DNA from: Stappia indica
Lineage (GTDB): Bacteria; Pseudomonadota; Alphaproteobacteria; Rhizobiales; Stappiaceae
Reading direction: 5' to 3'
DNA: 64,000 bases
NCBI RefSeq assembly: GCF_009789575.1
Contig: NZ_CP046908.1
Coordinates: 1,984,001 to 2,048,000 of the forward strand
The notes under the pieces are model-generated. The model saw nothing but the letters and a program-made list of their open reading frames with translations. It was not told the origin of the DNA and searched no databases. Shown piece by piece: positions 1-64,000 of the stretch. The position numbers and the translations under genes were made by a program. Every line of letters starts with the position of its first letter. Positions within the stretch are counted from its first letter, which is position 1.

Positions 1-1894
1 TCACGGTCTCAAGGTCGGCACGGTTCACGGTCAGCGTCAGGTCGGCGTCGTCGGCCCGGTAGCCCTGGATGTTGGTGAGTGTGGCGTTCGACAACTCCAC
101 GACAAAGGTCTCCGCGGTGTCGGGCGTGACCAGGTTGATCTTCATAGCCAGCGACCCGGCGCGGCGGCTGTCCATCCGGATCGCGAGGAAGTTGAGGAAG
201 AGCTCCGTCGACATCGCGCGAATCACATCAGGGCCAGCGCTGCTCACCGCCGTACCCTGCGGGATGCCGGAGCGCAGCTCGTAGGCGCCCGCGAGGAAGC
301 TGTTCCTCAGCCCCGGATTCTCCTGTTGATAGCCGATCTGCTCGAACGCATCCGCGAGCGCGTCCTTTGCCGCGCCATTCGCCGGCTCGGCCTGGACCAG
401 CTTGTTGAGGATTTCGGTCGCGAGCTGGTAGTCGCCGCTGTCGTGCAGGTCCCGCGCCTTGTCAAGGATCGCGTTCGGCCCGCCCATCATCTCGACATAG
501 AGAGGCGCAGTGTCCGAAGGCGACAACGGGATCAGCGTCGCCGGGTTGCAGTCCCAGAAGCCGAGATAGCGCTGGATCACACCTCGCGCGTTGTGCTCCG
601 GCGAGCCGTGGTAGCCCCGACAATGCCACTTGTACTGCAAGCTTTCGGGCACTCGATAAACATTGTGGATCTGATTGATGGTCACACCCTGATTAGCGTA
701 GTGCAGCACCTGATTGTTCATGTTGGCATAGAGGTCGCGCTGGTCCCGCAGCACCTCGCGGATGCGCTCATTGCCCCAGCGTGGCCAGTGATGCGACTGG
801 AACATCACCTCGGCCTCGATGCCAAACCGATAGAGCGCCTCATTGATGTAGCGTGACCAATTGAGCGGATCGCGCACTGGGGCGCCGCGCAGCGTGTAGA
901 TGTTGTGCAATGTTGCCGTGACATTCTCGGCCATCCACAGCGCCTTGAGATCGGGAAGGTAGGTGTTCATCTCCCGCGGCGCTTCGGTGTTGGGCGTGTT
1001 CTGGAAGATCATCCGTACGCCGTCGACCTCGACTTCCTCGATCGGCTCCGTTACGAACCGGGTGGGTGCGACCAGTCCGTTGACACCCAGCGGGACCCGG
1101 TGCCCGAGCCCTTGCGTGACGAAGCCATGGGGAGCGACGGGCAAAAGCAAACCATACTGGTAGAACAGCCGCCGGTTCATCGCATTGCCAGCATAAACGT
1201 TCTCGGAGATCGTGAACTGCATAAAGCTGCCGGGGGCGATGATCTCGACGCGTCCCGACGCGATGTCCTCGTCGCTGACGATCCCACGCACGCCGCCCCA
1301 GTGGTCGGCATGGGTATGCGAGTAGATCACGGCAGTGACCGGCAATCCCTCGCCCACGTGCTCCTGGAACAAATCCCACGCTGCCCGAGCGGTCTCCGTC
1401 GTGGTGAGCGTGTCGAAAACGATCCAGCCGGACGCGCCGCGCACGAAGGTCATGTCCGCAAGGTCGAGGCCCCGCACCTGGTAGATCCCGTGGATCACCT
1501 CGTAGAGGCCATAGTTGTTATTGAGCCGTGCGATCCGCGTCATCGACGGGTGGATACTGTCGAACTCCCCCGTCCCGTCCAGAAAATCGTACTCCGCTCT
1601 GTCGAAAGCGACGTTCCCAGCATCGGCCATGATCTGCCGCGCGCGCGGCTCGGCGATCATCCCGCGCGCCTGTTCCTCCAGATCGCGGGTGTCCTCGAAG
1701 GGTAGAGTTGCCTTTGCCTCCTTGAGCACGCGTATCGTGTGTGCGGACGGAGCCTTGCCTTTGGGATGGAAGTGGCCGACCAGGCCGGCTTGCTCCGCCC
1801 GGACAGGGCTGCCTTCCAGTGACAGACTTCCGGCAACCGCAAACGCGGCGCCCGCGACCGGGATTGATCTGATGAACTCGCGTCTGGTGGTCAT
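1..1894 (-). CDS. Alkylsulfatase-like metallo-beta-lactamase protein (partial, 3' end outside window)
   Basis: Probable hydrolase of alkyl sulfate esters (SdsA1/BDS1 family), exported to the periplasm. The visible 631 residues start at ATG 1894 with a twin-arginine-like leader (MTTRREFIRS followed by a hydrophobic Ala-rich stretch). The zinc motif SHTHADHWGG lies near residue 195, and the family's SENVYAGNAMNRR segment follows. A middle dimerisation region (GNERIREVLRDQRDLYANM) and the start of an SCP2-like C-terminal domain come next. No stop is reached at base 1; family members are about 650-660 residues, so roughly 25-35 are missing. It is divergent from a Crp/Fnr regulator across 400 bases. 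Family assignment is firm; the natural substrate is inferred only from family. Confidence 0.88.
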   Translation of the reverse strand, partial: MTTRREFIRSIPVAGAAFAVAGSLSLEGSPVRAEQAGLVGHFHPKGKAPSAHTIRVLKEAKATLPFEDTRDLEEQARGMIAEPRARQIMADAGNVAFDRAEYDFLDGTGEFDSIHPSMTRIARLNNNYGLYEVIHGIYQVRGLDLADMTFVRGASGWIVFDTLTTTETARAAWDLFQEHVGEGLPVTAVIYSHTHADHWGGVRGIVSDEDIASGRVEIIAPGSFMQFTISENVYAGNAMNRRLFYQYGLLLPVAPHGFVTQGLGHRVPLGVNGLVAPTRFVTEPIEEVEVDGVRMIFQNTPNTEAPREMNTYLPDLKALWMAENVTATLHNIYTLRGAPVRDPLNWSRYINEALYRFGIEAEVMFQSHHWPRWGNERIREVLRDQRDLYANMNNQVLHYANQGVTINQIHNVYRVPESLQYKWHCRGYHGSPEHNARGVIQRYLGFWDCNPATLIPLSPSDTAPLYVEMMGGPNAILDKARDLHDSGDYQLATEILNKLVQAEPANGAAKDALADAFEQIGYQQENPGLRNSFLAGAYELRSGIPQGTAVSSAGPDVIRAMSTELFLNFLAIRMDSRRAGSLAMKINLVTPDTAETFVVELSNATLTNIQGYRADDADLTLTVNRADLETV

Positions 1895-2294
1895 TTCGGT
1901 CTCCGCGTTTCGGTTCGTTCCAGGTCAGAAGGAGACAGCGAGGCCGAACAACGGCTACCCAAAGCCATGTCGACTTTGCATTCACCCATTTGCGTCTCGA
2001 CCGGCAACTGGCGTCAGCCACCGTGTGTCGACCGCTGCGCGTCCCTCTTCGAGCTTCTGAAGCGCGCCTCCTCCGCCCTTGCAGCGTCGGACTTGCAAGG
2101 CATACGGCGTGACGACGAACTCTCCACGCGCAGCTTGCTGGCGTGCATTTCACCCAGCGTGCCGGACCACTGATCACGATGTCTCCAGCGGCGAAAACAA
2201 CGTTTGGATTGATCGTCCTCAACGACAGTCGAAAGAACTGGCGCTATCTAATTCCGATAAAGCTATATGTTCCGCAGCGATAGGATTGCGTCGG
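1895..2294. other. Divergent intergenic region
   Basis: 400 bases between the start codons of the alkylsulfatase-like gene and the Crp/Fnr regulator. Both genes must be transcribed from here. The part next to the regulator (about 2225-2280) is AT-richer than the rest. I see no convincing palindromic Crp/Fnr box and no supported small gene. Confidence 0.6.
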
Positions 2295-2978
2295 ATGCAG
2301 CAATCTAAGAAAAAATTCGCCGACATACTGCGAAGCCTGCCCGGCACAGGCTGGCTGTCGGAACAGCCGTTAGAGTTTCAGTGCCGGTTCGCGTTGTCTG
2401 GCCGATGGACGACCCTCCGGCGCGGTGAGTTTCTTTACACCTTTGGCGATGTTCCCAACGCGATTTATGGCTTGGGCGAAGGTCTGCTCGACATGTCGAT
2501 ACCGATCGCTGGCGACGAGGAAGTGACTATCTACCGGGCTGGACCCGGCTTCTGGATCGGGGACTCCGCCCTGCTTGCGGAAACGACCCGCTCGATGTCG
2601 GTCGTGGCAGTTCGGGAATGCCGTGTCTTTCGGGTTCCGGTTGATGCAGTGCTCCGACAATTGGCAACACATCCAGAAGACTGGCCTTGCTTCTTCAGAC
2701 TCAGTCACATGAATGCGTCGCTCGCGCTGCGTATCCATGCTGAGGTCTTGTCGCTGCCACCCAAGATCCGGTTCGCACGCATGTTGCTCCGGTTGGCGAG
2801 TTCCGACGGATCGGTCCGGGCAACGCAGGAAGAGCTTGGCCGAATGGCCGGGATGAGCCGCGCCGCCTTCCGCCGCGCCTTCACGATGCTGATCGCTGTC
2901 GGCGCGGTGCGCACGGAATATGGCAGCATCTGGATCGTCGACCGTGCTGCCATTCAACGGGTAGCTCAGCCAGACTAG
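2295..2978 (+). CDS. Crp/Fnr-family transcriptional regulator
   Basis: A 227-residue DNA-binding regulator. Residues about 30-145 form a cyclic-nucleotide-binding-type beta-roll (LRRGEFLYTFGD, then the GPGFWIGDSALL turn). The C-terminal winged helix contains TQEELGRMAGMSRAAFRRAF. The N-terminal cysteine cluster of FNR is absent, so it is probably not an iron-sulfur oxygen sensor. The reading frame is open further upstream to 2079, but 2295 gives the normal family length with an AGGA-like ribosome site about 10 bases before it. It is divergent from the alkylsulfatase gene, which it may control; the effector is unknown. Confidence 0.85.
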   Translation: MQQSKKKFADILRSLPGTGWLSEQPLEFQCRFALSGRWTTLRRGEFLYTFGDVPNAIYGLGEGLLDMSIPIAGDEEVTIYRAGPGFWIGDSALLAETTRSMSVVAVRECRVFRVPVDAVLRQLATHPEDWPCFFRLSHMNASLALRIHAEVLSLPPKIRFARMLLRLASSDGSVRATQEELGRMAGMSRAAFRRAFTMLIAVGAVRTEYGSIWIVDRAAIQRVAQPD

Positions 2979-3119
2979 CGCCGCACTGGCCTCAATCCGG
3001 GCGTGTCTATCTGCAAGGCTTCCCTGCCCTTCCATATGTGAAGTCGTCGGGCTGTCGTCCCGGCCGCGGGCGAGGCAGCATTCAATCAGGAGATACAGAC
3101 CGATCCCTGGTGAGAGGGA

Positions 3120-3450
3120 GTGATGATGCCCCTGCTGGAACTCGTGCGCCGGCGCGATCTCTTCCCGCACATCAACAAGAAGCGCAAGGCGACCGTCTAT
3201 TCGAACGTCGAGGATGAACTGGCACGGCTGACGAGGTGGCATTGCCGCAGGTCGGGGAGGTCGGTTTCGCGAAATTCAAGTGGGAAGGCGCGGCATTTTC
3301 TGCAGGAGCATCAGGCAGACCTCGCGCTTCAGAAGCTCAGTTGCGACAAGCCGCTCCCGGCAACGAACCTCGGCCAGTTGCAGAAGATGTTGGTCGCCGC
3401 CTGCATCCCGAATGACCTGCTCCCCGACTTTGGATCGCCCCGAACCGGAA
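3120..3450 (+). pseudogene. Remnant of type I restriction enzyme R subunit (EcoEI-type C-terminal region)
   Basis: Degraded fragment resembling the C-terminal domain of type I restriction subunits (HsdR). Recognisable blocks are DLFPHINKKRKATVYSNVEDEL in the first frame, EVALPQVGEVGFAKFKW in a second frame from 3233, then KARHFLQEHQADLALQKL in the first frame again from 3285. The return is explained by one extra G at 3284 (TGGGAAG where the family reads TGG-AAG). The ATPase parts, a specificity subunit and a methylase are all missing. The stretch after about 3450 contains a short Cys-poor tail that I cannot identify. It cannot encode a working enzyme. Confidence 0.7.
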
Positions 3451-3616
3451 CTTCCGGGGGCAGAGCACCCGCCGGCCGAAGCCGAGAAGCGCTACTACGC
3501 CATGCTGGAAGAACCAGCCATGGCGGCGTGACGCAAACGAAACGGACTCCGGCAAACCCGGGACGGTTCAGGGTTCCGCTGCCCGTCCCGCGGCATGCGC
3601 TCCAGACGCAGCAAAC

Positions 3617-3640
3617 GAAAAGGGCGCCGTTCGGCGCCCC
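3617..3640 (-). terminator. Rho-independent terminator after the DUF2249 gene
   Basis: Perfect 8-bp stem GGGCGCCG/CGGCGCCC (3622-3629 with 3632-3639) and a 2-base loop. On the minus strand it is followed by TTTTC. It sits 10 bases past the stop of the minus-strand DUF2249 gene. Confidence 0.8.
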
Positions 3641-3649
3641 AACGTTGTC

Positions 3650-3955
3650 TCAGCCGCATCCGCCTCCGCAACAATCATCGCGTCTTGGCGCCTCCACCTG
3701 CCCTTCCTTCCCGACGAGAACGTGCCAGTCGACGGGACCCGGGATACGATAGGTCCAGGAAAACTGACCGGGAACAGCCTGCTGGAACTGGTAAAGCAGC
3801 CCCTGCGGGTCGTGATCGTTGATCAGTTCGAAACACTCGCCCGGATGCAGCGCGTCGTACTGGCGGAAAACCATCAAGTGACGCTGCGGCCTTGGCAGCG
3901 ACCGCAGGTCCAAGACAGCGACAGGCTGGTCGGCATTGGACGATGTAGAAGTCAT
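3650..3955 (-). CDS. DUF2249-domain small protein
   Basis: A 101-residue cytoplasmic protein of the DUF2249 family, a TusA-like small fold. The family core is visible as LDLRSLPRPQRH, then YDALHPGECFELINDHDP and GQFSWTYRIPGPVDW. It ends in a cysteine/glycine-rich tail (DDCCGGGCG) that could bind a metal or carry sulfur. The ATG at 3955 has a GGAG 7 bases upstream. It is a single-gene unit closed by a terminator. Members are often found near Fnr/Nnr-type regulators and nitrogen-oxide genes, and a Crp/Fnr gene lies 1 kb away. The biochemical role is unknown. Confidence 0.82.
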   Translation of the reverse strand: MTSTSSNADQPVAVLDLRSLPRPQRHLMVFRQYDALHPGECFELINDHDPQGLLYQFQQAVPGQFSWTYRIPGPVDWHVLVGKEGQVEAPRRDDCCGGGCG

Positions 3956-4147
3956 GGCACGCTCCGATAGTGATGCGGATGACCATGGTGTTATGGCGAG
4001 CGAAAGAGATCGTCCTTGTCGAGGAACAAACTTCGGTTGACGAGGCTCTCACACCTTGCTCGCCAGGCGAACCGGCACTCCAGCTGACAGGCACCGTCCC
4101 GGCGCATCTTGCAAGGTCGGGGGCAGGTCACAAGGCGACCCCGAGCC

Positions 4148-5425
4148 TTATTTCTTCAGCTTCGCCTGTTCCAGGGACCAGTATTCCATATCGAAGAGAT
4201 CCGGCGTCGGCAGTGGCGTAAACCGACCATAGGCTTCCGCCGCCTGAATGACCCGTGCCGTCTGCGACGCGAGATCGGCAACGATCCCAGCCTCGGCGGC
4301 ACTGCCTCCGACACCGAACAGTCCCATACCCCGCACCAGGATCACCCGCGGCAACGGATCGAGCATGGTCTTCGGTTCGCTGGCCTGCGCCGCATGGTGC
4401 TCGAAGTAGCGTTCATAGCGCCCGCCGAAATCCGCAAGGGCGGCGTCCAGTTCGGCCGCGCTTTCCGTGCCGTCCAGAACCAAAGGAAACGGCTTGACCC
4501 TGATGACATGGTCCGGGGTGATCGTGCCCCGACCGGTGATCTCCACCAGGTCCGGCATTTGCAGGAGGCTGTCGATTGCCGCATCCGCGCGAAAATCGAG
4601 AGCAACGCCCGAGGCGAAGGCCGGTCCGGCCGCCCGGATGCGCTCCGACAGAAGATCGCGAAAGGCCCGGCTTTCGGCGGTGGCGCCGCGCGGGGCAAGC
4701 GGCGGAACGAGACGCACCCCGTGCTCAGCCAGGTGCTCCTCCGCCATGTTCACGAACTCGATCATCCGATCATAGGACTGGCGCGCCGTCTCGCCGAAGG
4801 TGAAAAGACCGTGATTGACCAGCCAAAGCCCCTCGCAATCGGGATTCTCGTCGAAGATCCGCGCTGCCTCGATGGAGAGGTCGTAACCAGGCATCACATA
4901 GGGCACGATGGCAAGGCGCCGGCCATAGAGGCGACGGCCGATTGCTGCTGCATCCGGCTGGTTCACCAGGGCCAGCACTGCCGCCGCATGGGAATGGTCG
5001 ACGAATTTTGCCGGCAGGAAGGCATGAAGCAGGGTTTCGATGGATGGATTGGGCGAGCCCGGATCGAGCAGATGAGCCCGCAGCAACGCCACCATTTGCG
5101 GATCGGACAGGGCCGGCCCCGACCGCGCCTCGCACAGCGGAGCCAGTTCGAGCGCGGGAAGACCGGGAGCCTCGATCGTCCCCAGGTCCCAGCCACTGCC
5201 CTTCACATGCAGGACGGGCCTGAACTCGCCGTCGGCCATGCGGCGCCGCGTCTTGACCGAGGTGTTGCCTCCGCCATGCAGCACGAGATCGGTCTCGCCG
5301 CCGATCAGCCGCGACGTGTAGATGCGCAGGGCCAGGTCACGCTCGGCCTCCTCCTCCCCGGCTCCGCGCAACCAGGCTGCCGCCTCGTCGTCATTCCACC
5401 TGTTGATCATCCGCACGTCATCCAT
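4148..5425 (-). CDS. Class II aldolase (aldolase-only version of the RhaD-type bifunctional family)
   Basis: A 425-residue class II aldolase/adducin-fold enzyme, expected to cleave or form a C-C bond in a phosphorylated sugar with a divalent metal. The N-terminal half shows the fold (LVLHGGGNTSVK; HSHAAAVLALVNQPDA; WLVNHGLFTFGE). It aligns with the aldolase part of the bifunctional aldolase/short-chain dehydrogenases of about 690 residues. It ends right after the family linker FDMEYWSLEQAKL, where the dehydrogenase domain would begin; no trace of that domain follows. It is last in an operon with LsrG-like, RbsD-like and LuxP-type genes, 4 bases after the LsrG-like stop. In this context it may act on phosphorylated DPD or a derivative, which is inference. 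Confidence 0.82.
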   Translation of the reverse strand: MDDVRMINRWNDDEAAAWLRGAGEEEAERDLALRIYTSRLIGGETDLVLHGGGNTSVKTRRRMADGEFRPVLHVKGSGWDLGTIEAPGLPALELAPLCEARSGPALSDPQMVALLRAHLLDPGSPNPSIETLLHAFLPAKFVDHSHAAAVLALVNQPDAAAIGRRLYGRRLAIVPYVMPGYDLSIEAARIFDENPDCEGLWLVNHGLFTFGETARQSYDRMIEFVNMAEEHLAEHGVRLVPPLAPRGATAESRAFRDLLSERIRAAGPAFASGVALDFRADAAIDSLLQMPDLVEITGRGTITPDHVIRVKPFPLVLDGTESAAELDAALADFGGRYERYFEHHAAQASEPKTMLDPLPRVILVRGMGLFGVGGSAAEAGIVADLASQTARVIQAAEAYGRFTPLPTPDLFDMEYWSLEQAKLKK

Positions 5426-5429
5426 CGCC

Positions 5430-5741
5430 TCAAACCTGCTCGTCCACCAGATCCGACATCACCAGCCGAAAGATGTCCTTGCTGCGCGGTCCGGTCATGA
5501 TGTCTTCCAGCAGCGCCACGGTCGTCTTGTAGTGCTCGGTACGGCGATGATCGTCGACACTCTCGGCGCTGCGGAAGATCTCGACGATGGTGAACCGCGT
5601 CTCGTCCTCCGGATCCTGGAGCACGTCGAAACGCAGGTTGCCCGGCTCCCGGGTCGTGCCCTCGTAGTTGATGCGGAAGGCATCGAGGAAATCCTCGATG
5701 CGATCCGGTTTCACCTGGATGTGAACCAATTGAACGAACAT
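5430..5741 (-). CDS. lsrG: LsrG-like antibiotic-biosynthesis-monooxygenase-fold protein
   Basis: A 103-residue ABM-fold protein starting MFVQLVHIQVKPDRIEDF and containing EPGNLRFDVLQDPEDETRF and HYKTTVALLEDIM. Size and pattern match LsrG, which isomerises phosphorylated AI-2 (phospho-DPD) before cleavage. ABM-fold proteins are otherwise hard to tell apart, so the assignment leans on the neighbours: LuxP-type binding protein, LsrK-like kinase and LsrR-like regulator in the same island. Start ATG 5741 lies 8 bases after the RbsD-like stop, with GGAG 11 bases upstream. Confidence 0.72.
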   Translation of the reverse strand: MFVQLVHIQVKPDRIEDFLDAFRINYEGTTREPGNLRFDVLQDPEDETRFTIVEIFRSAESVDDHRRTEHYKTTVALLEDIMTGPRSKDIFRLVMSDLVDEQV

Positions 5742-5749
5742 CTGCAGGT

Positions 5750-6241
5750 TCACTCCACGCCGGTCTTGCCGAACTTCACATTCAACTCGTGACGCTCGGT
5801 CCAGCTCTCCGGAACCGGCGCTCCGGTGTTGTTGAACCACTCCTGGACGGGAATGCCGGAGACGAGTGCCACATTGCCCCAGGGCATCCAGGCGCCGGTG
5901 CGCACGATGTATTTCGCGCCGCGATAACCGTCCTCGTGGAACCAACTGTTGGGGCGGGTGCTGGCCTTGGCATCGGGGAAGACCTCGGCAACGCCGTTCC
6001 AGGCGTTCGGGTTGTTCTCCTTGGCGTCCTCGATCATGTGGTATTCTTCTACCCACATTTCCTGGCGGATCGCCCGCAGCACGGTAACCAGATCCGGCAC
6101 GCCCGGGCACAGGGCCAGATCGATGACCCGGTCGTCATAGGCCATGGGGTAACCGGCATCGGTGACGAGCAGAATGTCGTCATGGCCCATCTCGGAGATG
6201 GCCCGGCTCAGTTTCACGTTGAGAATTCCATTCCGCCGCAT
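5750..6241 (-). CDS. rbsD: RbsD/FucU-family sugar anomerase (pyranase/mutarotase)
   Basis: A 163-residue RbsD/FucU-type protein, which converts ring forms of unphosphorylated sugars. Visible family blocks are LSRAISEMGHDDILLVTDAGYP, carrying the catalytic-type His about residue 20, and the C-terminal VRTGAWMPWGNVALVSGIP. It is slightly longer than RbsD (about 139) through an insertion near residues 85-120. It lies between the ATPase and LsrG-like genes in the AI-2-type operon. AI-2 is itself a mix of linear and furanosyl forms of DPD, so an anomerase here could prepare the linear form for the kinase (inference). Ribose use is an alternative, but no ribokinase is nearby. Confidence 0.85.
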   Translation of the reverse strand: MRRNGILNVKLSRAISEMGHDDILLVTDAGYPMAYDDRVIDLALCPGVPDLVTVLRAIRQEMWVEEYHMIEDAKENNPNAWNGVAEVFPDAKASTRPNSWFHEDGYRGAKYIVRTGAWMPWGNVALVSGIPVQEWFNNTGAPVPESWTERHELNVKFGKTGVE

Positions 6242-6274
6242 GGCGTTGTCCTTTCGTTTGGGGAAGTCGGTCGT

Positions 6275-7000
6275 TCAGGCATGTCCCTGAACGATGAGAG
6301 AGATGATTTCGTCCTGGGAGGTCGTCGCCATGTCGCGCACGCCGGCCATTCCGCCCAGATGCAGGATGGCCACCCGGTCGCAGACCTTGCGCACATGGCC
6401 GAGGTCGTGGCTGACCATGATGATCCCGATGCCCTTGTCGGCGAGTTCCCGCACGACGGAGAGGACCTCGTCCCTGGCGCTCGGGCTCAGCGCCGATGTC
6501 GGCTCGTCGAGGATGATGTAGCGACTGCCGAAGGCGGTGGTCCGTGCCAGCGCCGACACCTGCCGCTGTCCACCCGACAGGTGGCCGGACGGCGTGCGGA
6601 CATCGAAGGGGCGCACGGAGAAGCTATTGACGATCTCCTGGGCGCGCTTCCGCATCTCGCCGTATTTCAGGAAGCCGAAGCGGTTGGTGATCTCGCGTCC
6701 CAGGAAGATGTTGTGCACGACCGGCATGTCGTCGAAAAGCGCAAGATCCTGGTACAGCATCGCAATGCCTGTATCGCGCGCCTCCGACGAACTTGAAAAG
6801 GAACAGAGCTCGCCGTCCACTTCGATAGTGCCCGTGTCTGGCATCACCGCACCGGCCAGCACCTTCATCAAGGTGGACTTGCCCGCGCCATTATCTCCCA
6901 GCAGCCCGACCACCTCGCCGGCTTCCACTTTCAGATCGATGTTCTCGATCGCTTTCACCGGCCCGTAGGATTTGGAAATTCCGCGCAGAACCACGCTCAT
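6275..7000 (-). CDS. Sugar/AI-2 ABC importer ATPase (single-domain)
   Basis: A 241-residue ABC ATPase that powers the importer encoded with it. It has Walker A GDNGAGKST, signature LSGGQRQ, Walker B YIILDEPT and the switch His in MVSHD. RbsA, XylG and LsrA carry two ABC domains in about 500 residues. This one has a single domain and so probably works as a homodimer, as in FrcA-type systems. It lies 71 bases after the binding-protein gene and 33 bases before the RbsD-like gene, on the same strand. Confidence 0.92.
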   Translation of the reverse strand: MSVVLRGISKSYGPVKAIENIDLKVEAGEVVGLLGDNGAGKSTLMKVLAGAVMPDTGTIEVDGELCSFSSSSEARDTGIAMLYQDLALFDDMPVVHNIFLGREITNRFGFLKYGEMRKRAQEIVNSFSVRPFDVRTPSGHLSGGQRQVSALARTTAFGSRYIILDEPTSALSPSARDEVLSVVRELADKGIGIIMVSHDLGHVRKVCDRVAILHLGGMAGVRDMATTSQDEIISLIVQGHA

Positions 7001-7071
7001 GTCATGCCATCCAGTCTTCGCAGATATCTTGGAGGCAGGGACCGCGTCGCGGCCCCCGCAGCATGGGAGGC

Positions 7072-8211
7072 TCAGCGGTCGAGCTGGCCGGAATAGCGGA
7101 AGGCATGCGCGGTTTCCGCATCGATCGCCTCGCTCGACATCTTGTAGTCCAGCGGCTTGATCGTCGCGGCCAGGACGACCGGCACCGGGTCGCGCTGCGC
7201 GTGGGCCCGGATGGCTTCCGCGACCGCGACGCCCCAGTCGTCATTGACGCGGAACGCCGTCACCTTCAGGCCGCCTTCCTTGATCGACTTCAGTTCGTCG
7301 GCGCCGCCGCCCCAGCCGTTGATGATGACGTCATCCAGAACGCCGCGCTCGGTCGCGGCCGCCAGCACGCCAAGCGCCACGGCGGTGTTGCCTGCGTGCA
7401 GCATCCTGATATCGGGGTGGCGGCTCAACAACGCGTTGGCCCCGCTGAAGGCGAGCTCGCGGTCGCCGTTCGCCTCGAACTCGCCAACCAGTTCCATGTT
7501 GGAGTTCTTGGTCACGCAGTCGGCGAAATGGTCCGACCGCTGGCTGTCGATGAGGCCGGGAATATAACGCACGAGCGCGAACTTGCCCTCGCCGCCGGTC
7601 TCTCCGATCACCCACTGGCACAGGGCCTCAGCCCCGATCGTATGGTCGAAACCGACATGGGTAATCGGTTGCTTGTCGGTGCCGTAGGTGTCCACGAAGG
7701 GATTGACGACGTTCATCACCAGCGTCGGCAGGGCCTCGGCAAGGCGCGAGATGTTCGACTTCTGCACCTGATACTCGGACGGGCCGATCACGACATAATC
7801 GAAGTTGCCGGCCAGAACCTGCTCGACCTGCGCGCCCTGCCGGTCGTGCTCGTCCGGCTTGATCATGAACTCGGTAATCTCGAAGGGCACACCGAGTTCC
7901 TCAAGCCGCTTGCGGGTCGAGATATTGAGGCGGGCCCAGGCGTCCGAGGTTTCAAGGCTCGGGAACATCAAGGCGATGCGCAGCGGCTTGTCGAACGTCT
8001 TGGCGCTGGCAACCGGCTCGGCGACCACCGCCTTCATGAATTTGTCCATGGCTGCCCGTTCGGCCGGCACCATTTCGTGCAACTCGGGGAGCAGGAAGTA
8101 GCCGCGCTCCTTGGCGCCTGCCGGCACATCCTGAGCCGCAAGCGGCAAGGACAGGGCAAGGGTTGCGGCTCCGGTCAGCAGGATTGTTCTTGCAAGGATC
8201 TTCTTGGTCAT
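7072..8211 (-). CDS. luxP: LuxP-type periplasmic autoinducer-2-binding protein
   Basis: A 379-residue periplasmic binding protein with a signal peptide (cleavage near residue 26, LPLAAQ). It follows Vibrio LuxP, not E. coli LsrB, over its length: SDAWARL, HVGFDH, IINGWGGGADEL, FRVNDDWGVAVAEAI and a final AFRYS. Positions matching known LuxP contacts with borated AI-2 are mostly kept: Ser89, Trp92, Arg225, Thr276, Trp300 and Arg321 (LuxP Ser79, Trp82, Arg215, Thr266, Trp289, Arg310). LuxP Gln77 appears as Glu87. In Vibrio, LuxP partners the LuxQ sensor kinase. Here it is followed by an ABC ATPase and preceded by a permease, so it feeds transport. Ligand identity is inferred from these residues. 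Confidence 0.86.
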   Translation of the reverse strand: MTKKILARTILLTGAATLALSLPLAAQDVPAGAKERGYFLLPELHEMVPAERAAMDKFMKAVVAEPVASAKTFDKPLRIALMFPSLETSDAWARLNISTRKRLEELGVPFEITEFMIKPDEHDRQGAQVEQVLAGNFDYVVIGPSEYQVQKSNISRLAEALPTLVMNVVNPFVDTYGTDKQPITHVGFDHTIGAEALCQWVIGETGGEGKFALVRYIPGLIDSQRSDHFADCVTKNSNMELVGEFEANGDRELAFSGANALLSRHPDIRMLHAGNTAVALGVLAAATERGVLDDVIINGWGGGADELKSIKEGGLKVTAFRVNDDWGVAVAEAIRAHAQRDPVPVVLAATIKPLDYKMSSEAIDAETAHAFRYSGQLDR

Positions 8212-8251
8212 TTCGTCTCCTCCACTTTGCTTTTTTGGTATTTGGGTAAAT

Positions 8252-9277
8252 CTATTCCTCGCTGCGGCTGTTGCTGCGGGAGTAGAGGCCGATGGTGATC
8301 AGGATGACGGCGCCAGCGGCCACGTGTTGCCAGAAGGCCTCGAAGCCGAGCATCACCACAGCGTTGGTGATGGTGGCGAGCAACCAGGCCCCGAGCAGCG
8401 TTCCGATGATCGAGCCGCGTCCGCCGAACAGATTGGTGCCGCCGACGATCACCGCGGCGACGGTGTTCAGCAGGATCGTCACCGCGCCCGAGGCGACGAC
8501 CGCATCGAGGCGACCGGTCAAGATGATGCCGCCAAGAGCCGCGATCAGACCCATGAACACATAGACGCCAACCCGGTAGTTCAGGACGCTGATGCCGAGC
8601 CGCCGTGCTGCAACCGGATTGCCGCCGACGGCATGCAGCCGGGCGCCGATCTTGTGGTAGGCGAAGATGCAATGTGCCGCGACGATGAAGGTAAGCGCGA
8701 TGACCAGCGGCATCGGAATTCCGAGCAGCCGCCCGCGCCCGAGCCAGGTGACGAATTCCGGAAAGCCGAAGAAGACGCCGCCGCCGGCATAGACCAGCGC
8801 CAATCCGCGGAACACGAGCTCCGTCGAAAGCGTGACAATGAAGTCCGGCATCCGCAGCTTGGTGATCAGCAGACCGTTGATCAGGCCGCAAAGCCCGCCC
8901 GTCGTGAAACCGACAAGCACCGCGACCCAGAGCGGCAGGCCGAAATCCTTGAGGGCGGCGGCAAAGGCAACGCTGGACAGCGTCAGGATTGCGCCGATCG
9001 ACAGATCGATACCACGGGCGGTGATGACGGCCGTCATGCCGATGCCCAGCAACATGATGAGCGAGGCGTCGAGGGAGATTGCCCGCATGTTGCCGGCGGA
9101 AAAGAAGCTCGGCGTGGTGAAGGCCATGATCAGGGCAATGATGCCGAGCATCACCGCCGGCGCAGCCAGCGGGACCTTCGTCGGGCCGAAGAGCGGGGGC
9201 AGGTTGCCGCGCCAGTTCGAGGTTTCAAGCACCTGGCGCTGCCGCGCAGCCGGGCCATCGTCTTGTACGAGTGCCAA
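8252..9277 (-). CDS. ABC importer permease (RbsC/LsrC type)
   Basis: A membrane permease of the BPD_transp_2 family with about 8-10 hydrophobic segments and family blocks DLSIGAILTLSSVAFA, GLINGLLI and GGRGSIIGTLLGAW. I place the start at TTG 9277 (341 residues): it has GGAGG 5 bases upstream. ATG 9301, also in frame, has no ribosome site and overlaps an operator-like inverted repeat. It is a single permease gene where E. coli has LsrC plus LsrD, so it probably forms a homodimer with the single-domain ATPase. It is first in the operon after the LsrR-like regulator. Confidence 0.88.
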   Translation of the reverse strand: MALVQDDGPAARQRQVLETSNWRGNLPPLFGPTKVPLAAPAVMLGIIALIMAFTTPSFFSAGNMRAISLDASLIMLLGIGMTAVITARGIDLSIGAILTLSSVAFAAALKDFGLPLWVAVLVGFTTGGLCGLINGLLITKLRMPDFIVTLSTELVFRGLALVYAGGGVFFGFPEFVTWLGRGRLLGIPMPLVIALTFIVAAHCIFAYHKIGARLHAVGGNPVAARRLGISVLNYRVGVYVFMGLIAALGGIILTGRLDAVVASGAVTILLNTVAAVIVGGTNLFGGRGSIIGTLLGAWLLATITNAVVMLGFEAFWQHVAAGAVILITIGLYSRSNSRSEE

Positions 9278-9292
9278 TGTTTCCTCCGGAGG

Positions 9293-9329
9293 TGTGTTCA
9301 TTTGTTTTTTGTTGGATCAATTGAACACA
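9293..9329. promoter_or_regulatory. Operator-like inverted repeat before the AI-2-type importer operon
   Basis: Perfect 8-bp inverted repeat TGTGTTCA (9293-9300) / TGAACACA (9322-9329) around an AT-rich core, just ahead of the permease ribosome site. The block TGTTCATTTGTTTT (9295-9308) matches TGTTCATATGTTTT at 10589-10602 in front of the divergent arm, with one difference in 14. It is a candidate binding site for the LsrR-like regulator encoded between them. Confidence 0.6.
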
Positions 9330-9452
9330 CAGCTTGGGAGGAGTGTCAAGCACCTCGTTTTCCTCCCGCGTCATCGGCACCCGCGCGCAGCCGCGCGCCC
9401 CGCCAGGCAGGCTGCAGGAAGGTCGGAAAACGGGAGGGAAGACGTGCGCGGA

Positions 9453-10385
9453 TCAAACCACCAGAGCGTGGGCGGTTTGCTCGTCAGTAATGAAGATATT
9501 GATGAAATCGCCCTGCAGGGCCGCGCGTATCGCAGGCACCTTGTCGAGGCCGCCGGAGGCGGCAATCATCCGCGGCGCCTCGCGGTAGCTCTCCAGCGGC
9601 AAGCCGATCACCCGCTCGTGCAATGGCAGGTCGATCTCCTTGCCTTGCGCATCGAAGAACCGGCAGAGAACATCGCCAACCGCACCGCTCCGGCGCATTG
9701 CCTCGACCTCCGCGGGATGGACATAGCCGCGACGGATCACGCTGGCGGTCTCGTCGACCGCACCGATGCCAACCAGCGCGAAATCGGCCTTTAGCGCCAT
9801 CTGCAATGTGTTGCGCACGCTGGCGTCGCGCAGCATAGCCTTGGCAATCTGGGCATCCTCCACCACCAGCGGCGCTGGCACGAGGAACATCTTGCAATCG
9901 GCACTGACAACGCGAAGGCCGTCGACATAGGCCTGAACGCCGCCGGTCATGCCGACAAGGTCGATCCGGCGATCGTTCACCAGATGGCCCAGGCGACGGA
10001 TCGCCGCGCCGACCATTTCCCCCCAGCCGACCGCCAGAAGCCCGCCCTCATCCAGGCGCTGCATCAGGAACTGGGCCGCGGCCTGGCCAAGCCTTTCGCT
10101 GCGTGGCTCCCCCGCGAGATGCGGGATGACCCGCACCTCCTCCAGCTTGAACCGGTCCTGCAAGCGGCGCTCGATCTCCAGGCACCCCTGCAAGGCGGAG
10201 TTGATACGCACCTCCAGCATGCCGCTGCGGCGACCGTTTTCGAGCATTCGGGAGACCTTGATACGCGGCAGGCCCAGCTTTTCGCCAATCGCCTGCTGCG
10301 TCAGTCCGTCATGGTAGTAGTACCAGGCCACACGGGCCAACAGCGCGTCTTCCTCGGAAATGATCGGCGTCTCGAATGCAGTCAT
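9453..10385 (-). CDS. lsrR: LsrR-like SorC/DeoR-family transcriptional regulator
   Basis: A 310-residue sugar-phosphate-sensing regulator. The N-terminal helix-turn-helix is visible as DGLTQQAIGEKLGLPRIKVSRML. The C-terminal SorC-type effector domain contains LLAVGWGEMVGAAIRRL, ALVGIGAVDE and IGLPLES. LsrR represses lsr genes and is released by phosphorylated AI-2; here it lies between the importer operon and the divergent LVIVD/LsrK-like arm. The start is taken at ATG 10385 (GAGAG 7 bases upstream) rather than the in-frame GTG at 10403. Confidence 0.87.
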   Translation of the reverse strand: MTAFETPIISEEDALLARVAWYYYHDGLTQQAIGEKLGLPRIKVSRMLENGRRSGMLEVRINSALQGCLEIERRLQDRFKLEEVRVIPHLAGEPRSERLGQAAAQFLMQRLDEGGLLAVGWGEMVGAAIRRLGHLVNDRRIDLVGMTGGVQAYVDGLRVVSADCKMFLVPAPLVVEDAQIAKAMLRDASVRNTLQMALKADFALVGIGAVDETASVIRRGYVHPAEVEAMRRSGAVGDVLCRFFDAQGKEIDLPLHERVIGLPLESYREAPRMIAASGGLDKVPAIRAALQGDFINIFITDEQTAHALVV

Positions 10386-10697
10386 GGACGATCTCTCAGG
10401 CACGCGCCAAGACGTCGGCCCCGTCTGACGCAGGGGCTTCCGCGTAAAAACGCAACGGTATTACGAATCAGGCTCCACCAAACTTCAAGCTCAAACCGGC
10501 CAAACTTGGTCCAGCGCGTTTGCCCCAGAGCGAACGATCCGGTCAAGGCAAAAAGCGGGACGCGGCGCTTGACGAGCCCTATCGTGCATGTTCATATGTT
10601 TTGTATAAACACAAATGATCTATTCGTAAAGCGATCCGGCATCCGCATACCTCGAAGGAGCGGTGGACAGCCAGACGTTCCCCCCGGAGAGGAAACC
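10386..10697. promoter_or_regulatory. Divergent control region of the AI-2-type island
   Basis: 312 non-coding bases between the LsrR-like gene and the LVIVD-protein gene. An AT-rich block at 10586-10620 holds TGTTCATATGTTTT (10589-10602), nearly identical to the element at 9295-9308. It also holds a small inverted repeat TGTTT/AAACA around 10597-10611 and TATAAAC, which could serve as a -10 element. The rest is GC-rich without evident features. Confidence 0.55.
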
Positions 10698-11960
10698 ATG
10701 ACCACCGCCACCACCCTGCGCGCGCCCGCCCACGCTCTCAACATGCGGCTGATCGGCCACTGCACCCAGGGAGGACGATCCGACGGAACGCAGATCATGG
10801 TGCGCGACGGCTACGCCTATGTGGCCCACATCTTCTCGAAGGGCTTCAGCGTGATCGACGTTCGCGATCCCTCCCGCCCTCGCACGGTGAATTATATCCC
10901 CTCCCCGCCCAACACCTGGTCGCTCCATCTTCAGGTGCATGACAACCTCCTGTTGACGGTGCACGCACAGGACCAGTTCGCAAAGCCGGAAAGCGACGAC
11001 GAACGTAACTACTACAAGGCCGACACCAGCGACATCTCCAAGGCGATGCAGGCGACGGACCGGAACCATTCCGCCGGCATGGCCGTCTACGACTTGAGCG
11101 ATCCCGCGAACCCGCGACAGATCGGCTTCATGCCGGTCAATGGCGTCGGCCTGCATCGGATCTGGTACGCGGGCGGGCGCTGGGCTTACGCCTCCGCGCA
11201 GATCGAAGGGTTCACCGACTTCATCCTCGTGACCATCGACATGTCCGATCCCACAAGGCCGGAGATCGCCGGCCGGTTCTGGCTGCCGGGAATGAATGTT
11301 GCCGCCGGCGAGGTGCCGGACTGGCCGCTTGCGGAGGGGCGCTACAGCCTGCACCATCCGATCGTGCATGGCGACACGGCCTATTGCGGCTGGCGCGATG
11401 CCTGCCTCGTCGTCGTCGACGTGAAGGACCGCACGGCTCCCAGGATGATCGCGCATCGCAACTGGGCACCGCCCTTCGGTGGCGGCACCCACAACTGCCT
11501 CCCCCTGCCGGATCGCGACCTGCTGATCGTGGTCGACGAGACGGTCCTCGACAACGAGGAGGACGGCGACAAGCCGATCTGGGTCTTCGATATTCGCAAC
11601 CCTGCCAATCCGATCTCCATCGCCACCTTCCCCAAGCCCAACGACCGCGACTACAAGGCCGTCGGCGGGCATTTCGGGCCGCACAACGTCCATGAAAACC
11701 GGCCGGGCAGTTTCGTCAGCTCGACGCTGATCTTCTCCACCTGGCAAAATGCCGGCTTGAGGATCCACGACATTTCCAATCCCTACGCCCCTAGAGAAGT
11801 CGGCGCGCTCGTTCCCCAGGCCCCGACACATCATGTCGACCATCGCCCGGGCCGACCGCTGGTTATCAACACCACGGATGTCTTCGTGGACTCTGCGGGT
11901 CTTGTCTATTTTACTGACTTCAGCGGCGGCGGCCTGCACATCGCCGAGTTCAACGGCTGA
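10698..11960 (+). CDS. LVIVD-repeat beta-propeller protein
   Basis: A 420-residue protein built from LVIVD-type propeller repeats. Successive blades read GFSVIDVRDPSRPR, GMAVYDLSDPANPR, FILVTIDMSDPTRP, CLVVVDVKDRTAP, PIWVFDIRNPANP and GLRIHDISNPYAPR. Histidine-rich loops (LHHPIVHGD, GGGTHNCLP, THHVDHRPG) could form a metal site at the propeller centre. No signal peptide is evident. The start ATG 10698 has GGAGAGGAA just upstream; the open frame further left is not used. It is 32 bases ahead of the LsrK-like gene and shares its promoter. Its function is unknown; by position it may act on AI-2 or its products. Confidence 0.8.
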   Translation: MTTATTLRAPAHALNMRLIGHCTQGGRSDGTQIMVRDGYAYVAHIFSKGFSVIDVRDPSRPRTVNYIPSPPNTWSLHLQVHDNLLLTVHAQDQFAKPESDDERNYYKADTSDISKAMQATDRNHSAGMAVYDLSDPANPRQIGFMPVNGVGLHRIWYAGGRWAYASAQIEGFTDFILVTIDMSDPTRPEIAGRFWLPGMNVAAGEVPDWPLAEGRYSLHHPIVHGDTAYCGWRDACLVVVDVKDRTAPRMIAHRNWAPPFGGGTHNCLPLPDRDLLIVVDETVLDNEEDGDKPIWVFDIRNPANPISIATFPKPNDRDYKAVGGHFGPHNVHENRPGSFVSSTLIFSTWQNAGLRIHDISNPYAPREVGALVPQAPTHHVDHRPGRPLVINTTDVFVDSAGLVYFTDFSGGGLHIAEFNG

Positions 11961-11992
11961 GACCGGCCGGCGCACGCGACGAGGAGGGCTCA

Positions 11993-13558
11993 ATGCCGCA
12001 ATACTATCTCGCCATAGATGCCGGCACCGGCAGCGGCCGGGCGGTGGTCTTCGATGACGCTGGCCGTCAGTGCGGTCTCAGCCAGGAAGAGTGGACCCAT
12101 ATCAGCGAGGCCGGCGTCCCCGGCTCGATGAGTTTCGACTGTGCGGGGAACTGGCGGCTTCTCGCCCGCTGCATCCGCCGCGCCATCGCCAGTGCCGGCA
12201 TCCGCGCGGATGAGATCGCGGCGATCAGCTCGACATCGATGCGCGAAGGTATTGTGGTCTACGACGCGGCGGGAAACGAACTGTGGGCCTGTGCCAATGT
12301 CGACGGCCGGGCGACGGCCGAAGTCGCCGACCTGAAGGCCCGGGACGAAGAACTGGAAGCGCATTTCTACCGCGTCAGTGGCCAGACCTTCGCGCTCGGG
12401 GTCTGGCCGCGGCTGGAATGGCTGCGCCGGAACCGTCCGGGCATCTTCGAAAAGGCGGCCAGGCTGTCGATGATCAACGACTGGGTCGCCGCCCGCCTGA
12501 GCGGCGAGATCGTGGTCGAGCCCTCCAACGCGGGCACCACGGGATTGCTGGACCCCGGTGCCAGGCAATGGTCGAACACGCTGATCGCCGAAGCTGGGCT
12601 GCCGCGCGAGCTGTTTCCGCGCGTCGTCGAGCCCGGTTCGGCGATCGGCGGCGTCACGGCGAAGGCCGCGGAGGAAACCGGGCTGAAGACCGGCACGCCG
12701 GTGATCTGCGGCGGCGGCGATGTGCAGATGGGAACGCTGGGCCTTGGCGTCACCCGCGACGGCGATGCCGCAATTCTCGGCGGCACGTTCTGGCAACAGG
12801 TGATCAACATCCCGACGGGCCGCACCGACGACACGAGGCGGGTGCGCATCAATCCGCATGTGGTTGCCGGGCTGAACCAGGCGGAGTGCATCTCGTTTTT
12901 CGTCGGCCTGACCATGCGCTGGTTCCGCGACACGTTCTGCGGCGAGGAGAAGCAAGAGGCCGCCCGGCGCGGCATGGACGTCTATGCCCTTCTGGAGGAA
13001 ATGGCCGCCAGGGTTCCGCCTGGCAGCAACGGGATCATCCCGATCTTTTCCGATGCGATGGACTTCGGACACTGGTACCACGCGGCCCCATCCTTCCTGA
13101 ACATGTCGATCGAGCCGGGCCACACCACCAAGGCGAGCCTGTTTCGCGCGCTGGAGGAAAACGCCGCCATCGTCTCCAGCATCAACCTGGAACGGGTCAT
13201 GAGCTTCTCCAAGGTCCGCATCGACAAGCCGGTGGTGTTCGCCGGTGGCGCGTCCAAAGGCGCGCTATGGGCGCAGATCCTGGCCGACGTTCTGGGCCGC
13301 GAGGTCGCCATCCCAAGGGTGCGCGAGGCGACCGCGTTGGGATGCGCTGCGGTCGCGGCCTTCGGCATCGGAAATTTCTCGTCTCTGGCCGAGGCCGGAT
13401 CGGAAATGTCAGAGGTGGAGCGCATTGTCACGCCCAACCCCACGGTGGCGGAGACCTATCTCGCGGCACGGAACCGCTGGGAACGCGCCTACCCCCAGCA
13501 AAAGGCCCTGACCGACGCAGGCGTGACCTCCGCCATGTGGCGCGCGCCAGGCGTCTGA
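11993..13558 (+). CDS. lsrK: Autoinducer-2 kinase (LsrK-like FGGY kinase)
   Basis: A 521-residue FGGY carbohydrate kinase matching E. coli LsrK along its length: YYLAIDAGTGSGRAVVFD, VPGSMSFD, SSTSMREGIVVY, WACANVD, DPGARQW, GGGDVQMGTLGLGV, LGGTFWQQV, GLTMRWFRD, TWYHAAPSF-like WYHAAPSFLNMS and LFRALEENAAIVS. LsrK phosphorylates imported DPD with ATP in the cytoplasm, trapping it and producing the signal sensed by LsrR. Ribosome site GAGGAGG. No gene for LsrF is present in the island. This is the strongest single marker that the island handles AI-2 rather than an ordinary sugar. Confidence 0.9.
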   Translation: MPQYYLAIDAGTGSGRAVVFDDAGRQCGLSQEEWTHISEAGVPGSMSFDCAGNWRLLARCIRRAIASAGIRADEIAAISSTSMREGIVVYDAAGNELWACANVDGRATAEVADLKARDEELEAHFYRVSGQTFALGVWPRLEWLRRNRPGIFEKAARLSMINDWVAARLSGEIVVEPSNAGTTGLLDPGARQWSNTLIAEAGLPRELFPRVVEPGSAIGGVTAKAAEETGLKTGTPVICGGGDVQMGTLGLGVTRDGDAAILGGTFWQQVINIPTGRTDDTRRVRINPHVVAGLNQAECISFFVGLTMRWFRDTFCGEEKQEAARRGMDVYALLEEMAARVPPGSNGIIPIFSDAMDFGHWYHAAPSFLNMSIEPGHTTKASLFRALEENAAIVSSINLERVMSFSKVRIDKPVVFAGGASKGALWAQILADVLGREVAIPRVREATALGCAAVAAFGIGNFSSLAEAGSEMSEVERIVTPNPTVAETYLAARNRWERAYPQQKALTDAGVTSAMWRAPGV

Positions 13559-13610
13559 CTGTAAAAGCTATGAAGGTTGCCCGGGGTAGGGTCGCTTGCC
13601 CCGCCCCGGC

Positions 13611-13748
13611 CACAGCATGACCGGACTGGGACACGGCACTCACAGCAACCGCGAGCAGGACTGGAACTACCTGCATGTCTGCGTCGATGACGCCAAGCGT
13701 CCAGCCTATTCCGAGATGCTGACCAGCGCGACCCCGGCACCATATTGA
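13611..13748 (+). pseudogene. IS481-type transposase fragment
   Basis: 45 codons resembling the integrase core of IS481-family transposases (DWNYLHVCVDDAKRPAYSEML), ending in TGA at 13746. There is no start, no remaining catalytic triad and no terminal inverted repeats that I can see. It is a relic next to a tRNA gene. Confidence 0.65.
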
Positions 13749-13830
13749 CGCGTGCCCTCGCCTGGCTGCCCGGTACAGCATGCAGGCCAGCGCATCATGA
13801 TCGGAAATTGCTCTTGATAAAGACAAGTGG

Positions 13831-13907
13831 TGGTAGCGGAGGAGGGACTCGAACCCCCGACACGCGGATTATGATTCCGCTGCTCTAACCAACTGAGCTA
13901 CTCCGCC
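13831..13907 (-). tRNA. tRNA-Met (anticodon CAT)
   Basis: A 77-nt cloverleaf with encoded CCA end. Acceptor GGCGGAG pairs with CTCCGCT (first pair G-U). The D arm GCTC/GAGC, anticodon stem GCGGA/TCCGC with loop ATCATAA, and T arm GGGGGTTCGAGTCCCTC are present. The sequence looks like an elongator methionine tRNA; CAT could also be modified for isoleucine, which I consider less likely. Confidence 0.95.
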
Positions 13908-14238
13908 ATACCGGCAGCGGGCAGCTGAGGCCCGCGCGAGTGAGCCCGCATATAGTCGGCGCCGTGGCTGCCTGTCAAGAGACGAGCCGCAGGTTAGGCG
14001 TGCTTCTCCCCACCCGCCGTTTCGTGCAGCTCCTGAGGGCGTCGGTGGATGTCCCTGCAGCGGGGAATGCCACAAGCCAGGGCACAGCCCAGCGCATCTC
14101 CCCTGCCCGGCGCAAGCGCGTTTCCCTCACCCGAGAATTGGGCTAGAGCAGGGTGCGCGACAACAGTCGGACGGCGCGCGAGGCAGGCGCCAGCCCGCAG
14201 AAAACACAAACCGGCGACGAGCAGGCAAGACGAGCAAG
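13908..14238. other. Intergenic region between tRNA-Met and ABC exporter
   Basis: 331 bases of GC-rich sequence. It must hold the tRNA promoter (read leftward) and the exporter promoter (read rightward). I see no clear hexamers, repeats or genes. Confidence 0.5.
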
Positions 14239-15984
14239 ATGGCGGGGCAGAACGACAGCGAGACGGGCGGCACCGAAGGCGGCAGCGGGCTCGGCTCCCT
14301 CTTCGCGTTTCTGATCCGCGACGGCAACCTGATGCGCTCGCCCGTGCTCGCCTATGCGGTGCTGGCCAGCGTCACCCGCTCGGGCATGATCTACGCCATC
14401 AACACGCTGGCGGGCGCGGCTGCCATTGCCACGGGCGATGTCCTGCTGCTGTTCGCCGCCATCGCCTCTACCCTCACCTTCTCGCATCTTGCCCGGGTCG
14501 CCAGCTTCCGTCTGGTCGAGACCACGAAGCGGCGGCTGCGCACCGAACTGAGCCGGCGTCTTCTGGAGGCCCGTGCCGACTTTCTCTCCCGCCGCGACCA
14601 CGGCAAGGTCTATTCCATCGTCACCCACGAGGTGAACCAGATCTCCTATGCGTCGGTGAACTTCATCCAGTCGCTGGAAGCCGTGCTGGTGATCGCCTTC
14701 TGCATTCCCTACATCTTCTATCTGTCCTGGCCGAGCGGTGTGGCGACGCTGGGAGCTGTCGTCCTCGGCGCCATCGGCTACCTGCTGGCGCAGACACCGG
14801 CACAGGCGAGCGCCGAGCGCGCTTCCCGCACCGAGTGGACCTTCTTCGACCGGGTCAACGACGTATTGCGCGGTTACAAGGAACTGCGGCTGCGGCGCGC
14901 GCGGCGCGACGGACTGCAGGCCGACATCGTCGACGCGGCGAGCCGCGAGCGCGAGCTGAAGGTCACCGCAGAGCGCTTCTTCAGCCTCGGCCAGACGGTC
15001 GCCCAGGGCGCGATGATGGGGCTCCTGTGCCTCATCGTCGTCGGTCTGCCGCTCTTTGCCGGCACACCTACGGAGACGGTGCTGCAGGTGCTGACCGTGG
15101 TGCTGTTGACCTACGGGCCGGTGGAAACGGTGATGGGCAATCTTGCCTCCTTCTCGCGCGCCGCCGTCGCGCGGCGCCTGATCGCCGGGCTGGAAAAGGA
15201 CCTGATCGCCGAGGCCGAGACCGACGCGCCGGCGACAGGACCTGTCGCTCCTCCTACCCGCTTCTCGCGGATCGAGCTGCGCGGCGTGACGGCGACCCTG
15301 TCGGAGGCACCGCCCGAAGGGGCTACCACTGCCGCCCCTGCCGACGACGAACGCTTCACCGTCGGACCGATCGATCTGGTGCTGGAGCCCGGGGAAGTGG
15401 TGTTCATCAGCGGCGGCAATGGCGCCGGCAAGTCGACGCTGATCTCGCTGCTGACCGGGCTGCGCCGGCCCGAAGGCGGTGAAATCCTTCTCGACGGACA
15501 GCCGGTGACGACGGCCACCCTTCAGGACTACCGGGACCTCTTCAGCGCGGTCTTCAGCGAGTTTCACCTCTTTTCCCGGCTTTACGGGCTGGACGAGGCC
15601 GAACAGGCGAAGGTTCCGCCGCATCTTGCCGAGCTCGACCTTGCCCACCGCGTCCGCATCGAGAACGGCGCGTTCTCGACCCTGGCGCTGTCGACGGGCC
15701 AGAAACGGCGGCTCGCGCTGTCCGTAGCGCTTGCCGAGGCACGGCCGATCATCGTGCTGGACGAATTCGCCGCCGACCAGGATCCCGTCCGCCGCAAGCT
15801 CTTCTACGACGTGCTGGTGCCGCAGATGGCGCGCGACGGCCATCTGGTCATCGCGGTGACCCACGACGAGCACTGTTTCGACAAGTGCGACCGGCTGATC
15901 CGCATGGAGGCCGGGCGCATCCTTGCCGACACCCGCCAGCCGGGGGCGGCACACGCGATGGCAGATGCCGCGTCAGGAGCCTGA
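14239..15984 (+). CDS. Cyclic-peptide-type ABC exporter (SyrD/PvdE/YojI-like)
   Basis: A 581-residue fusion of a membrane domain (about six hydrophobic segments, residues 25-310) and an ABC ATPase domain (about 345-570). It has Walker A GGNGAGKST, a signature variant LSTGQKRRLALS, Walker B IIVLDEFAADQDP and switch His in VTHDEHCF. The STGQ signature and DEFAADQDP box are typical of exporters of siderophore precursors and small cyclic peptides. No peptide synthetase, precursor peptide or siderophore gene lies nearby, so the cargo is unknown. It is convergent with the next gene, with only 3 bases between stops. Confidence 0.85.
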   Translation: MAGQNDSETGGTEGGSGLGSLFAFLIRDGNLMRSPVLAYAVLASVTRSGMIYAINTLAGAAAIATGDVLLLFAAIASTLTFSHLARVASFRLVETTKRRLRTELSRRLLEARADFLSRRDHGKVYSIVTHEVNQISYASVNFIQSLEAVLVIAFCIPYIFYLSWPSGVATLGAVVLGAIGYLLAQTPAQASAERASRTEWTFFDRVNDVLRGYKELRLRRARRDGLQADIVDAASRERELKVTAERFFSLGQTVAQGAMMGLLCLIVVGLPLFAGTPTETVLQVLTVVLLTYGPVETVMGNLASFSRAAVARRLIAGLEKDLIAEAETDAPATGPVAPPTRFSRIELRGVTATLSEAPPEGATTAAPADDERFTVGPIDLVLEPGEVVFISGGNGAGKSTLISLLTGLRRPEGGEILLDGQPVTTATLQDYRDLFSAVFSEFHLFSRLYGLDEAEQAKVPPHLAELDLAHRVRIENGAFSTLALSTGQKRRLALSVALAEARPIIVLDEFAADQDPVRRKLFYDVLVPQMARDGHLVIAVTHDEHCFDKCDRLIRMEAGRILADTRQPGAAHAMADAASGA

Positions 15985-15987
15985 CCC

Positions 15988-18432
15988 TCAGGCCTTCACG
16001 CGGGCATTCTGCGGATCGTAGAGAGGGCCAAGCTCGATCCGCGCCGGAACCCGCTCGTTGGCGACGACGAGCTCGTAGCTGCCGGCGCGCAAGTACCCCT
16101 CGTCCACACCTTCCGCACGGCGCACATAGCCGTAGCCGATCGGCCGATCCACTGTGTAGCCATAGCCGCCGCTCGACAGATAGCCGGCAAACTCGCCGTC
16201 GCGCAGGATCGTCTCGCGGCCGAGCAGAACCACGCTCTGGTCCTCGACAGTGAAGCAGGCGAGCTGCTTGCGCAGCGGCGCGCCCGCAATCCGCTCCGAG
16301 GCCTCGCGGCCGAGGAACGGCAGGCCGGAGCGCAGCTTCACCGCCCAGCCGAGGCCCGCCTCGAACGGACTGTCGTTCGGCGTGATGTCGGCGCCCCAGG
16401 CGCGATAGCCCTTTTCCAGCCGCAGGGATTCGATGGCGCGGTAACCCGCCGGCCGGATGCCGTGCGGCGCACCGGCCTCCATCAGGGCATCGAACACCGC
16501 GCCAGTGGCCGCGATGGGCACATGCAGCTCCCAGCCGAGTTCACCGACATAGGTGACGCGCAAGGCCCGCACCGCATGCCCGGCGATCTCGATCACCCGC
16601 ACATGGCCGAAGGGGAAGGCCTCGCCCGAGACATCCGCCGTCGGCGCGACAGCGGCGAGTACGTCACGCGCCTTCGGCCCCATCAGCGACAGCGTGCCGA
16701 ACTCCTCGGTCACATCGACAAGGGTCGCGTTGGAGCCTGCACGCAGATGCTCGGCGATCCAGCTGCCGTCATGGGTTCGGAAACCGGTGCCGGTGACGAT
16801 GTAGAACAGGTCCTCGGCAAGACGCGCGACGGTCAGGTCGCACTCGATGCCGCCGCGGCTGTTGAGCAGCTGGGTGTAAGTGAGCCGGCCCGCCGGCTTG
16901 CCGATCTTGTTGGCACAGATAAACTCGAGCTGTTCCGCCGCATCCGGCCCACGCAGCTCGAACTTGGCGAAGGACGACTGGTCGAAGAGGCCGACGGCCT
17001 CGCGCACGGCCCGGTGTTCCTCGCCGACCGCATCGAACCAGTTCTGCCGTCCCATCGAATAGACGTCGCGCGGCTCGTCGTGGGCACGGGCAAACCAGTT
17101 CGGCCGCTCCCAGCCGAGCTTGGAGCCGAACACCGCCCCGCGCGTCTTCAGCCGCTCGTAGAGCGGCGAGACGATGCGCGGGCGCCCGCTCGCATATTCC
17201 TCGTGCGGGAAGACGATGGTGTAGTGCTTGCCATAGGCTTCCAGTGTGCGCTCGCAGACCCAGTCTCGGTCCGTGTGAAGGCCGGAGAAGCGTCGGATGT
17301 CGACGCTCCACAGGTCGAGCGGCGCCTCGCCCTTCATCACCCATTCGGCGAGCACCCAGCCGGCGCCGCCGCCCGAGGCGATGCCGAAGGCATTGAAGCC
17401 GGCGCCCACATACATGTTGGTGCACTCTGGGGCTGCGCCGAGGATGAAGTTGCCGTCCGGCGTGAAGCTTTCCGGCCCGTTGATCATCTGCTTGACGCCG
17501 GTTCTCTCCAGCGCCGGGATGCGATGGATCGAGTTGACCAGATGCTGCTCGAAATGATCCCAGTCATCCTCGAACAGCTGGAACTGGAAATCGTCCGGCA
17601 CATCGCCCGTCGTCCAGGCGATGGGGTCCGGCTCGTAACCGCCGAGCGCCAGACCGCCGACCTCCTCCTTGAAATAGGTGCGGCGGTCGGGGTCGCGCAC
17701 GGTCGGGGTGTTGGAGGTGATGCCCTCGATCTGCTCGGTGATGATGTACTGGTGCTTGACCGGCTGCAGCGGCACGTTGACGCCGGCCATGGCGCCGACC
17801 TGCCGTGCCCATTGGCCGGCGCAGTTCACCACCTTGTCGCAGGCAATGCGGCCCTGCGTCGTCTCCACATGGGTGATGCGCGCCCCGTCCATGACGAAGC
17901 CGGTGACGCGAATGCCCTCGACGATCCGCACGCCGTGCATGCGCGCGCCCTTGGCCAGCGACTGAGTGATGTCGGAGGGGCTGGCCTGCCCGTCGGTCGG
18001 CAGGAAGGTGGCACCCACCAGATCGTCGACGCGCATCAGGGGCCACATCGCCTTGACTTCGTCCGGCGACAGCAGATGCATCTCCATGCCGAAGCTGCGG
18101 GCGGTGGTGGCAAGGCGGCGATACTCGGTCCAGCGGTCCTTGTTGCAGGCGAGCCGCAGGCAGCCGGTCATCCGCCAGCCGGTCTCCAGACCCGTCTCGG
18201 CATCCAGCCGCTTGTAGAGGTCGACGGAGTATTTCAGCACCTGGGTGATCGAGGCGGAGGAGCGCAGCTGACCGACCAGCCCGGCCGCATGCCAGGTCGA
18301 GCCGCTGGTGAGCTTGCCCTGCTCCAGCAGCAGCACCTCGGCCTTGTGGTCGCGCGCCAGGTGATAGGCGGTCGAACAACCGATGATGCCGCCGCCGATG
18401 ACGACGATCTGGGCCTGCTGTGGAAGCGACAT
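15988..18432 (-). CDS. FAD-dependent dimethylglycine/sarcosine dehydrogenase-like enzyme with GcvT domain
   Basis: An 814-residue two-part enzyme. Residues 1-370 form a DAO-type FAD oxidoreductase (VVIGGGIIGCSTAYHLA), with GSTWHAAGL carrying the His that binds FAD covalently in dimethylglycine and sarcosine dehydrogenases. The linker is FAO_M-like, and residues about 430-800 form a GcvT/aminomethyltransferase part (YRAIESLRLEKGYRAWGADI). It should oxidise an N-methyl group and pass one-carbon units to tetrahydrofolate. Start ATG 18432. It is the last gene of an operon with a betaine-type importer and a choline-kinase-like protein. Confidence 0.88.
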   Translation of the reverse strand: MSLPQQAQIVVIGGGIIGCSTAYHLARDHKAEVLLLEQGKLTSGSTWHAAGLVGQLRSSASITQVLKYSVDLYKRLDAETGLETGWRMTGCLRLACNKDRWTEYRRLATTARSFGMEMHLLSPDEVKAMWPLMRVDDLVGATFLPTDGQASPSDITQSLAKGARMHGVRIVEGIRVTGFVMDGARITHVETTQGRIACDKVVNCAGQWARQVGAMAGVNVPLQPVKHQYIITEQIEGITSNTPTVRDPDRRTYFKEEVGGLALGGYEPDPIAWTTGDVPDDFQFQLFEDDWDHFEQHLVNSIHRIPALERTGVKQMINGPESFTPDGNFILGAAPECTNMYVGAGFNAFGIASGGGAGWVLAEWVMKGEAPLDLWSVDIRRFSGLHTDRDWVCERTLEAYGKHYTIVFPHEEYASGRPRIVSPLYERLKTRGAVFGSKLGWERPNWFARAHDEPRDVYSMGRQNWFDAVGEEHRAVREAVGLFDQSSFAKFELRGPDAAEQLEFICANKIGKPAGRLTYTQLLNSRGGIECDLTVARLAEDLFYIVTGTGFRTHDGSWIAEHLRAGSNATLVDVTEEFGTLSLMGPKARDVLAAVAPTADVSGEAFPFGHVRVIEIAGHAVRALRVTYVGELGWELHVPIAATGAVFDALMEAGAPHGIRPAGYRAIESLRLEKGYRAWGADITPNDSPFEAGLGWAVKLRSGLPFLGREASERIAGAPLRKQLACFTVEDQSVVLLGRETILRDGEFAGYLSSGGYGYTVDRPIGYGYVRRAEGVDEGYLRAGSYELVVANERVPARIELGPLYDPQNARVKA

Positions 18433-18436
18433 GGAA

Positions 18437-19339
18437 CTAACCCTTTCCGAAACGGAGGCGGTAGCAGGCAAGCGCCGCCTCGAAGGCGGCGAGCGTTTCT
18501 GCGGTGTAGGCGACGTAGTCGACGCCCGGCGCGTCGAGATGCAGTTCGGAGACGAGGCTCCAGAGGGTCTCGCGCAGCAGCGAGGCGACCTGCATCGCCG
18601 CATGGGCATGCAGAAAGGCCGCGTCCGCCGGCGCATCGAGATAGATCGACAGAAGATCTTCGGTCTCCATCTGCGAGAAACCCGCATTGGAGGCGACGCC
18701 GGCGAGGTCGAACATCGCCGTGCCGAAGCCCGCATATTCGAAGTCGATCAGCCAAAGACGGTTGCCGTCGTCGATGAAGTTGGCCGGCAGCAGATCGTGG
18801 TGGCCGAAGACGATAGGCAGCGCCACCTGCGCCTGCTCCATCTCCTGCGCTACAGTGAGGAATTCCGGCAGGCGGCCCGCCATGCGCGAGTTGCCGGCAA
18901 CCAGCGTGCGGGCATAGTCGCGGATGACGTGGAAGACCCAGAAGATGAAGCCCGCACCGCTGACCCGCTCGCCCATGCCGGTATGGAAGCGCCGGATGAG
19001 CGCCGCCACATCGGCCCGCCGGGCGCGGACGTCTTCAGGCCCGAACGTGTGCCCGTCGATGAAGCGGGAGACCATGATGCCGGGCTCGACATGCACCAGT
19101 TCCGGCGCAAGGCCGAGATCGACGGCGGCCCGCGTCACCATCGCCTCGCGCGCCCGCTCCACGTGATGGAACGGAAAGTCCCGGCCGAGGCGCACGACGA
19201 AGGCGTCTCTCGCGTCTCGGACGAGAAAGCTGGCATTGGAGAGGCCGCCATGCAGCGGCTCGATCACGGGGCGGCCGGACCAGACCGGCAGGGCGGCGAT
19301 CCTGTCGTGGGTTGCGGCGGGCCCGGGCGCATCGCTCAT
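18437..19339 (-). CDS. Choline/aminoglycoside-kinase-like phosphotransferase
   Basis: A 300-residue APH/choline-kinase-fold protein. Nucleotide-loop region LHGGLSNASFLV, catalytic loop FGHHDLLPANFI (Brenner-type HxDxxxxN with Asp and Asn) and metal motif LIDFEYAG are present. It likely phosphorylates a hydroxyl on an amino alcohol such as choline or ethanolamine, or a related betaine-type compound. It overlaps the permease stop by 4 bases (ATGA) and lies 4 bases ahead of the dehydrogenase gene, so translation is coupled. The exact substrate cannot be read from sequence. Confidence 0.82.
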   Translation of the reverse strand: MSDAPGPAATHDRIAALPVWSGRPVIEPLHGGLSNASFLVRDARDAFVVRLGRDFPFHHVERAREAMVTRAAVDLGLAPELVHVEPGIMVSRFIDGHTFGPEDVRARRADVAALIRRFHTGMGERVSGAGFIFWVFHVIRDYARTLVAGNSRMAGRLPEFLTVAQEMEQAQVALPIVFGHHDLLPANFIDDGNRLWLIDFEYAGFGTAMFDLAGVASNAGFSQMETEDLLSIYLDAPADAAFLHAHAAMQVASLLRETLWSLVSELHLDAPGVDYVAYTAETLAAFEAALACYRLRFGKG

Positions 19340-21399
19340 GAGCGTCCTCCTGCGGTGTCGTCGAGACCGAGGCGCTGCCGGCTGCGCTCCGCGGCAGCGG
19401 CGATCAGCCTGTCGGCGATGATGGCGATGAAGGCGACGGCAAGACCGGCGACGAGGCCGCGTCCGGTATCGGCCTTGGTGAGCGCGATATAGACCTCCTG
19501 GCCCAGGTCCCGCGTGCCGACAAGGGCGGTGATCACCAGCATCGACAGAGCCAGCATGATGGTCTGGTTGATGCCGAGCAGGATCTCCGGCAGGGCGAGC
19601 CGCAGGCGGATCTTGGTCATCAGCTGCCACGGGGTCGCCCCCGCGACGAGCCCCGCCTCGACCAGCTGCGGGTTCACCTGGCGCAGCCCGTGCGCGGTGT
19701 AGCGGATGGCCGGCGCGACCGCATAGGCGACGACGGCGATCATGGCCGTGAAGTCGCCGACGCGGAACAGCATCACCGCCGGCATCAGGTAGACGAAGGA
19801 GGGCAGCGTCTGCAGCGTGTCGATGACCAGTTCGACGCCCTTCCACACCCGCTCGCGCGTGGAAGCGAGAATGCCGACGGGAATGCCGATCATGCAGGCG
19901 ATGACGACCGAGATGCCGCACAGATAAACGGTCACCATCGCCTTTTCCCACTGGCCGGTGAGGGCGATCAGCGAGGCGAGCACGGTGACCAGAAGCGCCA
20001 GCCGCCAGCCGCCGAGCCGCCAACCGAGCAGGCCAAGCAGCCCGGTGACGCCGAGCCACGGCAGACCGGCGAGGAACCGCTTCACCGGCACCAGCACGTT
20101 AAGCAGCAGGGCGTTCTTCACCGCCTCGATCTGGTCGAAGAAATTGACGTTGATCCAGCCGACGATGTCGCTGCCGACCGATCCGGTGGAAAGCTGCAAG
20201 GCCTTCGGGTAGGCCTGCACGGGCGCGGCGACGAGGCCGGCAAGCGCCGTGACCAGGACGAGCAGGCAGCCGGCAACCGTATAGGGATGACGCGCGAGCA
20301 GCCCCTTGCGCTGTGCACCCTCCGCCCCGTGCTCCGGACGGCGGCCGGCAAAGGCCTGGCTCAGCCTGTCGAGCGCAATGGCAAGCGCGACGATGGCAAG
20401 CCCTGCCTCGATGCCGGCGCCGATGTCGAGCCGCCTCAAGGCGGCCAGCACATCGAAGCCGAGCCCGCCCGCACCGATCATCGAGGCGATGATCACCATG
20501 TTGAGCGACAGCATGATCACCTGGTTGACGCCGACCATCAGCCCCGGCCGCGCACTCGGCACCAGGATGCGCCAGGTCATCTGCCGCCGCGAGCAGCCGG
20601 TCATCCGGCCGAGCTCATGCACCTCTTCCGGCACGGCACGCAGGGCCAGCAGGCTGATCCGGGTCATCGGCGGCAGCGCATAGATGATCGTCGCGACGAT
20701 CGCCGAAGTCGGGCCGAATCCGAACAGGAACAGGATCGGCACCAGATAGGCGAAGACCGGCACGGTCTGCATCAGGTCGAGCACCGGCCTCAACGCCTTC
20801 TCGAACACCCGCCAGCGGAAGGCGGCAAGGCCCAGCAGCAGCCCGCCGACGACCCCGACCGGCACGGCGATCAGGATCGAGGCGAGCGTGACCATCGCGC
20901 TGGCCCACTGGCCGAAGACGGCAAGGAAGGCAAAGCAGCCGCCGACCAGCAGCGCGAGACGGCGCCCGCCGGCATAGTGGCCCATCAGCATCGCAACGCC
21001 GGTGACCGCCAGCCACGACAGCGGCGGCAGCAACTGCACCGCGGCGCTGCCGCGTCCGTCGAGAATGCCGGTCGACAGCAGCCCGAGAACCAGGCGATAG
21101 GGTGCCTCCACCATGGCGGCGAGAAAGCGCGTGAGATCGGTGAAGGTGAAGAGGCCAAAGCTCGCGTCCTCGACCAGCCAGCGCATCGCATCGCTGATCC
21201 AGCGCTGCATCGGGATGCGCCAGCCGCGCGGAATATCGAAAGCCCAGCCGGCATAGGGCTCGCCGAATTGCCAGAGCAGAACGAAGGCGAGAAGACCGGC
21301 GCCCCAGATCATCTGCCAGCGGCGGCGGTTCTCGCGGCCTTCGGCTCCGGCGGCGGCGACAGGCGCGGGCGAGCGCGGAATGCTGGCGGCCTCGCTCAT
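19336..21399 (-). CDS. Betaine-type ABC permease, two ProW-like domains fused
   Basis: A 687-residue membrane protein with two BPD_transp_1 permease domains in tandem. EAA-type loops are visible as ELGRMTGCSRRQMTWRI in the first half and EAGLVAGATPWQLMTKI in the second. Each half shows about six hydrophobic segments and the family phrase LMQTVPVFAYLVP / LQTLPSFVYLMP. ProW normally has one such domain and works as a dimer; the fusion replaces the dimer. Neighbours are the ProV-like ATPase and ProX-like binding protein upstream and the kinase downstream. Confidence 0.9.
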   Translation of the reverse strand: MSEAASIPRSPAPVAAAGAEGRENRRRWQMIWGAGLLAFVLLWQFGEPYAGWAFDIPRGWRIPMQRWISDAMRWLVEDASFGLFTFTDLTRFLAAMVEAPYRLVLGLLSTGILDGRGSAAVQLLPPLSWLAVTGVAMLMGHYAGGRRLALLVGGCFAFLAVFGQWASAMVTLASILIAVPVGVVGGLLLGLAAFRWRVFEKALRPVLDLMQTVPVFAYLVPILFLFGFGPTSAIVATIIYALPPMTRISLLALRAVPEEVHELGRMTGCSRRQMTWRILVPSARPGLMVGVNQVIMLSLNMVIIASMIGAGGLGFDVLAALRRLDIGAGIEAGLAIVALAIALDRLSQAFAGRRPEHGAEGAQRKGLLARHPYTVAGCLLVLVTALAGLVAAPVQAYPKALQLSTGSVGSDIVGWINVNFFDQIEAVKNALLLNVLVPVKRFLAGLPWLGVTGLLGLLGWRLGGWRLALLVTVLASLIALTGQWEKAMVTVYLCGISVVIACMIGIPVGILASTRERVWKGVELVIDTLQTLPSFVYLMPAVMLFRVGDFTAMIAVVAYAVAPAIRYTAHGLRQVNPQLVEAGLVAGATPWQLMTKIRLRLALPEILLGINQTIMLALSMLVITALVGTRDLGQEVYIALTKADTGRGLVAGLAVAFIAIIADRLIAAAAERSRQRLGLDDTAGGRS

Positions 21400-21401
21400 G
21401 C

Positions 21402-22466
21402 TCAGCCCTGCATCATCACGGTGACGACCGCATCGCGGGTGAGGCGCCCGAGCACCCGCCCGTCGCGCGCGCGCACGCCGATTTCCTGCAGGCGGCCGGC
21501 AAAGAACGAGGCCGCATCGGCAATGGGCGCGCCCTCGTCCACTGCCGGGGCACCTGCCGGAGCGCTCCCCGTCTCCATCAGGCTTCCCGCGCGGATCACC
21601 TTGGCGCGGGCAACGCCGCGGGTGAACTCGGCGACGTAGTCGTTCGCCGGTCGAAGGACCAGGTCTTCCGGCGTGCCGATCTGCACCACCGCGCCGTCCT
21701 TCATGATGGCGATGCGATCGGCCAGGCGGATCGCCTCGTCGAAATCATGGGTGATGAAGACGATGGTCTTGCGCAGCACCGACTGCAGTCGGATGAACTC
21801 GTCCTGCATCTCGCGGCGGATCAGGGGATCGAGCGCCGAGAACGGCTCGTCGAGGAACCACAGCTCCGGCTCCACTGCGAGCGAGCGGGCAATGCCCACC
21901 CGCTGCTGCTGGCCGCCGGACAGCTCGCGCGGGAAGAAGCCCTCGCGCCCTTCCAGTCCCACCAGCGAAATCATCTGCCGGGCACGCGCCTCGCGCTCCG
22001 CCCGCCCCACGCCCTGCACCTCGAGCGGGAAGGCGACATTGCCGAGCACGGTGAGATGCGGCAGCAGCGCGAAATGCTGGAACACCATGCCCATGTGGTG
22101 GCGGCGGATCTCGATCATCCGCTTCGGGCTCGCGGCAAGCAGGTTCTCGCCGTTGAACAGGATCTCGCCATGGGTCGGCTCGACCAGCCGCGACAGGCAG
22201 CGCACCAGCGTCGACTTGCCGGAACCGGACAGCCCCATGATCACGAAGATCTCGCCCTCGCGCACGCCGAGATTGACGTCGCGCACCGCGCCGACCAGTC
22301 CGGCCCGCGCAAGGCGGCTGCTGTCGGCGGCCTCCGCGCTGTCGATGGAGTAGTGTTCGGCGCCGGCGCCGAACAGCTTCCAGACCGAGCGGCATTCGAG
22401 CTTCGTCGCAGGCGCTGCGGCTGCGGGCCTCTCGCCCTGCTGCATGGAAGTGGTCACGGGTGGCAT
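21402..22466 (-). CDS. Glycine betaine/choline-type ABC ATPase (ProV-like)
   Basis: A 354-residue ATPase with Walker A GLSGSGKSTLVRCLSRL, signature LSGGQQQRVGIA, Walker B LWFLDEPFSALDP and switch His in FITHDFDEA, the ProV/OpuAA pattern. The C-terminal tail after residue 285 is short of a full CBS pair but keeps a single such region. ATG 22466 has GAGG 2 bases upstream and ATG 22445 is the alternative; the open frame further upstream runs through a terminator-like hairpin and is not used. It ends 2 bases before the permease start. Confidence 0.9.
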   Translation of the reverse strand: MPPVTTSMQQGERPAAAAPATKLECRSVWKLFGAGAEHYSIDSAEAADSSRLARAGLVGAVRDVNLGVREGEIFVIMGLSGSGKSTLVRCLSRLVEPTHGEILFNGENLLAASPKRMIEIRRHHMGMVFQHFALLPHLTVLGNVAFPLEVQGVGRAEREARARQMISLVGLEGREGFFPRELSGGQQQRVGIARSLAVEPELWFLDEPFSALDPLIRREMQDEFIRLQSVLRKTIVFITHDFDEAIRLADRIAIMKDGAVVQIGTPEDLVLRPANDYVAEFTRGVARAKVIRAGSLMETGSAPAGAPAVDEGAPIADAASFFAGRLQEIGVRARDGRVLGRLTRDAVVTVMMQG

Positions 22467-22530
22467 GCCTCGGCTTGCAGGTCCCGCCGCCGGCCCGCCA
22501 AACAATGGCAGGACAGATCGGCGACAGGGC

Positions 22531-22575
22531 GAAAAGAGGCTGCCGCCGTCCCGGGGACGGAAGACGGCGGCAGCC
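22531..22575 (-). terminator. Strong stem-loop between binding-protein and ATPase genes
   Basis: Perfect 13-bp stem GGCTGCCGCCGTC/GACGGCGGCAGCC (22538-22550 with 22563-22575), 12-base loop. On the minus strand CTCTTTTC follows. It lies 16 bases past the binding-protein stop and 65 bases before the ATPase start. It is probably a partial terminator or mRNA-protecting hairpin that lets the binding protein be made in excess. Confidence 0.75.
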
Positions 22576-22590
22576 AGTCGGGCAAGATTG

Positions 22591-23550
22591 TTACTTGATC
22601 CACTCCGACCAGCGGCCGGCATTCGCGTCCATCCAGGCAGCGACCACGTCCTCGACGCTCTGTCCGTCGAGATCGACCTTGGTGATCATCCCGCCCATCT
22701 CGTCATTGTCGACGGAGAAGGCCGAGATCGCCTTGTGCGCGCCGGGCCACTTGTCCTTCACGCCGGACCACGCGACCTTCCAGATCGGCCCGCGCGGCTT
22801 GCCGCAATCATAGGCCATGTCCGGATTGGAGCCCCAAGCGGGATCCTCGTAGCAAGCCTTCTCGTAGGCCGGGAACTCGACCCACTCGCCCTCGTATTTC
22901 TGCGGCGCCCAGTGCGGGGCATAGACCCACAGGAGGATCGGCGCCTTGCGCTGATAGGCAGATTCCAGCTCGGCGAAGAGCGCCGCGTCCGTGCCTGCGT
23001 GAACCACCTCGAACGGCAGGTCGAGCGCTTCGACACGTTCGTCGTCATAGCCGCCCCAGGTCACCGGCGCTCCCAGATACCGGCCCTTCGGCGCCGTCTC
23101 CGCAGTGGAGAAGGCCTCGGCGCAGGCATCGCTCTTCAGCGCTTCCCAGTCGGGCAGGCCCGGGCAGAGCTCCTTCATGTAGCTGGGATACCACCACTCC
23201 TCGATCGCCAGCATGCCGCTTTCGCCGAGATTCTCGACCTGCCCGGTGGCGGTCGCCTCATCCAGCGCATCACGGCCGGTGGTCTCCCAGATCTCCATCG
23301 CCACATGCAGGTCGCCGGTCTTCAGGCCGGCAAACTGGGCGATGTAGTCGGCCTGGACGTATTCGATGTTGTAGCCGGCCTTTTTCAGCACCTCGCCCAT
23401 GATCTGCGTGGTGATTAACTGGCCCGTCCAGTCGTGCAAGGTCAGGCGGATGGGGTCTGCGTTCTCCGCGGCTCGCACCGGCGTCCCCGCAAGGACGGTT
23501 GCGGCCAGCAAGGCGGACAGGATCGCTGCCGCCGGGCGGACATGTGTCAT
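22591..23550 (-). CDS. Glycine betaine/proline-betaine-type ABC substrate-binding protein (ProX-like)
   Basis: A 319-residue periplasmic protein with a signal peptide ending near residue 27 (GTPVRAAE). It has the OpuAC/ProX-type fold and many tryptophans (WETTGRDAL, EEWWYPSYM, LLWVYAPHWAP), as expected for an aromatic box around a quaternary ammonium group. Four cysteines (KELCPG, SDACAEAF, EKACYED, AYDCGKP) may form two disulfides. It is first gene of the operon, divergent from a DeoR regulator. Betaine, choline and dimethylglycine are all possible ligands. Confidence 0.88.
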   Translation of the reverse strand: MTHVRPAAAILSALLAATVLAGTPVRAAENADPIRLTLHDWTGQLITTQIMGEVLKKAGYNIEYVQADYIAQFAGLKTGDLHVAMEIWETTGRDALDEATATGQVENLGESGMLAIEEWWYPSYMKELCPGLPDWEALKSDACAEAFSTAETAPKGRYLGAPVTWGGYDDERVEALDLPFEVVHAGTDAALFAELESAYQRKAPILLWVYAPHWAPQKYEGEWVEFPAYEKACYEDPAWGSNPDMAYDCGKPRGPIWKVAWSGVKDKWPGAHKAISAFSVDNDEMGGMITKVDLDGQSVEDVVAAWMDANAGRWSEWIK

Positions 23551-23688
23551 GGCTGGTTCCCTCTGTATGCGCTCTGGAGGCAGCGCCCGCCCTTGTCGGA
23601 TCTCTTCGGCGCCGTCACAGGATCGTCACCTCGGCTGCCAAGCCTGTCAATGCATTTGAGGGATAAAATTGGCAAATACGACGGTAGA

Positions 23689-23734
23689 TGTGGCTTTTTG
23701 AGATTGAATAACCGATATTACCACAAAAGCCACA
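23689..23734. promoter_or_regulatory. Operator-like inverted repeat between DeoR regulator and betaine-type operon
   Basis: Perfect 10-bp inverted repeat TGTGGCTTTT (23689-23698) / AAAAGCCACA (23725-23734) flanking a 26-base AT-rich core, in the only promoter region shared by the DeoR gene and the importer operon. It is a candidate DeoR binding site. Confidence 0.65.
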
Positions 23735-23767
23735 CAGATAACCAAACAGCCGGCCGTCTCCTGCACC

Positions 23768-24529
23768 ATGACCTTCAGCAAGCGCCAGACCCTGATCCTG
23801 GAAAGCACCCGCCGCTCGGGCAGTGCCCGCATCGCCGATCTCGCGGCCGAGCTCGACGTCTCGCTGGAGACGATCCGCCGCGACATCCGCTCGCTGGTGG
23901 AGACCGGCGAGATCGTCAAGTCGCACGGGCTTGTCAGCCTGGCGCGGCAGGACATGGAGGCCCCGTTCGAGCGCCGCATGCGGGAAAACCTCGAGGCCAA
24001 GATCCGCATCGCCCGCCATGTCGCGGCCGGCATCGCCGACGGCGACAGCGTCATGATGGACACCGGCACCACGACGAGCGTGCTGGCGCGCGAACTGCGC
24101 GGCAAGACCGGCCTGACCATCGTCACCAACTCGTCCGACGTCGCAAGGACCCTGGCCACCGTGAACGGCAACAAGGTCTACATGGCCGGCGGCGAGTTGC
24201 ACGGCGACAACGGCGCCGCCTTCGGCCGCTCGGCCATCGACTTCGTCTCCGCCTTCCGCGTCCGCCACGTGGTCATCTCCATCGCGGCCATCGATCCGGT
24301 GGGCGGACTGATGGACTACCACCTTGCGGAGGCGGACTTTGCCCGCACCGTGCTCGGCTGCGGCGAAACCCGCACGGTCATCACCGACCACAGCAAGTTC
24401 AACCGGCGCGCCCTGGTGCGGGTCGCCGGCTTTCCCGATGTCGACCGGATCGTCACCGACACGGCTCCGCCGCCGGAGATCGCCGAGCGCCTGCTGGCCG
24501 CCGGCACCGCGCTGGAAATCGCTGCGTAA
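23768..24529 (+). CDS. DeoR-family transcriptional regulator
   Basis: A 253-residue DeoR/GlpR-type regulator. Its N-terminal helix-turn-helix is GSARIADLAAELDVSLETIRRDIRSL. The C-terminal DeoR sensor domain shows MMDTGTTTSVLAREL, IVTNSSDVARTL and VITDHSKFNRRALVRV. Such proteins usually sense a phosphorylated metabolite; the product of the neighbouring choline-kinase-like enzyme is a natural candidate. It is divergent from the betaine-type operon, with an inverted repeat between them. The start ATG 23768 lacks a strong ribosome site. Confidence 0.87.
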   Translation: MTFSKRQTLILESTRRSGSARIADLAAELDVSLETIRRDIRSLVETGEIVKSHGLVSLARQDMEAPFERRMRENLEAKIRIARHVAAGIADGDSVMMDTGTTTSVLARELRGKTGLTIVTNSSDVARTLATVNGNKVYMAGGELHGDNGAAFGRSAIDFVSAFRVRHVVISIAAIDPVGGLMDYHLAEADFARTVLGCGETRTVITDHSKFNRRALVRVAGFPDVDRIVTDTAPPPEIAERLLAAGTALEIAA

Positions 24530-24643
24530 GACGGCATCCCGGCACGGCCACGCCATTGCCACGGAACTGCCGTTTGCCGTCGCCCGGATTCTCCATTAGG
24601 AAACGGGCAACATCCTGCCCCTTCCATCCGGAGGCACTTTTCC

Positions 24644-25930
24644 ATGGCCGACCTCATCGTCGATGGCGGACACCCGATCTCGGGCACCGTCATTCCGTCG
24701 GGCAACAAGAATGCCGTTCTGCCAATGCTCTGCGCCACCCTGCTCACCGACGAGCCGGTAACGCTGGAGAACGTTCCCGAGATCAGCGACGTCGCCAAGA
24801 TCCTCGCCTATTTCGAAAGCATGGGCTCGACCGTGGCGCGCGCCGACGACGGCGCGACGCTGACCATCCGCCACGACTTCGAGGCCTTCCGCAGCGGCGA
24901 AGCGGACCTGCCGCTCGGCATCCGCTCCGCCGTGCTGCTGCTGGCGCCAGTGATGGTGCGCACCGGCACCCTGACATTCGACACCGATGCCAAGGGCTGC
25001 GCTCTCGGCCTGCGCGAGATCGATCCCCATCTGGAGATCATCGAGCAGTTCGGCGCCCGCATCGTCGCGACGCATCCTTACGACATCCGCCGTGAGAGCC
25101 AGCTCAAGGGCCAGGCGATCTGGGCCGATTATGCGTCGGTGACCGCGACCGAGACCTTCGCGATGATCGCCGCCACGGCGGAAGGCTCCTCCGTGCTGAT
25201 GAACGCGGCCTCCGAACCGCATGTCCAGGCGCTATGCGAGATGCTGCGCTCGATGGGTGCGAAGATCGACGGCCTCGGCACCTCGCGCCTGAGCGTGAGC
25301 GGTGTCGAGCGCCTGTCCGGAACCCGCGTGCGGGTGCCCGACGATCATCATGAAGTCGCGACCTTCCTTGCCATCGGCGGCGTCACCGGCGGCCGTGTCA
25401 CGGTGAAAACCGACGTCACCCCGCACATGACGCTGATCCTGCGCCAGTTCGCCAAGCTCGGGCTCCAGTTCGAGACGACCGACGATTCCATCACCGTCAC
25501 CGGCTGGACCCGCGAGATCTCCCGCCCCTATACCCGCGAGATGCTGCCGAAGATCGAGGCCGCGCCCTGGCCCTACTTCCCGGCCGATCTGCTGCCGCAG
25601 GCCATCGGCGTCGCCGTCGGCTGCCACAGCGAGATCATGTTCTGGAACAAGATCTACGAGGGCGCCCTGGCCTGGAGTTCGGAACTGGCGAAGTTCGGCG
25701 CCCGCGTGCACCTGTCCGACCCGCACCGGCTGATCGTCTTCGGCGGCAACAACCTGCGGCCGGCGGAAGTCGAGGCGCCCTATATCATCCGCGTCGTCCT
25801 TGGCCTGTTCCTGGCGGCGATTCAGGTCGAGGGCCAGTCGACCATCCGCAAGGCCGACCCGATCCGCCGCGCGCATCCGCGCTTCGTCGAGAAGCTGACG
25901 GAGCTCGGCGCGCAGGTCCGCTGGGCCTGA
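24644..25930 (+). CDS. MurA-like enolpyruvyl transferase (divergent paralogue)
   Basis: A 428-residue EPSP-synthase/MurA-fold enzyme. Residues used by MurA for phosphoenolpyruvate are kept: SGNKN near residue 20, Arg in GIRSAV, Cys in AKGCALG (fosfomycin-site position), Arg in LREID, Asp in FPADLLPQ and Arg in PIRRAHPRF. The region that binds UDP in MurA (ATDLRASASLV) reads APYIIRVVLGL here, and AAPWPYFPAD replaces TAPHPGFPTD. It is therefore probably not the housekeeping MurA and may use another acceptor. GGAGG lies upstream of ATG 24644. A hairpin follows before the enolase-superfamily gene. Confidence 0.8.
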   Translation: MADLIVDGGHPISGTVIPSGNKNAVLPMLCATLLTDEPVTLENVPEISDVAKILAYFESMGSTVARADDGATLTIRHDFEAFRSGEADLPLGIRSAVLLLAPVMVRTGTLTFDTDAKGCALGLREIDPHLEIIEQFGARIVATHPYDIRRESQLKGQAIWADYASVTATETFAMIAATAEGSSVLMNAASEPHVQALCEMLRSMGAKIDGLGTSRLSVSGVERLSGTRVRVPDDHHEVATFLAIGGVTGGRVTVKTDVTPHMTLILRQFAKLGLQFETTDDSITVTGWTREISRPYTREMLPKIEAAPWPYFPADLLPQAIGVAVGCHSEIMFWNKIYEGALAWSSELAKFGARVHLSDPHRLIVFGGNNLRPAEVEAPYIIRVVLGLFLAAIQVEGQSTIRKADPIRRAHPRFVEKLTELGAQVRWA

Positions 25931-25940
25931 CGATACATTT

Positions 25941-25973
25941 GCGCGAAAGCGACCGTGCGTGTCGCTTTCGCGC
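25941..25973 (+). terminator. Stem-loop after the MurA-like gene
   Basis: Perfect 13-bp stem GCGCGAAAGCGAC/GTCGCTTTCGCGC with a 7-base loop, 10 bases after the stop. No T-run follows on either side, so it may be a weak terminator or an mRNA-end hairpin. Confidence 0.6.
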
Positions 25974-26041
25974 ATCTGGACATCCTCCCCATCGCCGTTA
26001 GCCTGCGAGGGCCGACGACCGCGCGATCAGGAGGACACGCG

Positions 26042-27271
26042 ATGAAGCTTGCCGAACTCGAGACATTCGTGGTCGGCAATCCGCCGCCCGGCTTTGGCGG
26101 CCGCTATTTCGTCTTCGTCAAGCTCACCACGGCCTGCGGCATTGTCGGCTATGGCGAGATCTACGCGGCGAGCTTCGGCCCCGATGCGATGACGCACCTC
26201 GCCGAGGACGTGTTCGCCCGCTATCTGGAGGGTAGCGACCCCTTCGCCATCGAGGTCTTCTTCCGCAGGGCCTACGGCTCCGGCTTCACCCAGCGCCCGG
26301 ATCCGACCATGTGCGGCGTCGTCAGCGGCCTCGAAATGGCTATGTGGGACATCGTCGGCAAGGCGCTCGGCAAGCCCGTCCATGCCCTGCTCGGCGGACG
26401 CGTGCACGAGCGGCTGCGCTCCTACACCTATCTCTACCCGAAGGCAGACGAGGACCACGCCGCCTTCTATGGCGATCCGGACTTGTCGGCCGAGCGGGCA
26501 GCCGAATATGTCGAGGAGGGCTTCACGGCAGTGAAGTTCGATCCGGCCGGCCCCTATTCCGTCCATGGCGGACGCCAGCCGGACCTGGACGACCTCGAGC
26601 GCAGCGAATTGTTCTGCCGCCGCATCCGCGAGGCCGTCGGCAACCGGGCGGATCTCCTGTTCGGGACCCATGGCCAGTTCACCGCGTCGGGCGCGCTGCG
26701 TCTTGCACGCCGGATCGAACCCTACGATCCGCTGTGGTTCGAGGAGCCGGTGCCGCCCGACATGCCGGAGGAGATGGCGAGGGTCGCGCGCGGAACGGCG
26801 ATCCCGGTGGCGACCGGCGAGCGGCTTTGCACCAAATGGGAATTCGCCCGGCTGCTGTCGACGGGCGCCGCCTCGATCCTGCAGATGAATCTCGGCCGGG
26901 TCGGCGGGCTGCTGGAGGCCAAGAAGATCGCCGGAATGGCGGAGGCCTGGCATGCCCAGATAGCGCCGCACCTTTATTGCGGGCCCATCGTCGCCGCGGC
27001 GAACATCCAGCTCGCCGCCTGCTCGCCCAACTTCCTGATCCTGGAATCGATCCGCCGGTTCGACGGCTTCCATGCCGACATCCTGAAGGCGCCGCTGCGC
27101 TGGGAGAACGGCTATGTCACCGTGCCCGATGCGCCGGGCCTCGGCGTCGAACTCGACGAGGAGGTTGCCCGCGCACATCCCTACACAGGACGCGCGCTGC
27201 ATCTGGACATGACCCAGCATCCGGTCGACCCCATCCGGGATCGCCGGTTTCCAAGGGACGGCGAAGCCTGA
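26042..27271 (+). CDS. Enolase-superfamily enzyme (mandelate racemase/sugar-acid dehydratase type)
   Basis: A 409-residue MR/MLE-type enzyme: capping domain (residues 1-130; GSGFTQRPDPTMCGVVSGLEMAMWDI) and (beta/alpha)8 barrel. Acidic metal ligands are visible in WFEEPVPP and ATGERL. The first ligand position, usually Asp in DxNG or DxHH, reads FGTHGQ here, a variant seen in some sugar-acid dehydratase-like groups. AVKFDP and a late APHLYCGP carry candidate catalytic Lys and His. ATG 26042 has GGAGG 7 bases upstream; the longer open frame is not used. Convergent, adjoining the amidase stop. Substrate unknown. Confidence 0.82.
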   Translation: MKLAELETFVVGNPPPGFGGRYFVFVKLTTACGIVGYGEIYAASFGPDAMTHLAEDVFARYLEGSDPFAIEVFFRRAYGSGFTQRPDPTMCGVVSGLEMAMWDIVGKALGKPVHALLGGRVHERLRSYTYLYPKADEDHAAFYGDPDLSAERAAEYVEEGFTAVKFDPAGPYSVHGGRQPDLDDLERSELFCRRIREAVGNRADLLFGTHGQFTASGALRLARRIEPYDPLWFEEPVPPDMPEEMARVARGTAIPVATGERLCTKWEFARLLSTGAASILQMNLGRVGGLLEAKKIAGMAEAWHAQIAPHLYCGPIVAAANIQLAACSPNFLILESIRRFDGFHADILKAPLRWENGYVTVPDAPGLGVELDEEVARAHPYTGRALHLDMTQHPVDPIRDRRFPRDGEA

Positions 27272-28558
27272 TCAGCCGGCGCCGTTGAGGTCCCGGTCGA
27301 GCCTTGCACCGACGGACAGCACGTGCTCGTCATGGCCCTTGGCGCCGCCGATCATCAGCGCGCCGGGGCGGCCGCTGCCGGTACCGTGCGTCGGCATCGA
27401 CATCGCGCAGGCATCGGCAAGGTTGAGCAACGAGGTGTTGCGCAGCATGGCCGCGTTGATGCGGTCGAAATCCGCCAGTGCCTCCGCGATGCTGGGCGGG
27501 CGGATCTGCAGCGTCGGGGCGACCATCGCATCGAAGCCCGACAGGGCCTCCGCCGTGCGCGCGATGACCTCGATGCGGGCAGCCCACGCCTCGGCCACTT
27601 CGTCGTCGCTCAGCGTCTCGCGGAACCGGATACGGGTCAGGACCCGCGGATCGCCGACGCTGACGAGCGTGTCGAGATGATCCTTGTAGAGCTCATGGGC
27701 CTCGGCGGAGACGAGAATCCTGTTGAGCGGCAACGCCTCGTGCAGAAAACCGAGATCGAGCGGCACGAGTTCGTGGCCTGCCTCGACGAGGCGCGCCTTG
27801 GCCGCCTCGAAATGACCGCGCGACCACTCGTCCAGCTCGTTGGTGAAGGCGTTCTCCGGCACCGCCAGACGGAGGCTGCCGGCCGGTGCCTCGACGCCCG
27901 GCGCATCGCCGCCGCTCACCACCTGATAGGCCGCCAGCATTGTGGCGAAATCGGTGGCCAGCGGACCGCAGGTATCGAAGGAGGCGGCCAGCGGATGCAC
28001 ACCGTCGAGCGGCACCTTGTCTTGGCTCGGCTTGTAGCCGTAGAGGCCGTTGATCGCCGAGGGAATGCGGATCGAGCCGCCGGTGTCGGTGCCGAGCGCG
28101 ATGTCGCACAGGCCAAGGCCGACCGTTACGCCGCCGCCCGAGGTCGAGCCGCCGGGAATGCCGCCCTCCTCGAAGACGTTCGAGGGCGTGCCGTAATGCG
28201 GATTGATGCCGACGCCCGAATAGGCGAACTCGCTCATCGAGGTCCGGCCGAACGGCACGGCGCCCGCCGCCTTGATCCGCGCCACTACCGGGCAGTCCTC
28301 GGTTGCCGGCTCCCGGTCTTTCAAGAGGAGCGAGGCCGCCGTGGTGCGCTGGCCCGCCTCGTCATAGAGATCCTTCACCGACACGAGCATGCCGGCGAGC
28401 GGCAGCGGCCTGTCGGCGGCCGCGACAAGGGCCTCCGCTTCGGCCGCCGCCTGCAGGATGCGGGCGGGGGAGAACTCGGTGAAGATCGCCGATGCTGCGT
28501 CTCCCAGTGCCTCGACGCGTCTGATCGCGGCCCTGGCCTTCTCGACGATTTCACCCAT
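27272..28558 (-). CDS. Amidase-signature hydrolase
   Basis: A 428-residue amidase-signature enzyme cleaving a carboxamide. The catalytic Ser-cisSer-Lys elements are present: Lys in MLVSVKDLYD, the Gly/Ser-rich GIPGGSTSGGG and GTDTGGSIRIP with the nucleophilic Ser. ATG 28558 has GAGGAGAC upstream. It is the last gene in a minus-strand set with a TRAP importer, DUF2848 and DUF1445 proteins. It differs from GatA by the lack of a GatB/GatC partner. The substrate is probably the imported organic amide or a derivative. Confidence 0.9.
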   Translation of the reverse strand: MGEIVEKARAAIRRVEALGDAASAIFTEFSPARILQAAAEAEALVAAADRPLPLAGMLVSVKDLYDEAGQRTTAASLLLKDREPATEDCPVVARIKAAGAVPFGRTSMSEFAYSGVGINPHYGTPSNVFEEGGIPGGSTSGGGVTVGLGLCDIALGTDTGGSIRIPSAINGLYGYKPSQDKVPLDGVHPLAASFDTCGPLATDFATMLAAYQVVSGGDAPGVEAPAGSLRLAVPENAFTNELDEWSRGHFEAAKARLVEAGHELVPLDLGFLHEALPLNRILVSAEAHELYKDHLDTLVSVGDPRVLTRIRFRETLSDDEVAEAWAARIEVIARTAEALSGFDAMVAPTLQIRPPSIAEALADFDRINAAMLRNTSLLNLADACAMSMPTHGTGSGRPGALMIGGAKGHDEHVLSVGARLDRDLNGAG

Positions 28559-28622
28559 TCACCTGTCTCCTCCTGTGCCGGCCGGCCCGTCCGCCGGCGG
28601 CAATCCTCCCGCGACCGTTGCC

Positions 28623-29300
28623 TCAGGCGACGATCGGCAGGACCGTGATCTCGTAGCTGTGACCGATGCTGCGGCCGAGCACCGGGTCGCGAAGTTCCAT
28701 CCTGAACGCTGCCGCCGGCCGTACGCCGCCGATGGCACCGAGCGTTCCGCACAACATGGCGGCGCAGTCCCCCCGCGCGCAGGCGGCATCCAGCCCAGAG
28801 CCCTCGATCAGATCGGCGAGCGGGCGGATCGAGCCGACCTTGCCATCCTGATAGGGGATCCAGTCACCGGCCGCATCCTCCTTGATCCAGGAGCGCAGTT
28901 CAAGCGCGTCGAGATGGCCGGCGACCTCTTCGAACAGCCAGAGTTCGCTGGCCACCGGCTTGGCGCAGGCCTGCTTGGAGAGCGCCACGGAATGGGCTTC
29001 GAGGTCGCGGTCCGTATGGTCGGAAGCAAGACCGATATGAAGCACGCCGCCCATTGCCAGAAGGAAGGGCTCGACCTCGCCGGACGTGCCGCCGCCGACC
29101 ACCTGGATGCGGCCTTCCTGGGTGAGGAGATCTGCGGCAGTGCGATAGTAGAGGGGCACGGTGGACGGGGGCGCGACGCCGATTTCGGCCAGTTCCTCGA
29201 TGTGATGGCGGATCGCCTCGGGATCGCGTCCGGTCCAGCCGGCGACGGTCAGGTCGGCAACGTGGGCGAAAAGCGGCGCACCGTTAAGGGTGAACTCCAT
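28623..29300 (-). CDS. DUF2848 family protein
   Basis: A 225-residue protein of the DUF2848 family, related to fumarylacetoacetase-fold enzymes. It starts MEFTLNGAPLFAHVADLTVAGWTGRD and contains GGTSGEVEPFLL, LHIGLASDHTDRDLEAHSV and CAAMLCGTLGAIGG. No signal peptide. It sits between the TRAP permease and amidase genes. The co-occurrence of DUF2848 with amidases and TRAP systems suggests an enzyme step in the same pathway; the reaction is not known. Confidence 0.8.
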   Translation of the reverse strand: MEFTLNGAPLFAHVADLTVAGWTGRDPEAIRHHIEELAEIGVAPPSTVPLYYRTAADLLTQEGRIQVVGGGTSGEVEPFLLAMGGVLHIGLASDHTDRDLEAHSVALSKQACAKPVASELWLFEEVAGHLDALELRSWIKEDAAGDWIPYQDGKVGSIRPLADLIEGSGLDAACARGDCAAMLCGTLGAIGGVRPAAAFRMELRDPVLGRSIGHSYEITVLPIVA

Positions 29301-29344
29301 GGGAAGCTCCTTGAAAAGGGGAAAGGGCCTGCGCCTGCGCCGGA

Positions 29345-30625
29345 TCAGAGCGATCCGGGCAGGAACAAGGCGATTTGCGGGAAGGCGATGAGAGCGGCGA
29401 CCATGGCGAGCATGACCAGGACGTAAGGGATGCAGCCGAGCATCACCTCGCTCAGCGAGCCGGATTTGCGCGCGCCCTGCACCACGTAGAGATTGAGCCC
29501 GACGGGCGGCGTGATCAGCGCCATTTCCACCAGAACGATCATCATCACGCCGAACCAGACCTTGTCGTAGCCGAGCCCGACCATGATCGGCACGACGATG
29601 GGAATGGTCGCAACCATCAGCGACAACGTCTCGATGAAGAAGCCGAGCACGATATAGAGGACGATCACCACCAGAAGCGTGCCGAAGGGCGACAGGTTCA
29701 GGCTGTCGAAGAGACCCTGCAACTCGCGGCCAAGCCCGGCCGAGGCCAGCGTGAAGTTGAGGAAATAGGCACCGGCGATGATCAGCATGATCATCGCGGT
29801 GATGCGCACGGTGCCGAGCAGGCTTTCCCGCATCATGGGCAGGGAGACGCCGCCATTGACGGCAGCGATCAGCAGCGCCATCGCGACGCCGACGGCCGCC
29901 GACTCCGTCGGCGTTGCCCAGCCCGCGTAGATCGACCCGATCACCACGGTGAACAGGATGAAGATCGGCACCAGCTGGACGAGTGCCGCGAACCGCTCGC
30001 CCCAGCCGAAGCTGCGGCTCGGCCCGCCGAGCGAGGGCCAGATCTTGCACAGGACCGCCGTCACGATCATGAAGGCAACCGCCATCAGCAGGCCCGGCAG
30101 AAGACCGGCCAGGAACAGGCGCGGGATCGAGGTCTCGGTGAGGAAGCCGTAGACGATCAGGTTGATCGACGGAGGAATGAGGATACCGAGCGTGCCGCCG
30201 GCGGCGATCGCCCCGGAAAACAGCTTGGGGTCGTAGCCGAGCTTCTCCGCCTGGGGCATCGCCACGGTGGCAACCGTCGCCGCGGTCGCCACAGAGGAGC
30301 CCGAGGTCGCGGAGAACATGGTCGCCGTGCCGATATTGGCATGGACCAGCCCGCCCGGCAGCCAGGACACCCATTTGTCGAGCGAGCCGTAGGTTCTCTC
30401 GGCGATGCCGCCGCGCACCAGGATCTCTCCGAGCAGCACGAAGAAGGGAATGGCGATCAGCGTAGCGGAATCGGAGGCCGACCACACCACCTGGCCAAGG
30501 CCGCGGATCAGCGGAAAGACCGAGAAGAACTCGGAAATTCCGAAGCCGAGCAGGAACAGGACGATGCCGACCGGAATGGACAGCGAAAGCAGTCCGAGCA
30601 GGGCGATGGCGACGCTTCCGATCAT
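29345..30625 (-). CDS. TRAP transporter large permease (DctM type)
   Basis: A 426-residue inner-membrane protein with about 12 hydrophobic segments and DctM blocks: FFVLLGEILVRGGIAER, FSATSGSSVATAATVA, GTLGILIPPSINLIVYG, GWATPTESAAVGV and ITPPVGLNLYVVQG. It drives sodium-coupled uptake of an organic acid together with the small permease and binding protein encoded upstream. Its start overlaps the DctQ stop by 4 bases (ATGA). Confidence 0.95.
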   Translation of the reverse strand: MIGSVAIALLGLLSLSIPVGIVLFLLGFGISEFFSVFPLIRGLGQVVWSASDSATLIAIPFFVLLGEILVRGGIAERTYGSLDKWVSWLPGGLVHANIGTATMFSATSGSSVATAATVATVAMPQAEKLGYDPKLFSGAIAAGGTLGILIPPSINLIVYGFLTETSIPRLFLAGLLPGLLMAVAFMIVTAVLCKIWPSLGGPSRSFGWGERFAALVQLVPIFILFTVVIGSIYAGWATPTESAAVGVAMALLIAAVNGGVSLPMMRESLLGTVRITAMIMLIIAGAYFLNFTLASAGLGRELQGLFDSLNLSPFGTLLVVIVLYIVLGFFIETLSLMVATIPIVVPIMVGLGYDKVWFGVMMIVLVEMALITPPVGLNLYVVQGARKSGSLSEVMLGCIPYVLVMLAMVAALIAFPQIALFLPGSL

Positions 30626-31170
30626 TTGCCCTCCTCCGCTTCGCCGCGCGCGCCGATCATTGCATCGGCGCTCCGGAAATCGCCGCGCAGCACCGTCGCC
30701 AGCGCCAGCAGGACCAGAAGGCAGGAGGAGATGGCGAACCACACCCAGCCGGAGAACCAGACCGCCTGCGGGATCCACAGAGGCGTCTCCAGCGCCGTGT
30801 TGGCCCGCGAGCCCCTGACCAGGGTCTTCTCCAGCACCGGCCAGGCCTGATAGGCGATGATGCAGACCGTGCCCGCGGCAATGCTCATCGCGAAGATGTC
30901 GAGCCACGCCCGTCCGCGCGTCTGCAGCTTCTGGCGGACGAGATCGATGCGCACATGCGCAAGCTCGGTCAGTGCATAGGACAGGCCCCAGCTTGCAACC
31001 GCCGCCATCACGTAGCCGGAGATCTCGTCGGACCCGCCGAAGGAGCGGCCGAACTGTCTCAGCGTGATGTCGGCGATCACGAAGCCCGCCGTCGCCAGCA
31101 CGACGATGCCGACCAGCAGGGCAAGCCAGGAATTCATGCGGCGGAGGGCCGCGGCAAGATTGTCCGTCAT
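30622..31170 (-). CDS. TRAP transporter small permease (DctQ type)
   Basis: A 182-residue protein with four hydrophobic segments and the DctQ-type pattern RQFGRSFGGSDEISGYVMAAVASWGLSY split across segments two and three. It is the scaffold subunit of the TRAP system. Overlap with DctM gives coupled translation; the binding-protein gene is 27 bases upstream. Confidence 0.92.
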   Translation of the reverse strand: MTDNLAAALRRMNSWLALLVGIVVLATAGFVIADITLRQFGRSFGGSDEISGYVMAAVASWGLSYALTELAHVRIDLVRQKLQTRGRAWLDIFAMSIAAGTVCIIAYQAWPVLEKTLVRGSRANTALETPLWIPQAVWFSGWVWFAISSCLLVLLALATVLRGDFRSADAMIGARGEAEEGK

Positions 31171-31197
31171 GTCGCGGCCCCCTCTTGGATCACGCTA

Positions 31198-32241
31198 TCA
31201 GTTGACGGTAACGCCGGTGGTCTGGCCGACGCTGTCGTTCCAGCGCCTCACCCAGTCCGCGCCGGCGCGCTCTGCCCACTCCGGCAGAACGGTCTCGGTC
31301 AGGATCTTGCGTGCAGCGGCGACATCCGCCTCGCTCGCTTCGACCAGCTTCATGGAGGCCGGCTTGCCGGCCGGGCACTCGCCGTTGCCGGTCAGGCAGG
31401 CGGTGTCGGTGGCGACGGAGGCCGCCACGGAATCCCAGGCCGGCGTCTCGAACTTCTCCTTGATCTGGGTCTCGATCAAGGCGCGGGTCTCTTCCGGCAG
31501 GGCGTTCCAGCGGTCGAGGTTGACGGCGGTAACCACCGAGTCCCAGCCGCCGAGCGGCAGGTTCATCAAGGTGTCGGTGACTTCCCACCAGCCGGCGCTG
31601 TAGCCCGAACCCGAACCGGTGACGGCGCAGTCGATGACGCTGCGCTCCAGCGCGCCGGGCACTTCCGAGAAGGCAACGTTGACGCCCTCGGCGCCCAGCG
31701 CCTCGAGGAACTTCGTCGTCATGCGGCCGGAGCCGCGGATCTTCTTGCCCTTCAGATCGGCGAGCGAGGAGACATCGCCCTTGCAGAACACGACCTGCGG
31801 CGGATACGGCGCGATCGCCAGCACCTTGGCATTGAAGCGCTGCTCGTAGATGTCCTCGACCATCGGCCGTGCGGCCGCGACCATGGCGCGGGCCTCGTCG
31901 GCGGTCGTGGCGATCAGCGGCACATCAAGGCCTTCCAGCTCCGGGGCATCGCCGACCGCGTAGTCGGCAACGGTCATGCCGATGTCGAACACGCCGTCGC
32001 CCAGCATGCGGAACACGTCGCCGCCCTGGATGCCCATCTGGTTGTGGGTGGTCATCTGCACCTCGATACCGCCGTTCGACGCGGCCGGCAGGGTCTCCGT
32101 CCAGAACGGAGCCTCGAACTTCTGGTGCAGGGGAAGGTTGGACCAGCTGCCGACAACGGACAGCGTTTCCGCCGAAGCGGGGGCGAATGCGGTAAACGAC
32201 AGGGCCGTGGCCGCGAGCAGGCTGGAGGCAATGCGCTTCAT
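31198..32241 (-). CDS. TRAP transporter substrate-binding protein (DctP type)
   Basis: A 347-residue periplasmic protein with signal peptide (MKRIASSLLAATALSFTAFA, cleavage near residue 25). The DctP fold shows the carboxylate-binding Arg region in LKGKKIRGSGRMTTKFLEALGA followed by AVTGSGSGYSAGWWEVTD. Start ATG 32241. It lies between the DUF1445 gene and DctQ, all on the minus strand. The ligand is an organic acid; no finer call is possible. Confidence 0.92.
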   Translation of the reverse strand: MKRIASSLLAATALSFTAFAPASAETLSVVGSWSNLPLHQKFEAPFWTETLPAASNGGIEVQMTTHNQMGIQGGDVFRMLGDGVFDIGMTVADYAVGDAPELEGLDVPLIATTADEARAMVAAARPMVEDIYEQRFNAKVLAIAPYPPQVVFCKGDVSSLADLKGKKIRGSGRMTTKFLEALGAEGVNVAFSEVPGALERSVIDCAVTGSGSGYSAGWWEVTDTLMNLPLGGWDSVVTAVNLDRWNALPEETRALIETQIKEKFETPAWDSVAASVATDTACLTGNGECPAGKPASMKLVEASEADVAAARKILTETVLPEWAERAGADWVRRWNDSVGQTTGVTVN

Positions 32242-32263
32242 GTGGGACTCCTCTGGTTTTCGT

Positions 32264-33124
32264 TCACTTCGAAGCGGGCCAGACGCCGCCGAGCGTGAAT
32301 TCGGCAGCATCGGCAGAGAGATCGGTCACCAACATGTGGCCGGGCTCATGGGTGATGGCGATCTCCGGGCGGGCCTGGCGGATCGCCATCTGCGGGGTCA
32401 CGCCGCAGGCCCAGAACACCGGGATTGCACCGGGAGCAAGCTCCGGAACTTCGCCGAAATCAGGTTTCATCAGGTCGGCGATGCCGATGCCGGCCGGATC
32501 GCCGATATGCACCGGCGCACCATGCGCCAGCCGGTAGCGGTCGGACAGCAGTACCGCCTGGATCGCGTCGGAAGGATGGAAGGAGCGCATCGACACCACC
32601 AGCGGTCCGCCGAACGGGCCGCTCGGCGCCGCCTGCAGGTTGGTGATGTACATCGGCACGTTCTTGCCGCCCTCGAAATGCGGCAGCGGAATGCCGGCCC
32701 GCACGATCGCCGCCTCGAAGGAGAACGAGCAGCCGAGCACGAAGGAAACGAGGTCGTCGCGCCACACGTCCGAGAGGTTCGGCACCGGGGTATAGCCCTC
32801 CTCGCCGGCACGGAACACTCGATATCCGGACACGTCGGTGCGGATATCGAGATCGGCCCCCAGCGAGGGAATGCCCGGATTGCCGGGCTCGGACATGCCG
32901 ATCAGCGGACAGGGCTTGGGATTGAGCGTGCAGAAGCGCAGGAAGTCGCCGGCAAGCGCGGCCGGCAGGATCGCAAGGTTCCCTTGCAGGCATCCCTGGC
33001 CGTAGCCGGCGGTCGGGCCGCGGAACCGACCCTGTCTGATGCTGACGCGAAGTTCGGCGGGAGACAGACCACGGAAGGCATCCGATCCGGATGCGGTGCG
33101 GTCAAGGGCGACAGATGCAGGCAC
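32264..33124 (-). CDS. DUF1445 putative hydro-lyase / D-glutamate-cyclase family
   Basis: A 286-residue DUF1445 enzyme with family blocks GYGQGCLQGNLAILP, FVLGCSFSFEAA, PMYITNLQAAPSGPFGGPLVVSMR and FWACGVTPQMA. Relatives include D-glutamate cyclase and are often linked with oxoproline or allophanate-type hydrolases. It is first gene of the TRAP/amidase operon. The start is GTG 33124, with GAGGAGG 8 bases upstream; that ribosome site lies at the foot of a 7-bp hairpin. Confidence 0.87.
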   Translation of the reverse strand: MPASVALDRTASGSDAFRGLSPAELRVSIRQGRFRGPTAGYGQGCLQGNLAILPAALAGDFLRFCTLNPKPCPLIGMSEPGNPGIPSLGADLDIRTDVSGYRVFRAGEEGYTPVPNLSDVWRDDLVSFVLGCSFSFEAAIVRAGIPLPHFEGGKNVPMYITNLQAAPSGPFGGPLVVSMRSFHPSDAIQAVLLSDRYRLAHGAPVHIGDPAGIGIADLMKPDFGEVPELAPGAIPVFWACGVTPQMAIRQARPEIAITHEPGHMLVTDLSADAAEFTLGGVWPASK

Positions 33125-33135
33125 GCTGGCAACCT

Positions 33136-33225
33136 CCTCACGTTACCTCGTGAGGATTGCCAGTCGTTATGATCTTGTCAAGTTATCGATATAAGATTTT
33201 TATGATCTTCTTTCAAGATCATTTT
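33136..33225 (-). promoter_or_regulatory. Promoter/operator region of the TRAP-amidase operon
   Basis: AT-rich block between the DUF1445 gene and the lysR stop. It contains ATGATCTT/AAGATCAT (33202-33209 with 33215-33222, perfect 8-bp inverted repeat) and a second ATGATCTT at 33169-33176. On the minus strand TTGAAA, 17 bases, TATATC could be a promoter. The hairpin CCTCACG/CGTGAGG (33136-33142 with 33149-33155) overlaps the ribosome site of the DUF1445 gene. Part of the operator lies inside the last codons of lysR. Confidence 0.5.
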
Positions 33226-34120
33226 GATCACATGCACGCGCGACGGCCGCAACCTCTTCTCCCACCTCCCGATTCCGGTCCGGCATATAGGCGACGACGA
33301 ACCGCAACGCGCTGAGCCGGGCCTCTTCCACGACCTTCAACGGCCGGATCCGCGAGCGAAAAAGATCGGCCTCGGCAATACGCACCGGCAGCACGCCGAT
33401 GCCGAACCCGTCGGCAACAAGATGCAGGACCGTCGACAGGCTGGCCGATCCGTGCAGGTCGGGCGGCGGCAGGTCCGGCGCGGCAAGCAGCCCCTCGAGC
33501 TCCCGAAACGGCGGCGTGCCCTTGGGAAAGGAGACGATGGTCTGCCGGGCCAGGTCGGTCAGCGTCAGCGGCTCGCCCGCCTCCGCATCCGCGCCTTCCT
33601 TGTCGGAGGCAGCCCCGTACCAGCCGAGCGGCTGGCGCTGCAGCGGCACCACGGCCGCCCCGCTCGGAACGCTCTCGCGCAGCATGATGGCGACATCCAG
33701 CCCGTCGTCGGCCAGCGCCAGGCCGAGTTCTCGCGAGGTATCGACCGACAGTTCGAAGCGAACCCGCTGATGGGCGCTTTTCAGCTGGTTGAGCAATTCG
33801 CTCAAGATCGTATGGACGATGGTCTCGGCAACGCCGATGCGGATCGTGCCGCTCAGCCCGCCGGGCCGCGTGATCTCCTGAATCAATCGGTCCCGCGCTG
33901 CGCTCAGCCGCTGCGCCTCCTCCAGGAAGCGGCGCCCGACCGGCGTCAGGCGGACCTGGCGGCGGCCACGGTCGAACAGTTGGATGCCGAGGCGCTTTTC
34001 CAGCGCCAGGACCCGGTTCGAGATCGCCGACTGCGAGAGCCCGTATTTCGCCGCAGCGGCGCGAAACCCGCCCGCCCGGACGATATCCTGGAGGATTTCC
34101 ACGTCCTTCAGCTCGAACAC
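33200..34120 (-). CDS. LysR-family transcriptional regulator
   Basis: A 306-residue LysR-type regulator. The N-terminal winged helix-turn-helix is GGFRAAAAKYGLSQSAISNRVLALEKRLGIQLFDRG. The periplasmic-binding-protein-like effector domain follows (GTIRIGVAETIVHT; LADDGLDVAIML). The start is GTG 34120 with GGGAGGAAC just upstream. It lies immediately upstream of the TRAP/amidase operon on the same strand and probably controls it. This layout differs from the usual divergent one. Confidence 0.88.
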   Translation of the reverse strand: MFELKDVEILQDIVRAGGFRAAAAKYGLSQSAISNRVLALEKRLGIQLFDRGRRQVRLTPVGRRFLEEAQRLSAARDRLIQEITRPGGLSGTIRIGVAETIVHTILSELLNQLKSAHQRVRFELSVDTSRELGLALADDGLDVAIMLRESVPSGAAVVPLQRQPLGWYGAASDKEGADAEAGEPLTLTDLARQTIVSFPKGTPPFRELEGLLAAPDLPPPDLHGSASLSTVLHLVADGFGIGVLPVRIAEADLFRSRIRPLKVVEEARLSALRFVVAYMPDRNREVGEEVAAVARACDQNDLERRS

Positions 34121-34322
34121 GTCAGTTCCTCCCTCGGCCGCGTCCAACGCGCGGACGGCGCATCCTCGTGGAACGCCGGAGCGGATTCAAGCGCCGCGCA
34201 GATCGCCCTCGCCGGCCGAACCTCCCGGCCTTGCGCTGGCAATGCCGGCTCGGAATGAATATCGTGCCGCAACCTGCCCGCCGCACCCGAACACCGGGCG
34301 CCCCACCGCGAGATCGGCACTC

Positions 34323-34952
34323 ATGACATCCGACCAGCTCGTCGCCTTCGCCACCTTCGCCTTCGTCGCCTCGGTGACGCCAGGCCCCAACAACGTGCTG
34401 CTGACGGCCATCGGCGGTTCTGCCGGCTTTCGCAAAGGCATGCCGACCCTGTGGGGCATCGTCTTCGGCTTCGCCGCGATGATCTTCGCCCTTGCCGTCG
34501 GCCTCGGCGGCACGGTCTTCACCCTGCCTCATGTGATGGACGCGATCCGCATCGTCGGCCTCGTCGTGCTCCTGTGGCTCGCCTGGAAGATCGGCTCGGC
34601 CCCGGTCGGCAGGTCGGAGGGCACGACGGCGACAGAGGGCAAGCCGGTGGAGCGGCGCGGCAGCTTCGTCGGCGCCGCCCTGTTCCAGTGGGTCAACCCC
34701 AAGGCCTGGCTGATCGCCGCCGGCGCCATCGGCACCTACATGCATCCCGGCAGCGGCAGCGTGCTGCAGCAGGCCGGCATTCTCGCCGGCGTCTTCATCC
34801 TTGCCGCTGCCCTCGGCTGCCTGCCCTGGCTCGCATTCGGCGCGGCCGTCGGCGAGCTTCTCAAGCAGCCGCGCGCGGCTCGCCTCTTCAATATCGCGAT
34901 GGCGGTGCTGCTCGTCGCCTCGATGATCCCGGTCGTTCTCGACGCCGGGTGA
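34323..34952 (+). CDS. LysE/RhtB-family amino-acid exporter
   Basis: A 209-residue inner-membrane protein with five to six hydrophobic segments and the family signature FVASVTPGPNNVLLT at residues 14-28, plus GIVFGFAAMIF and FQWVNPKAWLIA. It exports amino acids or small derivatives. It is divergent from the LysR gene across about 200 bases, so it could also be under LysR control. Substrate not predictable. Confidence 0.9.
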   Translation: MTSDQLVAFATFAFVASVTPGPNNVLLTAIGGSAGFRKGMPTLWGIVFGFAAMIFALAVGLGGTVFTLPHVMDAIRIVGLVVLLWLAWKIGSAPVGRSEGTTATEGKPVERRGSFVGAALFQWVNPKAWLIAAGAIGTYMHPGSGSVLQQAGILAGVFILAAALGCLPWLAFGAAVGELLKQPRAARLFNIAMAVLLVASMIPVVLDAG

Positions 34953-34988
34953 TCCGGGGAGGCGAGACCGCCTCCCCGTCACCTCGGA

Positions 34989-36923
34989 TCAGAGCCCGCG
35001 CCCCATCGCCGTGGACAGCCGGCGCGCGAAGGCGACCGGATCCGCCGGTACCTCGCCGTCAAGGATCAGCGCCTGGTCGAGCAGCAGCCAGGCGGTATCT
35101 GCAAGCTTGCCCTTGTCGCCGCTGCCGGCCAGCGCCGAGGAAAGACGCGACAGCAGTTCGTGCGAAGGGTTGAACTCCAGCACCGGCGCAAGGCGCGCAC
35201 GCCCGTCGCCCTGCCGCGACATCAGCTTCTCGAACTGCCGGTCGGGCCCATGCTCGGGGGCGACGAGGCAGACCGGGCTTTCGGCGAGCCGCGAGGAACT
35301 GCGCACCTCCGATACCCGCTCGCCGAGCGTCTCCTTCAGGAACGCGGTGACCAGTCCGATATCGGTATCGCCGGCCTCGGCCTTCTTGTCGGCATCGGAC
35401 TTCGCCTCGCTGACAGGGATGCTATCGAGCTCCGCTGCCCCTTGTGTGATCGAGCGGAACGGCTTGCCCTCGAAGCCTTCCACCATCTGCACCCAGAACG
35501 CATCGACCGGATCGGAGAGGTACAGCACCTCGACGCCGCGGGCACGGAAGCCCTCCAGATGCGGGCTGGCGGCAATCGCCTCCTGGCTCGCGCCGGTCGC
35601 GTAATAGATCTGGGTCTGGTTTTCCTTCAGGTCCGCCACATAGTCGGACAGCGAACGCCAGCTCTGCCCGTTGTCGCGGCTGCTGCGGAAACGGGCGAGG
35701 CCGAGGAGCTTTTCCTTGCGCTCGAAGTCCTCGTAGATCCCTTCCTTCAGCACCGGGCCGAAGGTCTCCCAGACCTTCTCATAGGCAGCGGCATCGCTTT
35801 CCGACAGTTTCTGCAGGTCCCCGAGCAGCCGGTTGGTCACGCCCTTGCGGATCGCATCCAGCACCGGATTGTGCTGCAGCATCTCGCGCGACAAGTTTAG
35901 CGGCAGGTCGGAGGAATCGATGACGCCGCGCACGAAGCGCAGCCACGCCGGCAAGAGGTCGACGTCGTCGGCGATGAACACCCGGCGGACATAGAGCTTC
36001 ACCCGTCCCTTGCGGTCGGGGTCGAACAGGTCGAACGGCTTCATCGACGGCACGAACAGCAGCACGGAATATTCGTGCCGCCCTTCCGCCCGGTAGTGGA
36101 CGGTCATCGCCGGCTCGTCGAACTGTCCCGACACATGGCCGTAGAACTCGCGATACTCCTCCTCGCCGATCTCGGACTTCGAACGCGTCCACAGCGCGGT
36201 GCCGTCGGCAAGGCGGCGCGGCTCGCTCTCCTCACCGTCCTCCGCTGGCGGCACGGCCAGCGTGATCGGCACCGGCACATGCGCGGAGTAGGCGCGCACG
36301 ATCCGCTCGATGGTGGCAGGCCGCGCATAGGAGGCGGCATCGTCCTTGAGATGCAGGATCACGCGGGTTCCGCGCGCGGGCACGTCCGCATCGTCCCCGG
36401 CCGGCTCCACCGTGAAGGCGCCGAGCCCATCCGAGCTCCACTGCCAGGCCTCGCTGCTGCCCGCGGCCCGGCTCACCACGTCCACCTTCTCCGCCACCAT
36501 GAAGGCGGAATAGAAGCCGACGCCGAACTGGCCGATCAGCGCCGTCCCGTCCTTGCCCTCGCCCAGCCGGTCCATGAACGCCTTGGTGCCGGAGCGGGCA
36601 ATGGTGCCGAGATTGTCGATCAGCTCCTGCCGGGTCATGCCCGAACCGTTGTCGGACACCACCAGCCTGCGGCCCGCTTCGTCCGCCTCAAGGCGAATGC
36701 CGAACTCCGGATCCTCGCCCAGAAGCGCAGGATCGGTGAGAGCGGCATGCCGCAATCGCTCGCACGCATCGGCCGCGTTGGAAATCAGCTCGCGAAGGAA
36801 GATGTCCTTGTTGGAGTAGACCGAGTGCACCATGAGATGGAGCAACCGCGCGACCTCCGCCTGGAAGGCGTGGCTCTGCGGCGCCTCGGTGCCTGCCCCT
36901 GTCGTGTTCGGCTCGCTACTCAT
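34989..36923 (-). CDS. htpG: Molecular chaperone HtpG (Hsp90)
   Basis: A 644-residue Hsp90 homologue. ATP-binding N domain: NKDIFLRELISNAADACERLR, GSGMTRQELIDNLGTIARSG and GQFGVGFYSAFMVAE. Middle domain: VRRVFIADDVDLLPAWLRFVRG and SSDLPLNLSREMLQ. The C-terminal dimerisation domain is complete, and length is normal for the family. Start ATG 36923 is chosen over a longer open frame. A heat-shock-type promoter may lie at 37012-37040. Confidence 0.97.
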   Translation of the reverse strand: MSSEPNTTGAGTEAPQSHAFQAEVARLLHLMVHSVYSNKDIFLRELISNAADACERLRHAALTDPALLGEDPEFGIRLEADEAGRRLVVSDNGSGMTRQELIDNLGTIARSGTKAFMDRLGEGKDGTALIGQFGVGFYSAFMVAEKVDVVSRAAGSSEAWQWSSDGLGAFTVEPAGDDADVPARGTRVILHLKDDAASYARPATIERIVRAYSAHVPVPITLAVPPAEDGEESEPRRLADGTALWTRSKSEIGEEEYREFYGHVSGQFDEPAMTVHYRAEGRHEYSVLLFVPSMKPFDLFDPDRKGRVKLYVRRVFIADDVDLLPAWLRFVRGVIDSSDLPLNLSREMLQHNPVLDAIRKGVTNRLLGDLQKLSESDAAAYEKVWETFGPVLKEGIYEDFERKEKLLGLARFRSSRDNGQSWRSLSDYVADLKENQTQIYYATGASQEAIAASPHLEGFRARGVEVLYLSDPVDAFWVQMVEGFEGKPFRSITQGAAELDSIPVSEAKSDADKKAEAGDTDIGLVTAFLKETLGERVSEVRSSSRLAESPVCLVAPEHGPDRQFEKLMSRQGDGRARLAPVLEFNPSHELLSRLSSALAGSGDKGKLADTAWLLLDQALILDGEVPADPVAFARRLSTAMGRGL

Positions 36924-37011
36924 TGGTTCTGACTGCCCCGTACGCTCGTAAATGTCTGAGGGTGAAACGCCGTCGCGCCGGACCGGACCGGCAGATGCTA
37001 AGGCGGCTGAG

Positions 37012-37040
37012 ATATCGGCTTGCGATGCGGCGAAATCAAG
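37012..37040 (-). promoter_or_regulatory. Possible heat-shock (sigma-32) promoter of htpG
   Basis: On the minus strand CTTGAT is followed after about 15 bases by GCCGATAT, close to the CTTGAAA/CCCCATNT pattern. It is about 90 bases before the htpG start and overlaps the end of the upstream gene. Confidence 0.35.
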
Positions 37041-37863
37041 CACCCTGGCCGCCGGCGGGGCCCGCCGCAGGACCGGACGGCGAAGATCCGGGCCACACGC
37101 CTTCCTCCTGCGCCACGCGCTTGAGCAGCGACGGCCGGTCGGTGACGATGCCGTTGACGCCCATCCGGATCAGCCGGCGCATCTCCTCTTCCTCGTCGAT
37201 GGTCCACACATGCACGGCAATGCCCCTGGCGTTGCAGTGTCGCACGAAACCGGAGGTGGCGAGCGGGACGCCGTATTGCGAAAGCGGGATCTGCGCGCAG
37301 GCGACGTCGGGCGCGGGCACCGGCATGCCCCAGGCGCCGAAGCGCAGGGCGGTCACCGCGCGCGGCCCGCTGCTGAGGCAGACCCTGTCGCCGAAACGGG
37401 CGCGGACCGCACGCAGCCTCGTATCGGAAAACGAGGCGATGCAGACCCGTTCCAGGCACGCCATGCGCTCCAGCAGGTCGAGCGTAGGCTGCAGCGCCTG
37501 GTCGGTCTTGATGTCGATGTTGAAGCGCATCTCCGGAAAGCTTTCCAGCGCTTCGGCAAGGGTCAGCAGCGGCTCGCCGCCCTGCATGCGCACGCCGGCC
37601 AGATCCGACATGACCAGCGAGGAGACGACGCCCTGCCCGTCCGTCGTGCGCTCCAGCGTATCGTCGTGAAAGACGACCACCCGCTCGTCGCGCGAGGCCT
37701 GCACATCGATCTCGATATAGCGGTAGCCGAGTTCGGCCGCGGCGGAAAACGCCTGCCGGCTGTTCTCCGGGTTCTCCAGCCCGCCGCCGCGATGGGCGAG
37801 CGCGTGGAACCCCGGCTCTGCCAGATAGGGATGCACGAACCCCTTCGACCGCGCCGCGCTCAT
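37036..37863 (-). CDS. Glycerophosphodiester phosphodiesterase
   Basis: A 275-residue GDPD-type enzyme hydrolysing glycerophosphodiesters to glycerol-3-phosphate and an alcohol. The catalytic pair is in AHRGGGLENPENS (His, Glu) and YIEIDVQASRDERVVVFHDDTL (Glu, Asp, His); the late VHVWTIDEEEEMRRLIRMGV and GIVTDRP complete the family pattern. No signal peptide, so cytoplasmic (UgpQ-like). It overlaps the oxidoreductase stop by 4 bases (ATGA). It could release choline or ethanolamine from lipid head groups. Confidence 0.92.
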   Translation of the reverse strand: MSAARSKGFVHPYLAEPGFHALAHRGGGLENPENSRQAFSAAAELGYRYIEIDVQASRDERVVVFHDDTLERTTDGQGVVSSLVMSDLAGVRMQGGEPLLTLAEALESFPEMRFNIDIKTDQALQPTLDLLERMACLERVCIASFSDTRLRAVRARFGDRVCLSSGPRAVTALRFGAWGMPVPAPDVACAQIPLSQYGVPLATSGFVRHCNARGIAVHVWTIDEEEEMRRLIRMGVNGIVTDRPSLLKRVAQEEGVWPGSSPSGPAAGPAGGQGA

Positions 37864-38906
37864 GCCCAGCGCCCGTCGGGATCGAGCGCGATCCGCCGTC
37901 CCAGCCGGGCAGAGGCATGCGCCGCCTCGATGAGGCCGATCACCTGCGCCGCCGAGGCCATGGTCACCGGGACCTCGCCTCCGGTCTCGATGGCCTGCCG
38001 CATGCGCTCGTAGAAGGTCAGCCAGCGCCCGCGCTCGCAGGGAACCGCGCGGCGGCTTCCGTCCGGGGCAACGATCTCGCCCTGCTGCACCTCCGGCTCG
38101 ACGCCGAACTGCGGATCGAAAGGCGTCACGCCGGCCTTCAGCTGATCTTCCTGCACGTCGAGCCCCTGCTTGCGGAACGTGCCAAGGATCCCTTCGATGC
38201 GGAACCGGTCGCGCGGCGCGGCAGCAATCAGCGAAACGCCGAGCGACAGCCGCATTCGGCCCAGCCCCATCAGCAGCTCGAACCCGTCATCCGTCACGCC
38301 GCCCTGCCGCTGGGTGAAGACATCCGCCTGGAGCCAGTCCGGCATGCCGACCAGTTGCAGCGCCTGGTCGACGAGGTGGGAGCCGAGATCGTAGAGATTT
38401 CCGGAGGCCGGCGCCGGCCGGTCGCGCCAGCGGTCCGCCACCTGCGGCCGGAACCGGTCCCACACGAGACGCAGCGCCGCCACCTCGCCCAGCTCGCCGC
38501 TCTCCAGCAGGCGCCGTGCGGTCAGGAAATCGCTGTCCCAGCGGCGGTTGTGATAGACGGCGAGCTTGAGGCCCTTCTCGCCCGCAAGCGCCGCCAGCTG
38601 CTCCGCCTCGGCGCGGGTCGGCGTCGCCGGCTTGTCGACGACCACATGGCGGCCTGCCTCGAGCGCGGCGCGCACCTGCGGGACATGCAGCACGTTCGGG
38701 GTCACGATGACGACGAGGTCGATGTCGGACCGCGCCAGCAGTGCGCCAAGATCGGGAACAACGGCCGCTTGCGGGAAGTCTGCCTCGACCTCCTCACCTC
38801 GCGAAGTCGCCACCGCGGCGACCTCCATGCCGGCAGCGGCAACGAGCGGTGCGTGCAGATACCGCCCCGCCGCTCCATACCCAGAAAAGCCGACCCGCAG
38901 GCCCAT
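37860..38906 (-). CDS. Gfo/Idh/MocA-family oxidoreductase
   Basis: A 348-residue NAD(P)-dependent oxidoreductase. The Rossmann start is RVGFSGYGAAGRYLHAPL; GRHVVVDKPATPT carries the conserved Lys and the second domain includes NLYDLGSHLVDQAL with the catalytic-type His. Start ATG 38906. It forms a two-gene unit with the glycerophosphodiesterase. The substrate, probably a sugar or polyol, cannot be specified. Confidence 0.88.
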   Translation of the reverse strand: MGLRVGFSGYGAAGRYLHAPLVAAAGMEVAAVATSRGEEVEADFPQAAVVPDLGALLARSDIDLVVIVTPNVLHVPQVRAALEAGRHVVVDKPATPTRAEAEQLAALAGEKGLKLAVYHNRRWDSDFLTARRLLESGELGEVAALRLVWDRFRPQVADRWRDRPAPASGNLYDLGSHLVDQALQLVGMPDWLQADVFTQRQGGVTDDGFELLMGLGRMRLSLGVSLIAAAPRDRFRIEGILGTFRKQGLDVQEDQLKAGVTPFDPQFGVEPEVQQGEIVAPDGSRRAVPCERGRWLTFYERMRQAIETGGEVPVTMASAAQVIGLIEAAHASARLGRRIALDPDGRWA

Positions 38907-39113
38907 GTCGCTCCACTCCCGTCTCGCCTCGCGCCGGGATCTTGGGAAAAAGCACCGCCAAGGGCAACCCGCCAGCCGGTTTTTGCCGTGCTGATTGACC
39001 TCGATGTCGGATTGGGCTGCAATCGCAGAACGGTGAAGGACAGGCACTATCGGCTGGACGGGCAGCGCGCCCGCGGCTAGTTCACACCGTCCGACCGCAG
39101 AAGGAACCTGTTC

Positions 39114-41276
39114 ATGCGCCTCCTGCAGGGCATCGCCCTCATCGCATGTCTCGGCATCGCGCAGATGCTCGGCGCTGCGTCCGCCCTTGCCGCGGAGCGG
39201 CTGGCTCTGGTCATCGGCAATGGCGGCTATTCCGGCGCTGCCATGACGCCGCTGAAGAACCCGGTCAACGACGCGGCGCTGATCGCCGATACGCTGCGCC
39301 AGGCCGGCTTTGCGGTCGAGACGGTGCTCGACGCGGACCTGCGGACCATGAAAGGGGCGGTCCGAGACTTCACCAGGCGCCTTGGGGAGGCCGGCGAGGG
39401 CTCGATCGCAGCCGTCTATTATTCCGGTCACGGCTTCCAGGCCGGAGGGCGCAACTATCTTGCTCCCATCGGCGCGGACCTGCAGGACGAGGTGGATGCG
39501 GAATTCGAGGCCCTTGCCGTGGACTGGGTGCTGTCCGCGGTCGAGGACGCGCACAAGGGCGCCAACATCGTCATTCTCGACGCCTGCCGGAACACCGCGC
39601 TCAGCCGCTCCGTCGGCGCCGGCGGGCTCGCCCTGCTGAACAGCACGCCGCGCGGCAGCTTCATTTCCTTCGCCACCGCCCCCGGCAGCACGGCAGCCGA
39701 TGGCGCCGGTCTTAACAGTCCCTACACCTCGGCCATCGCCGCCGAACTGCTGACGCCCGGCCGCAGCATCGAAGCCGTTTTCAAGGCGGTCCGCCTGCGT
39801 GTGGTGGAAGCGACCGGCGGCGACCAGGTGCCCTGGGATCACTCCTCGTTGACCTCGGAGATCGTCTTCGTGCCCGATGCGGCGGCCGGTGGGCCCGCAG
39901 CGATCGCGAGCGCGGCACCTGGCTCCGACGTCCAGCTCGAGCTGCAGCTGTGGAACGACGTGAAGGACAGCGGCTCGGCCGACCAGATCCGCAGCTATCT
40001 CGACCGTTTCCCGAACGGCGCCTTTGCCACGCTCGCGAAAACCCGCCTGGAGGAGGCCGAGACCGGCAGCGGAGACGACAGGATCGGGCAACTCTTCGCC
40101 CAGCTCGCCAGCCGCTCGCTGATCGTCGACACCCCGACCCAGCCGCACGAATTCTACTCGAACGCCCGTCTCAAGGAGATCCGCGGCGACTATCCCGGTG
40201 CGCGGCAGGACTACCTCAAATATTTCGCCTTCGGCATGCCGCAGGTCGACCCGCATCTGCGCTTCCAGTCGGTGCTGCGGGTGCAGGAAGGACGGGCCGG
40301 CGCGCTGGAGATCTACCGCTCCCTGTCGCAGGGACGGAACGATCCCACCACGCTGTTCGCCGAAATCCTGCTGGAGGAGCGCGACGAGCGCGTCCGCCGG
40401 CTCGGTGCGTTCCTGGACGCCTATCCGGACTTCTCGCCGGCGCTCTATGCCCTGTCCCAGGACTACAGCCAGACGCGGCTCGGCCAGCAGTCGGCGACCG
40501 ACAAGGCGCGCGAGCGCGATCTCCTCGACCGCTTCATGGCCGCCGTCGAGGACGGCCGCTTCCTTGGCTACTATCTCGACCAGCAGATGGCCGCCGAGCA
40601 GGTCGAGGACGCCAGGACCCGCCTTGCTGCCCTCTCCTTCATCAACCCGGCGGCGCTCGCCAACCCGGTACGCCTCAACGCCATGCGCTCCAACCAGGGC
40701 TGGATGCTGACCCTCGCGATCGCCGACCGGACACGGGAGATCTTCGTGAAACTGCCGGGCGGCGAACCGCGCTCGACCGGCTTCGTCAATGGTGCGGTCG
40801 ATCCCTCGACCGGCGCACCGATCCCCTATCCGGCCTTCGAGCTTCCCGGAAATGCCGGCGATACCGCCATCGAGGTGAGCTATCTCGACATCCATGGCGA
40901 GATGCAGGGCCCGTTCTCCGTCAGCTTCACGCCGGGCGATGCGCTCGTCTCGGGCCAGAAGGACATCCTCGAGCGGCTGAGCACCGGATGGCTCGCCTTC
41001 CGCGACTGGGACGGCCGCAAGCTGCTCTATTTCACCCACCTGATCAGCTATCGCTGCGCGATCCAGGAAGTCCGCTACGCCCTCGACAGCGACACCCCGA
41101 ACCAGGTTTTCGATACCGGTCCTTGCGATCCGGACAACCCGCACGCCATCCCGGCGTCCGGGCCCGGCTCCACCGTCCATGTCGACATTCCCGCCGCCAC
41201 CTCCTTCGTCTCGGTGGAGCTGTTCTATCGCGACGGCACTCGGTCCGGCGTCAAGCGCTTCGACGCCGGCCAATGA
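39114..41276 (+). CDS. Secreted caspase-family (peptidase C14) protein
   Basis: A 720-residue exported protein with signal peptide (cleavage near residue 27, SALAAERL). Residues 28-260 form a caspase-like domain. The catalytic dyad is His106 in VYYSGHGFQAGG and Cys158 in VILDACRNTAL, and the domain opens with LALVIGNGGYS. The remaining 450 residues hold a helical repeat-like part (SYLDRFPNGAFATLAKTRL resembles a TPR/SEL1-type unit) and a beta-rich tail. It is the first of three same-strand genes with a CHASE2 cyclase and a secreted FecR-like protein. Protease activity and targets are inferred. Confidence 0.9.
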   Translation: MRLLQGIALIACLGIAQMLGAASALAAERLALVIGNGGYSGAAMTPLKNPVNDAALIADTLRQAGFAVETVLDADLRTMKGAVRDFTRRLGEAGEGSIAAVYYSGHGFQAGGRNYLAPIGADLQDEVDAEFEALAVDWVLSAVEDAHKGANIVILDACRNTALSRSVGAGGLALLNSTPRGSFISFATAPGSTAADGAGLNSPYTSAIAAELLTPGRSIEAVFKAVRLRVVEATGGDQVPWDHSSLTSEIVFVPDAAAGGPAAIASAAPGSDVQLELQLWNDVKDSGSADQIRSYLDRFPNGAFATLAKTRLEEAETGSGDDRIGQLFAQLASRSLIVDTPTQPHEFYSNARLKEIRGDYPGARQDYLKYFAFGMPQVDPHLRFQSVLRVQEGRAGALEIYRSLSQGRNDPTTLFAEILLEERDERVRRLGAFLDAYPDFSPALYALSQDYSQTRLGQQSATDKARERDLLDRFMAAVEDGRFLGYYLDQQMAAEQVEDARTRLAALSFINPAALANPVRLNAMRSNQGWMLTLAIADRTREIFVKLPGGEPRSTGFVNGAVDPSTGAPIPYPAFELPGNAGDTAIEVSYLDIHGEMQGPFSVSFTPGDALVSGQKDILERLSTGWLAFRDWDGRKLLYFTHLISYRCAIQEVRYALDSDTPNQVFDTGPCDPDNPHAIPASGPGSTVHVDIPAATSFVSVELFYRDGTRSGVKRFDAGQ

Positions 41277-41316
41277 TGCAAGTGCCCGACCGCAGGCCAG
41301 ATCACGGGAGACGCAA

Positions 41317-43278
41317 GTGACGATGCGGCCCGAACGTCGGGGCGGATGGCAGCTGGAGGTCGCGGCCGTCGTCCTTGCCTCGCTGCTCGCCCTGCTCGCG
41401 GCCTCGCGGCTCGACCCGCTTGCCGGAGACATCGCCGTTTCCTTCGCACCCTCGCCGCCGAGCGAAACCCTGTCCCAGATCGTCGTCGCCGTGGTGACGG
41501 AAGACACGCTCGCCACCTTCCCCTATCGCTCGCCCATCGACCGGGAGTTCCTTGCAAGCCTCGTCAGACGCCTTGACGAGGCGGGAGCTGCCGCTGTCGG
41601 CATCGACATCCTGCTCGACCAGCCAAGCCTGCCGCACAAGGACAAGGCGCTGTTCTCCGCCATCGACGACGCCTCCCTTCCCGTCGTGCTCGCCTATGCC
41701 ACCGCAGCCGACGGGCTGACCGATCGGCAGGCCGCGTTCGCCGCAAAGAATGTCGCCAGCCGCAGGCACGGGCTGATCGCCCTGCCGCGCGACGAGATCG
41801 ACGGCGTCGTCCGCCACCTGCCGCGAGAGCGGTCCGAACACGGCGAGACCACACGCACTTTCACGCAGGCTCTGGCGGAGGCAGCCGCAGCGAACCGCGA
41901 CAGCGCGAACGGGACGCGATCCCGCATCCTCTACGGCAATGGCGCGCAGGCACCGGAGAACGGCGCGCCCGGTCCCTTCGCGCTCTATCCCGCACATCTC
42001 GTACCGCTGCTCCCGGACGCGTGGTTCGCCGGCAAGATCGTCCTTGTCGGCACGGACCTGCCGACCATCGACCGGCACCCAACGCCGATGGTCGCTGGCC
42101 GGGGCAGCGCCGCCGGTACCATTCCCGGCGTCGTCATTCACGCGCATATCCTTGCCCAGCGCCTTGCCGGGCTCTCGCTGCCCGCCTCGCCGCCCTGGCT
42201 GCGGATCGCGGCGACCCTGGCGCTTGCCGGCCTTGCCGCGCTGGCGCTTTCGCTGCCCTTCCCTCCGCGCCGGCTGGTCCTGCTGCTGGCCCTCGGCCTT
42301 GCCGCCTATGCGGGCCTGGCCGCCTGGCTTGTCGCCAGCGGCACATGGCTGCCGCCGCTGGTCGCCCCGCCCCTTGCCGCGCTTGCCACCGCCGGCCTGC
42401 TCGCCTGGCGGCGATGGCAGACGGAGCGCTCGGAGCGGGCGTTCCTGCGCCTTGCCTTCTCCCGCTATGTCAGTCCCCCGGTGGTGGAGCGCATTGCCAG
42501 CGGGCGGCTGGCGCTGGAACTCGGCGGCGAGAAGCGCAAGGTCACCTACCTCTTTACGGATCTGGAAGGCTTCACCAGCCTATCGGAGCAGCTCGAACCC
42601 TCCGCCCTGACCGACATCCTCAACCCCTATCTCGACGAGATGTGCCGGCTGATGACCGAGCACGGGGCAACCATCGACAAGATCATCGGCGATGCCGTCG
42701 TCGGCTTTTTCGGTGCACCCGACGACGATCCGGAGCAGGAGGCTCATGCTGTCGCCCTTGCCCTTGCTCTCGACGATTTCGCGCAAGGTTACCGGCTCAA
42801 GGTCGCCGCTCGCGGCATCCATCTCGGCGCGACCCGGATCGGCCTGCACACAGGGGAGGCGGTGATCGGCAATTTCGGCGGCAGCCGCTTCTTCGATTAC
42901 ACCGGCATCGGCGACACGGTGAACACGGCCGCGCGGCTGGAAGGCGCCAACCGGTTCCTCGGCACCCGCATCCTGATGAGCGAGACCGTGGCCGCCCGCT
43001 GCCCGGCAAGCGACTGCCGACCGGCGGCCGATCTCGTTCTCAAGGGGCGCAGCGCTCCCCTGCCCTGTTTCGAGCCTCTTGCGGCCCGCCAGCGGGACCC
43101 GGCATGGCGCTCCGCCTATCGCAAGGCCTTCGCGGCGATGCGCGCCGGCGATGCCAATGCCGCGAGCCTTTTCGAGGCCTCATTGCAGCTACGGCCCGAC
43201 GATCCGCTGGCGCTGCTGCATCTTCGCCGCTTGCAGGCCGGCGAGAGCGGGGCCACACTGGTTCTCGAGGGCAAGTGA
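41317..43278 (+). CDS. CHASE2-domain membrane adenylate/guanylate cyclase
   Basis: A 653-residue class III nucleotide cyclase. After an N-terminal membrane segment (residues 14-29), residues about 35-285 form a periplasmic CHASE2 sensor (VVAVVTEDTLATFPYRSPIDREFL; AVGIDILLDQ). Three membrane segments follow (297-313, 318-340, 345-364). The cyclase domain (about 400-590) keeps both metal-binding Asp residues: Asp415 in YLFTDLEGFTSL and Asp459 in IIGDAVVGFFG. Start GTG 41317 has GGGAG 6 bases upstream. It is 40 bases after the caspase-like gene. It probably makes cAMP in response to a periplasmic signal. Confidence 0.93.
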   Translation: MTMRPERRGGWQLEVAAVVLASLLALLAASRLDPLAGDIAVSFAPSPPSETLSQIVVAVVTEDTLATFPYRSPIDREFLASLVRRLDEAGAAAVGIDILLDQPSLPHKDKALFSAIDDASLPVVLAYATAADGLTDRQAAFAAKNVASRRHGLIALPRDEIDGVVRHLPRERSEHGETTRTFTQALAEAAAANRDSANGTRSRILYGNGAQAPENGAPGPFALYPAHLVPLLPDAWFAGKIVLVGTDLPTIDRHPTPMVAGRGSAAGTIPGVVIHAHILAQRLAGLSLPASPPWLRIAATLALAGLAALALSLPFPPRRLVLLLALGLAAYAGLAAWLVASGTWLPPLVAPPLAALATAGLLAWRRWQTERSERAFLRLAFSRYVSPPVVERIASGRLALELGGEKRKVTYLFTDLEGFTSLSEQLEPSALTDILNPYLDEMCRLMTEHGATIDKIIGDAVVGFFGAPDDDPEQEAHAVALALALDDFAQGYRLKVAARGIHLGATRIGLHTGEAVIGNFGGSRFFDYTGIGDTVNTAARLEGANRFLGTRILMSETVAARCPASDCRPAADLVLKGRSAPLPCFEPLAARQRDPAWRSAYRKAFAAMRAGDANAASLFEASLQLRPDDPLALLHLRRLQAGESGATLVLEGK

Positions 43279-43313
43279 GGCAGACGAGGACATCTTCGCG
43301 CTCGCAAGAAGAC

Positions 43314-43343
43314 TGCCAGCGCGAAGGCTGCCAGCGTGAAGGC
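43314..43343 (+). repeat. Tandem 15-bp duplication before the FecR-like gene
   Basis: Two copies of TGCCAGCGYGAAGGC (43314-43328 and 43329-43343) with one difference. The second GAAGG acts as the apparent ribosome site of the ATG at 43347, so the site itself is duplicated. Confidence 0.8.
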
Positions 43344-43346
43344 TGG

Positions 43347-44111
43347 ATGAACACGAGACCCGGGACCACCATGCGCCAGACCGCCCTTTGCCTCGGACTT
43401 GGCCTGCTCGTCAGCCTCGGCCCGGCCGCAGCGCTCGCCGACTATGTCGTCATCGCCGCCAGCGGCGTATCCGGCAGCTATTCCGCCGGAACCGAGATCG
43501 CCGACGACCGGCAGATCGACCTGCCCCAGGGCGCAAGGCTGACCCTGATCGAGCGCAGCGGCCGCATGGTCACGCTTGAGGGGCTGTTTTCCGGCACGGT
43601 TCCCGCGCCGGGCGAGAGCGGCGAAAGCGAAGCCCCCTCCACCGGATGGGATGCCCTCAAACGGCTGGTCGGTTCGGCCGAAGCCAGTTCCACAGTGCTC
43701 GGCGCGGCGCGCGCCAGCGCCGGCGACATCCCCCCGCCTCCGGGCGTCTGGGACCTCAGCACCGACAGCTCGGGTCCCCGCTGCGTCCGCAAGGGCGAGC
43801 TGACCCTGTGGCGCAAGCAGGCGGACGAGGGTCAGACCGTCTCGGCCAGAAGTGCCGCCGGCCGTCACGACGGCATCGTCTGGAAGGAGGGCGAGAACCG
43901 CCTCACCCTGCCCGATGACATGGCCATGGAGGACGGCCGCATGGTCGTCTCCATTGCCGGTGAGCTTCGGGATTTCGAGCTTTCGGTGATGCCGCAGACG
44001 CTTGCCGGCGCGCCTGCGGGACAGTTGCTTGCCTGGCTGGCGGAGCAGGACTGCCGCCGGCAGGCGCTCGCGCTGATCGCGCGCCTGCATGCAGGCGAGA
44101 CGGTAGACTGA
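43347..44111 (+). CDS. Secreted FecR-like protein of the caspase/cyclase set
   Basis: A 254-residue exported protein; signal peptide ends near residue 31 (GPAAALADYV). Residues about 33-75 look like a FecR-type beta domain (AGTEIADDRQIDLPQGARLTLIERSGRMVTLEG). A low-complexity linker follows, then a second beta-rich domain with three cysteines (RCVRKGELTLW, EQDCRRQ and one in the leader). It ends with a short helical region. It is 68 bases after the cyclase gene on the same strand. It could be the periplasmic partner or signal carrier for the CHASE2 sensor; function unknown. Confidence 0.72.
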   Translation: MNTRPGTTMRQTALCLGLGLLVSLGPAAALADYVVIAASGVSGSYSAGTEIADDRQIDLPQGARLTLIERSGRMVTLEGLFSGTVPAPGESGESEAPSTGWDALKRLVGSAEASSTVLGAARASAGDIPPPPGVWDLSTDSSGPRCVRKGELTLWRKQADEGQTVSARSAAGRHDGIVWKEGENRLTLPDDMAMEDGRMVVSIAGELRDFELSVMPQTLAGAPAGQLLAWLAEQDCRRQALALIARLHAGETVD

Positions 44112-44127
44112 GCCGGCAAGCACCGGT

Positions 44128-45366
44128 TCAGGCCGTTGCCGCCAGCCGGCGCGGACGCCCGCTCTTCAGCAGGATCAGCACGATCACCGCGATGTTGAGC
44201 ATGTTCCAGGCGATGCCGTTGAGGAACGCCGCCTGGTAGGACGCTGTCAGGTCGTAGATCCAGCCCGACATCCAGCCGCCCAGCGCCATGCCGACGATGG
44301 TGGCGGTGATCACCGCGCCCACCCGGCGCCCGGCCTCGCGAGCGGGCAGGTATTCGCGCACGACGATGGCATAGCTGGAGACGATGCCGCCCTGCGACAG
44401 GCCGAAGATCAGAGACACCATGTAGAGCGAGGCAAGCCCGTCATAGGGAATGTAGAGGAACAGCGCGAGGCACTGCAGCACGGCGCCGATCAGCAATGTC
44501 CGCAAGCCGCCGATCTTGTCGGCCAGCACGCCGGAGATCAGCCGGCTTGCAATGCCTCCGGCCAGCATCAGGGACAGCATCTCCGCCCCGCGCGCCACCC
44601 CGTAGCCGAGGTCGACGCAATAGGCGACGATATGCACCTGCGGCATCGACATGGCGACGCAGCAGCCGAGCCCGGCAAGGATCAGCAGGAACTGCAGGGC
44701 ACCGGGCGACAGCGGCGTCGTGCGCACCGGCGGCGGCGGCTCGACATGCCGGCCGCCAGTTACCATGTGCGGCGCCGGGCGCCGCAGCAGGAAGGCCATC
44801 GGCACCAGCACGGCGAGGCAGACGCAACCTGCGAGAATATAGGCGCCGCGCCAACCGTAGTCGGACATCGCCGCCTGCAGCACCAGCGGCCATATCGCTC
44901 CGGCGAAATAGTTGCCCGAAGCGGTCGCGGCCACGGCCAGTCCTCGGCGCTTGGCGAACCAGTGAGAGACATCCGCCAGCAGCGGACCGAAGGTCGCCGC
45001 CGAGCCGAAGCCGATCATGGCGCCTTGCAGCACGGTGAAGATCCAGATCGAGCTCGCCTGCGAGGCCAGCAGGAACCCCGAGCCCAGCAGCACGGATGCC
45101 AGCGCCAGAGGCACCATCACGCCGAGGCGGTCGACGAAGCGGCCGATGAAGAGATTGCCGAGCGCGAAGCCGATCATCGTCGCCGTGTAGGGCAGCGAGG
45201 CGTCCGCCCGGTCGACGCCGAACTCGCGCTCCACCGCCGGCAGCACCACCACCACGGACCACATGCCCGCCCCGCCGATGGTGGCGAGAAACATGGAAAG
45301 TCCCAGCCGGGCCCAGGCATAGCTGCTGTCGACACCGCCCGTGTCGTGGGTCTGGCTTCCCTGCAT
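44128..45366 (-). CDS. MFS transporter (oxalate/formate-antiporter-like)
   Basis: A 412-residue major-facilitator protein with 12 hydrophobic segments. The family loop between segments 2 and 3 is visible as GNLFIGRFVDRLGVMVPL and repeated after segment 8 as GVLADKIGGLRTLLIG. FGLSQGGIVSSYAIVVREYLPAREAGRRVG is typical of monocarboxylate/oxalate-type members. The start is ATG 45366 with GGAGG 11 bases upstream; a TTG-started extension to 45420 is less likely. No catabolic neighbour hints at the substrate. Confidence 0.9.
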   Translation of the reverse strand: MQGSQTHDTGGVDSSYAWARLGLSMFLATIGGAGMWSVVVVLPAVEREFGVDRADASLPYTATMIGFALGNLFIGRFVDRLGVMVPLALASVLLGSGFLLASQASSIWIFTVLQGAMIGFGSAATFGPLLADVSHWFAKRRGLAVAATASGNYFAGAIWPLVLQAAMSDYGWRGAYILAGCVCLAVLVPMAFLLRRPAPHMVTGGRHVEPPPPVRTTPLSPGALQFLLILAGLGCCVAMSMPQVHIVAYCVDLGYGVARGAEMLSLMLAGGIASRLISGVLADKIGGLRTLLIGAVLQCLALFLYIPYDGLASLYMVSLIFGLSQGGIVSSYAIVVREYLPAREAGRRVGAVITATIVGMALGGWMSGWIYDLTASYQAAFLNGIAWNMLNIAVIVLILLKSGRPRRLAATA

Positions 45367-45495
45367 GGCGTGAGCGTCCTCCCGGTTGCCCGCATGTCTC
45401 CCGCATGCAGGCTTTTTCAACCGGTTACTACCCTATGACGGGCCTTTCAACGCCAATCGGCTGCAACATCAGGCTGACGTAGCGGCGCAAGACCC

Positions 45496-46584
45496 TTAGC
45501 AGGTGCCGGCTTGGCGAGGCCCGGCAGCCGTGTCCGCCGCGAGCGCCGCCTCGGCCGCCTGCGCCTCGGCCGGGCGCAGGAAGGGGCGGCCCCAAAGCCG
45601 CGCCAGCAGCCAGTCGCCATCGCCCTCGCTGGAGCGCCGGTGCGACATGTCCCGCTCGGGCACGATGGGCGCGTATCCGGCTTCGCCGCGCTCGGCGACC
45701 GCGAAGCGGAAGACATAGGCCGGCGTCAGGCCCATGCGCAGGTCGGAGACCACAAGCCGGTTCCCCAGCTCCTCGACGCGCAGATAGCCGCGGCTGAACC
45801 AGTCGAGCTTGGCAAAGGCGGGATTGGCCGCAAGGCACTCGGCGAACCTGCCGCCCCGGTCGTGGGTGTAGATCGTCGGAGGGCCGTCCGCATCGAGCAG
45901 CGACAGGTAGAGATTGTGGTAGCGCTCGTCCTCCATGCCTATCACCTTCCACACCACCGTGTTGAAGGGGGCGGCGATGGCGAAGACCCGGTCCGGCACG
46001 ATCCCGGCTTCCGCGAAGATGCGACTGGCACGCGCCTCCATATGCGCCTGCAGCCCGACCGTCAGCGCCATATAGGCCGTGCTGAGAGCGAGCGCGGCGG
46101 CATTCGCCCGCCCAAGGCGCGGCGACCACTCGCGCCGGGCCAGCGCCCAGATCACGACGGCAAGCAGCGGCAACGTGTAGAGCGGATCGATGATGAAGAC
46201 CGAGCCGACGCCGACCGGATCGGGAAAGATCGGCCAGAACAGCCGCGTCCCGTAGACCGTCATGGCATCGATCAAGGCATGGGTGGCAAAGCAGAGATAG
46301 ACCGTCAGCCAGACGCGCAGGTGCTGCTCGCGCAACGAGCGGAACAACCGCACCAGCACCTCGCCGAAGACCGGCGCCGCCAGCGCCTGGATGAACAGCG
46401 AATGCGTCGCTCCGCGATGCAGCACGAAACTGTCGACCGGATCGGCAAAGGGCAGCAGGACATCGAGATCCGGCAACGTGCCGAGCACCCCGCCGACCAG
46501 GGCCGCCCGGCGCGGACCGAGGGTCTTGCCGAGGCAGGCGGTCGAAACGGCTGCACCGAGCACAAACTGGGTGAGAGAATCCAT
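45496..46584 (-). CDS. YdjM-family membrane-bound metal-dependent hydrolase-like protein
   Basis: A 362-residue protein with four to five hydrophobic segments in the first half. His/Asp motifs typical of the family are MDSLTQFVLGAAV, LGTLPDLDVLLPF, LHRGATHSL and FATHALIDAMTVYG. Relatives are annotated as LexA-regulated membrane hydrolases (YdjM/YfhO group). The C-terminal half is soluble and less conserved. It stands alone, and its role is unproven in any organism I can name. Confidence 0.82.
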   Translation of the reverse strand: MDSLTQFVLGAAVSTACLGKTLGPRRAALVGGVLGTLPDLDVLLPFADPVDSFVLHRGATHSLFIQALAAPVFGEVLVRLFRSLREQHLRVWLTVYLCFATHALIDAMTVYGTRLFWPIFPDPVGVGSVFIIDPLYTLPLLAVVIWALARREWSPRLGRANAAALALSTAYMALTVGLQAHMEARASRIFAEAGIVPDRVFAIAAPFNTVVWKVIGMEDERYHNLYLSLLDADGPPTIYTHDRGGRFAECLAANPAFAKLDWFSRGYLRVEELGNRLVVSDLRMGLTPAYVFRFAVAERGEAGYAPIVPERDMSHRRSSEGDGDWLLARLWGRPFLRPAEAQAAEAALAADTAAGPRQAGTC

Positions 46585-46744
46585 GGGCGGGTCTTGTCCA
46601 AGACAGGCACGCGAGCGGCACGGCGGAGGCGATCTCCACCGCGCCGCTCGCGTGGCATTCGGAAGCGTTGCGTTGCGCCCTCACATAGGGCCGGCGCGCA
46701 CCGCCTGCCAGTGCGAATGACGGCCCGGCAGGGCGAGGCCAGTC

Positions 46745-47917
46745 TTACAGCGAAATCCACCGGCCGTTCGCGCGCGAGGACCGCACGCAGGCATCGATGA
46801 AGGCCATGCCGGCCATGCCGTCCGAAATGCCCGGATAGAGCACCTCCGGCCCCGCCGTCTTGCCGGCACGTGCGGCGCGGATCGCGTGCGCGGCTTCCTG
46901 GTAGATCGTCGCAAACCCCTCCAGATAGCCTTCCGGGTGACCGGCCGGCACGCGGGTAACCCGGCCGGCCGCTGCACCGGCTCCCGCCCCGCCGCGGGTG
47001 ATCAGCCGCTTGGGCTCCCCGAAGGGCGTGAACCACAGGTGGTTGGGCTGCTCCTGCTCCCACTCCAGCCCGCCCTTCTCGCCATACACGCGAAGGCGCA
47101 GGCCGTTCTCGTTGCCGGGCGCCACCTGGCTTGCCCACAGCATGCCGCGCGCACCGCCCCGGAAGCGCAGCATCACCTGGACGTTGTCGTCGAGACGCCG
47201 CCCCTCCACGAAGGTGGTGAGCTCGGCGGACAGTTCCGCAAGCTCGAGACCGGAGACGAAACAGGCGAGATTGTAGGCATGGGTACCGATGTCGCCGACG
47301 CAGCCGCCGGCCCCCGAACGCTGCGGATCGGTGCGCCAGTCCGCCTGCTTTTGCCCGCTCGCCTCCAGCCGCTCCGTCAGCCAGTCCTGCGGATACTCCG
47401 CCTGCACCACACGGATCGTGCCGAGCTCGCCTGCGGCGATCATCTCGCGCGCCTGCCGGATCATCGGATAGCCGGTATAGTTGTGGGTCAGCACGAATAG
47501 GGCACCGGAGGTCTCGGCAAGCGCCGCCAGCTTCTTCGCATCAGCCATCGTGGACGTCAGCGGCTTGTCACAGATCACGTGGATGCCGCGCTTCAGGAAT
47601 TCGCGCGCGGCCGGGTAGTGCATGTGGTTCGGCGTGACGATGGCGACCGCCTCGATACCGTCCTTCAGCCGCGCCTCGCGCTTGGCCATCTCCGCGAACG
47701 AACCGTAGCTGCGGTCGGGCGCAAGGCCGAGCGCAGCAGCCGATGCCTTCGCCCGTTCCGGGTCGGACGACAGCGCGCCCGCCACCAGCGCGAACTGGCC
47801 GTCGAGCCGCGCCGCCATGCGGTGGACGCCGCCGATAAAGGCGCCCTCGCCGCCGCCCACCATGCCAAGGCGGATCGCTCCTCCGCCCCGCGTTTCCTGT
47901 CCTGCTTCGATCGCCAT
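46745..47917 (-). CDS. Gfo/Idh/MocA-family sugar dehydrogenase
   Basis: A 390-residue NAD(P)-dependent dehydrogenase: Rossmann start LGMVGGGEGAFIGGVHRMAA, active-site Lys in HVICDKPLTST and catalytic-type His in VGDIGTHAYNLACF. ATG 47917 is preceded by GGGAGGAAGG. It is the last gene of the long minus-strand catabolic operon, 39 bases after the isomerase-like gene. It probably oxidises a sugar or polyol brought in by the ABC system; related pairs with TIM-barrel isomerases are known in inositol and rare-sugar pathways. Confidence 0.9.
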   Translation of the reverse strand: MAIEAGQETRGGGAIRLGMVGGGEGAFIGGVHRMAARLDGQFALVAGALSSDPERAKASAAALGLAPDRSYGSFAEMAKREARLKDGIEAVAIVTPNHMHYPAAREFLKRGIHVICDKPLTSTMADAKKLAALAETSGALFVLTHNYTGYPMIRQAREMIAAGELGTIRVVQAEYPQDWLTERLEASGQKQADWRTDPQRSGAGGCVGDIGTHAYNLACFVSGLELAELSAELTTFVEGRRLDDNVQVMLRFRGGARGMLWASQVAPGNENGLRLRVYGEKGGLEWEQEQPNHLWFTPFGEPKRLITRGGAGAGAAAGRVTRVPAGHPEGYLEGFATIYQEAAHAIRAARAGKTAGPEVLYPGISDGMAGMAFIDACVRSSRANGRWISL

Positions 47918-47956
47918 CGCTGCCTTCCTCCCGTTGCTGGCGCTCTCGTGGTGCCG

Positions 47957-49012
47957 TCAGTCGATCCCCAGCATGCGCCGGTTCGCCGCCTCGTCCGCTC
48001 CGCCGGCCGCGAAGTCGTCGAACGCCTTTTCCGTCACCCGGATGATGTGGCCGGAGATGAAAGGCGCGCCTTCCGCGGCGCCGTCCTCGGGATGCTTCAG
48101 GCAGCATTCCCACTCCAGCACAGCCCAGGAATCGTAGTCGTAGGCCGCAAGCTTGGAGAAAATGCCCGCGAAATCGACCTGTCCGTCGCCGAGCGAGCGG
48201 AACCGCGCGGCGCGGTTCCCCCAGGACTGGTAGCCGGAATAGACGCCCTGCCGGCCATCCGGATTGAACTCGGCATCCTTGACGTGAAACGCCTTGATCC
48301 GCTCGTGGTAGATGTCGATGAAGGCGAGATAATCGAGCTGCTGCAGCACGAAATGAGAAGGGTCGTAGTTGATGCAGCAGCGCGGGTGGTCGCCGACCGC
48401 CTCCAGGAACATCTCGAAGGTCGCCCCATCGAAAATGTCCTCGCCCGGATGGATCTCGTAGCAAAGATCGACACCGGCCTCGTCATAGGCATCCAGGATC
48501 GGGCACCAGCGGCGGGCCAGTTCGGCGAAGGCAGTCTCGACCAGCCCCGCCGGGCGCTGCGGCCACGGATAGACGTAGGGCCAGGCCAGCGCACCGGGAA
48601 AGGACACGCTGGCGCCGAGGCCGAGCCGGCGAGAAGCTTTCGCCGCCTTGCGCATCTGGTCGGTCGCCCATTCCTGCCGCGCCTGCGGATTGCCGCGCAC
48701 ATGCGGCGCGGCGAAGCCGTCGAAGGCCGCGTCATAGGCCGGGTTCACCGCGACCAGCTGGCCCTGCAGATGGGTGGAGAGCTCGGTGATCTCGACACCC
48801 GCCTCTCGGCAGATGCCCGCCACCTCGTCGCAATAGTCCTGACTGTCCGCCGCCCTGTCGAGATCGAACAGCCGTCCGTCCCAGGTCGGTATCTGCACGC
48901 CCTTGTAGCCGAGCGAGGCGGCCCAGCCGGCAATCTCGCCCAGGGAGTTGAAGGGCGCCGTGTCACCGGCGAACTGCGCCAGGAAAATCCCCGGCCCTTT
49001 CATCGTTTTCAT
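47957..49012 (-). CDS. Sugar phosphate isomerase/epimerase-like TIM-barrel protein
   Basis: A 351-residue xylose-isomerase-like TIM barrel (AP endonuclease 2 superfamily). Metal-ligand-type residues appear in LCYEIHPGEDIFDG (Glu), CINYDPSHFVLQ (Asp, His), IKAFHVKDAEF (His, Asp) and VLEWECCLK (Glu). The start is ATG 49012 with GGGAGGAG upstream. It lies between DhaK and the Gfo/Idh dehydrogenase. It should isomerise or epimerise a keto sugar or its phosphate; substrate open. Confidence 0.88.
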   Translation of the reverse strand: MKTMKGPGIFLAQFAGDTAPFNSLGEIAGWAASLGYKGVQIPTWDGRLFDLDRAADSQDYCDEVAGICREAGVEITELSTHLQGQLVAVNPAYDAAFDGFAAPHVRGNPQARQEWATDQMRKAAKASRRLGLGASVSFPGALAWPYVYPWPQRPAGLVETAFAELARRWCPILDAYDEAGVDLCYEIHPGEDIFDGATFEMFLEAVGDHPRCCINYDPSHFVLQQLDYLAFIDIYHERIKAFHVKDAEFNPDGRQGVYSGYQSWGNRAARFRSLGDGQVDFAGIFSKLAAYDYDSWAVLEWECCLKHPEDGAAEGAPFISGHIIRVTEKAFDDFAAGGADEAANRRMLGID

Positions 49013-49091
49013 TGGCTTGTCTCCTCCCGTTTCGCAGCCTTGCTGCCTGTCGTCTTGCCCGCCCGAAACCCGCTCCCGCGGCTCTTGCGCC

Positions 49092-50081
49092 TCACATCCC
49101 CCAGCGCAAGGCAGCCGTGTGGACCGGCGCATCCCAGAGCGCCTTCAGCTCCTCGTCCAGCACCGTGACCGTCAGCGAGCATCCCGCCATGTCCAGCGAG
49201 GTCACGTAATTGCCGACCAGCGAACGGGCGATGGACAGGCTTGCGGCCTCCAACTTGTCCGCCGCGGCATCGTACATGACGTAGAGCTCCATCGCCGGCG
49301 TCGCGCCGAAGCCGTTGACGAAGAGCAGCACCTCGCCACCCGCCGCATCGCCGAGATCCTTGAGGATAGCACCCATCATCTCGGCGGCGATGTCGTCGGC
49401 GCTGGCCAGCTTGACGCGGCGGCGCCCCGGTTCCCCGTGGATGCCGACGCCCATCTCCATCTCGTCCTCGCCGATCTCGAACATCGGCTTGCCGGCGGCC
49501 GGGACCGTGCAGCTGGTCAGCGCCACGCCCATGGACCGAGTGCGGGCGTTGACCTTGTCGCCCAAGGCCTTCAGCGCTGCGAGATCGCGCCCCTCCTCGG
49601 CCGCGGCCCCGACGATCTTCTCCACCACCAGCGTGCCGGCGACCCCGCGCCGGCCCGTGGTGTAGAGCGAGTCCTCCACCGCGACATCGTCGTTGGTGAG
49701 GACCGTCGCCACCTCGCCGGAAGCCATCTCGGCCGCCATCTCGAAGTTCATGACGTCGCCCTCGTAGTTCTTGACTATGAAGAGCACGCCGCCGCCGGTA
49801 TCCACCGCCTCGACCGCCGCCAGCATCTGGTCGGGCGTCGGCGAGGTGAACACCTGGCCCGGGCAGGCCGCATCCAGCATGCCATGGCCGACCAGCCCGC
49901 CATGCAGCGGCTCGTGACCGGACCCGCCGCCGGAGACCAGCGCCACCTTGCCGGCTTTAACGTCCTTGCGGCGGACGAATTTCAGCTCTTCGCCGGCAAC
50001 GAGAATGTCGCCATGCGCCCGGCAGAACCCGTTGAGGCTGTCGGTAAGCACGGTGTCGACGGAATTGATCAGCTTCTTCAT
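49092..50081 (-). CDS. dhaK: Dihydroxyacetone kinase subunit DhaK
   Basis: A 329-residue DhaK: substrate-binding subunit that holds dihydroxyacetone through a covalent hemiaminal to His, here in GVGIHGEPGRRR near residue 215. VSGGGSGHEPLHGGLVG and FIVKNYEGDVMNFEMA are diagnostic. It works with DhaL and DhaM, whose genes are upstream in the same operon. DhaK-type subunits can also accept erythrulose-like ketoses, which fits the nearby isomerase and dehydrogenase. Confidence 0.95.
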   Translation of the reverse strand: MKKLINSVDTVLTDSLNGFCRAHGDILVAGEELKFVRRKDVKAGKVALVSGGGSGHEPLHGGLVGHGMLDAACPGQVFTSPTPDQMLAAVEAVDTGGGVLFIVKNYEGDVMNFEMAAEMASGEVATVLTNDDVAVEDSLYTTGRRGVAGTLVVEKIVGAAAEEGRDLAALKALGDKVNARTRSMGVALTSCTVPAAGKPMFEIGEDEMEMGVGIHGEPGRRRVKLASADDIAAEMMGAILKDLGDAAGGEVLLFVNGFGATPAMELYVMYDAAADKLEAASLSIARSLVGNYVTSLDMAGCSLTVTVLDEELKALWDAPVHTAALRWGM

Positions 50082-50099
50082 CGCTTCCTCCCGAAAGGC

Positions 50100-50546
50100 T
50101 TATTGGGTCGCGGCCTCGTCGCCATCCTCCTCCAGCAGGTCAGCAAGGTCGCGAATGACATTGTCGAGCAGGACGTCCAGCCGCCGGTTGCGTTCCGGGT
50201 CGCCGAGATCGGGCAGCAGCAGCGTGCGCGCCCTCAGCTTCGGGCCTCGGTCGACCAGCGACTGGCGCCGCGGATGGGCCACCGCGTAGGCCTCCAGGAA
50301 GGCCTCGCGCTCGCGCGGCGAGAAGTGGCAGACTTCCAGGATCGGCTCGATATGGGCCGCCGGGATCGGCGTCGAATAGGCCGGGTTGGTGATCTGCGAG
50401 ACGAAGCTCCGGTTCTTGCCCAGCACGGCCGCGATCCGCTGCCGCGTCCCGGAGGGGCGCTTGTCCAGCACCTTCTGCAGCACCGCCTTGTAGACGGCGA
50501 CCAGTTGCGCGCTCTCGGGCGCCGGGGTCTCGGGCGGTCTAGCCAT
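50100..50546 (-). CDS. Small helix-turn-helix protein of the Dha phosphotransfer operon
   Basis: A 148-residue protein with an N-terminal XRE-like helix-turn-helix (GTRQRIAAVLGKNRSFVSQITN), a middle part starting PAYSTPIPAAHIEPILEVCHFSPREREAFLEAY and an acidic end. It overlaps the enzyme I gene by 8 bases and precedes dhaK by 18 bases, so it is made with the kinase. It might regulate the operon in response to the phosphorylation state, as DhaR does elsewhere by other means. I do not know a characterised homologue. Confidence 0.68.
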   Translation of the reverse strand: MARPPETPAPESAQLVAVYKAVLQKVLDKRPSGTRQRIAAVLGKNRSFVSQITNPAYSTPIPAAHIEPILEVCHFSPREREAFLEAYAVAHPRRQSLVDRGPKLRARTLLLPDLGDPERNRRLDVLLDNVIRDLADLLEEDGDEAATQ

Positions 50547-52155
50547 CGTCGCCAAGCCGCATTCCGGCAATCGCCGCCTTGACCCTTGCAAGGGCCGCCG
50601 GTGCCACTGAAACCCGCCGCAGCCCGCAGGCGAGCAGCTTCGGCAGAACGGCAAGGTCGCTGCCCGCATCGCCGCACAGGCTGACCGGAAGGCCAGCTGC
50701 CGCACCCCCGCGCAAGGTGGAGGCGACGAGCGCCAGCACCGCCGGATCGTCGGCCCGTCCGAGCGTCGCCACGTCCGGCGAATCCCGGCCCGCCGCCAGC
50801 ACGTATTGCGTCAGATCATTGGAACCGATGGAGAAGAATGCCGCAGCCGTAAACCGCTCGGGCGTCACCGCAACGGCCGGCACCTCGACCATGATGCCGA
50901 GCGGCGGACGCACCGCCTCGTGCCCCTCGGAACGAAGCTCTGCGACGCACCCGTCCAGCAGCCGCGCCGCCTCAGCGATCTCCTCCGGTACGGAGACCAT
51001 CGGCAGCATCACCTGGAGAGTGCCGTGGCAGCCCGCGCGCGCCAACGCCCGTAACTGTACGCGGAACACGTCCGGCCGCCGCAGGGAGAGCCGGATCCCC
51101 CGGCAGCCGAGGAACGGGTTTCTCTCCTCGATGGTGAGGCCGGGAACGGGCTTGTCGCCGCCGGCGTCCAGCGTGCGGATGGTGACGCTGCGCCCGCCCG
51201 CCCACTCCAGCACCTTGCGATAGGCGCGGTACTGGCTGTCCTCGTCCGGCAGCCCATCGGGGCCGTGAAAGAGGAACTCGGTGCGCATCAGGCCGATGCC
51301 ATCGCAATGGGCCGGATCGAGCGCGTCGACCTCTTCCGGCGCCGCGACATTGATCATCACCGAGATCGACACACCGCAGGCGGTCGCCGCCGGACGGTTG
51401 AGATAGCTCTTCGCCACCTCCGCCTCGCGTGCCAGTGCTTCCGCCCGCTCGGCATGCTGCCCGCGCGCCGCCTCGTCCGGGTTGAAGCAGACGCGGCCGC
51501 TGTCGCCGTCGACCAGCGCGTCCTGGAGATCGCTTGTGTCGAACGCTCCGAGCCCGGTCACCATCGGCACGCCGCGCGCCCGCGCCAGCATCGCCACATG
51601 GCTGGAGGGGCTGCCTTCCGCCAGCGCGATGCCACCACCGGCGGACCAGTCCGTCTCCAGGAAACGCGTCGGCGTCAGGTCTTTGCCGACGAGCACGGCT
51701 CCTGCGGCGGAAGCCGCGCCCTCCTCGCCCGACAGCGCCCTCAGCACCCGCTCGCGGATATCGGCAAGGTCGGCGGAGCGGGCGCGGAAATACTCGTCGT
51801 CCGAGGCGCGATAATCGGCAATCGCGGCATCGAGAGCCCCGGCAAAGGCTGCAGCTGCCGAGGCCCCGCCGGCAATCGCCGCGCGCGCCGGCGCGGTCAG
51901 TTCCTCGTCTTCCAGCATCGCCAGCTGGAACTCCAGCATCTCCGCCGCGTCCGGCTCCACCGTCTCCATCAGGGCGGCAATCTGCGCGGAGGCGGCATCC
52001 AGCGCCGCCGCGAGGTTTGCGGCTTCCGCGTCCGGATCGCCTGCCGTGCGCGTCCCCGCCACGACCTTGTCGACCACCACGACAGGACCGGCCGCGAGGC
52101 CGGGCGAGGCCGCCCTGCCGACAAGCTCTGGTCCCGGTGCTGGCGCTCCTGTCAT
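50539..52155 (-). CDS. PTS enzyme I (PEP-protein phosphotransferase) of the Dha system
   Basis: A 538-residue enzyme I. The phosphohistidine is His186 in EGSPSSHVAMLARARGVPMVTGL. The PEP-binding barrel shows GIGLMRTEFLFHG, RTLDAGGDKPVPGL, NPFLGCRGIRLSL, FFSIGSNDLTQYVLAAGRD and the active-site Cys in VSLCGDAG. It is complete, unlike the EI fragment fused into E. coli DhaM. It takes phosphate from PEP to the HPr encoded just upstream (5-base gap). Confidence 0.94.
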   Translation of the reverse strand: MTGAPAPGPELVGRAASPGLAAGPVVVVDKVVAGTRTAGDPDAEAANLAAALDAASAQIAALMETVEPDAAEMLEFQLAMLEDEELTAPARAAIAGGASAAAAFAGALDAAIADYRASDDEYFRARSADLADIRERVLRALSGEEGAASAAGAVLVGKDLTPTRFLETDWSAGGGIALAEGSPSSHVAMLARARGVPMVTGLGAFDTSDLQDALVDGDSGRVCFNPDEAARGQHAERAEALAREAEVAKSYLNRPAATACGVSISVMINVAAPEEVDALDPAHCDGIGLMRTEFLFHGPDGLPDEDSQYRAYRKVLEWAGGRSVTIRTLDAGGDKPVPGLTIEERNPFLGCRGIRLSLRRPDVFRVQLRALARAGCHGTLQVMLPMVSVPEEIAEAARLLDGCVAELRSEGHEAVRPPLGIMVEVPAVAVTPERFTAAAFFSIGSNDLTQYVLAAGRDSPDVATLGRADDPAVLALVASTLRGGAAAGLPVSLCGDAGSDLAVLPKLLACGLRRVSVAPAALARVKAAIAGMRLGDDG

Positions 52156-52160
52156 GCCCC

Positions 52161-52469
52161 TCACTCCGCCTCGCCCGCGGCTCCGGTTTCGAAGTCGTTG
52201 CGCACCAGCGCCACCAATGCGTCGAGCGCGCTGCGCGCATCCTCGCCGGCCGCGCGGAAATGCAGGACGGTGCCCTTCGGCGCCCGTGCCGCCATCACCT
52301 TGACGATACTCTTGGCATCGATCCAGGGGCCGTCCGCCCCCGGGCTCACCTCGATGCGCGACTGAAAGGTCTTGGCCAGCTTGGTCAGCTTCACCGAGGG
52401 ACGGGCATGCAGCCCGACTTCGTGTTCCAGCAGGACCTCGGCGGTCAGCGCCACTTCGCTCATGTCCAT
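52161..52469 (-). CDS. HPr-family phosphocarrier protein
   Basis: A 102-residue HPr. The phosphorylated residue is His21 in EHEVGLHARPSVKLTKLAK. The regulatory Ser region reads DAKSIVKVMAARAPKGT with SIVKVM at the usual Ser46 position. It carries phosphate between enzyme I and DhaM. ATG 52469 is preferred over ATG 52463. It lies 5 bases after the DhaM stop. Confidence 0.93.
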   Translation of the reverse strand: MDMSEVALTAEVLLEHEVGLHARPSVKLTKLAKTFQSRIEVSPGADGPWIDAKSIVKVMAARAPKGTVLHFRAAGEDARSALDALVALVRNDFETGAAGEAE

Positions 52470-52474
52470 TGTCC

Positions 52475-52864
52475 TCAAAGCGCCGAAAGCTCTTCCGCAG
52501 TCCGGCGAACATCCTGCAACGACGCGCCGCCCGAAGCCTCGGTCGCGGCAATCACCGCGCCCTCCACGATCGGCGCGTTGCACACCACCACCTTGCCGCC
52601 GCGCTCTTCGGGAAGCATCTCGACAGCCATTTCCGAATTGGTCTCGGCGCCGCCGAGATCGACGAGAAGCGCGACGCCTGCTTCCGACCACGCTTTGTCG
52701 ATGGCCACAAGGATCGCCTCGACGCTGGTGCCGAGGCCTCCATCCGGATCGCCGCCGCACCAGGCGAGCGGCACCTCGTCGCCCACCATCTGGCGCACCA
52801 TGTCGGCGGTGCCTTCCGCAACCAGGGGCGAATGCGACACGATGACGATGCCGACATTGCTCAT
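52475..52864 (-). CDS. dhaM: Dihydroxyacetone kinase phosphoryl donor DhaM (EIIA domain)
   Basis: A 129-residue DhaM EIIA domain with the phosphohistidine in IVIVSHSPLVAEGTADM and the typical DLGGAETNSEMAVEML. It accepts phosphate from HPr and rephosphorylates ADP held by DhaL. In E. coli the EIIA, HPr and EI parts form one protein; here they are three genes in the same order. Overlaps the DhaL stop by 4 bases (ATGA). Confidence 0.93.
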   Translation of the reverse strand: MSNVGIVIVSHSPLVAEGTADMVRQMVGDEVPLAWCGGDPDGGLGTSVEAILVAIDKAWSEAGVALLVDLGGAETNSEMAVEMLPEERGGKVVVCNAPIVEGAVIAATEASGGASLQDVRRTAEELSAL

Positions 52865-53469
52865 TTCACGTCTCCAAGCTGTGCGGCGACCGCCTCGATG
52901 ATGATCAGGCTCGACCGGGCGCCGGGATCGATATGACCGATCGACCGCTCCCCCAGGAACGAGGCGCGCCCCTTGGTGGCGAGCATGTCCTTCGTCGCCG
53001 CGCAGGCCTTGCGCGCGACCTCCACGATCTCGGCCGTCGAGCGGCCGGCGGCCAGCGCCTCCGACACGGGCACCAGCACGTCGAGCATGGTCTTCTGCCC
53101 GGCGCTCGCCTTGCCGCGCGCCATCACCGCCTCGATGGCCGCCTTCAGCGCGGCAGCAACGCCCTCGCGCGTCGGCGGCATGTCCAGCGACTTGCCGAGC
53201 GTCATGAACAGCGTGCCGTAGAGCGGCCCCGAGGCGCCGCCCACCTTCATCACCAGCTGCATGCCTGCCGCCTTCAGCGCCTCGTTCCACGGCTTGGCAC
53301 TCAGCACGTCCAGCTCGCCCAGCACGGCCTGCATCCCGCGCTTCATGTTGTGGCCGTGATCGCCGTCGCCGACGGCGGCATCCAGCTCGGTCAGTTCGTC
53401 GGCATGGGCAATGATCGCCTGCGCCACCGCCTCGAAAATCTCCCGCAAACGGGGGTCCGTATCGCTCAT
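52861..53469 (-). CDS. dhaL: Dihydroxyacetone kinase ADP-binding subunit DhaL
   Basis: A 202-residue DhaL with the Mg/ADP-binding Asp cluster LDAAVGDGDHGHNMKRGM near residue 30 and GGASGPLYGTLFMTLGKS. It transfers phosphate from bound ATP to the ketose on DhaK. It begins directly after the stop of the upstream ABC ATPase gene, linking uptake and kinase genes in one transcript. Confidence 0.94.
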   Translation of the reverse strand: MSDTDPRLREIFEAVAQAIIAHADELTELDAAVGDGDHGHNMKRGMQAVLGELDVLSAKPWNEALKAAGMQLVMKVGGASGPLYGTLFMTLGKSLDMPPTREGVAAALKAAIEAVMARGKASAGQKTMLDVLVPVSEALAAGRSTAEIVEVARKACAATKDMLATKGRASFLGERSIGHIDPGARSSLIIIEAVAAQLGDVK

Positions 53470-54483
53470 CTATCTGATCCGGTTTCCGTCTTCATCGAAG
53501 TAGAGTGGCGAGACCGCCTCGACGCGGATCGCCTCGCCGGCGGCAAGCCGGCTTGCGGGATCCGCCAGCGTCGTCAGCCGGAAGTCGCCGATCCTGATAT
53601 GGAGATGGTTCTGGTCGCCCAGATGCTCGACCCAGTCGAGCCGGGCGTTGGCGCTTGCCCCATCCGCGACCTCGATCCGCAAGTGCTCGGTCCGCGCGCC
53701 CAGCGAAAAAGCGCCGCCCGGCGCATTCTCCGCCGGGATCACGCCCATCGGCAGGACGTTGATCGCCGGCTGGCCGAGACGGGCGGCAACATAGACATTG
53801 TCCGGGTCCTCGTAGATCTGGCGCGGTGTGCCGATCTGCACCAGGCGCCCTTCCGACAGGATGCCGATCCGGTCCGCCATGGTCATCGCCTCGATCTGGT
53901 CATGGGTGACATAGAGGATCGTTGCTGCGAGCTCGCGCTGGATGCGCTTCAACTCCAGCCGCAGGTCGGCGCGCAGCTTGGCGTCGAGCGAGGACAGCGG
54001 CTCGTCCATCAGGAAGATCGACGGCTGGCGCACCAAGGCCCGGCCGATGGCGACGCGCTGCATCTCGCCGCCCGACAGCTGGGTGGAGCGGTTGCCGAGC
54101 TTGTGGCCGATCCGCAGCATGTTCGCCACCGCCTCGACCGTGCGCCGGATCTCGTCCTCGGGCACGCGCCGCGCCGGCGAGCGCAGCGGGAAGGCGAGAT
54201 TGTCGAAGACGCTGAGATGCGGATAGAGCGAATATTGCTGGAAGACGAAGGCGACATCGCGCCCGGCCGGCGGTACGTGGGTGACGTCCCGCTCGTCGAT
54301 GTGGATGGAACCGTTCTCCGGCACCTCCAGCCCGGCGATCAGCCGCAGCGTCGTCGTCTTGCCCGCGCCCGTTGGCCCGAGCAGCACGACGAACTCGCCG
54401 GACGCGATGGTGAGGGAGAGATCGTCGACCGCCCGGGTGCGGCCGAACTGCTTGGCAATTCCCGACAGGGCAACGCTTGCCAT
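53470..54483 (-). CDS. Polyol/sugar ABC importer ATPase 1 (GlpS/UgpC-like)
   Basis: A 337-residue CUT1-type ATPase: Walker A LLGPTGAGKTTT, signature LSGGEMQRVAIG, Walker B IFLMDEPLSSLDAK and switch His in VTHDQIEAMTMADR, with a C-terminal TOBE-type domain (LGARTEHLRIEV). It is paired with a second, different ATPase encoded 4 bases upstream, which suggests a heterodimer as in rhizobial glycerol importers (GlpS/GlpT). Confidence 0.93.
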   Translation of the reverse strand: MASVALSGIAKQFGRTRAVDDLSLTIASGEFVVLLGPTGAGKTTTLRLIAGLEVPENGSIHIDERDVTHVPPAGRDVAFVFQQYSLYPHLSVFDNLAFPLRSPARRVPEDEIRRTVEAVANMLRIGHKLGNRSTQLSGGEMQRVAIGRALVRQPSIFLMDEPLSSLDAKLRADLRLELKRIQRELAATILYVTHDQIEAMTMADRIGILSEGRLVQIGTPRQIYEDPDNVYVAARLGQPAINVLPMGVIPAENAPGGAFSLGARTEHLRIEVADGASANARLDWVEHLGDQNHLHIRIGDFRLTTLADPASRLAAGEAIRVEAVSPLYFDEDGNRIR

Positions 54484-54487
54484 GGTC

Positions 54488-55603
54488 TCAGCCTCCCGTC
54501 CCGTTGCGCAGGACCGCGCCCGCATCGTCGCGCGCGCTCGCCAGCGCCCTTCCGCTTGCCCGGTCGAACAGCGACAGCCGCGCGGTATCGAATGTCAGGC
54601 CGACGCTTTCGCCCTCGCGCACGACGACGTCGGCGGCGATCCGCGCCTTCAGCCGCGCCGCCCCGACCGTGACCGTGACGATCTGCGTGGTGCCGAGATA
54701 TTCCGCGCCGATCACCTCGCCCCGCAGCGCGGACGCATCGTCGAAGCACACATGCTCCGGCCGCATGCCCAGCACCAGCGAGCCGGCGGCCACCTGTTCC
54801 CGCAGTTCGGGGACCGGTACCTGCGCACCGCAGAGCCGGACTTCGGCAGCGCCCGTACCCTGCCCGTCCTCCACATCGAGGAAATTCATCGGCGGCGAGC
54901 CGATGAAGTCGGCGACGAACATGGTGGCCGGGCGGTCGTAGATCTCCTGGGGATGGCCGAACTGCTCGATGACGCCGTGGTTCATCACCGCGATCTTGTC
55001 GGCCATGGCCATCGCCTCCACCTGGTCGTGGGTGACATAGACCGTGGTGGCCTTGATCGAGTTGTGGAGCTCGCGCAACTCGCGCACCATCAGGTCGCGA
55101 AATTCGCTGTCCAGTGTGCCGAGCGGCTCGTCCATCATGAACGCCTTGGGCCGGCGCACGATGGCCCGGCCCAGCGCCACCCGCTGGCGGTCGCCGCCGG
55201 CAAGTCCCGAGACCGGCCGGTCGAGGATGTGGTCGATGCGCAGCAACCGCGCCGTCTCCTCCACCCGCGCGCGGATCTCCTGTCGCGGCATGCCCTGGCA
55301 GATCAGCGGAAATGCCATGTTCCGGCGCACGTTCATGTGCGGATAGAGCGCGAAAAGCTGGAACACGAAGGCGATATCGCGATGCGCTGCGCGGTTGAAC
55401 GTGACATCCTCGCCGCCGAGGAAGATCCGCCCGGAGGTCGGCAGCTCGAGCCCGGCGATCATCCGCAGCGTCGTCGTCTTGCCGCAGCCCGACGGGCCGA
55501 GCATGACGAAGAACTCCCCGTCCGCCACGGTGAAATCGGACTTCTTCACCGCGGTGAAGTCGCCGAAATTTTTCCTGAGGGCTTCGACCCTGATCTCCGC
55601 CAT
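54488..55603 (-). CDS. Polyol/sugar ABC importer ATPase 2 (GlpT/UgpC-like)
   Basis: A 371-residue CUT1-type ATPase: Walker A LGPSGCGKTTT, a signature variant VSGLAGGDRQRVALG, Walker B AFMMDEPLGTLDSE and VTHDQVEAMAMADKI. A C-terminal TOBE domain follows (LGMRPEHVCFDD). AGGDRQ instead of SGGQRQ is a mild departure from consensus. It lies between the DUF2160 gene and ATPase 1. Confidence 0.93.
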   Translation of the reverse strand: MAEIRVEALRKNFGDFTAVKKSDFTVADGEFFVMLGPSGCGKTTTLRMIAGLELPTSGRIFLGGEDVTFNRAAHRDIAFVFQLFALYPHMNVRRNMAFPLICQGMPRQEIRARVEETARLLRIDHILDRPVSGLAGGDRQRVALGRAIVRRPKAFMMDEPLGTLDSEFRDLMVRELRELHNSIKATTVYVTHDQVEAMAMADKIAVMNHGVIEQFGHPQEIYDRPATMFVADFIGSPPMNFLDVEDGQGTGAAEVRLCGAQVPVPELREQVAAGSLVLGMRPEHVCFDDASALRGEVIGAEYLGTTQIVTVTVGAARLKARIAADVVVREGESVGLTFDTARLSLFDRASGRALASARDDAGAVLRNGTGG

Positions 55604-55609
55604 GGCTGA

Positions 55610-55915
55610 CTATTCCGGAAAGTGGCTGACGACGATGAACATCACGGTGCCGGTCAGGATCGTGACGAAGGAATAGGTGAAGAGCGCCAGGGCGAAGGGC
55701 TGCATCAGCATCACCACGCCGAGGCCGATCAGCACCGTCGCCAGCAGCTCCCACGGACCCCGGCGGAAGATCCGCGGTCCGGTGGAGCCGGCCGCCGCAG
55801 CTACCACCCTTCCGCGTCCCGGCGGATGTGCCCGCTGGTGGGCGATGCGTGCGCGCGCCGCCTCAAGGTCCCGGCCGCTTTCGGCCGCCGGCTTGGTTGG
55901 CTGTGACCCGGTCAT
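55610..55915 (-). CDS. DUF2160 small membrane protein of the polyol ABC operon
   Basis: A 101-residue protein with a basic N-terminal half and two hydrophobic segments in the second half (PWELLATVLIGLGVVMLMQP and ALFTYSFVTILTGTVMFIVV). DUF2160 proteins are typical members of rhizobial glycerol importer operons (GlpU), where their exact role is unsettled. It overlaps the permease stop by 4 bases. Its presence is the best hint that the importer handles glycerol or a similar small polyol. Confidence 0.83.
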   Translation of the reverse strand: MTGSQPTKPAAESGRDLEAARARIAHQRAHPPGRGRVVAAAAGSTGPRIFRRGPWELLATVLIGLGVVMLMQPFALALFTYSFVTILTGTVMFIVVSHFPE

Positions 55916-56862
55916 TTGCGCACCGCTCCGAAGGTGATGCCCCTGAGCAGATGCTTGCGCAGGAGGATGGTGAAGACGAGCACGGGAAGCAGGAACAGGG
56001 TGACGCCCGCGCCGATTGCCGGCCAGTCGAGCCCGCCCTCGCCGATGATCGTCGGGATGAAGGGCGGCGCCGTCTGCGCGGTGCCGGAGGTCAGCAGCAG
56101 CGCGAAGGCATATTCGTTCCAGGCGAAGATCAGGCAGAAGATCGCCGTCGCGGCGATGCCGGTCGCCATCTGCGGCAGCACCACCTTCACGAAGGCCTGC
56201 AGGCGCGTGTAGCCGTCGATCAGCGCCGCCTCCTCGTATTCGCGCGGGATCTCGTCGACGAAACCCTTCAGCAGCCAGACGGAAAGCGACACGTTGACGG
56301 CCGTGTAGAGGATGATCATGCCGAGATGCGTGTCGGACAGGCCGAGCGTCCGGTACATGAGGAAGATCGGGATCGCGACCGCGATCGGCGGCATCATGCG
56401 CGTCGACAGGATGAAGAAAAGGAGATCATCGGCCAGCGGCACGCGGAACCGCGAGAAGGCATAGGCGGCCAGCGTCCCCAGGAAGACCGACAGGAAGGTC
56501 GAGCCGAAGCCGATGATCACCGAGTTGAGGAACCGCTCTCCGAACTTCGACGGCCCCGCGATCACCATCTGCCGCGAGCGCACCAGGTCCTCGTACCAGG
56601 TCTGCGGCGGCGGCAGGCTCTCCATGTATTCCGGCGTCTGGCGCGTGCGGGTGGTGAACAGGTTGACGTAGCCCTCCAGCGAGGGTTCGAAGACGACCTT
56701 CGGCGGATAGGAGATCGAGTCCGGCGGCGTCTTGAAGCCGGTCAGGAAGATCCAGGCCAGCGGCACCATCGTCACCAACGCATAGACGATCACCAGCGTA
56801 CCGGCGACGGTCCGCGTCAGGCGGCTCGGCGCCACGACCGAATGGGCGGTTGAGGTGCTCAT
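55912..56862 (-). CDS. Polyol/sugar ABC permease 2 (MalG-like)
   Basis: A 316-residue CUT1 inner-membrane permease with six hydrophobic segments and the EAA loop EYEEAALIDGYTRLQAFVKVVLP. It has a long periplasmic loop after the first segment (residues about 45-110). Overlaps the upstream permease by 4 bases (ATGA) and is coupled with it. Corresponds in position to GlpQ of rhizobial glycerol importers. Confidence 0.93.
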   Translation of the reverse strand: MSTSTAHSVVAPSRLTRTVAGTLVIVYALVTMVPLAWIFLTGFKTPPDSISYPPKVVFEPSLEGYVNLFTTRTRQTPEYMESLPPPQTWYEDLVRSRQMVIAGPSKFGERFLNSVIIGFGSTFLSVFLGTLAAYAFSRFRVPLADDLLFFILSTRMMPPIAVAIPIFLMYRTLGLSDTHLGMIILYTAVNVSLSVWLLKGFVDEIPREYEEAALIDGYTRLQAFVKVVLPQMATGIAATAIFCLIFAWNEYAFALLLTSGTAQTAPPFIPTIIGEGGLDWPAIGAGVTLFLLPVLVFTILLRKHLLRGITFGAVRK

Positions 56863-57836
56863 CTGCTCTTCACCGTGTTGAGAGCCTTGACGTAGATGTT
56901 GGCCGCGCCGAACACCGTGACGAAGAGAATGATCGCGAAGGCGGAGGAGAGGCCCGTGCGCCACTTCTCGAACGCCTCGCGCTTGAGATTGATCGAGGCG
57001 AGTTCCGTGACCGAACCGGGACCGCCGGAAGTCAGCTCGACGACCAGGTCGAACATCTTGAAGTTCTCGATCGAGCGGAACAGCACGGCCAGCATCAGGA
57101 ACGGCATCACCATCGGCAGGGTGATCGACCAGAAGGTGCGGAAGGGGCCTGCCCTGTCGACCTCTGCCGCCTCGTAGATGTAGTCGGGGATCGAGCGCAG
57201 GCCGGCGAGGCAGATCAGCATCGTGTAGGGCGTCCACATCCAGGTATCGACGATGACGATGGCCCAGGGCGCCAGGTTGACGCTGCCGATCATCTGGAAG
57301 GACGAGGGATCGACTCCGGTGAAGAAGCTGATGACGTAGTTGAACAGGCCGATCTGCGGCTGGTACAGGAAGGTCCAGAAATTGCCGACAACGGCCGGCG
57401 ACAGCATCATCGGCAGCAGGATGATCGTCGTCCATACGCCGTGGCCGCGGAAATTCTTGTTGATCAGCCAGGCCAGCGTGAAGCCGATCAGCACCTGGAA
57501 GAACATCGTCCAGAACAGGAAATGCGCGGTCACCAGCATGTTGTGCCAGATGTCCGGATCCGTCAGCACCCGCTCGTAATTGCGCAGGCCCACCCACTCC
57601 ACCGCGCGGTTGAGCCGGTTGGCGCGATAGTCGGTGAAGGACAGGTAGACCGTCCAGATCAGCGGGAAGACGTTGATCGCCAGCAGCAGCACGATGGTCG
57701 GCGCGATGAAGAGCCAGGCAATCGCCTTGTCCGACAGGCCGCGCACCTTGCGGGCCACGCCGGGCGGCGTGCTGCGGGCGAGCCGGTCGGCGGCGCGCTG
57801 GCTGATCTGCGTTTGAGACATGGTCGGGTTCCGCAT
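56859..57836 (-). CDS. Polyol/sugar ABC permease 1 (MalF-like)
   Basis: A 325-residue CUT1 permease with six hydrophobic segments and EAA loop YIYEAAEVDRAGPFRTFWSITLP. Starts at ATG 57836 or 57821; neither has a strong ribosome site. The upstream leader contains four copies of a 12-bp repeat. Corresponds to GlpP in rhizobial importers. Confidence 0.92.
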   Translation of the reverse strand: MRNPTMSQTQISQRAADRLARSTPPGVARKVRGLSDKAIAWLFIAPTIVLLLAINVFPLIWTVYLSFTDYRANRLNRAVEWVGLRNYERVLTDPDIWHNMLVTAHFLFWTMFFQVLIGFTLAWLINKNFRGHGVWTTIILLPMMLSPAVVGNFWTFLYQPQIGLFNYVISFFTGVDPSSFQMIGSVNLAPWAIVIVDTWMWTPYTMLICLAGLRSIPDYIYEAAEVDRAGPFRTFWSITLPMVMPFLMLAVLFRSIENFKMFDLVVELTSGGPGSVTELASINLKREAFEKWRTGLSSAFAIILFVTVFGAANIYVKALNTVKSR

Positions 57837-57855
57837 GGTCGGCGGCAGGCGCCTT

Positions 57856-57910
57856 GGCTTGCAGGACGGGGCTTGCCGGACTGGGCTTGCTGGACTTGGG
57901 CTTGCAGGAC
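57856..57910. repeat. Four tandem copies of GGCTTGCNGGAC
   Basis: Copies start at 57856, 57870, 57884 and 57899, spaced 14-15 bases, differing mainly at the eighth base. They lie in the 213-base gap between the binding-protein and permease genes. Confidence 0.8.
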
Positions 57911-58049
57911 GTGACGGGCGCGGCAGGCACGCAAGGCGGCGTGCCCCCAGGCCTCCTGCCGGACCGGGCGGCGGATGCGGATCCGGGCGGATCCGTCCGC
58001 CATCCGGCCTTCCCGCCGCGGGCGCGACGGGAAGACGCGTCGGAAAGGC

Positions 58050-59375
58050 CTAGAGCTTGCCTTCGTCCTCGAAGGTCTCGGTCCAGTCCTCGATCAGCTT
58101 GTCCAGCGCTTCCTGGGCCGTGCCCTGATCGGCAACGATGTAGTCGTGCAGGCGCTTCTGCATGGCCAGCAGCAATTCGGCATAGGCCGGCTCCTGCCAG
58201 AAGTCCTGTACCGCGCCCATCGCCTTCAGGAAGTCGGCCGCAAAGGGCTGGCTGTCCTTGAAGCCGGGATCGTTCAGCACCGAGTTATGGGCCGAGTAGC
58301 CGCCGAGCGACCACCACTTGGCCTGCACGGCCGGCTGGGCGAACCACTTGATATACTTGAGCGCCTCGTCCTTCTTGTCCGAGTAGGAGATCACCGAGAT
58401 GCCCTGCCCGCCCAGCGTCGAGGCCTCCACGTTCTGCTTCGGATTGACGAAGAAGCCGATCTTGTCGCCGCCGACCTGCTCGTCCTTGTAAAGGCCGGGG
58501 AAGAAGGCGAACCAGTTCATCGCCATCGCCACCTGGCCGGACTTGAAGCTGTCGAGGCTCTCCTGCATGTAGCTGTCGGTGTAGCCCGGCGCCGTGCAGC
58601 ACTTGTAGAGCTCCTTGTAGAACTCCAGCGCCTCCACCGCCTCGGGCGAGTTCACCGCGCCTTCCATATCGTACTTGCCCGGCGTGTTCTCGTACTTGAA
58701 GCCCCAGGCATAGAGCGCGCCGGTCGCGCCCATGGTGATGCCTTCGGAACCGCGCTCGGTGAAGATGTTGATGCCGTAGCGCGTCTGCCCGTCGATCTCG
58801 CGGCCCTGGAAGAACCTGGCGATCTCCATCAGCTCGCGCTGCGTCTGCGGCGGGGCGAGATCCCGTCCGTACTCCGCCTTGAACGCTTCCTGGATCTCCG
58901 GCTTGGAGAACCAGTCCTTGCGATAGAACCAGGCATTGGCATCGCCCATCGCCGGCAGCGCCCAATAGTTCGGCGTGCCCTTCGGCCAGGTCGAGTAGGC
59001 ATAGACGGTCGCCGGGGCGAAGTCGTCCATGCTGATGCCTTCGGCCTCGAAGAAGTCGTTCAGCTTGACGTAGTGGCCGTTCTCCGCGCCGCCGCCGATC
59101 CACTGGCTGTCGCCGATCAGGAGATCGCAGAGCTTGCCGCCCGAGTTCAGCTCGTTGAGCATGCGGTCGGCGAAATTCGGCCAGGGCACGAACTCGAACT
59201 TCATGCCGATCCCCGTCTCGGCGGTGAAGTCCTTGGACAGCTCGACCAGCGCATTGGCCGGGTCCCAGGCGGCCCAGCACAGGGTGATGTCTTCCGCCTG
59301 CGCCGATGTCGAGGCGAACCCGCCAAGCATCGTCCCGCACAGGACGGCAGCCCATGTCTTCCGATATCCGTTCAC
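58050..59375 (-). CDS. Polyol/sugar ABC substrate-binding protein
   Basis: A 441-residue periplasmic binding protein of the CUT1 type with a signal peptide ending near residue 27 (STSAQAEDI). The mature part begins ITLCWAAWDPANALVELSKDF and contains FVPWPNFADRMLNEL and YYALPAMGDANAWFYRKDWF-like PNYWALPAMGDANAWFYR. Two adjacent cysteines (YKCCTAPGY) occur near residue 275. The start is GTG 59375, with GGGAGGATC 4 bases upstream; the longer open frame to 59561 is not used. First gene of the operon. Confidence 0.92.
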   Translation of the reverse strand: MNGYRKTWAAVLCGTMLGGFASTSAQAEDITLCWAAWDPANALVELSKDFTAETGIGMKFEFVPWPNFADRMLNELNSGGKLCDLLIGDSQWIGGGAENGHYVKLNDFFEAEGISMDDFAPATVYAYSTWPKGTPNYWALPAMGDANAWFYRKDWFSKPEIQEAFKAEYGRDLAPPQTQRELMEIARFFQGREIDGQTRYGINIFTERGSEGITMGATGALYAWGFKYENTPGKYDMEGAVNSPEAVEALEFYKELYKCCTAPGYTDSYMQESLDSFKSGQVAMAMNWFAFFPGLYKDEQVGGDKIGFFVNPKQNVEASTLGGQGISVISYSDKKDEALKYIKWFAQPAVQAKWWSLGGYSAHNSVLNDPGFKDSQPFAADFLKAMGAVQDFWQEPAYAELLLAMQKRLHDYIVADQGTAQEALDKLIEDWTETFEDEGKL

Positions 59376-59796
59376 GTGATCCTCCCAAACTTCACGCGGC
59401 ACTTTTGTCGGAACCGCCCCTCCAGACGGCCGCCGGCCGCACCCGCCTCCCGCGAGAGCGACATCCGTTGTCCGGATGTTTACCGCAGTGTTTAGTAGGA
59501 GAACTATAACTAAACAAAGCAAGACAATTCGTTGCTGCAAAGCCACATGCATTCCTTGCATTGCAGCACCGAATACGCGCGAAGGGGGCGTAAAACATCG
59601 CCTTGTTTCGCAATTCTATATCAACTCGACAGGATCAATCCTTCGCTGACCGAAATAAACAGCAATCTGATAATAAACATTTTCCCGCGCCGAGGGCGCT
59701 GTGCCCGAAAAAAAGCCGGGCCTCGTGGAGGCCCGGCTTCGGCAAAGTCGGCAATCGATCTGGCAGCGCAGCAAGCTGGCGCCAGGAAGGGAAGCC
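59376..59796. promoter_or_regulatory. Control region of the polyol/Dha operon and downstream of the FadJ gene
   Basis: 421 bases without a gene. A perfect 7-bp inverted repeat GTTTAGT/ACTAAAC (59490-59496 with 59509-59515) brackets TATAGT on the minus strand, which could be a -10 element, so this looks like an operator over a promoter. The AT-rich part 59516-59695 has no other clear feature. The right end holds the FadJ terminator. No regulator gene adjoins. Confidence 0.5.
59708..59739 (-). terminator. Rho-independent terminator after the FadJ-like gene
   Basis: Perfect 12-bp stem AAGCCGGGCCTC/GAGGCCCGGCTT (59713-59724 with 59728-59739), 3-base loop. On the minus strand it is followed by a run of seven T (overlapping the stem end). 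It lies about 57 bases past the stop. Confidence 0.88.
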
Positions 59797-61896
59797 TCAA
59801 TCGCGCTCGTTGAGCGACGCGAAGGTCTTTCCGTCTTCCGCAAGGCGAACCAGCAGCGGTGCCGGCTCCCAGAAGAACGCATCTTCCGCGCCCAGACGGC
59901 GCAACTCGGCGAGCACGGTGTCGAGGCCCAGCCTGTCGGCATAGTGCATCGGCCCGCCGCGCCAGCGCGGGAAGCCGTAGCCGGCCAGCATCGTCACGTC
60001 GACATCGAGCGGGCGCAGCGCGATGCCTTCCTCGACGATCTTCGCCGCCTCGTTGATCATCGCCGCCATGTAGCGCGAGACGATCTCCTCGTCGGTGAAG
60101 CTGCGCGGCACGATGCCCTTGGCCTCGCGCTCGGCCGCGATGATCGCCTCAACCTCCGGGTCCGGGCTGCCGCGGCGGGCGCCCGCCTCGTAGAGATAAT
60201 AGCCCCGGCCGGTCTTCTGGCCGAACCAGCCGCGCTCGCAGATGCGGTCGGCGATCCCCACCGTGCGCTCGCGCGGATCGCGCGTCGCCGCCCGCCGCTT
60301 GCGCCCGGCCCAGGCAATGTCGAGGCCGGCGAGGTCGCTGACGGCGAAGGGGCCCATCGGGAAGCCGAAGGCAACCAGCGCCGCATCGATCTGGTAGGGG
60401 CTCGCCCCGTCCTCGACCATGTAGTCGGCGGCCTTGCGATAGGTGTTGAGCAGCCGGTTGCCGATGAAGCCGTCGCACACGCCGGCGCGCACCGCCACCT
60501 TGCGCAGCTTCTTGGCCAGCGCAAAGCCGGTGGCGACCACATCCGCCCCCGTCTTGTCGGCCACCACCACCTCGAGCAGGCGCATGACATGGGCTGGCGA
60601 GAAGAAGTGGAAACCGATCACGTCCTGCGGCCGCGCGGTCGCCGCCGCGATCTCGTTGACGTCGAGATAGGACGTGTTGGTGGCCAGGATCGCCCCTGCC
60701 TTGGCGATGCCGTCGAGCCGCTTGAACACGTCCTTCTTGACGTCCATGTCCTCGAACACCGCCTCGATCACGAGGTCGGTCTCGGCGAGCGCCGAATAAT
60801 CCGTCGCGGTAGAGAAGTCGCGCGACAGGATCTGGTCGCGCCGCGCCTCGCTCAGCTTGCCGCGCCGCACGCCGTCGTCGAGCAGCTTGGAAACGATGCC
60901 GCGGGCGCGCTCCACGCTCGCCTCGTCCCGCTCCACCAGCGTCACGGGCAGGCCGGCATTCAGCGCAGCAACCGCAATGCCGGAGCCCATCGTGCCGCCG
61001 CCGATCACACCGATCGAGGCGACCTCGCGCGGGCTTGCCGCCTCCGCTTCCGGGATCTTGGCAACCGCCCGCTCGGCGAAGAAGGCATGGATCAGACCGG
61101 CCCGCTGATCGGAGGCCATCAGCTCCTTGAAGAGCTCGCGCTCGCGCGCCATTCCCTCATTGAACGGCAGGTCGTAGGCCGCCTCGATGGCGTCGATGGC
61201 CACCAGCGGCGAGATCTGCCCGCGCGCCGACTTTTTCGTCTTAGCCCGCCAATCCGCGAACAGCGCCTCGTCCTTGGCTCCCGGATCGATCTCGCCCGAG
61301 CGCCGGCCGGTCGCCTCGCCCTCGGCAAGACGACGAGCATGGGCAAGGCCGGCGGCCAGCGGGTCGTCCCCGTCGACGACCGCATCGACGATGCCGAGCT
61401 TCAGGGCCTCCACCGCGGCCACATGGCGCCCGCTGGTGATCAGGTCGAGTGCGGCGGCAGCGCCCGCAATGCGCGGCAGGCGCTGCGTCCCGCCCGCGCC
61501 GGGCAGAATGCCGAGCGTCACTTCCGGCAGGCCGACCTTGGCCGAGGACAGCGCCACGCGGGCGTGGCAGCCGAGCGCGACTTCGAGGCCGCCGCCGAGC
61601 GCGGTGCCGTGCAATGCCGCCACCACCGGCTTCCCGCAGGCCTCGATGGCCGCGATCACGTCGGGCAGGAAAGGCTCGGCCATCGGCTTGCCGAACTCGC
61701 GAATGTCCGCGCCGGCGATGAAGGTGCGACCGGTGCCGTAGATCACGCCCGCGCGCGCCTGATCGTCTCCGGCGAGCCGGGCGATGGCCTCCGCAAGGCC
61801 CGCACGCACCGCTTGCGACAGGGCATTGACCGGCGGATTGTCGACCGCGATCACGGCAATGCCGTCCTGAACGGAATAGCGTACGGGATCGGTCAC
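59797..61896 (-). CDS. fadJ: Bifunctional enoyl-CoA hydratase/3-hydroxyacyl-CoA dehydrogenase (FadJ/PaaZ-like peroxisomal type)
   Basis: A 699-residue fatty-acid beta-oxidation enzyme. Residues 1-190 are an enoyl-CoA hydratase ([47 protein letters not shown] with both catalytic-type Glu). Residues about 290-470 form the NAD-binding dehydrogenase ([49 protein letters not shown] with the catalytic His). C-terminal dehydrogenase domains follow. The start is GTG 61896 with AAGGAG 7 bases upstream. Monocistronic; no thiolase nearby. Confidence 0.94.
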
Positions 61897-62028
61897 GGGG
61901 CAACTCCTTGGCATGTGGCGAGGGTCCGCAGCCTCTTTTCAGGCTCCGGATTTGAGCCGCAGTTTAGGGAGCGGCCCAACTGTTTCAATCCTAAAATATC
62001 TCCGCGCGAACGGCTCCGCCCGCGCACC

Positions 62029-62856
62029 TCAGCCCGTAAAGGCGATCGCCATGTCGGCAAGCGGCAGCCCGGCGACGCGTGTCTCCCAGGTCTCGCCAGG
62101 CGCCACCGGAAAGGCCCGCGTCAGCGTCCCCGTCGTCACCACTTCCCCAGTGGAGACCGTGCTCGCCAGCGCGGTAGCAGGCAGCCCGTCGACCATGGCC
62201 TTGAGCGCGCTCAGCGGCCCGCCGAGCACGTTCTCCGCGCGGCCGCTGTCGATGCGCTCGCCATTGCGATGAAGATCCAGCGTGAAGGAGGCGAGCTGTT
62301 CCAGCCACTCGGCCCGGTTCACTGCTGTGACCGGCGCGAAGGGGCGGTGGCGCAAAAGGCCGTGCAGGGCGAAGGCGGCGACCGTATCGGCCGCCTGGAA
62401 CCGCCAGTCCGGATAGATCGACTGGACGATCTCGAAGCCGAGCGCCACCCCGTCGATCCGCTCGAGCAACTGCGCCTCCGAAAGGCCCGCCTGCAGCGGC
62501 GCGGCGATCCGGAAGACGATTTCCGGCTCGATTCTCGGCTCGACGAGATGGCCGATGGATGTTTCGGCCGCCCCTTGCGCGGGGGCTTCGGCCAGCGTCG
62601 TGTCGTAGACCGGCCCCCAGATCGGCGCATGCACGTCGTATTCGTCCCAGATGGTCCGGTTGGTGAAGCCGATCTTCCAGCCGCGCGGGGTCTCGCCGCG
62701 GGCGATACGGGCCGCGCGGATCTCGGCCGAAACCTGATAGGCGCGCGCAAGGCTGAAAGCTTTATCCCCGTCGGTGATCGGCGCGCACGAGCCCACCTCG
62801 CCGGCGATCCTCAACAGCGCTGCCGCGTGGGTCCTGTCGCCATCCGAAATCTGCAA
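62029..62856 (-). CDS. 2-keto-4-pentenoate hydratase-like (FAH-superfamily) protein
   Basis: A 275-residue hydratase/decarboxylase-fold protein. Blocks are [36 protein letters not shown] (metal-binding Glu pair), [13 protein letters not shown] and [15 protein letters not shown]. Relatives act on 2-oxopent-4-enoate in meta-cleavage of aromatics. No other ring-cleavage gene is present here, so the substrate is open. It is divergent from the FKBP gene. Confidence 0.87.
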
Positions 62857-62916
62857 GGCCGTTCCTCCCGGTTATCCCCGTTGACCGGCCGACACGATGG
62901 CCGCGCGCCGCCGCCA

Positions 62917-62940
62917 TGGCAAGTGGCGTGGCAAGTGGCC
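62917..62940. repeat. Short tandem duplication in the divergent promoter
   Basis: TGGCAAGTGGC occurs twice, 12 bases apart, in the 198-base region between the hydratase and FKBP genes. It may be chance or an operator. Confidence 0.5.
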
Positions 62941-63054
62941 TCGTCGGTCCGCACAGCGCCCGCCTTTCCGCGTGGCTGTCCCCGCGCTATCCTCGCCGCC
63001 ATCAACGCGTGTTATCCTGAAAGACAACCAGATCCGCTAGCGAAAGGCCCCTTC

Positions 63055-63480
63055 ATGCTGCGACTTCTCCAGGCATTTCTCCTGCTGCTGCCGCTGACCC
63101 TTGCGGCGCATGCGGAAGAACTCCAGATCCGCGACATCGTCACCGGCACCGGCGAGGAAGCCGTGCCCGGCGCCACGGTGACCGTGCACTACACCGGCTG
63201 GCTGATGGACGGCACCAAGTTCGATTCCAGCCTCGACCGCGGCGAGCCCTTCTCCTTCCCGCTCGGCGCGAGCCGCGTCATCCGCGGCTGGGACCAGGGC
63301 GTCGAAGGCATGCGCGTCGGCGGCAAGCGCGAACTCATCATCCCGCCGGAGCTCGGCTATGGCGCGCGCGGGGCCGGCGGCGTCATTCCGCCGAATTCGA
63401 CCCTGCGCTTCGAGGTGGAACTGCTGCGCGTGTCCAAGGCCAATTTCGGCGCGCTCGACACCGAGACCGCCCGCGGCTGA
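63055..63480 (+). CDS. FKBP-type peptidyl-prolyl isomerase (periplasmic)
   Basis: A 141-residue FKBP with signal peptide ([14 protein letters not shown], cleavage near residue 21), so exported. The active-site pattern is intact: [39 protein letters not shown] and [21 protein letters not shown]. It assists folding by proline isomerisation. Stop is followed by an 11-bp hairpin. Confidence 0.95.
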
Positions 63481-63487
63481 AGACATA

Positions 63488-63515
63488 CGACCGGCATCCG
63501 CAGCGATGCCGGTCG
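63488..63515. terminator. Stem-loop between convergent genes
   Basis: Perfect 11-bp stem CGACCGGCATC/GATGCCGGTCG (63488-63498 with 63505-63515), 6-base loop, 7 bases after the FKBP stop. No long T-run; may serve both converging genes. Confidence 0.6.
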
Positions 63516-63554
63516 ACTTCCTCTGGTCCGACTTTTCCGGATTATCTTTTCAAA

Positions 63555-64000
63555 TCAGTCTTTTGCCGCGCCATCCGCAGCCCGCAACAGGGCAACCGCC
63601 CGCCGCATCCGCTGCACCGACGTCAGATGCGCCAGCAGCGCGTAGATGCCGAGCCCAACGGCAATCGTCGAAGCCGGCGCGATCCCGGCAAGCGACAGCC
63701 CCCCGGCAACCAGGAGCATCGCACTCAGGAAGATGATCCGCTCCAGCCGCTCGAAGAAATCCGGCCACGCCTCGTTGCGGATCGGGATCTCGATGGCCGT
63801 GCGCGCCTTGGCATAGCTGGTCAGCACCCCGCCGGAAAAGGCGAGCAGCGCCAACGCCCAAAGGTCGTTGACCGCGGCAAGGGCAGCCAGAACCGCCAGT
63901 TCCTGGTAGCGGTCCACCATGGCGTCGAAATAACCGCCCGACTTGGTGCACATCGACCGGCGCCGCGCCACCGCCCCGTCCAGCGCATCGAAGGCGAAAG
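63555..64000 (-). CDS. CDP-alcohol phosphatidyltransferase (partial, 5' end outside window)
   Basis: The visible 148 residues hold the whole catalytic signature DGAVARRRSMCTKSGGYFDAMVD, which fits DGx2ARx8Gx3Dx3D, and four hydrophobic segments. Such enzymes join a CDP-activated lipid to an alcohol in phospholipid synthesis. The start and perhaps 30-40 residues lie beyond base 64000. Which alcohol is used cannot be told. Confidence 0.88.
   Translation of the reverse strand, partial: FAFDALDGAVARRRSMCTKSGGYFDAMVDRYQELAVLAALAAVNDLWALALLAFSGGVLTSYAKARTAIEIPIRNEAWPDFFERLERIIFLSAMLLVAGGLSLAGIAPASTIAVGLGIYALLAHLTSVQRMRRAVALLRAADGAAKD

Follow-up and report, generated by a model that had tools for sequence, protein, structure and literature searches.

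Among the periplasmic binding proteins for AI-2, LuxP by and large serves sensing and LsrB serves import. LuxP is known as a sensor subunit, partnered in Vibrio harveyi with the LuxQ sensor, and (2S,4S)-THMF-borate is the AI-2 form favoured by sea water. The lsr operon of Escherichia coli K-12 combines the LsrACDB importer with LsrK, LsrR, LsrG and LsrF, and no class II aldolase, RbsD or propeller is annotated therein. The lsr operon on pSymB of Sinorhizobium meliloti also encodes LsrACDB, with an LsrB 78% identical to that of E. coli, alongside LsrK, LsrR, LsrG and, instead of LsrF, a class II aldolase; RbsD and a propeller are absent from the 19.5 kb stretch. No description of a LuxP-type importer together with LsrK was found in the open-access literature. 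The island described here, from Stappia indica, breaks the division between LuxP sensing and LsrB import, and does so as a compact, testable gene set carried by a marine organism without AI-2 production of its own.

The island lies at 4148..13558 of the window (the whole stretch of 64,000 nucleotides that was analysed), where the original prediction had placed it, and all nine frames are open. By appearance it looks like a compact set for AI-2 uptake and breakdown. Its gene order is kept in seven other records, which puts the gene set far beyond chance, and its proteins are at least 63% identical to those of all seven relatives. In our reading, to which we assign a probability of about 0.8 from sequence comparison, the island would be an alphaproteobacterial lsr operon in which LsrACDB is replaced by a LuxP-family binder and a one-permease/one-ATPase importer, and which also includes an RbsD anomerase and a propeller. 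It would be a variant of the lsr operon whose importer comes from the Vibrio-type receptor family rather than the usual gut-bacterial one.

The predicted presence of LsrK, LsrG and LsrR homologues in one island was borne out, with different standing in NCBIfam. LsrK, the AI-2 kinase (11993..13558, plus strand, 521 aa), scores 801.1 bits against a cut-off of 528 and is 55.3% identical to E. coli LsrK. LsrG is the only match of the putative phospho-DPD isomerase (5430..5741, minus strand, 103 aa), at 116.8 bits and below the cut-off of 135, with 50.5% identity to E. coli LsrG. LsrR is the best match of the SorC/DeoR-family regulator (9453..10403, minus strand, 316 aa), at 319.3 bits and below the cut-off of 486. 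This regulator is 43% identical to E. coli LsrR and 47-56% identical to the LsrR of six alphaproteobacterial LsrB-type operons, on whose side it falls in a poorly resolved tree built without L014. An operator-like pattern, read by eye in the window and afterwards tested in the relatives, occurs as TGTTCATTTGTTTT at the start of the permease operon (9295..9308, plus strand) and as TGTTCATATGTTTT in the divergent promoter region of the LsrR and propeller genes (10589..10602, plus strand), and the sites are conserved in the island relatives. The S. meliloti operon holds the word within one mismatch, and it is common to most of the LsrB operons examined; in the E. coli operon it is not above chance. 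An accident of the window was rejected given this occurrence in relatives, although two of the six LsrB-type regions (L078 and L086) fit poorly, with no good match.

LsrF, predicted to be absent, gave no match in the genome at E 1e-3, while the same query matches in G746. At the locus stands a single-domain class II aldolase (PF00596; 4148..5425, minus strand, 425 aa), whose matches to the PRK08324 aldolase/SDR models span their first 400-odd positions and score below cut-off, and which carries the motifs ETLLH, DHSH and NHGL, which we take to be the metal site. The aldolase listed in the original prediction is no peculiarity of the island: a class II aldolase is found in all six alphaproteobacterial LsrB operons examined, and the island protein is 51-57% identical to these counterparts. 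The likely substitute for LsrF in Alphaproteobacteria would then be a class II aldolase; how the pathway ends in this class seems not to have been elucidated so far, and open-access searches turned up no paper on the topic. A rhamnulose aldolase was rejected, as two RhaD sequences are placed well away from the lsr-linked aldolases in a tree which, like those of LsrR and LsrG, is weakly resolved. By cleavage between C2 and C3, the metal-dependent aldolase would yield dihydroxyacetone phosphate (DHAP) and a two-carbon acetyl unit, released as acetate, or as acetaldehyde given prior reduction, and would thereby fill the role of LsrF with a different reaction. The product of LsrG is presumably the oxidised analogue of the 1-phospho-2-ketose used by the aldolase DrdA. 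As described in PMC6079011, DrdA is the 5-deoxyribulose-1-phosphate aldolase of the DHAP shunt, a class II metal aldolase that converts a five-carbon 1-phospho-2-ketose to DHAP, the chemistry proposed for the island enzyme. DrdA is, however, modelled there on fuculose-1-phosphate aldolase, which belongs to a different class II branch, and for the island aldolase we infer the substrate.

The binding protein (7072..8211, minus strand, 379 aa) begins with a stretch that by eye looks like a signal peptide. Compared with solved structures, it matches four LuxP sequences best, at about 168 bits, followed by a ribose binder at 51; V. harveyi LuxP is the closest and aligns in its N-terminal extension as well. 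In the structure comparison that had been proposed, the fold is closest to LuxP and not to a ribose binder. The clustering with ribose or rhamnose binders named beforehand as the contrary outcome was not seen in the comparison, which took in ribose binders and LsrB. An ordinary ribose binder was rejected on structure matches, tree and fold, and yet the best NCBIfam match is RbsB (42.7 bits, far below the cut-off of 337), with no LuxP model among the matches. The tree covered signalling, ABC-linked and island proteins, with six of the 14 ABC-linked rows (L030-L035) dropped as near copies or badly extended. The island proteins form a clade of their own (support 100/99), and the signalling LuxP clade (98/89) excludes them; the tree gives no clear order among the three clades. 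Judged by the tree, the binding protein belongs to the LuxP family but to neither signalling LuxP nor the ABC-linked LuxP-like proteins, its clade being the third. The predicted likeness to LuxP thus holds for the nearest solved relatives, but not as orthology with Vibrio LuxP.

Aligned to LuxP, eight of 12 examined pocket positions are kept and four are changed (Q77E, T134G, D136S/T and D267A); Q77 of LuxP corresponds to E87 of the island protein. R215 and R310, which contact borate in LuxP (PMC3794749), are kept in all eight island proteins. ABC-linked LuxP-like proteins also carry both arginines, so that the pair alone is no proof of borate, and they have in common with the island proteins an acidic residue 77, G134, A267 and, at 136, S (in the island S or T). 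N159 and H180 of signalling LuxP are retained in the island proteins, whereas the ABC-linked clade has A and S there in eight of nine tree rows. Given the separate clade and the four differing pocket positions, the borated-form import of the original prediction is treated here as a possibility only.

The ABC-linked LuxP-like proteins (L002, L003, L028-L038, L052 and L080) adjoin an ATPase and a permease at 14 of 14 loci plus L080, and are 35-37% identical to the island binder in the nine rows measured. Where examined, the genes beside them concern other sugars or sugar acids: the protein of L018 lies beside a two-domain sugar-acid kinase (PF07005, PF17042), presumably of OtnK type, a class II aldolase and an NAD-binding dehydrogenase, and that of L080 lies upstream of genes annotated as L-rhamnonate dehydratase and PdxA. 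Such neighbours, their co-occurrence with R215 and R310, and the nearest non-lsr aldolase among the matches listed, an SDR fusion near mtnK and mtnA, would suit an importer whose substrate is some other small sugar or sugar acid (e.g. a 5-deoxypentose or a tetronate-like acid) with lsr-like enzymes recruited to process it. We consider this unlikely, given that the kinase, regulator, isomerase and aldolase are of the types found in alphaproteobacterial LsrB operons, with the operator-like word mostly in common, that we know of no role for LsrK and LsrG outside AI-2, and that N159 and H180 side with signalling LuxP. In 12-20 kb around seven ABC-linked loci (L018, L019, L068-L071 and L080), LsrK, LsrR, LsrG, RbsD, the propeller and the island-type aldolase are all absent. 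The features shared with LsrB operons, together with the clustering with ribose binders or LsrB that was tested and not seen, make the predicted uptake and processing of AI-2 by a LuxP-family ABC importer well supported; taken as a whole, the first reading is partly supported.

No LuxQ gene lies beside the LuxP-family gene of the island. The neighbours are a single-domain sugar-type ABC ATPase (PF00005; 6275..7000, minus strand, 241 aa) with Walker A and LSGGQ, and a permease (BPD_transp_2 in Pfam, also matched in NCBIfam; 8252..9301, minus strand, 349 aa) whose start codon is not certain, the relatives aligning from residue 1, 6 or 7 onward. For both, xylose- or ribose-type NCBIfam models outscore LsrA and LsrC, every score being below cut-off. 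The island holds no LsrB/LsrACD importer, and LsrB matches in the genome are weak (best 29.1 bits). The predicted exchange of LuxQ for permease and ATPase is right at the locus but does not extend to the genome, which encodes outside the island a protein of LuxQ-periplasm/GGDEF-EAL type (PF09308, 53 bits vs 25.7). The island binder might, on this account, mainly feed that sensor, with the ABC genes secondary. This is very improbable, as the sensor has its own adjoining LuxP, 11 of 14 Stappia genomes encode such a sensor-type LuxP although eight of these 11 lack the island, and the island protein adjoins its permease and ATPase in eight of eight records. In the context check of LuxP-family loci, the five sensor queries (three of them checked with Pfam) were drawn from the same set, so that four of the 21 sensor-positive loci are the query loci themselves; L004 was left out of the neighbour check because its contig ends.

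The companion search for luxS covered the 5.12 Mb genome, which is 99.97% complete, and came up empty; a control search was positive in five of 14 known genomes. Alphaproteobacteria use SAH hydrolase and not LuxS (PMC524169, PMC3386761). Under the preferred reading, an lsr operon with a LuxP-family importer, the binding protein would catch a cyclic DPD adduct from other bacteria, the one-permease/one-ATPase importer would carry it inward, and RbsD may aid ring opening or re-anomerisation. LsrK would phosphorylate the imported DPD, phospho-DPD would release LsrR from both operators, and LsrG would isomerise it. A strain that makes no AI-2 would in this way eavesdrop, scavenge or interfere. More tentatively, and with the odds somewhat against it, the LuxP-family protein may pass (2S,4S)-THMF-borate to the ABC transporter, RbsD converting the anomer for LsrK and the class II metal aldolase yielding DHAP, while the second LuxP would sense AI-2 through c-di-GMP enzymes. 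Such a conversion of the borate-form anomer would explain why RbsD is found in eight of eight LuxP-type records and in none of six LsrB-type stretches. The RbsD/FucU-type anomerase (5750..6241, minus strand, 163 aa), present as predicted, passes the NCBIfam D-ribose pyranase cut-off (94.2 bits against 93). In a gapped pairwise alignment with E. coli RbsD, compared at six selected positions, H20, D28 and T98 agree and 106, 120 and 122 differ.

The island is patchy, occurring in three of 87 genomes of the family, and sits at another place in G465. A tRNA-Met (13831..13907, minus strand) adjoins the cassette, and similarity to island-free Stappia begins at its 3' end. The gene set is probably mobile, and the comparison suggests that AI-2 processing genes stay together while receptor and importer get swapped. 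Patchiness and changed position could also mark a cassette that is mobile by descent and silent or decayed in this host, a view that deserves very little credence with nine open frames, at least 63% identity to seven relatives, intact aldolase and ABC motifs and conserved operator-like sites. The remaining gene, present as predicted and in all eight island records, encodes an LVIVD-repeat beta-propeller (PF08309; 10698..11960, plus strand, 420 aa) with no signal peptide by eye and a propeller fold in its predicted structure at modest confidence (pLDDT 67.3). Propellers of this kind are widespread beside other transporters and are not AI-2-specific.

The window (C1:1984001-2048000) lies in a single-contig genome of 5.12 Mb that is 99.97% complete. 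By Pfam and NCBIfam assignment, nine genes make up the island (window 4148-13558). The minus strand encodes seven of them, which read in turn LsrR, permease, LuxP-family binding protein, ATPase, RbsD, LsrG and class II aldolase; the plus strand encodes the propeller, followed by LsrK. The predicted aldolase, RbsD-type protein and beta-propeller are all in place. The nine genes form a unit. A scan of genome contigs for the binding protein found seven loci. Six of them (two each from Stappia, Hoeflea and Pseudotabrizicola) carry the full set of nine in unchanged order, while the seventh, from Zobellella, has only a binding protein 29% identical to that of the island; within the plasmid collection, pRA01 of Roseicitreum antarcticum is a further record with all nine. 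Identity to the window genes is 91-100% in the Stappia relatives (98 and 95% for the binding proteins of two Stappia in the genome scan) and 63-80% in Pseudotabrizicola, but 88% for the ATPase there. The island is also rare. Among 87 genomes of the family, 3 have a strong binding-protein match, and at E 1e-100 one of 397 sampled from the order does, namely this genome; at a looser E 1e-40, 9 of 385 genomes sampled from the class match, with the close form in this genome only. LsrK scored above cut-off in 1 of 385 genomes of the class, again this one, in 10 of 349 of the phylum, and in none of 14 control genomes in either search.

No LuxP model was among the NCBIfam matches of the binding protein, and the best match, RbsB, was far sub-threshold (42.7 bits against a cut-off of 337), so it is solved structures and trees that support the LuxP label. 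The ATPase and permease belong to the xylose/ribose type rather than lying near LsrA and LsrC. A tree of 45 proteins recovers three clades: that of the island proteins (support 100/99); that of LuxP-like proteins linked to ABC genes outside such islands (98/99), into which a Vibrio-plasmid orphan also falls; and that of V. harveyi LuxP together with the proteins linked to sensors (98/89). The branching order of the three is not settled by this tree. Gene context agrees with the clades: permease and ATPase are present at all 14 ABC-labelled loci, and 21 of 22 sensor-labelled loci checked have an adjoining gene that matches at least one of a set of five sensor-like queries. Four of these 21 are the loci from which queries were taken; the remaining locus, L004, ends at a contig edge. 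The original prediction of a LuxP-type protein was therefore right as to family and would be wrong if read as orthology, since the island proteins stand apart from V. harveyi LuxP. The ABC-linked proteins (L018, L019, L068-L071, L080) make up an importer clade of the family, with sugar-acid genes near those of L018 and L080. The orphan gene (L081 8878-9984, Vibrio sp. THAF190c plasmid) falls in this clade; its stretch gave no match to the island ABC genes, and a reading frame labelled by eye as GGDEF-EAL-like lies nearby on the other strand. In the accessible portions of earlier surveys, LuxP is given for Vibrio only (2004; PMC524169) or also for a few Oceanospirillales and Deltaproteobacteria (PMC2561040); those of a 2025 survey, which counts 267 LuxP proteins and speaks of AI-2 being bound by LsrB and LuxP so as to be carried into the cell, describe no operon like that of the island (PMC12268683).

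A LuxQ sensor had been thought to be replaced here by the ABC importer. The ABC genes do stand beside the island protein, but a LuxQ-periplasm protein is present elsewhere in the genome, at about 3.25 Mb of C1. There, a second LuxP with the full signalling pocket (C1:3251216-3252232; L025 9716-10732) adjoins a 923-residue protein with LuxQ-periplasm, PAS, GGDEF and EAL domains (L025 6942-9713), so AI-2 sensing and import may coexist in this organism. From its domains, the pair is possibly a direct switch from AI-2 to c-di-GMP. Signalling-type LuxP occurs in 11 of 14 Stappia genomes, this one included, each time with a related sensor adjoining.

The processing genes of the island, judged by sequence, are those of alphaproteobacterial AI-2 operons. 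Six such operons (L066, L078, L079, L086, L087, L088), all alphaproteobacterial, were chosen from plasmid-borne LsrK relatives (79 records, 53 from Sinorhizobium) and one genome match; they come from G747, Ensifer canadensis, S. meliloti, Alloyangia pacifica, Tritonibacter mobilis and Paracoccus aminophilus. All six have LsrK, LsrR, LsrG and LsrACDB, with LsrB 73-79% identical to that of E. coli, and all have a class II aldolase beyond lsrB, at the place of LsrF, that is 51-57% identical to the island aldolase; LsrF, RbsD and the propeller were found in none of the six stretches. The predicted absence of LsrF held genome-wide in three island-bearing Stappia genomes, and G747 likewise gave none; the positive control, G746, a genome of the phylum that we presume to be gammaproteobacterial, had it. 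The LsrK tree joins island and alphaproteobacterial LsrB-type proteins (94/93), each as its own clade, against those of E. coli, eight presumed Gammaproteobacteria and one Deinococcus. The LsrR and LsrG trees are weak and do not contradict this grouping, and the aldolase tree leaves the position of the island open. A 2012 study, in its accessible part, names a 'putative Lsr system in Rhizobiales', in which the counterpart of LsrF is a fructose-bisphosphate aldolase (PMC3420918); by its annotations, that system is a different gene set from the island.

The LsrG product is, by structure, an oxidised analogue of 5-deoxyribulose-1-phosphate. The closest aldolases outside lsr operons, among the best 60 of 341 records, are aldolase/SDR proteins, the best match (L091 8001-10055, Shinella) lying in what is likely a DHAP-shunt-like cluster, with mtnK, mtnA and a sugar transporter nearby. 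This setting resembles the DHAP shunt, in which, as far as the available text goes, another class II aldolase cuts 5-deoxyribulose-1-phosphate to DHAP and acetaldehyde (PMC6079011). The authors of the LsrF work, in the portion available, considered C2-C3 cleavage of rearranged phospho-AI-2 to acetate and DHAP (PMC2728841). Given this idea, the likeness to the shunt and the structure of the LsrG product, the island aldolase would yield DHAP and an acetyl unit. The same source gives (2R,4S)-THMF as ligand of the Salmonella and S. meliloti receptors and (2S,4S)-THMF-borate as that of V. harveyi (PMC2728841). RbsD accompanies the LuxP-type importer in 8/8 records versus 0/6 for the LsrB type, which suggests that the ring form imported by the former needs opening or a change of anomer. 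Only three of six RbsD positions compared are kept in the island protein. The LVIVD propeller family (window 10698-11960; L082-L085) is common on plasmids (62 records) beside several transporter kinds, and in Klebsiella adjoins mtnK and mtnA.

Imported AI-2 is phosphorylated by LsrK, and repression by LsrR lasts until phospho-AI-2 is present (PMC3386761, accessible part). A putative operator word, TGTTCATWTGTTTT, occurs twice in the 64 kb at up to 2 mismatches, at 9295-9308 and 10589-10602 (both plus strand), one in each of the island's two promoter regions, a count that is no test because the word was taken by eye from those sites. In relatives, TGTTCATATGTT was searched against 300 shuffles per region. 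Sites with at most 1 mismatch are present in 8/8 LsrR-propeller regions (0/300 shuffles as good in each), in 7/8 LsrR-permease regions (0-1 of 300), the eighth being the window itself, where the site lies across the predicted start of the permease and so beyond the region as cut, and in 4/6 LsrB-operon intergenic regions (0-1 of 300). Best matches were not distinct in the LsrB operons L078 (2 mismatches, 17/300) and L086 (3, 57/300), in E. coli (3, 154/300) or in G746 (2, 45/300).

The cassette is followed by a tRNA-Met gene (window 13831-13907), whose 3' end appears to be a site of cassette gain and loss, since conserved synteny with several Stappia genomes stops there. Similarity of the island-free Stappia G458, G462 and G464 to the window starts at 13828-13831, the tRNA-Met 3' end, with none to its left in the fetched stretches; in G467 it likewise runs from this end, with gaps. 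A search for repeats at the cassette ends found none. In G465 the cassette (4154-13554) is on another contig, and its tRNA-Met site is like that of the island-free strains. To the left of the island, a 698-residue protein (L121 7798-9894), ending at window 1894, is presumably an alkyl sulfatase of metallo-beta-lactamase fold.
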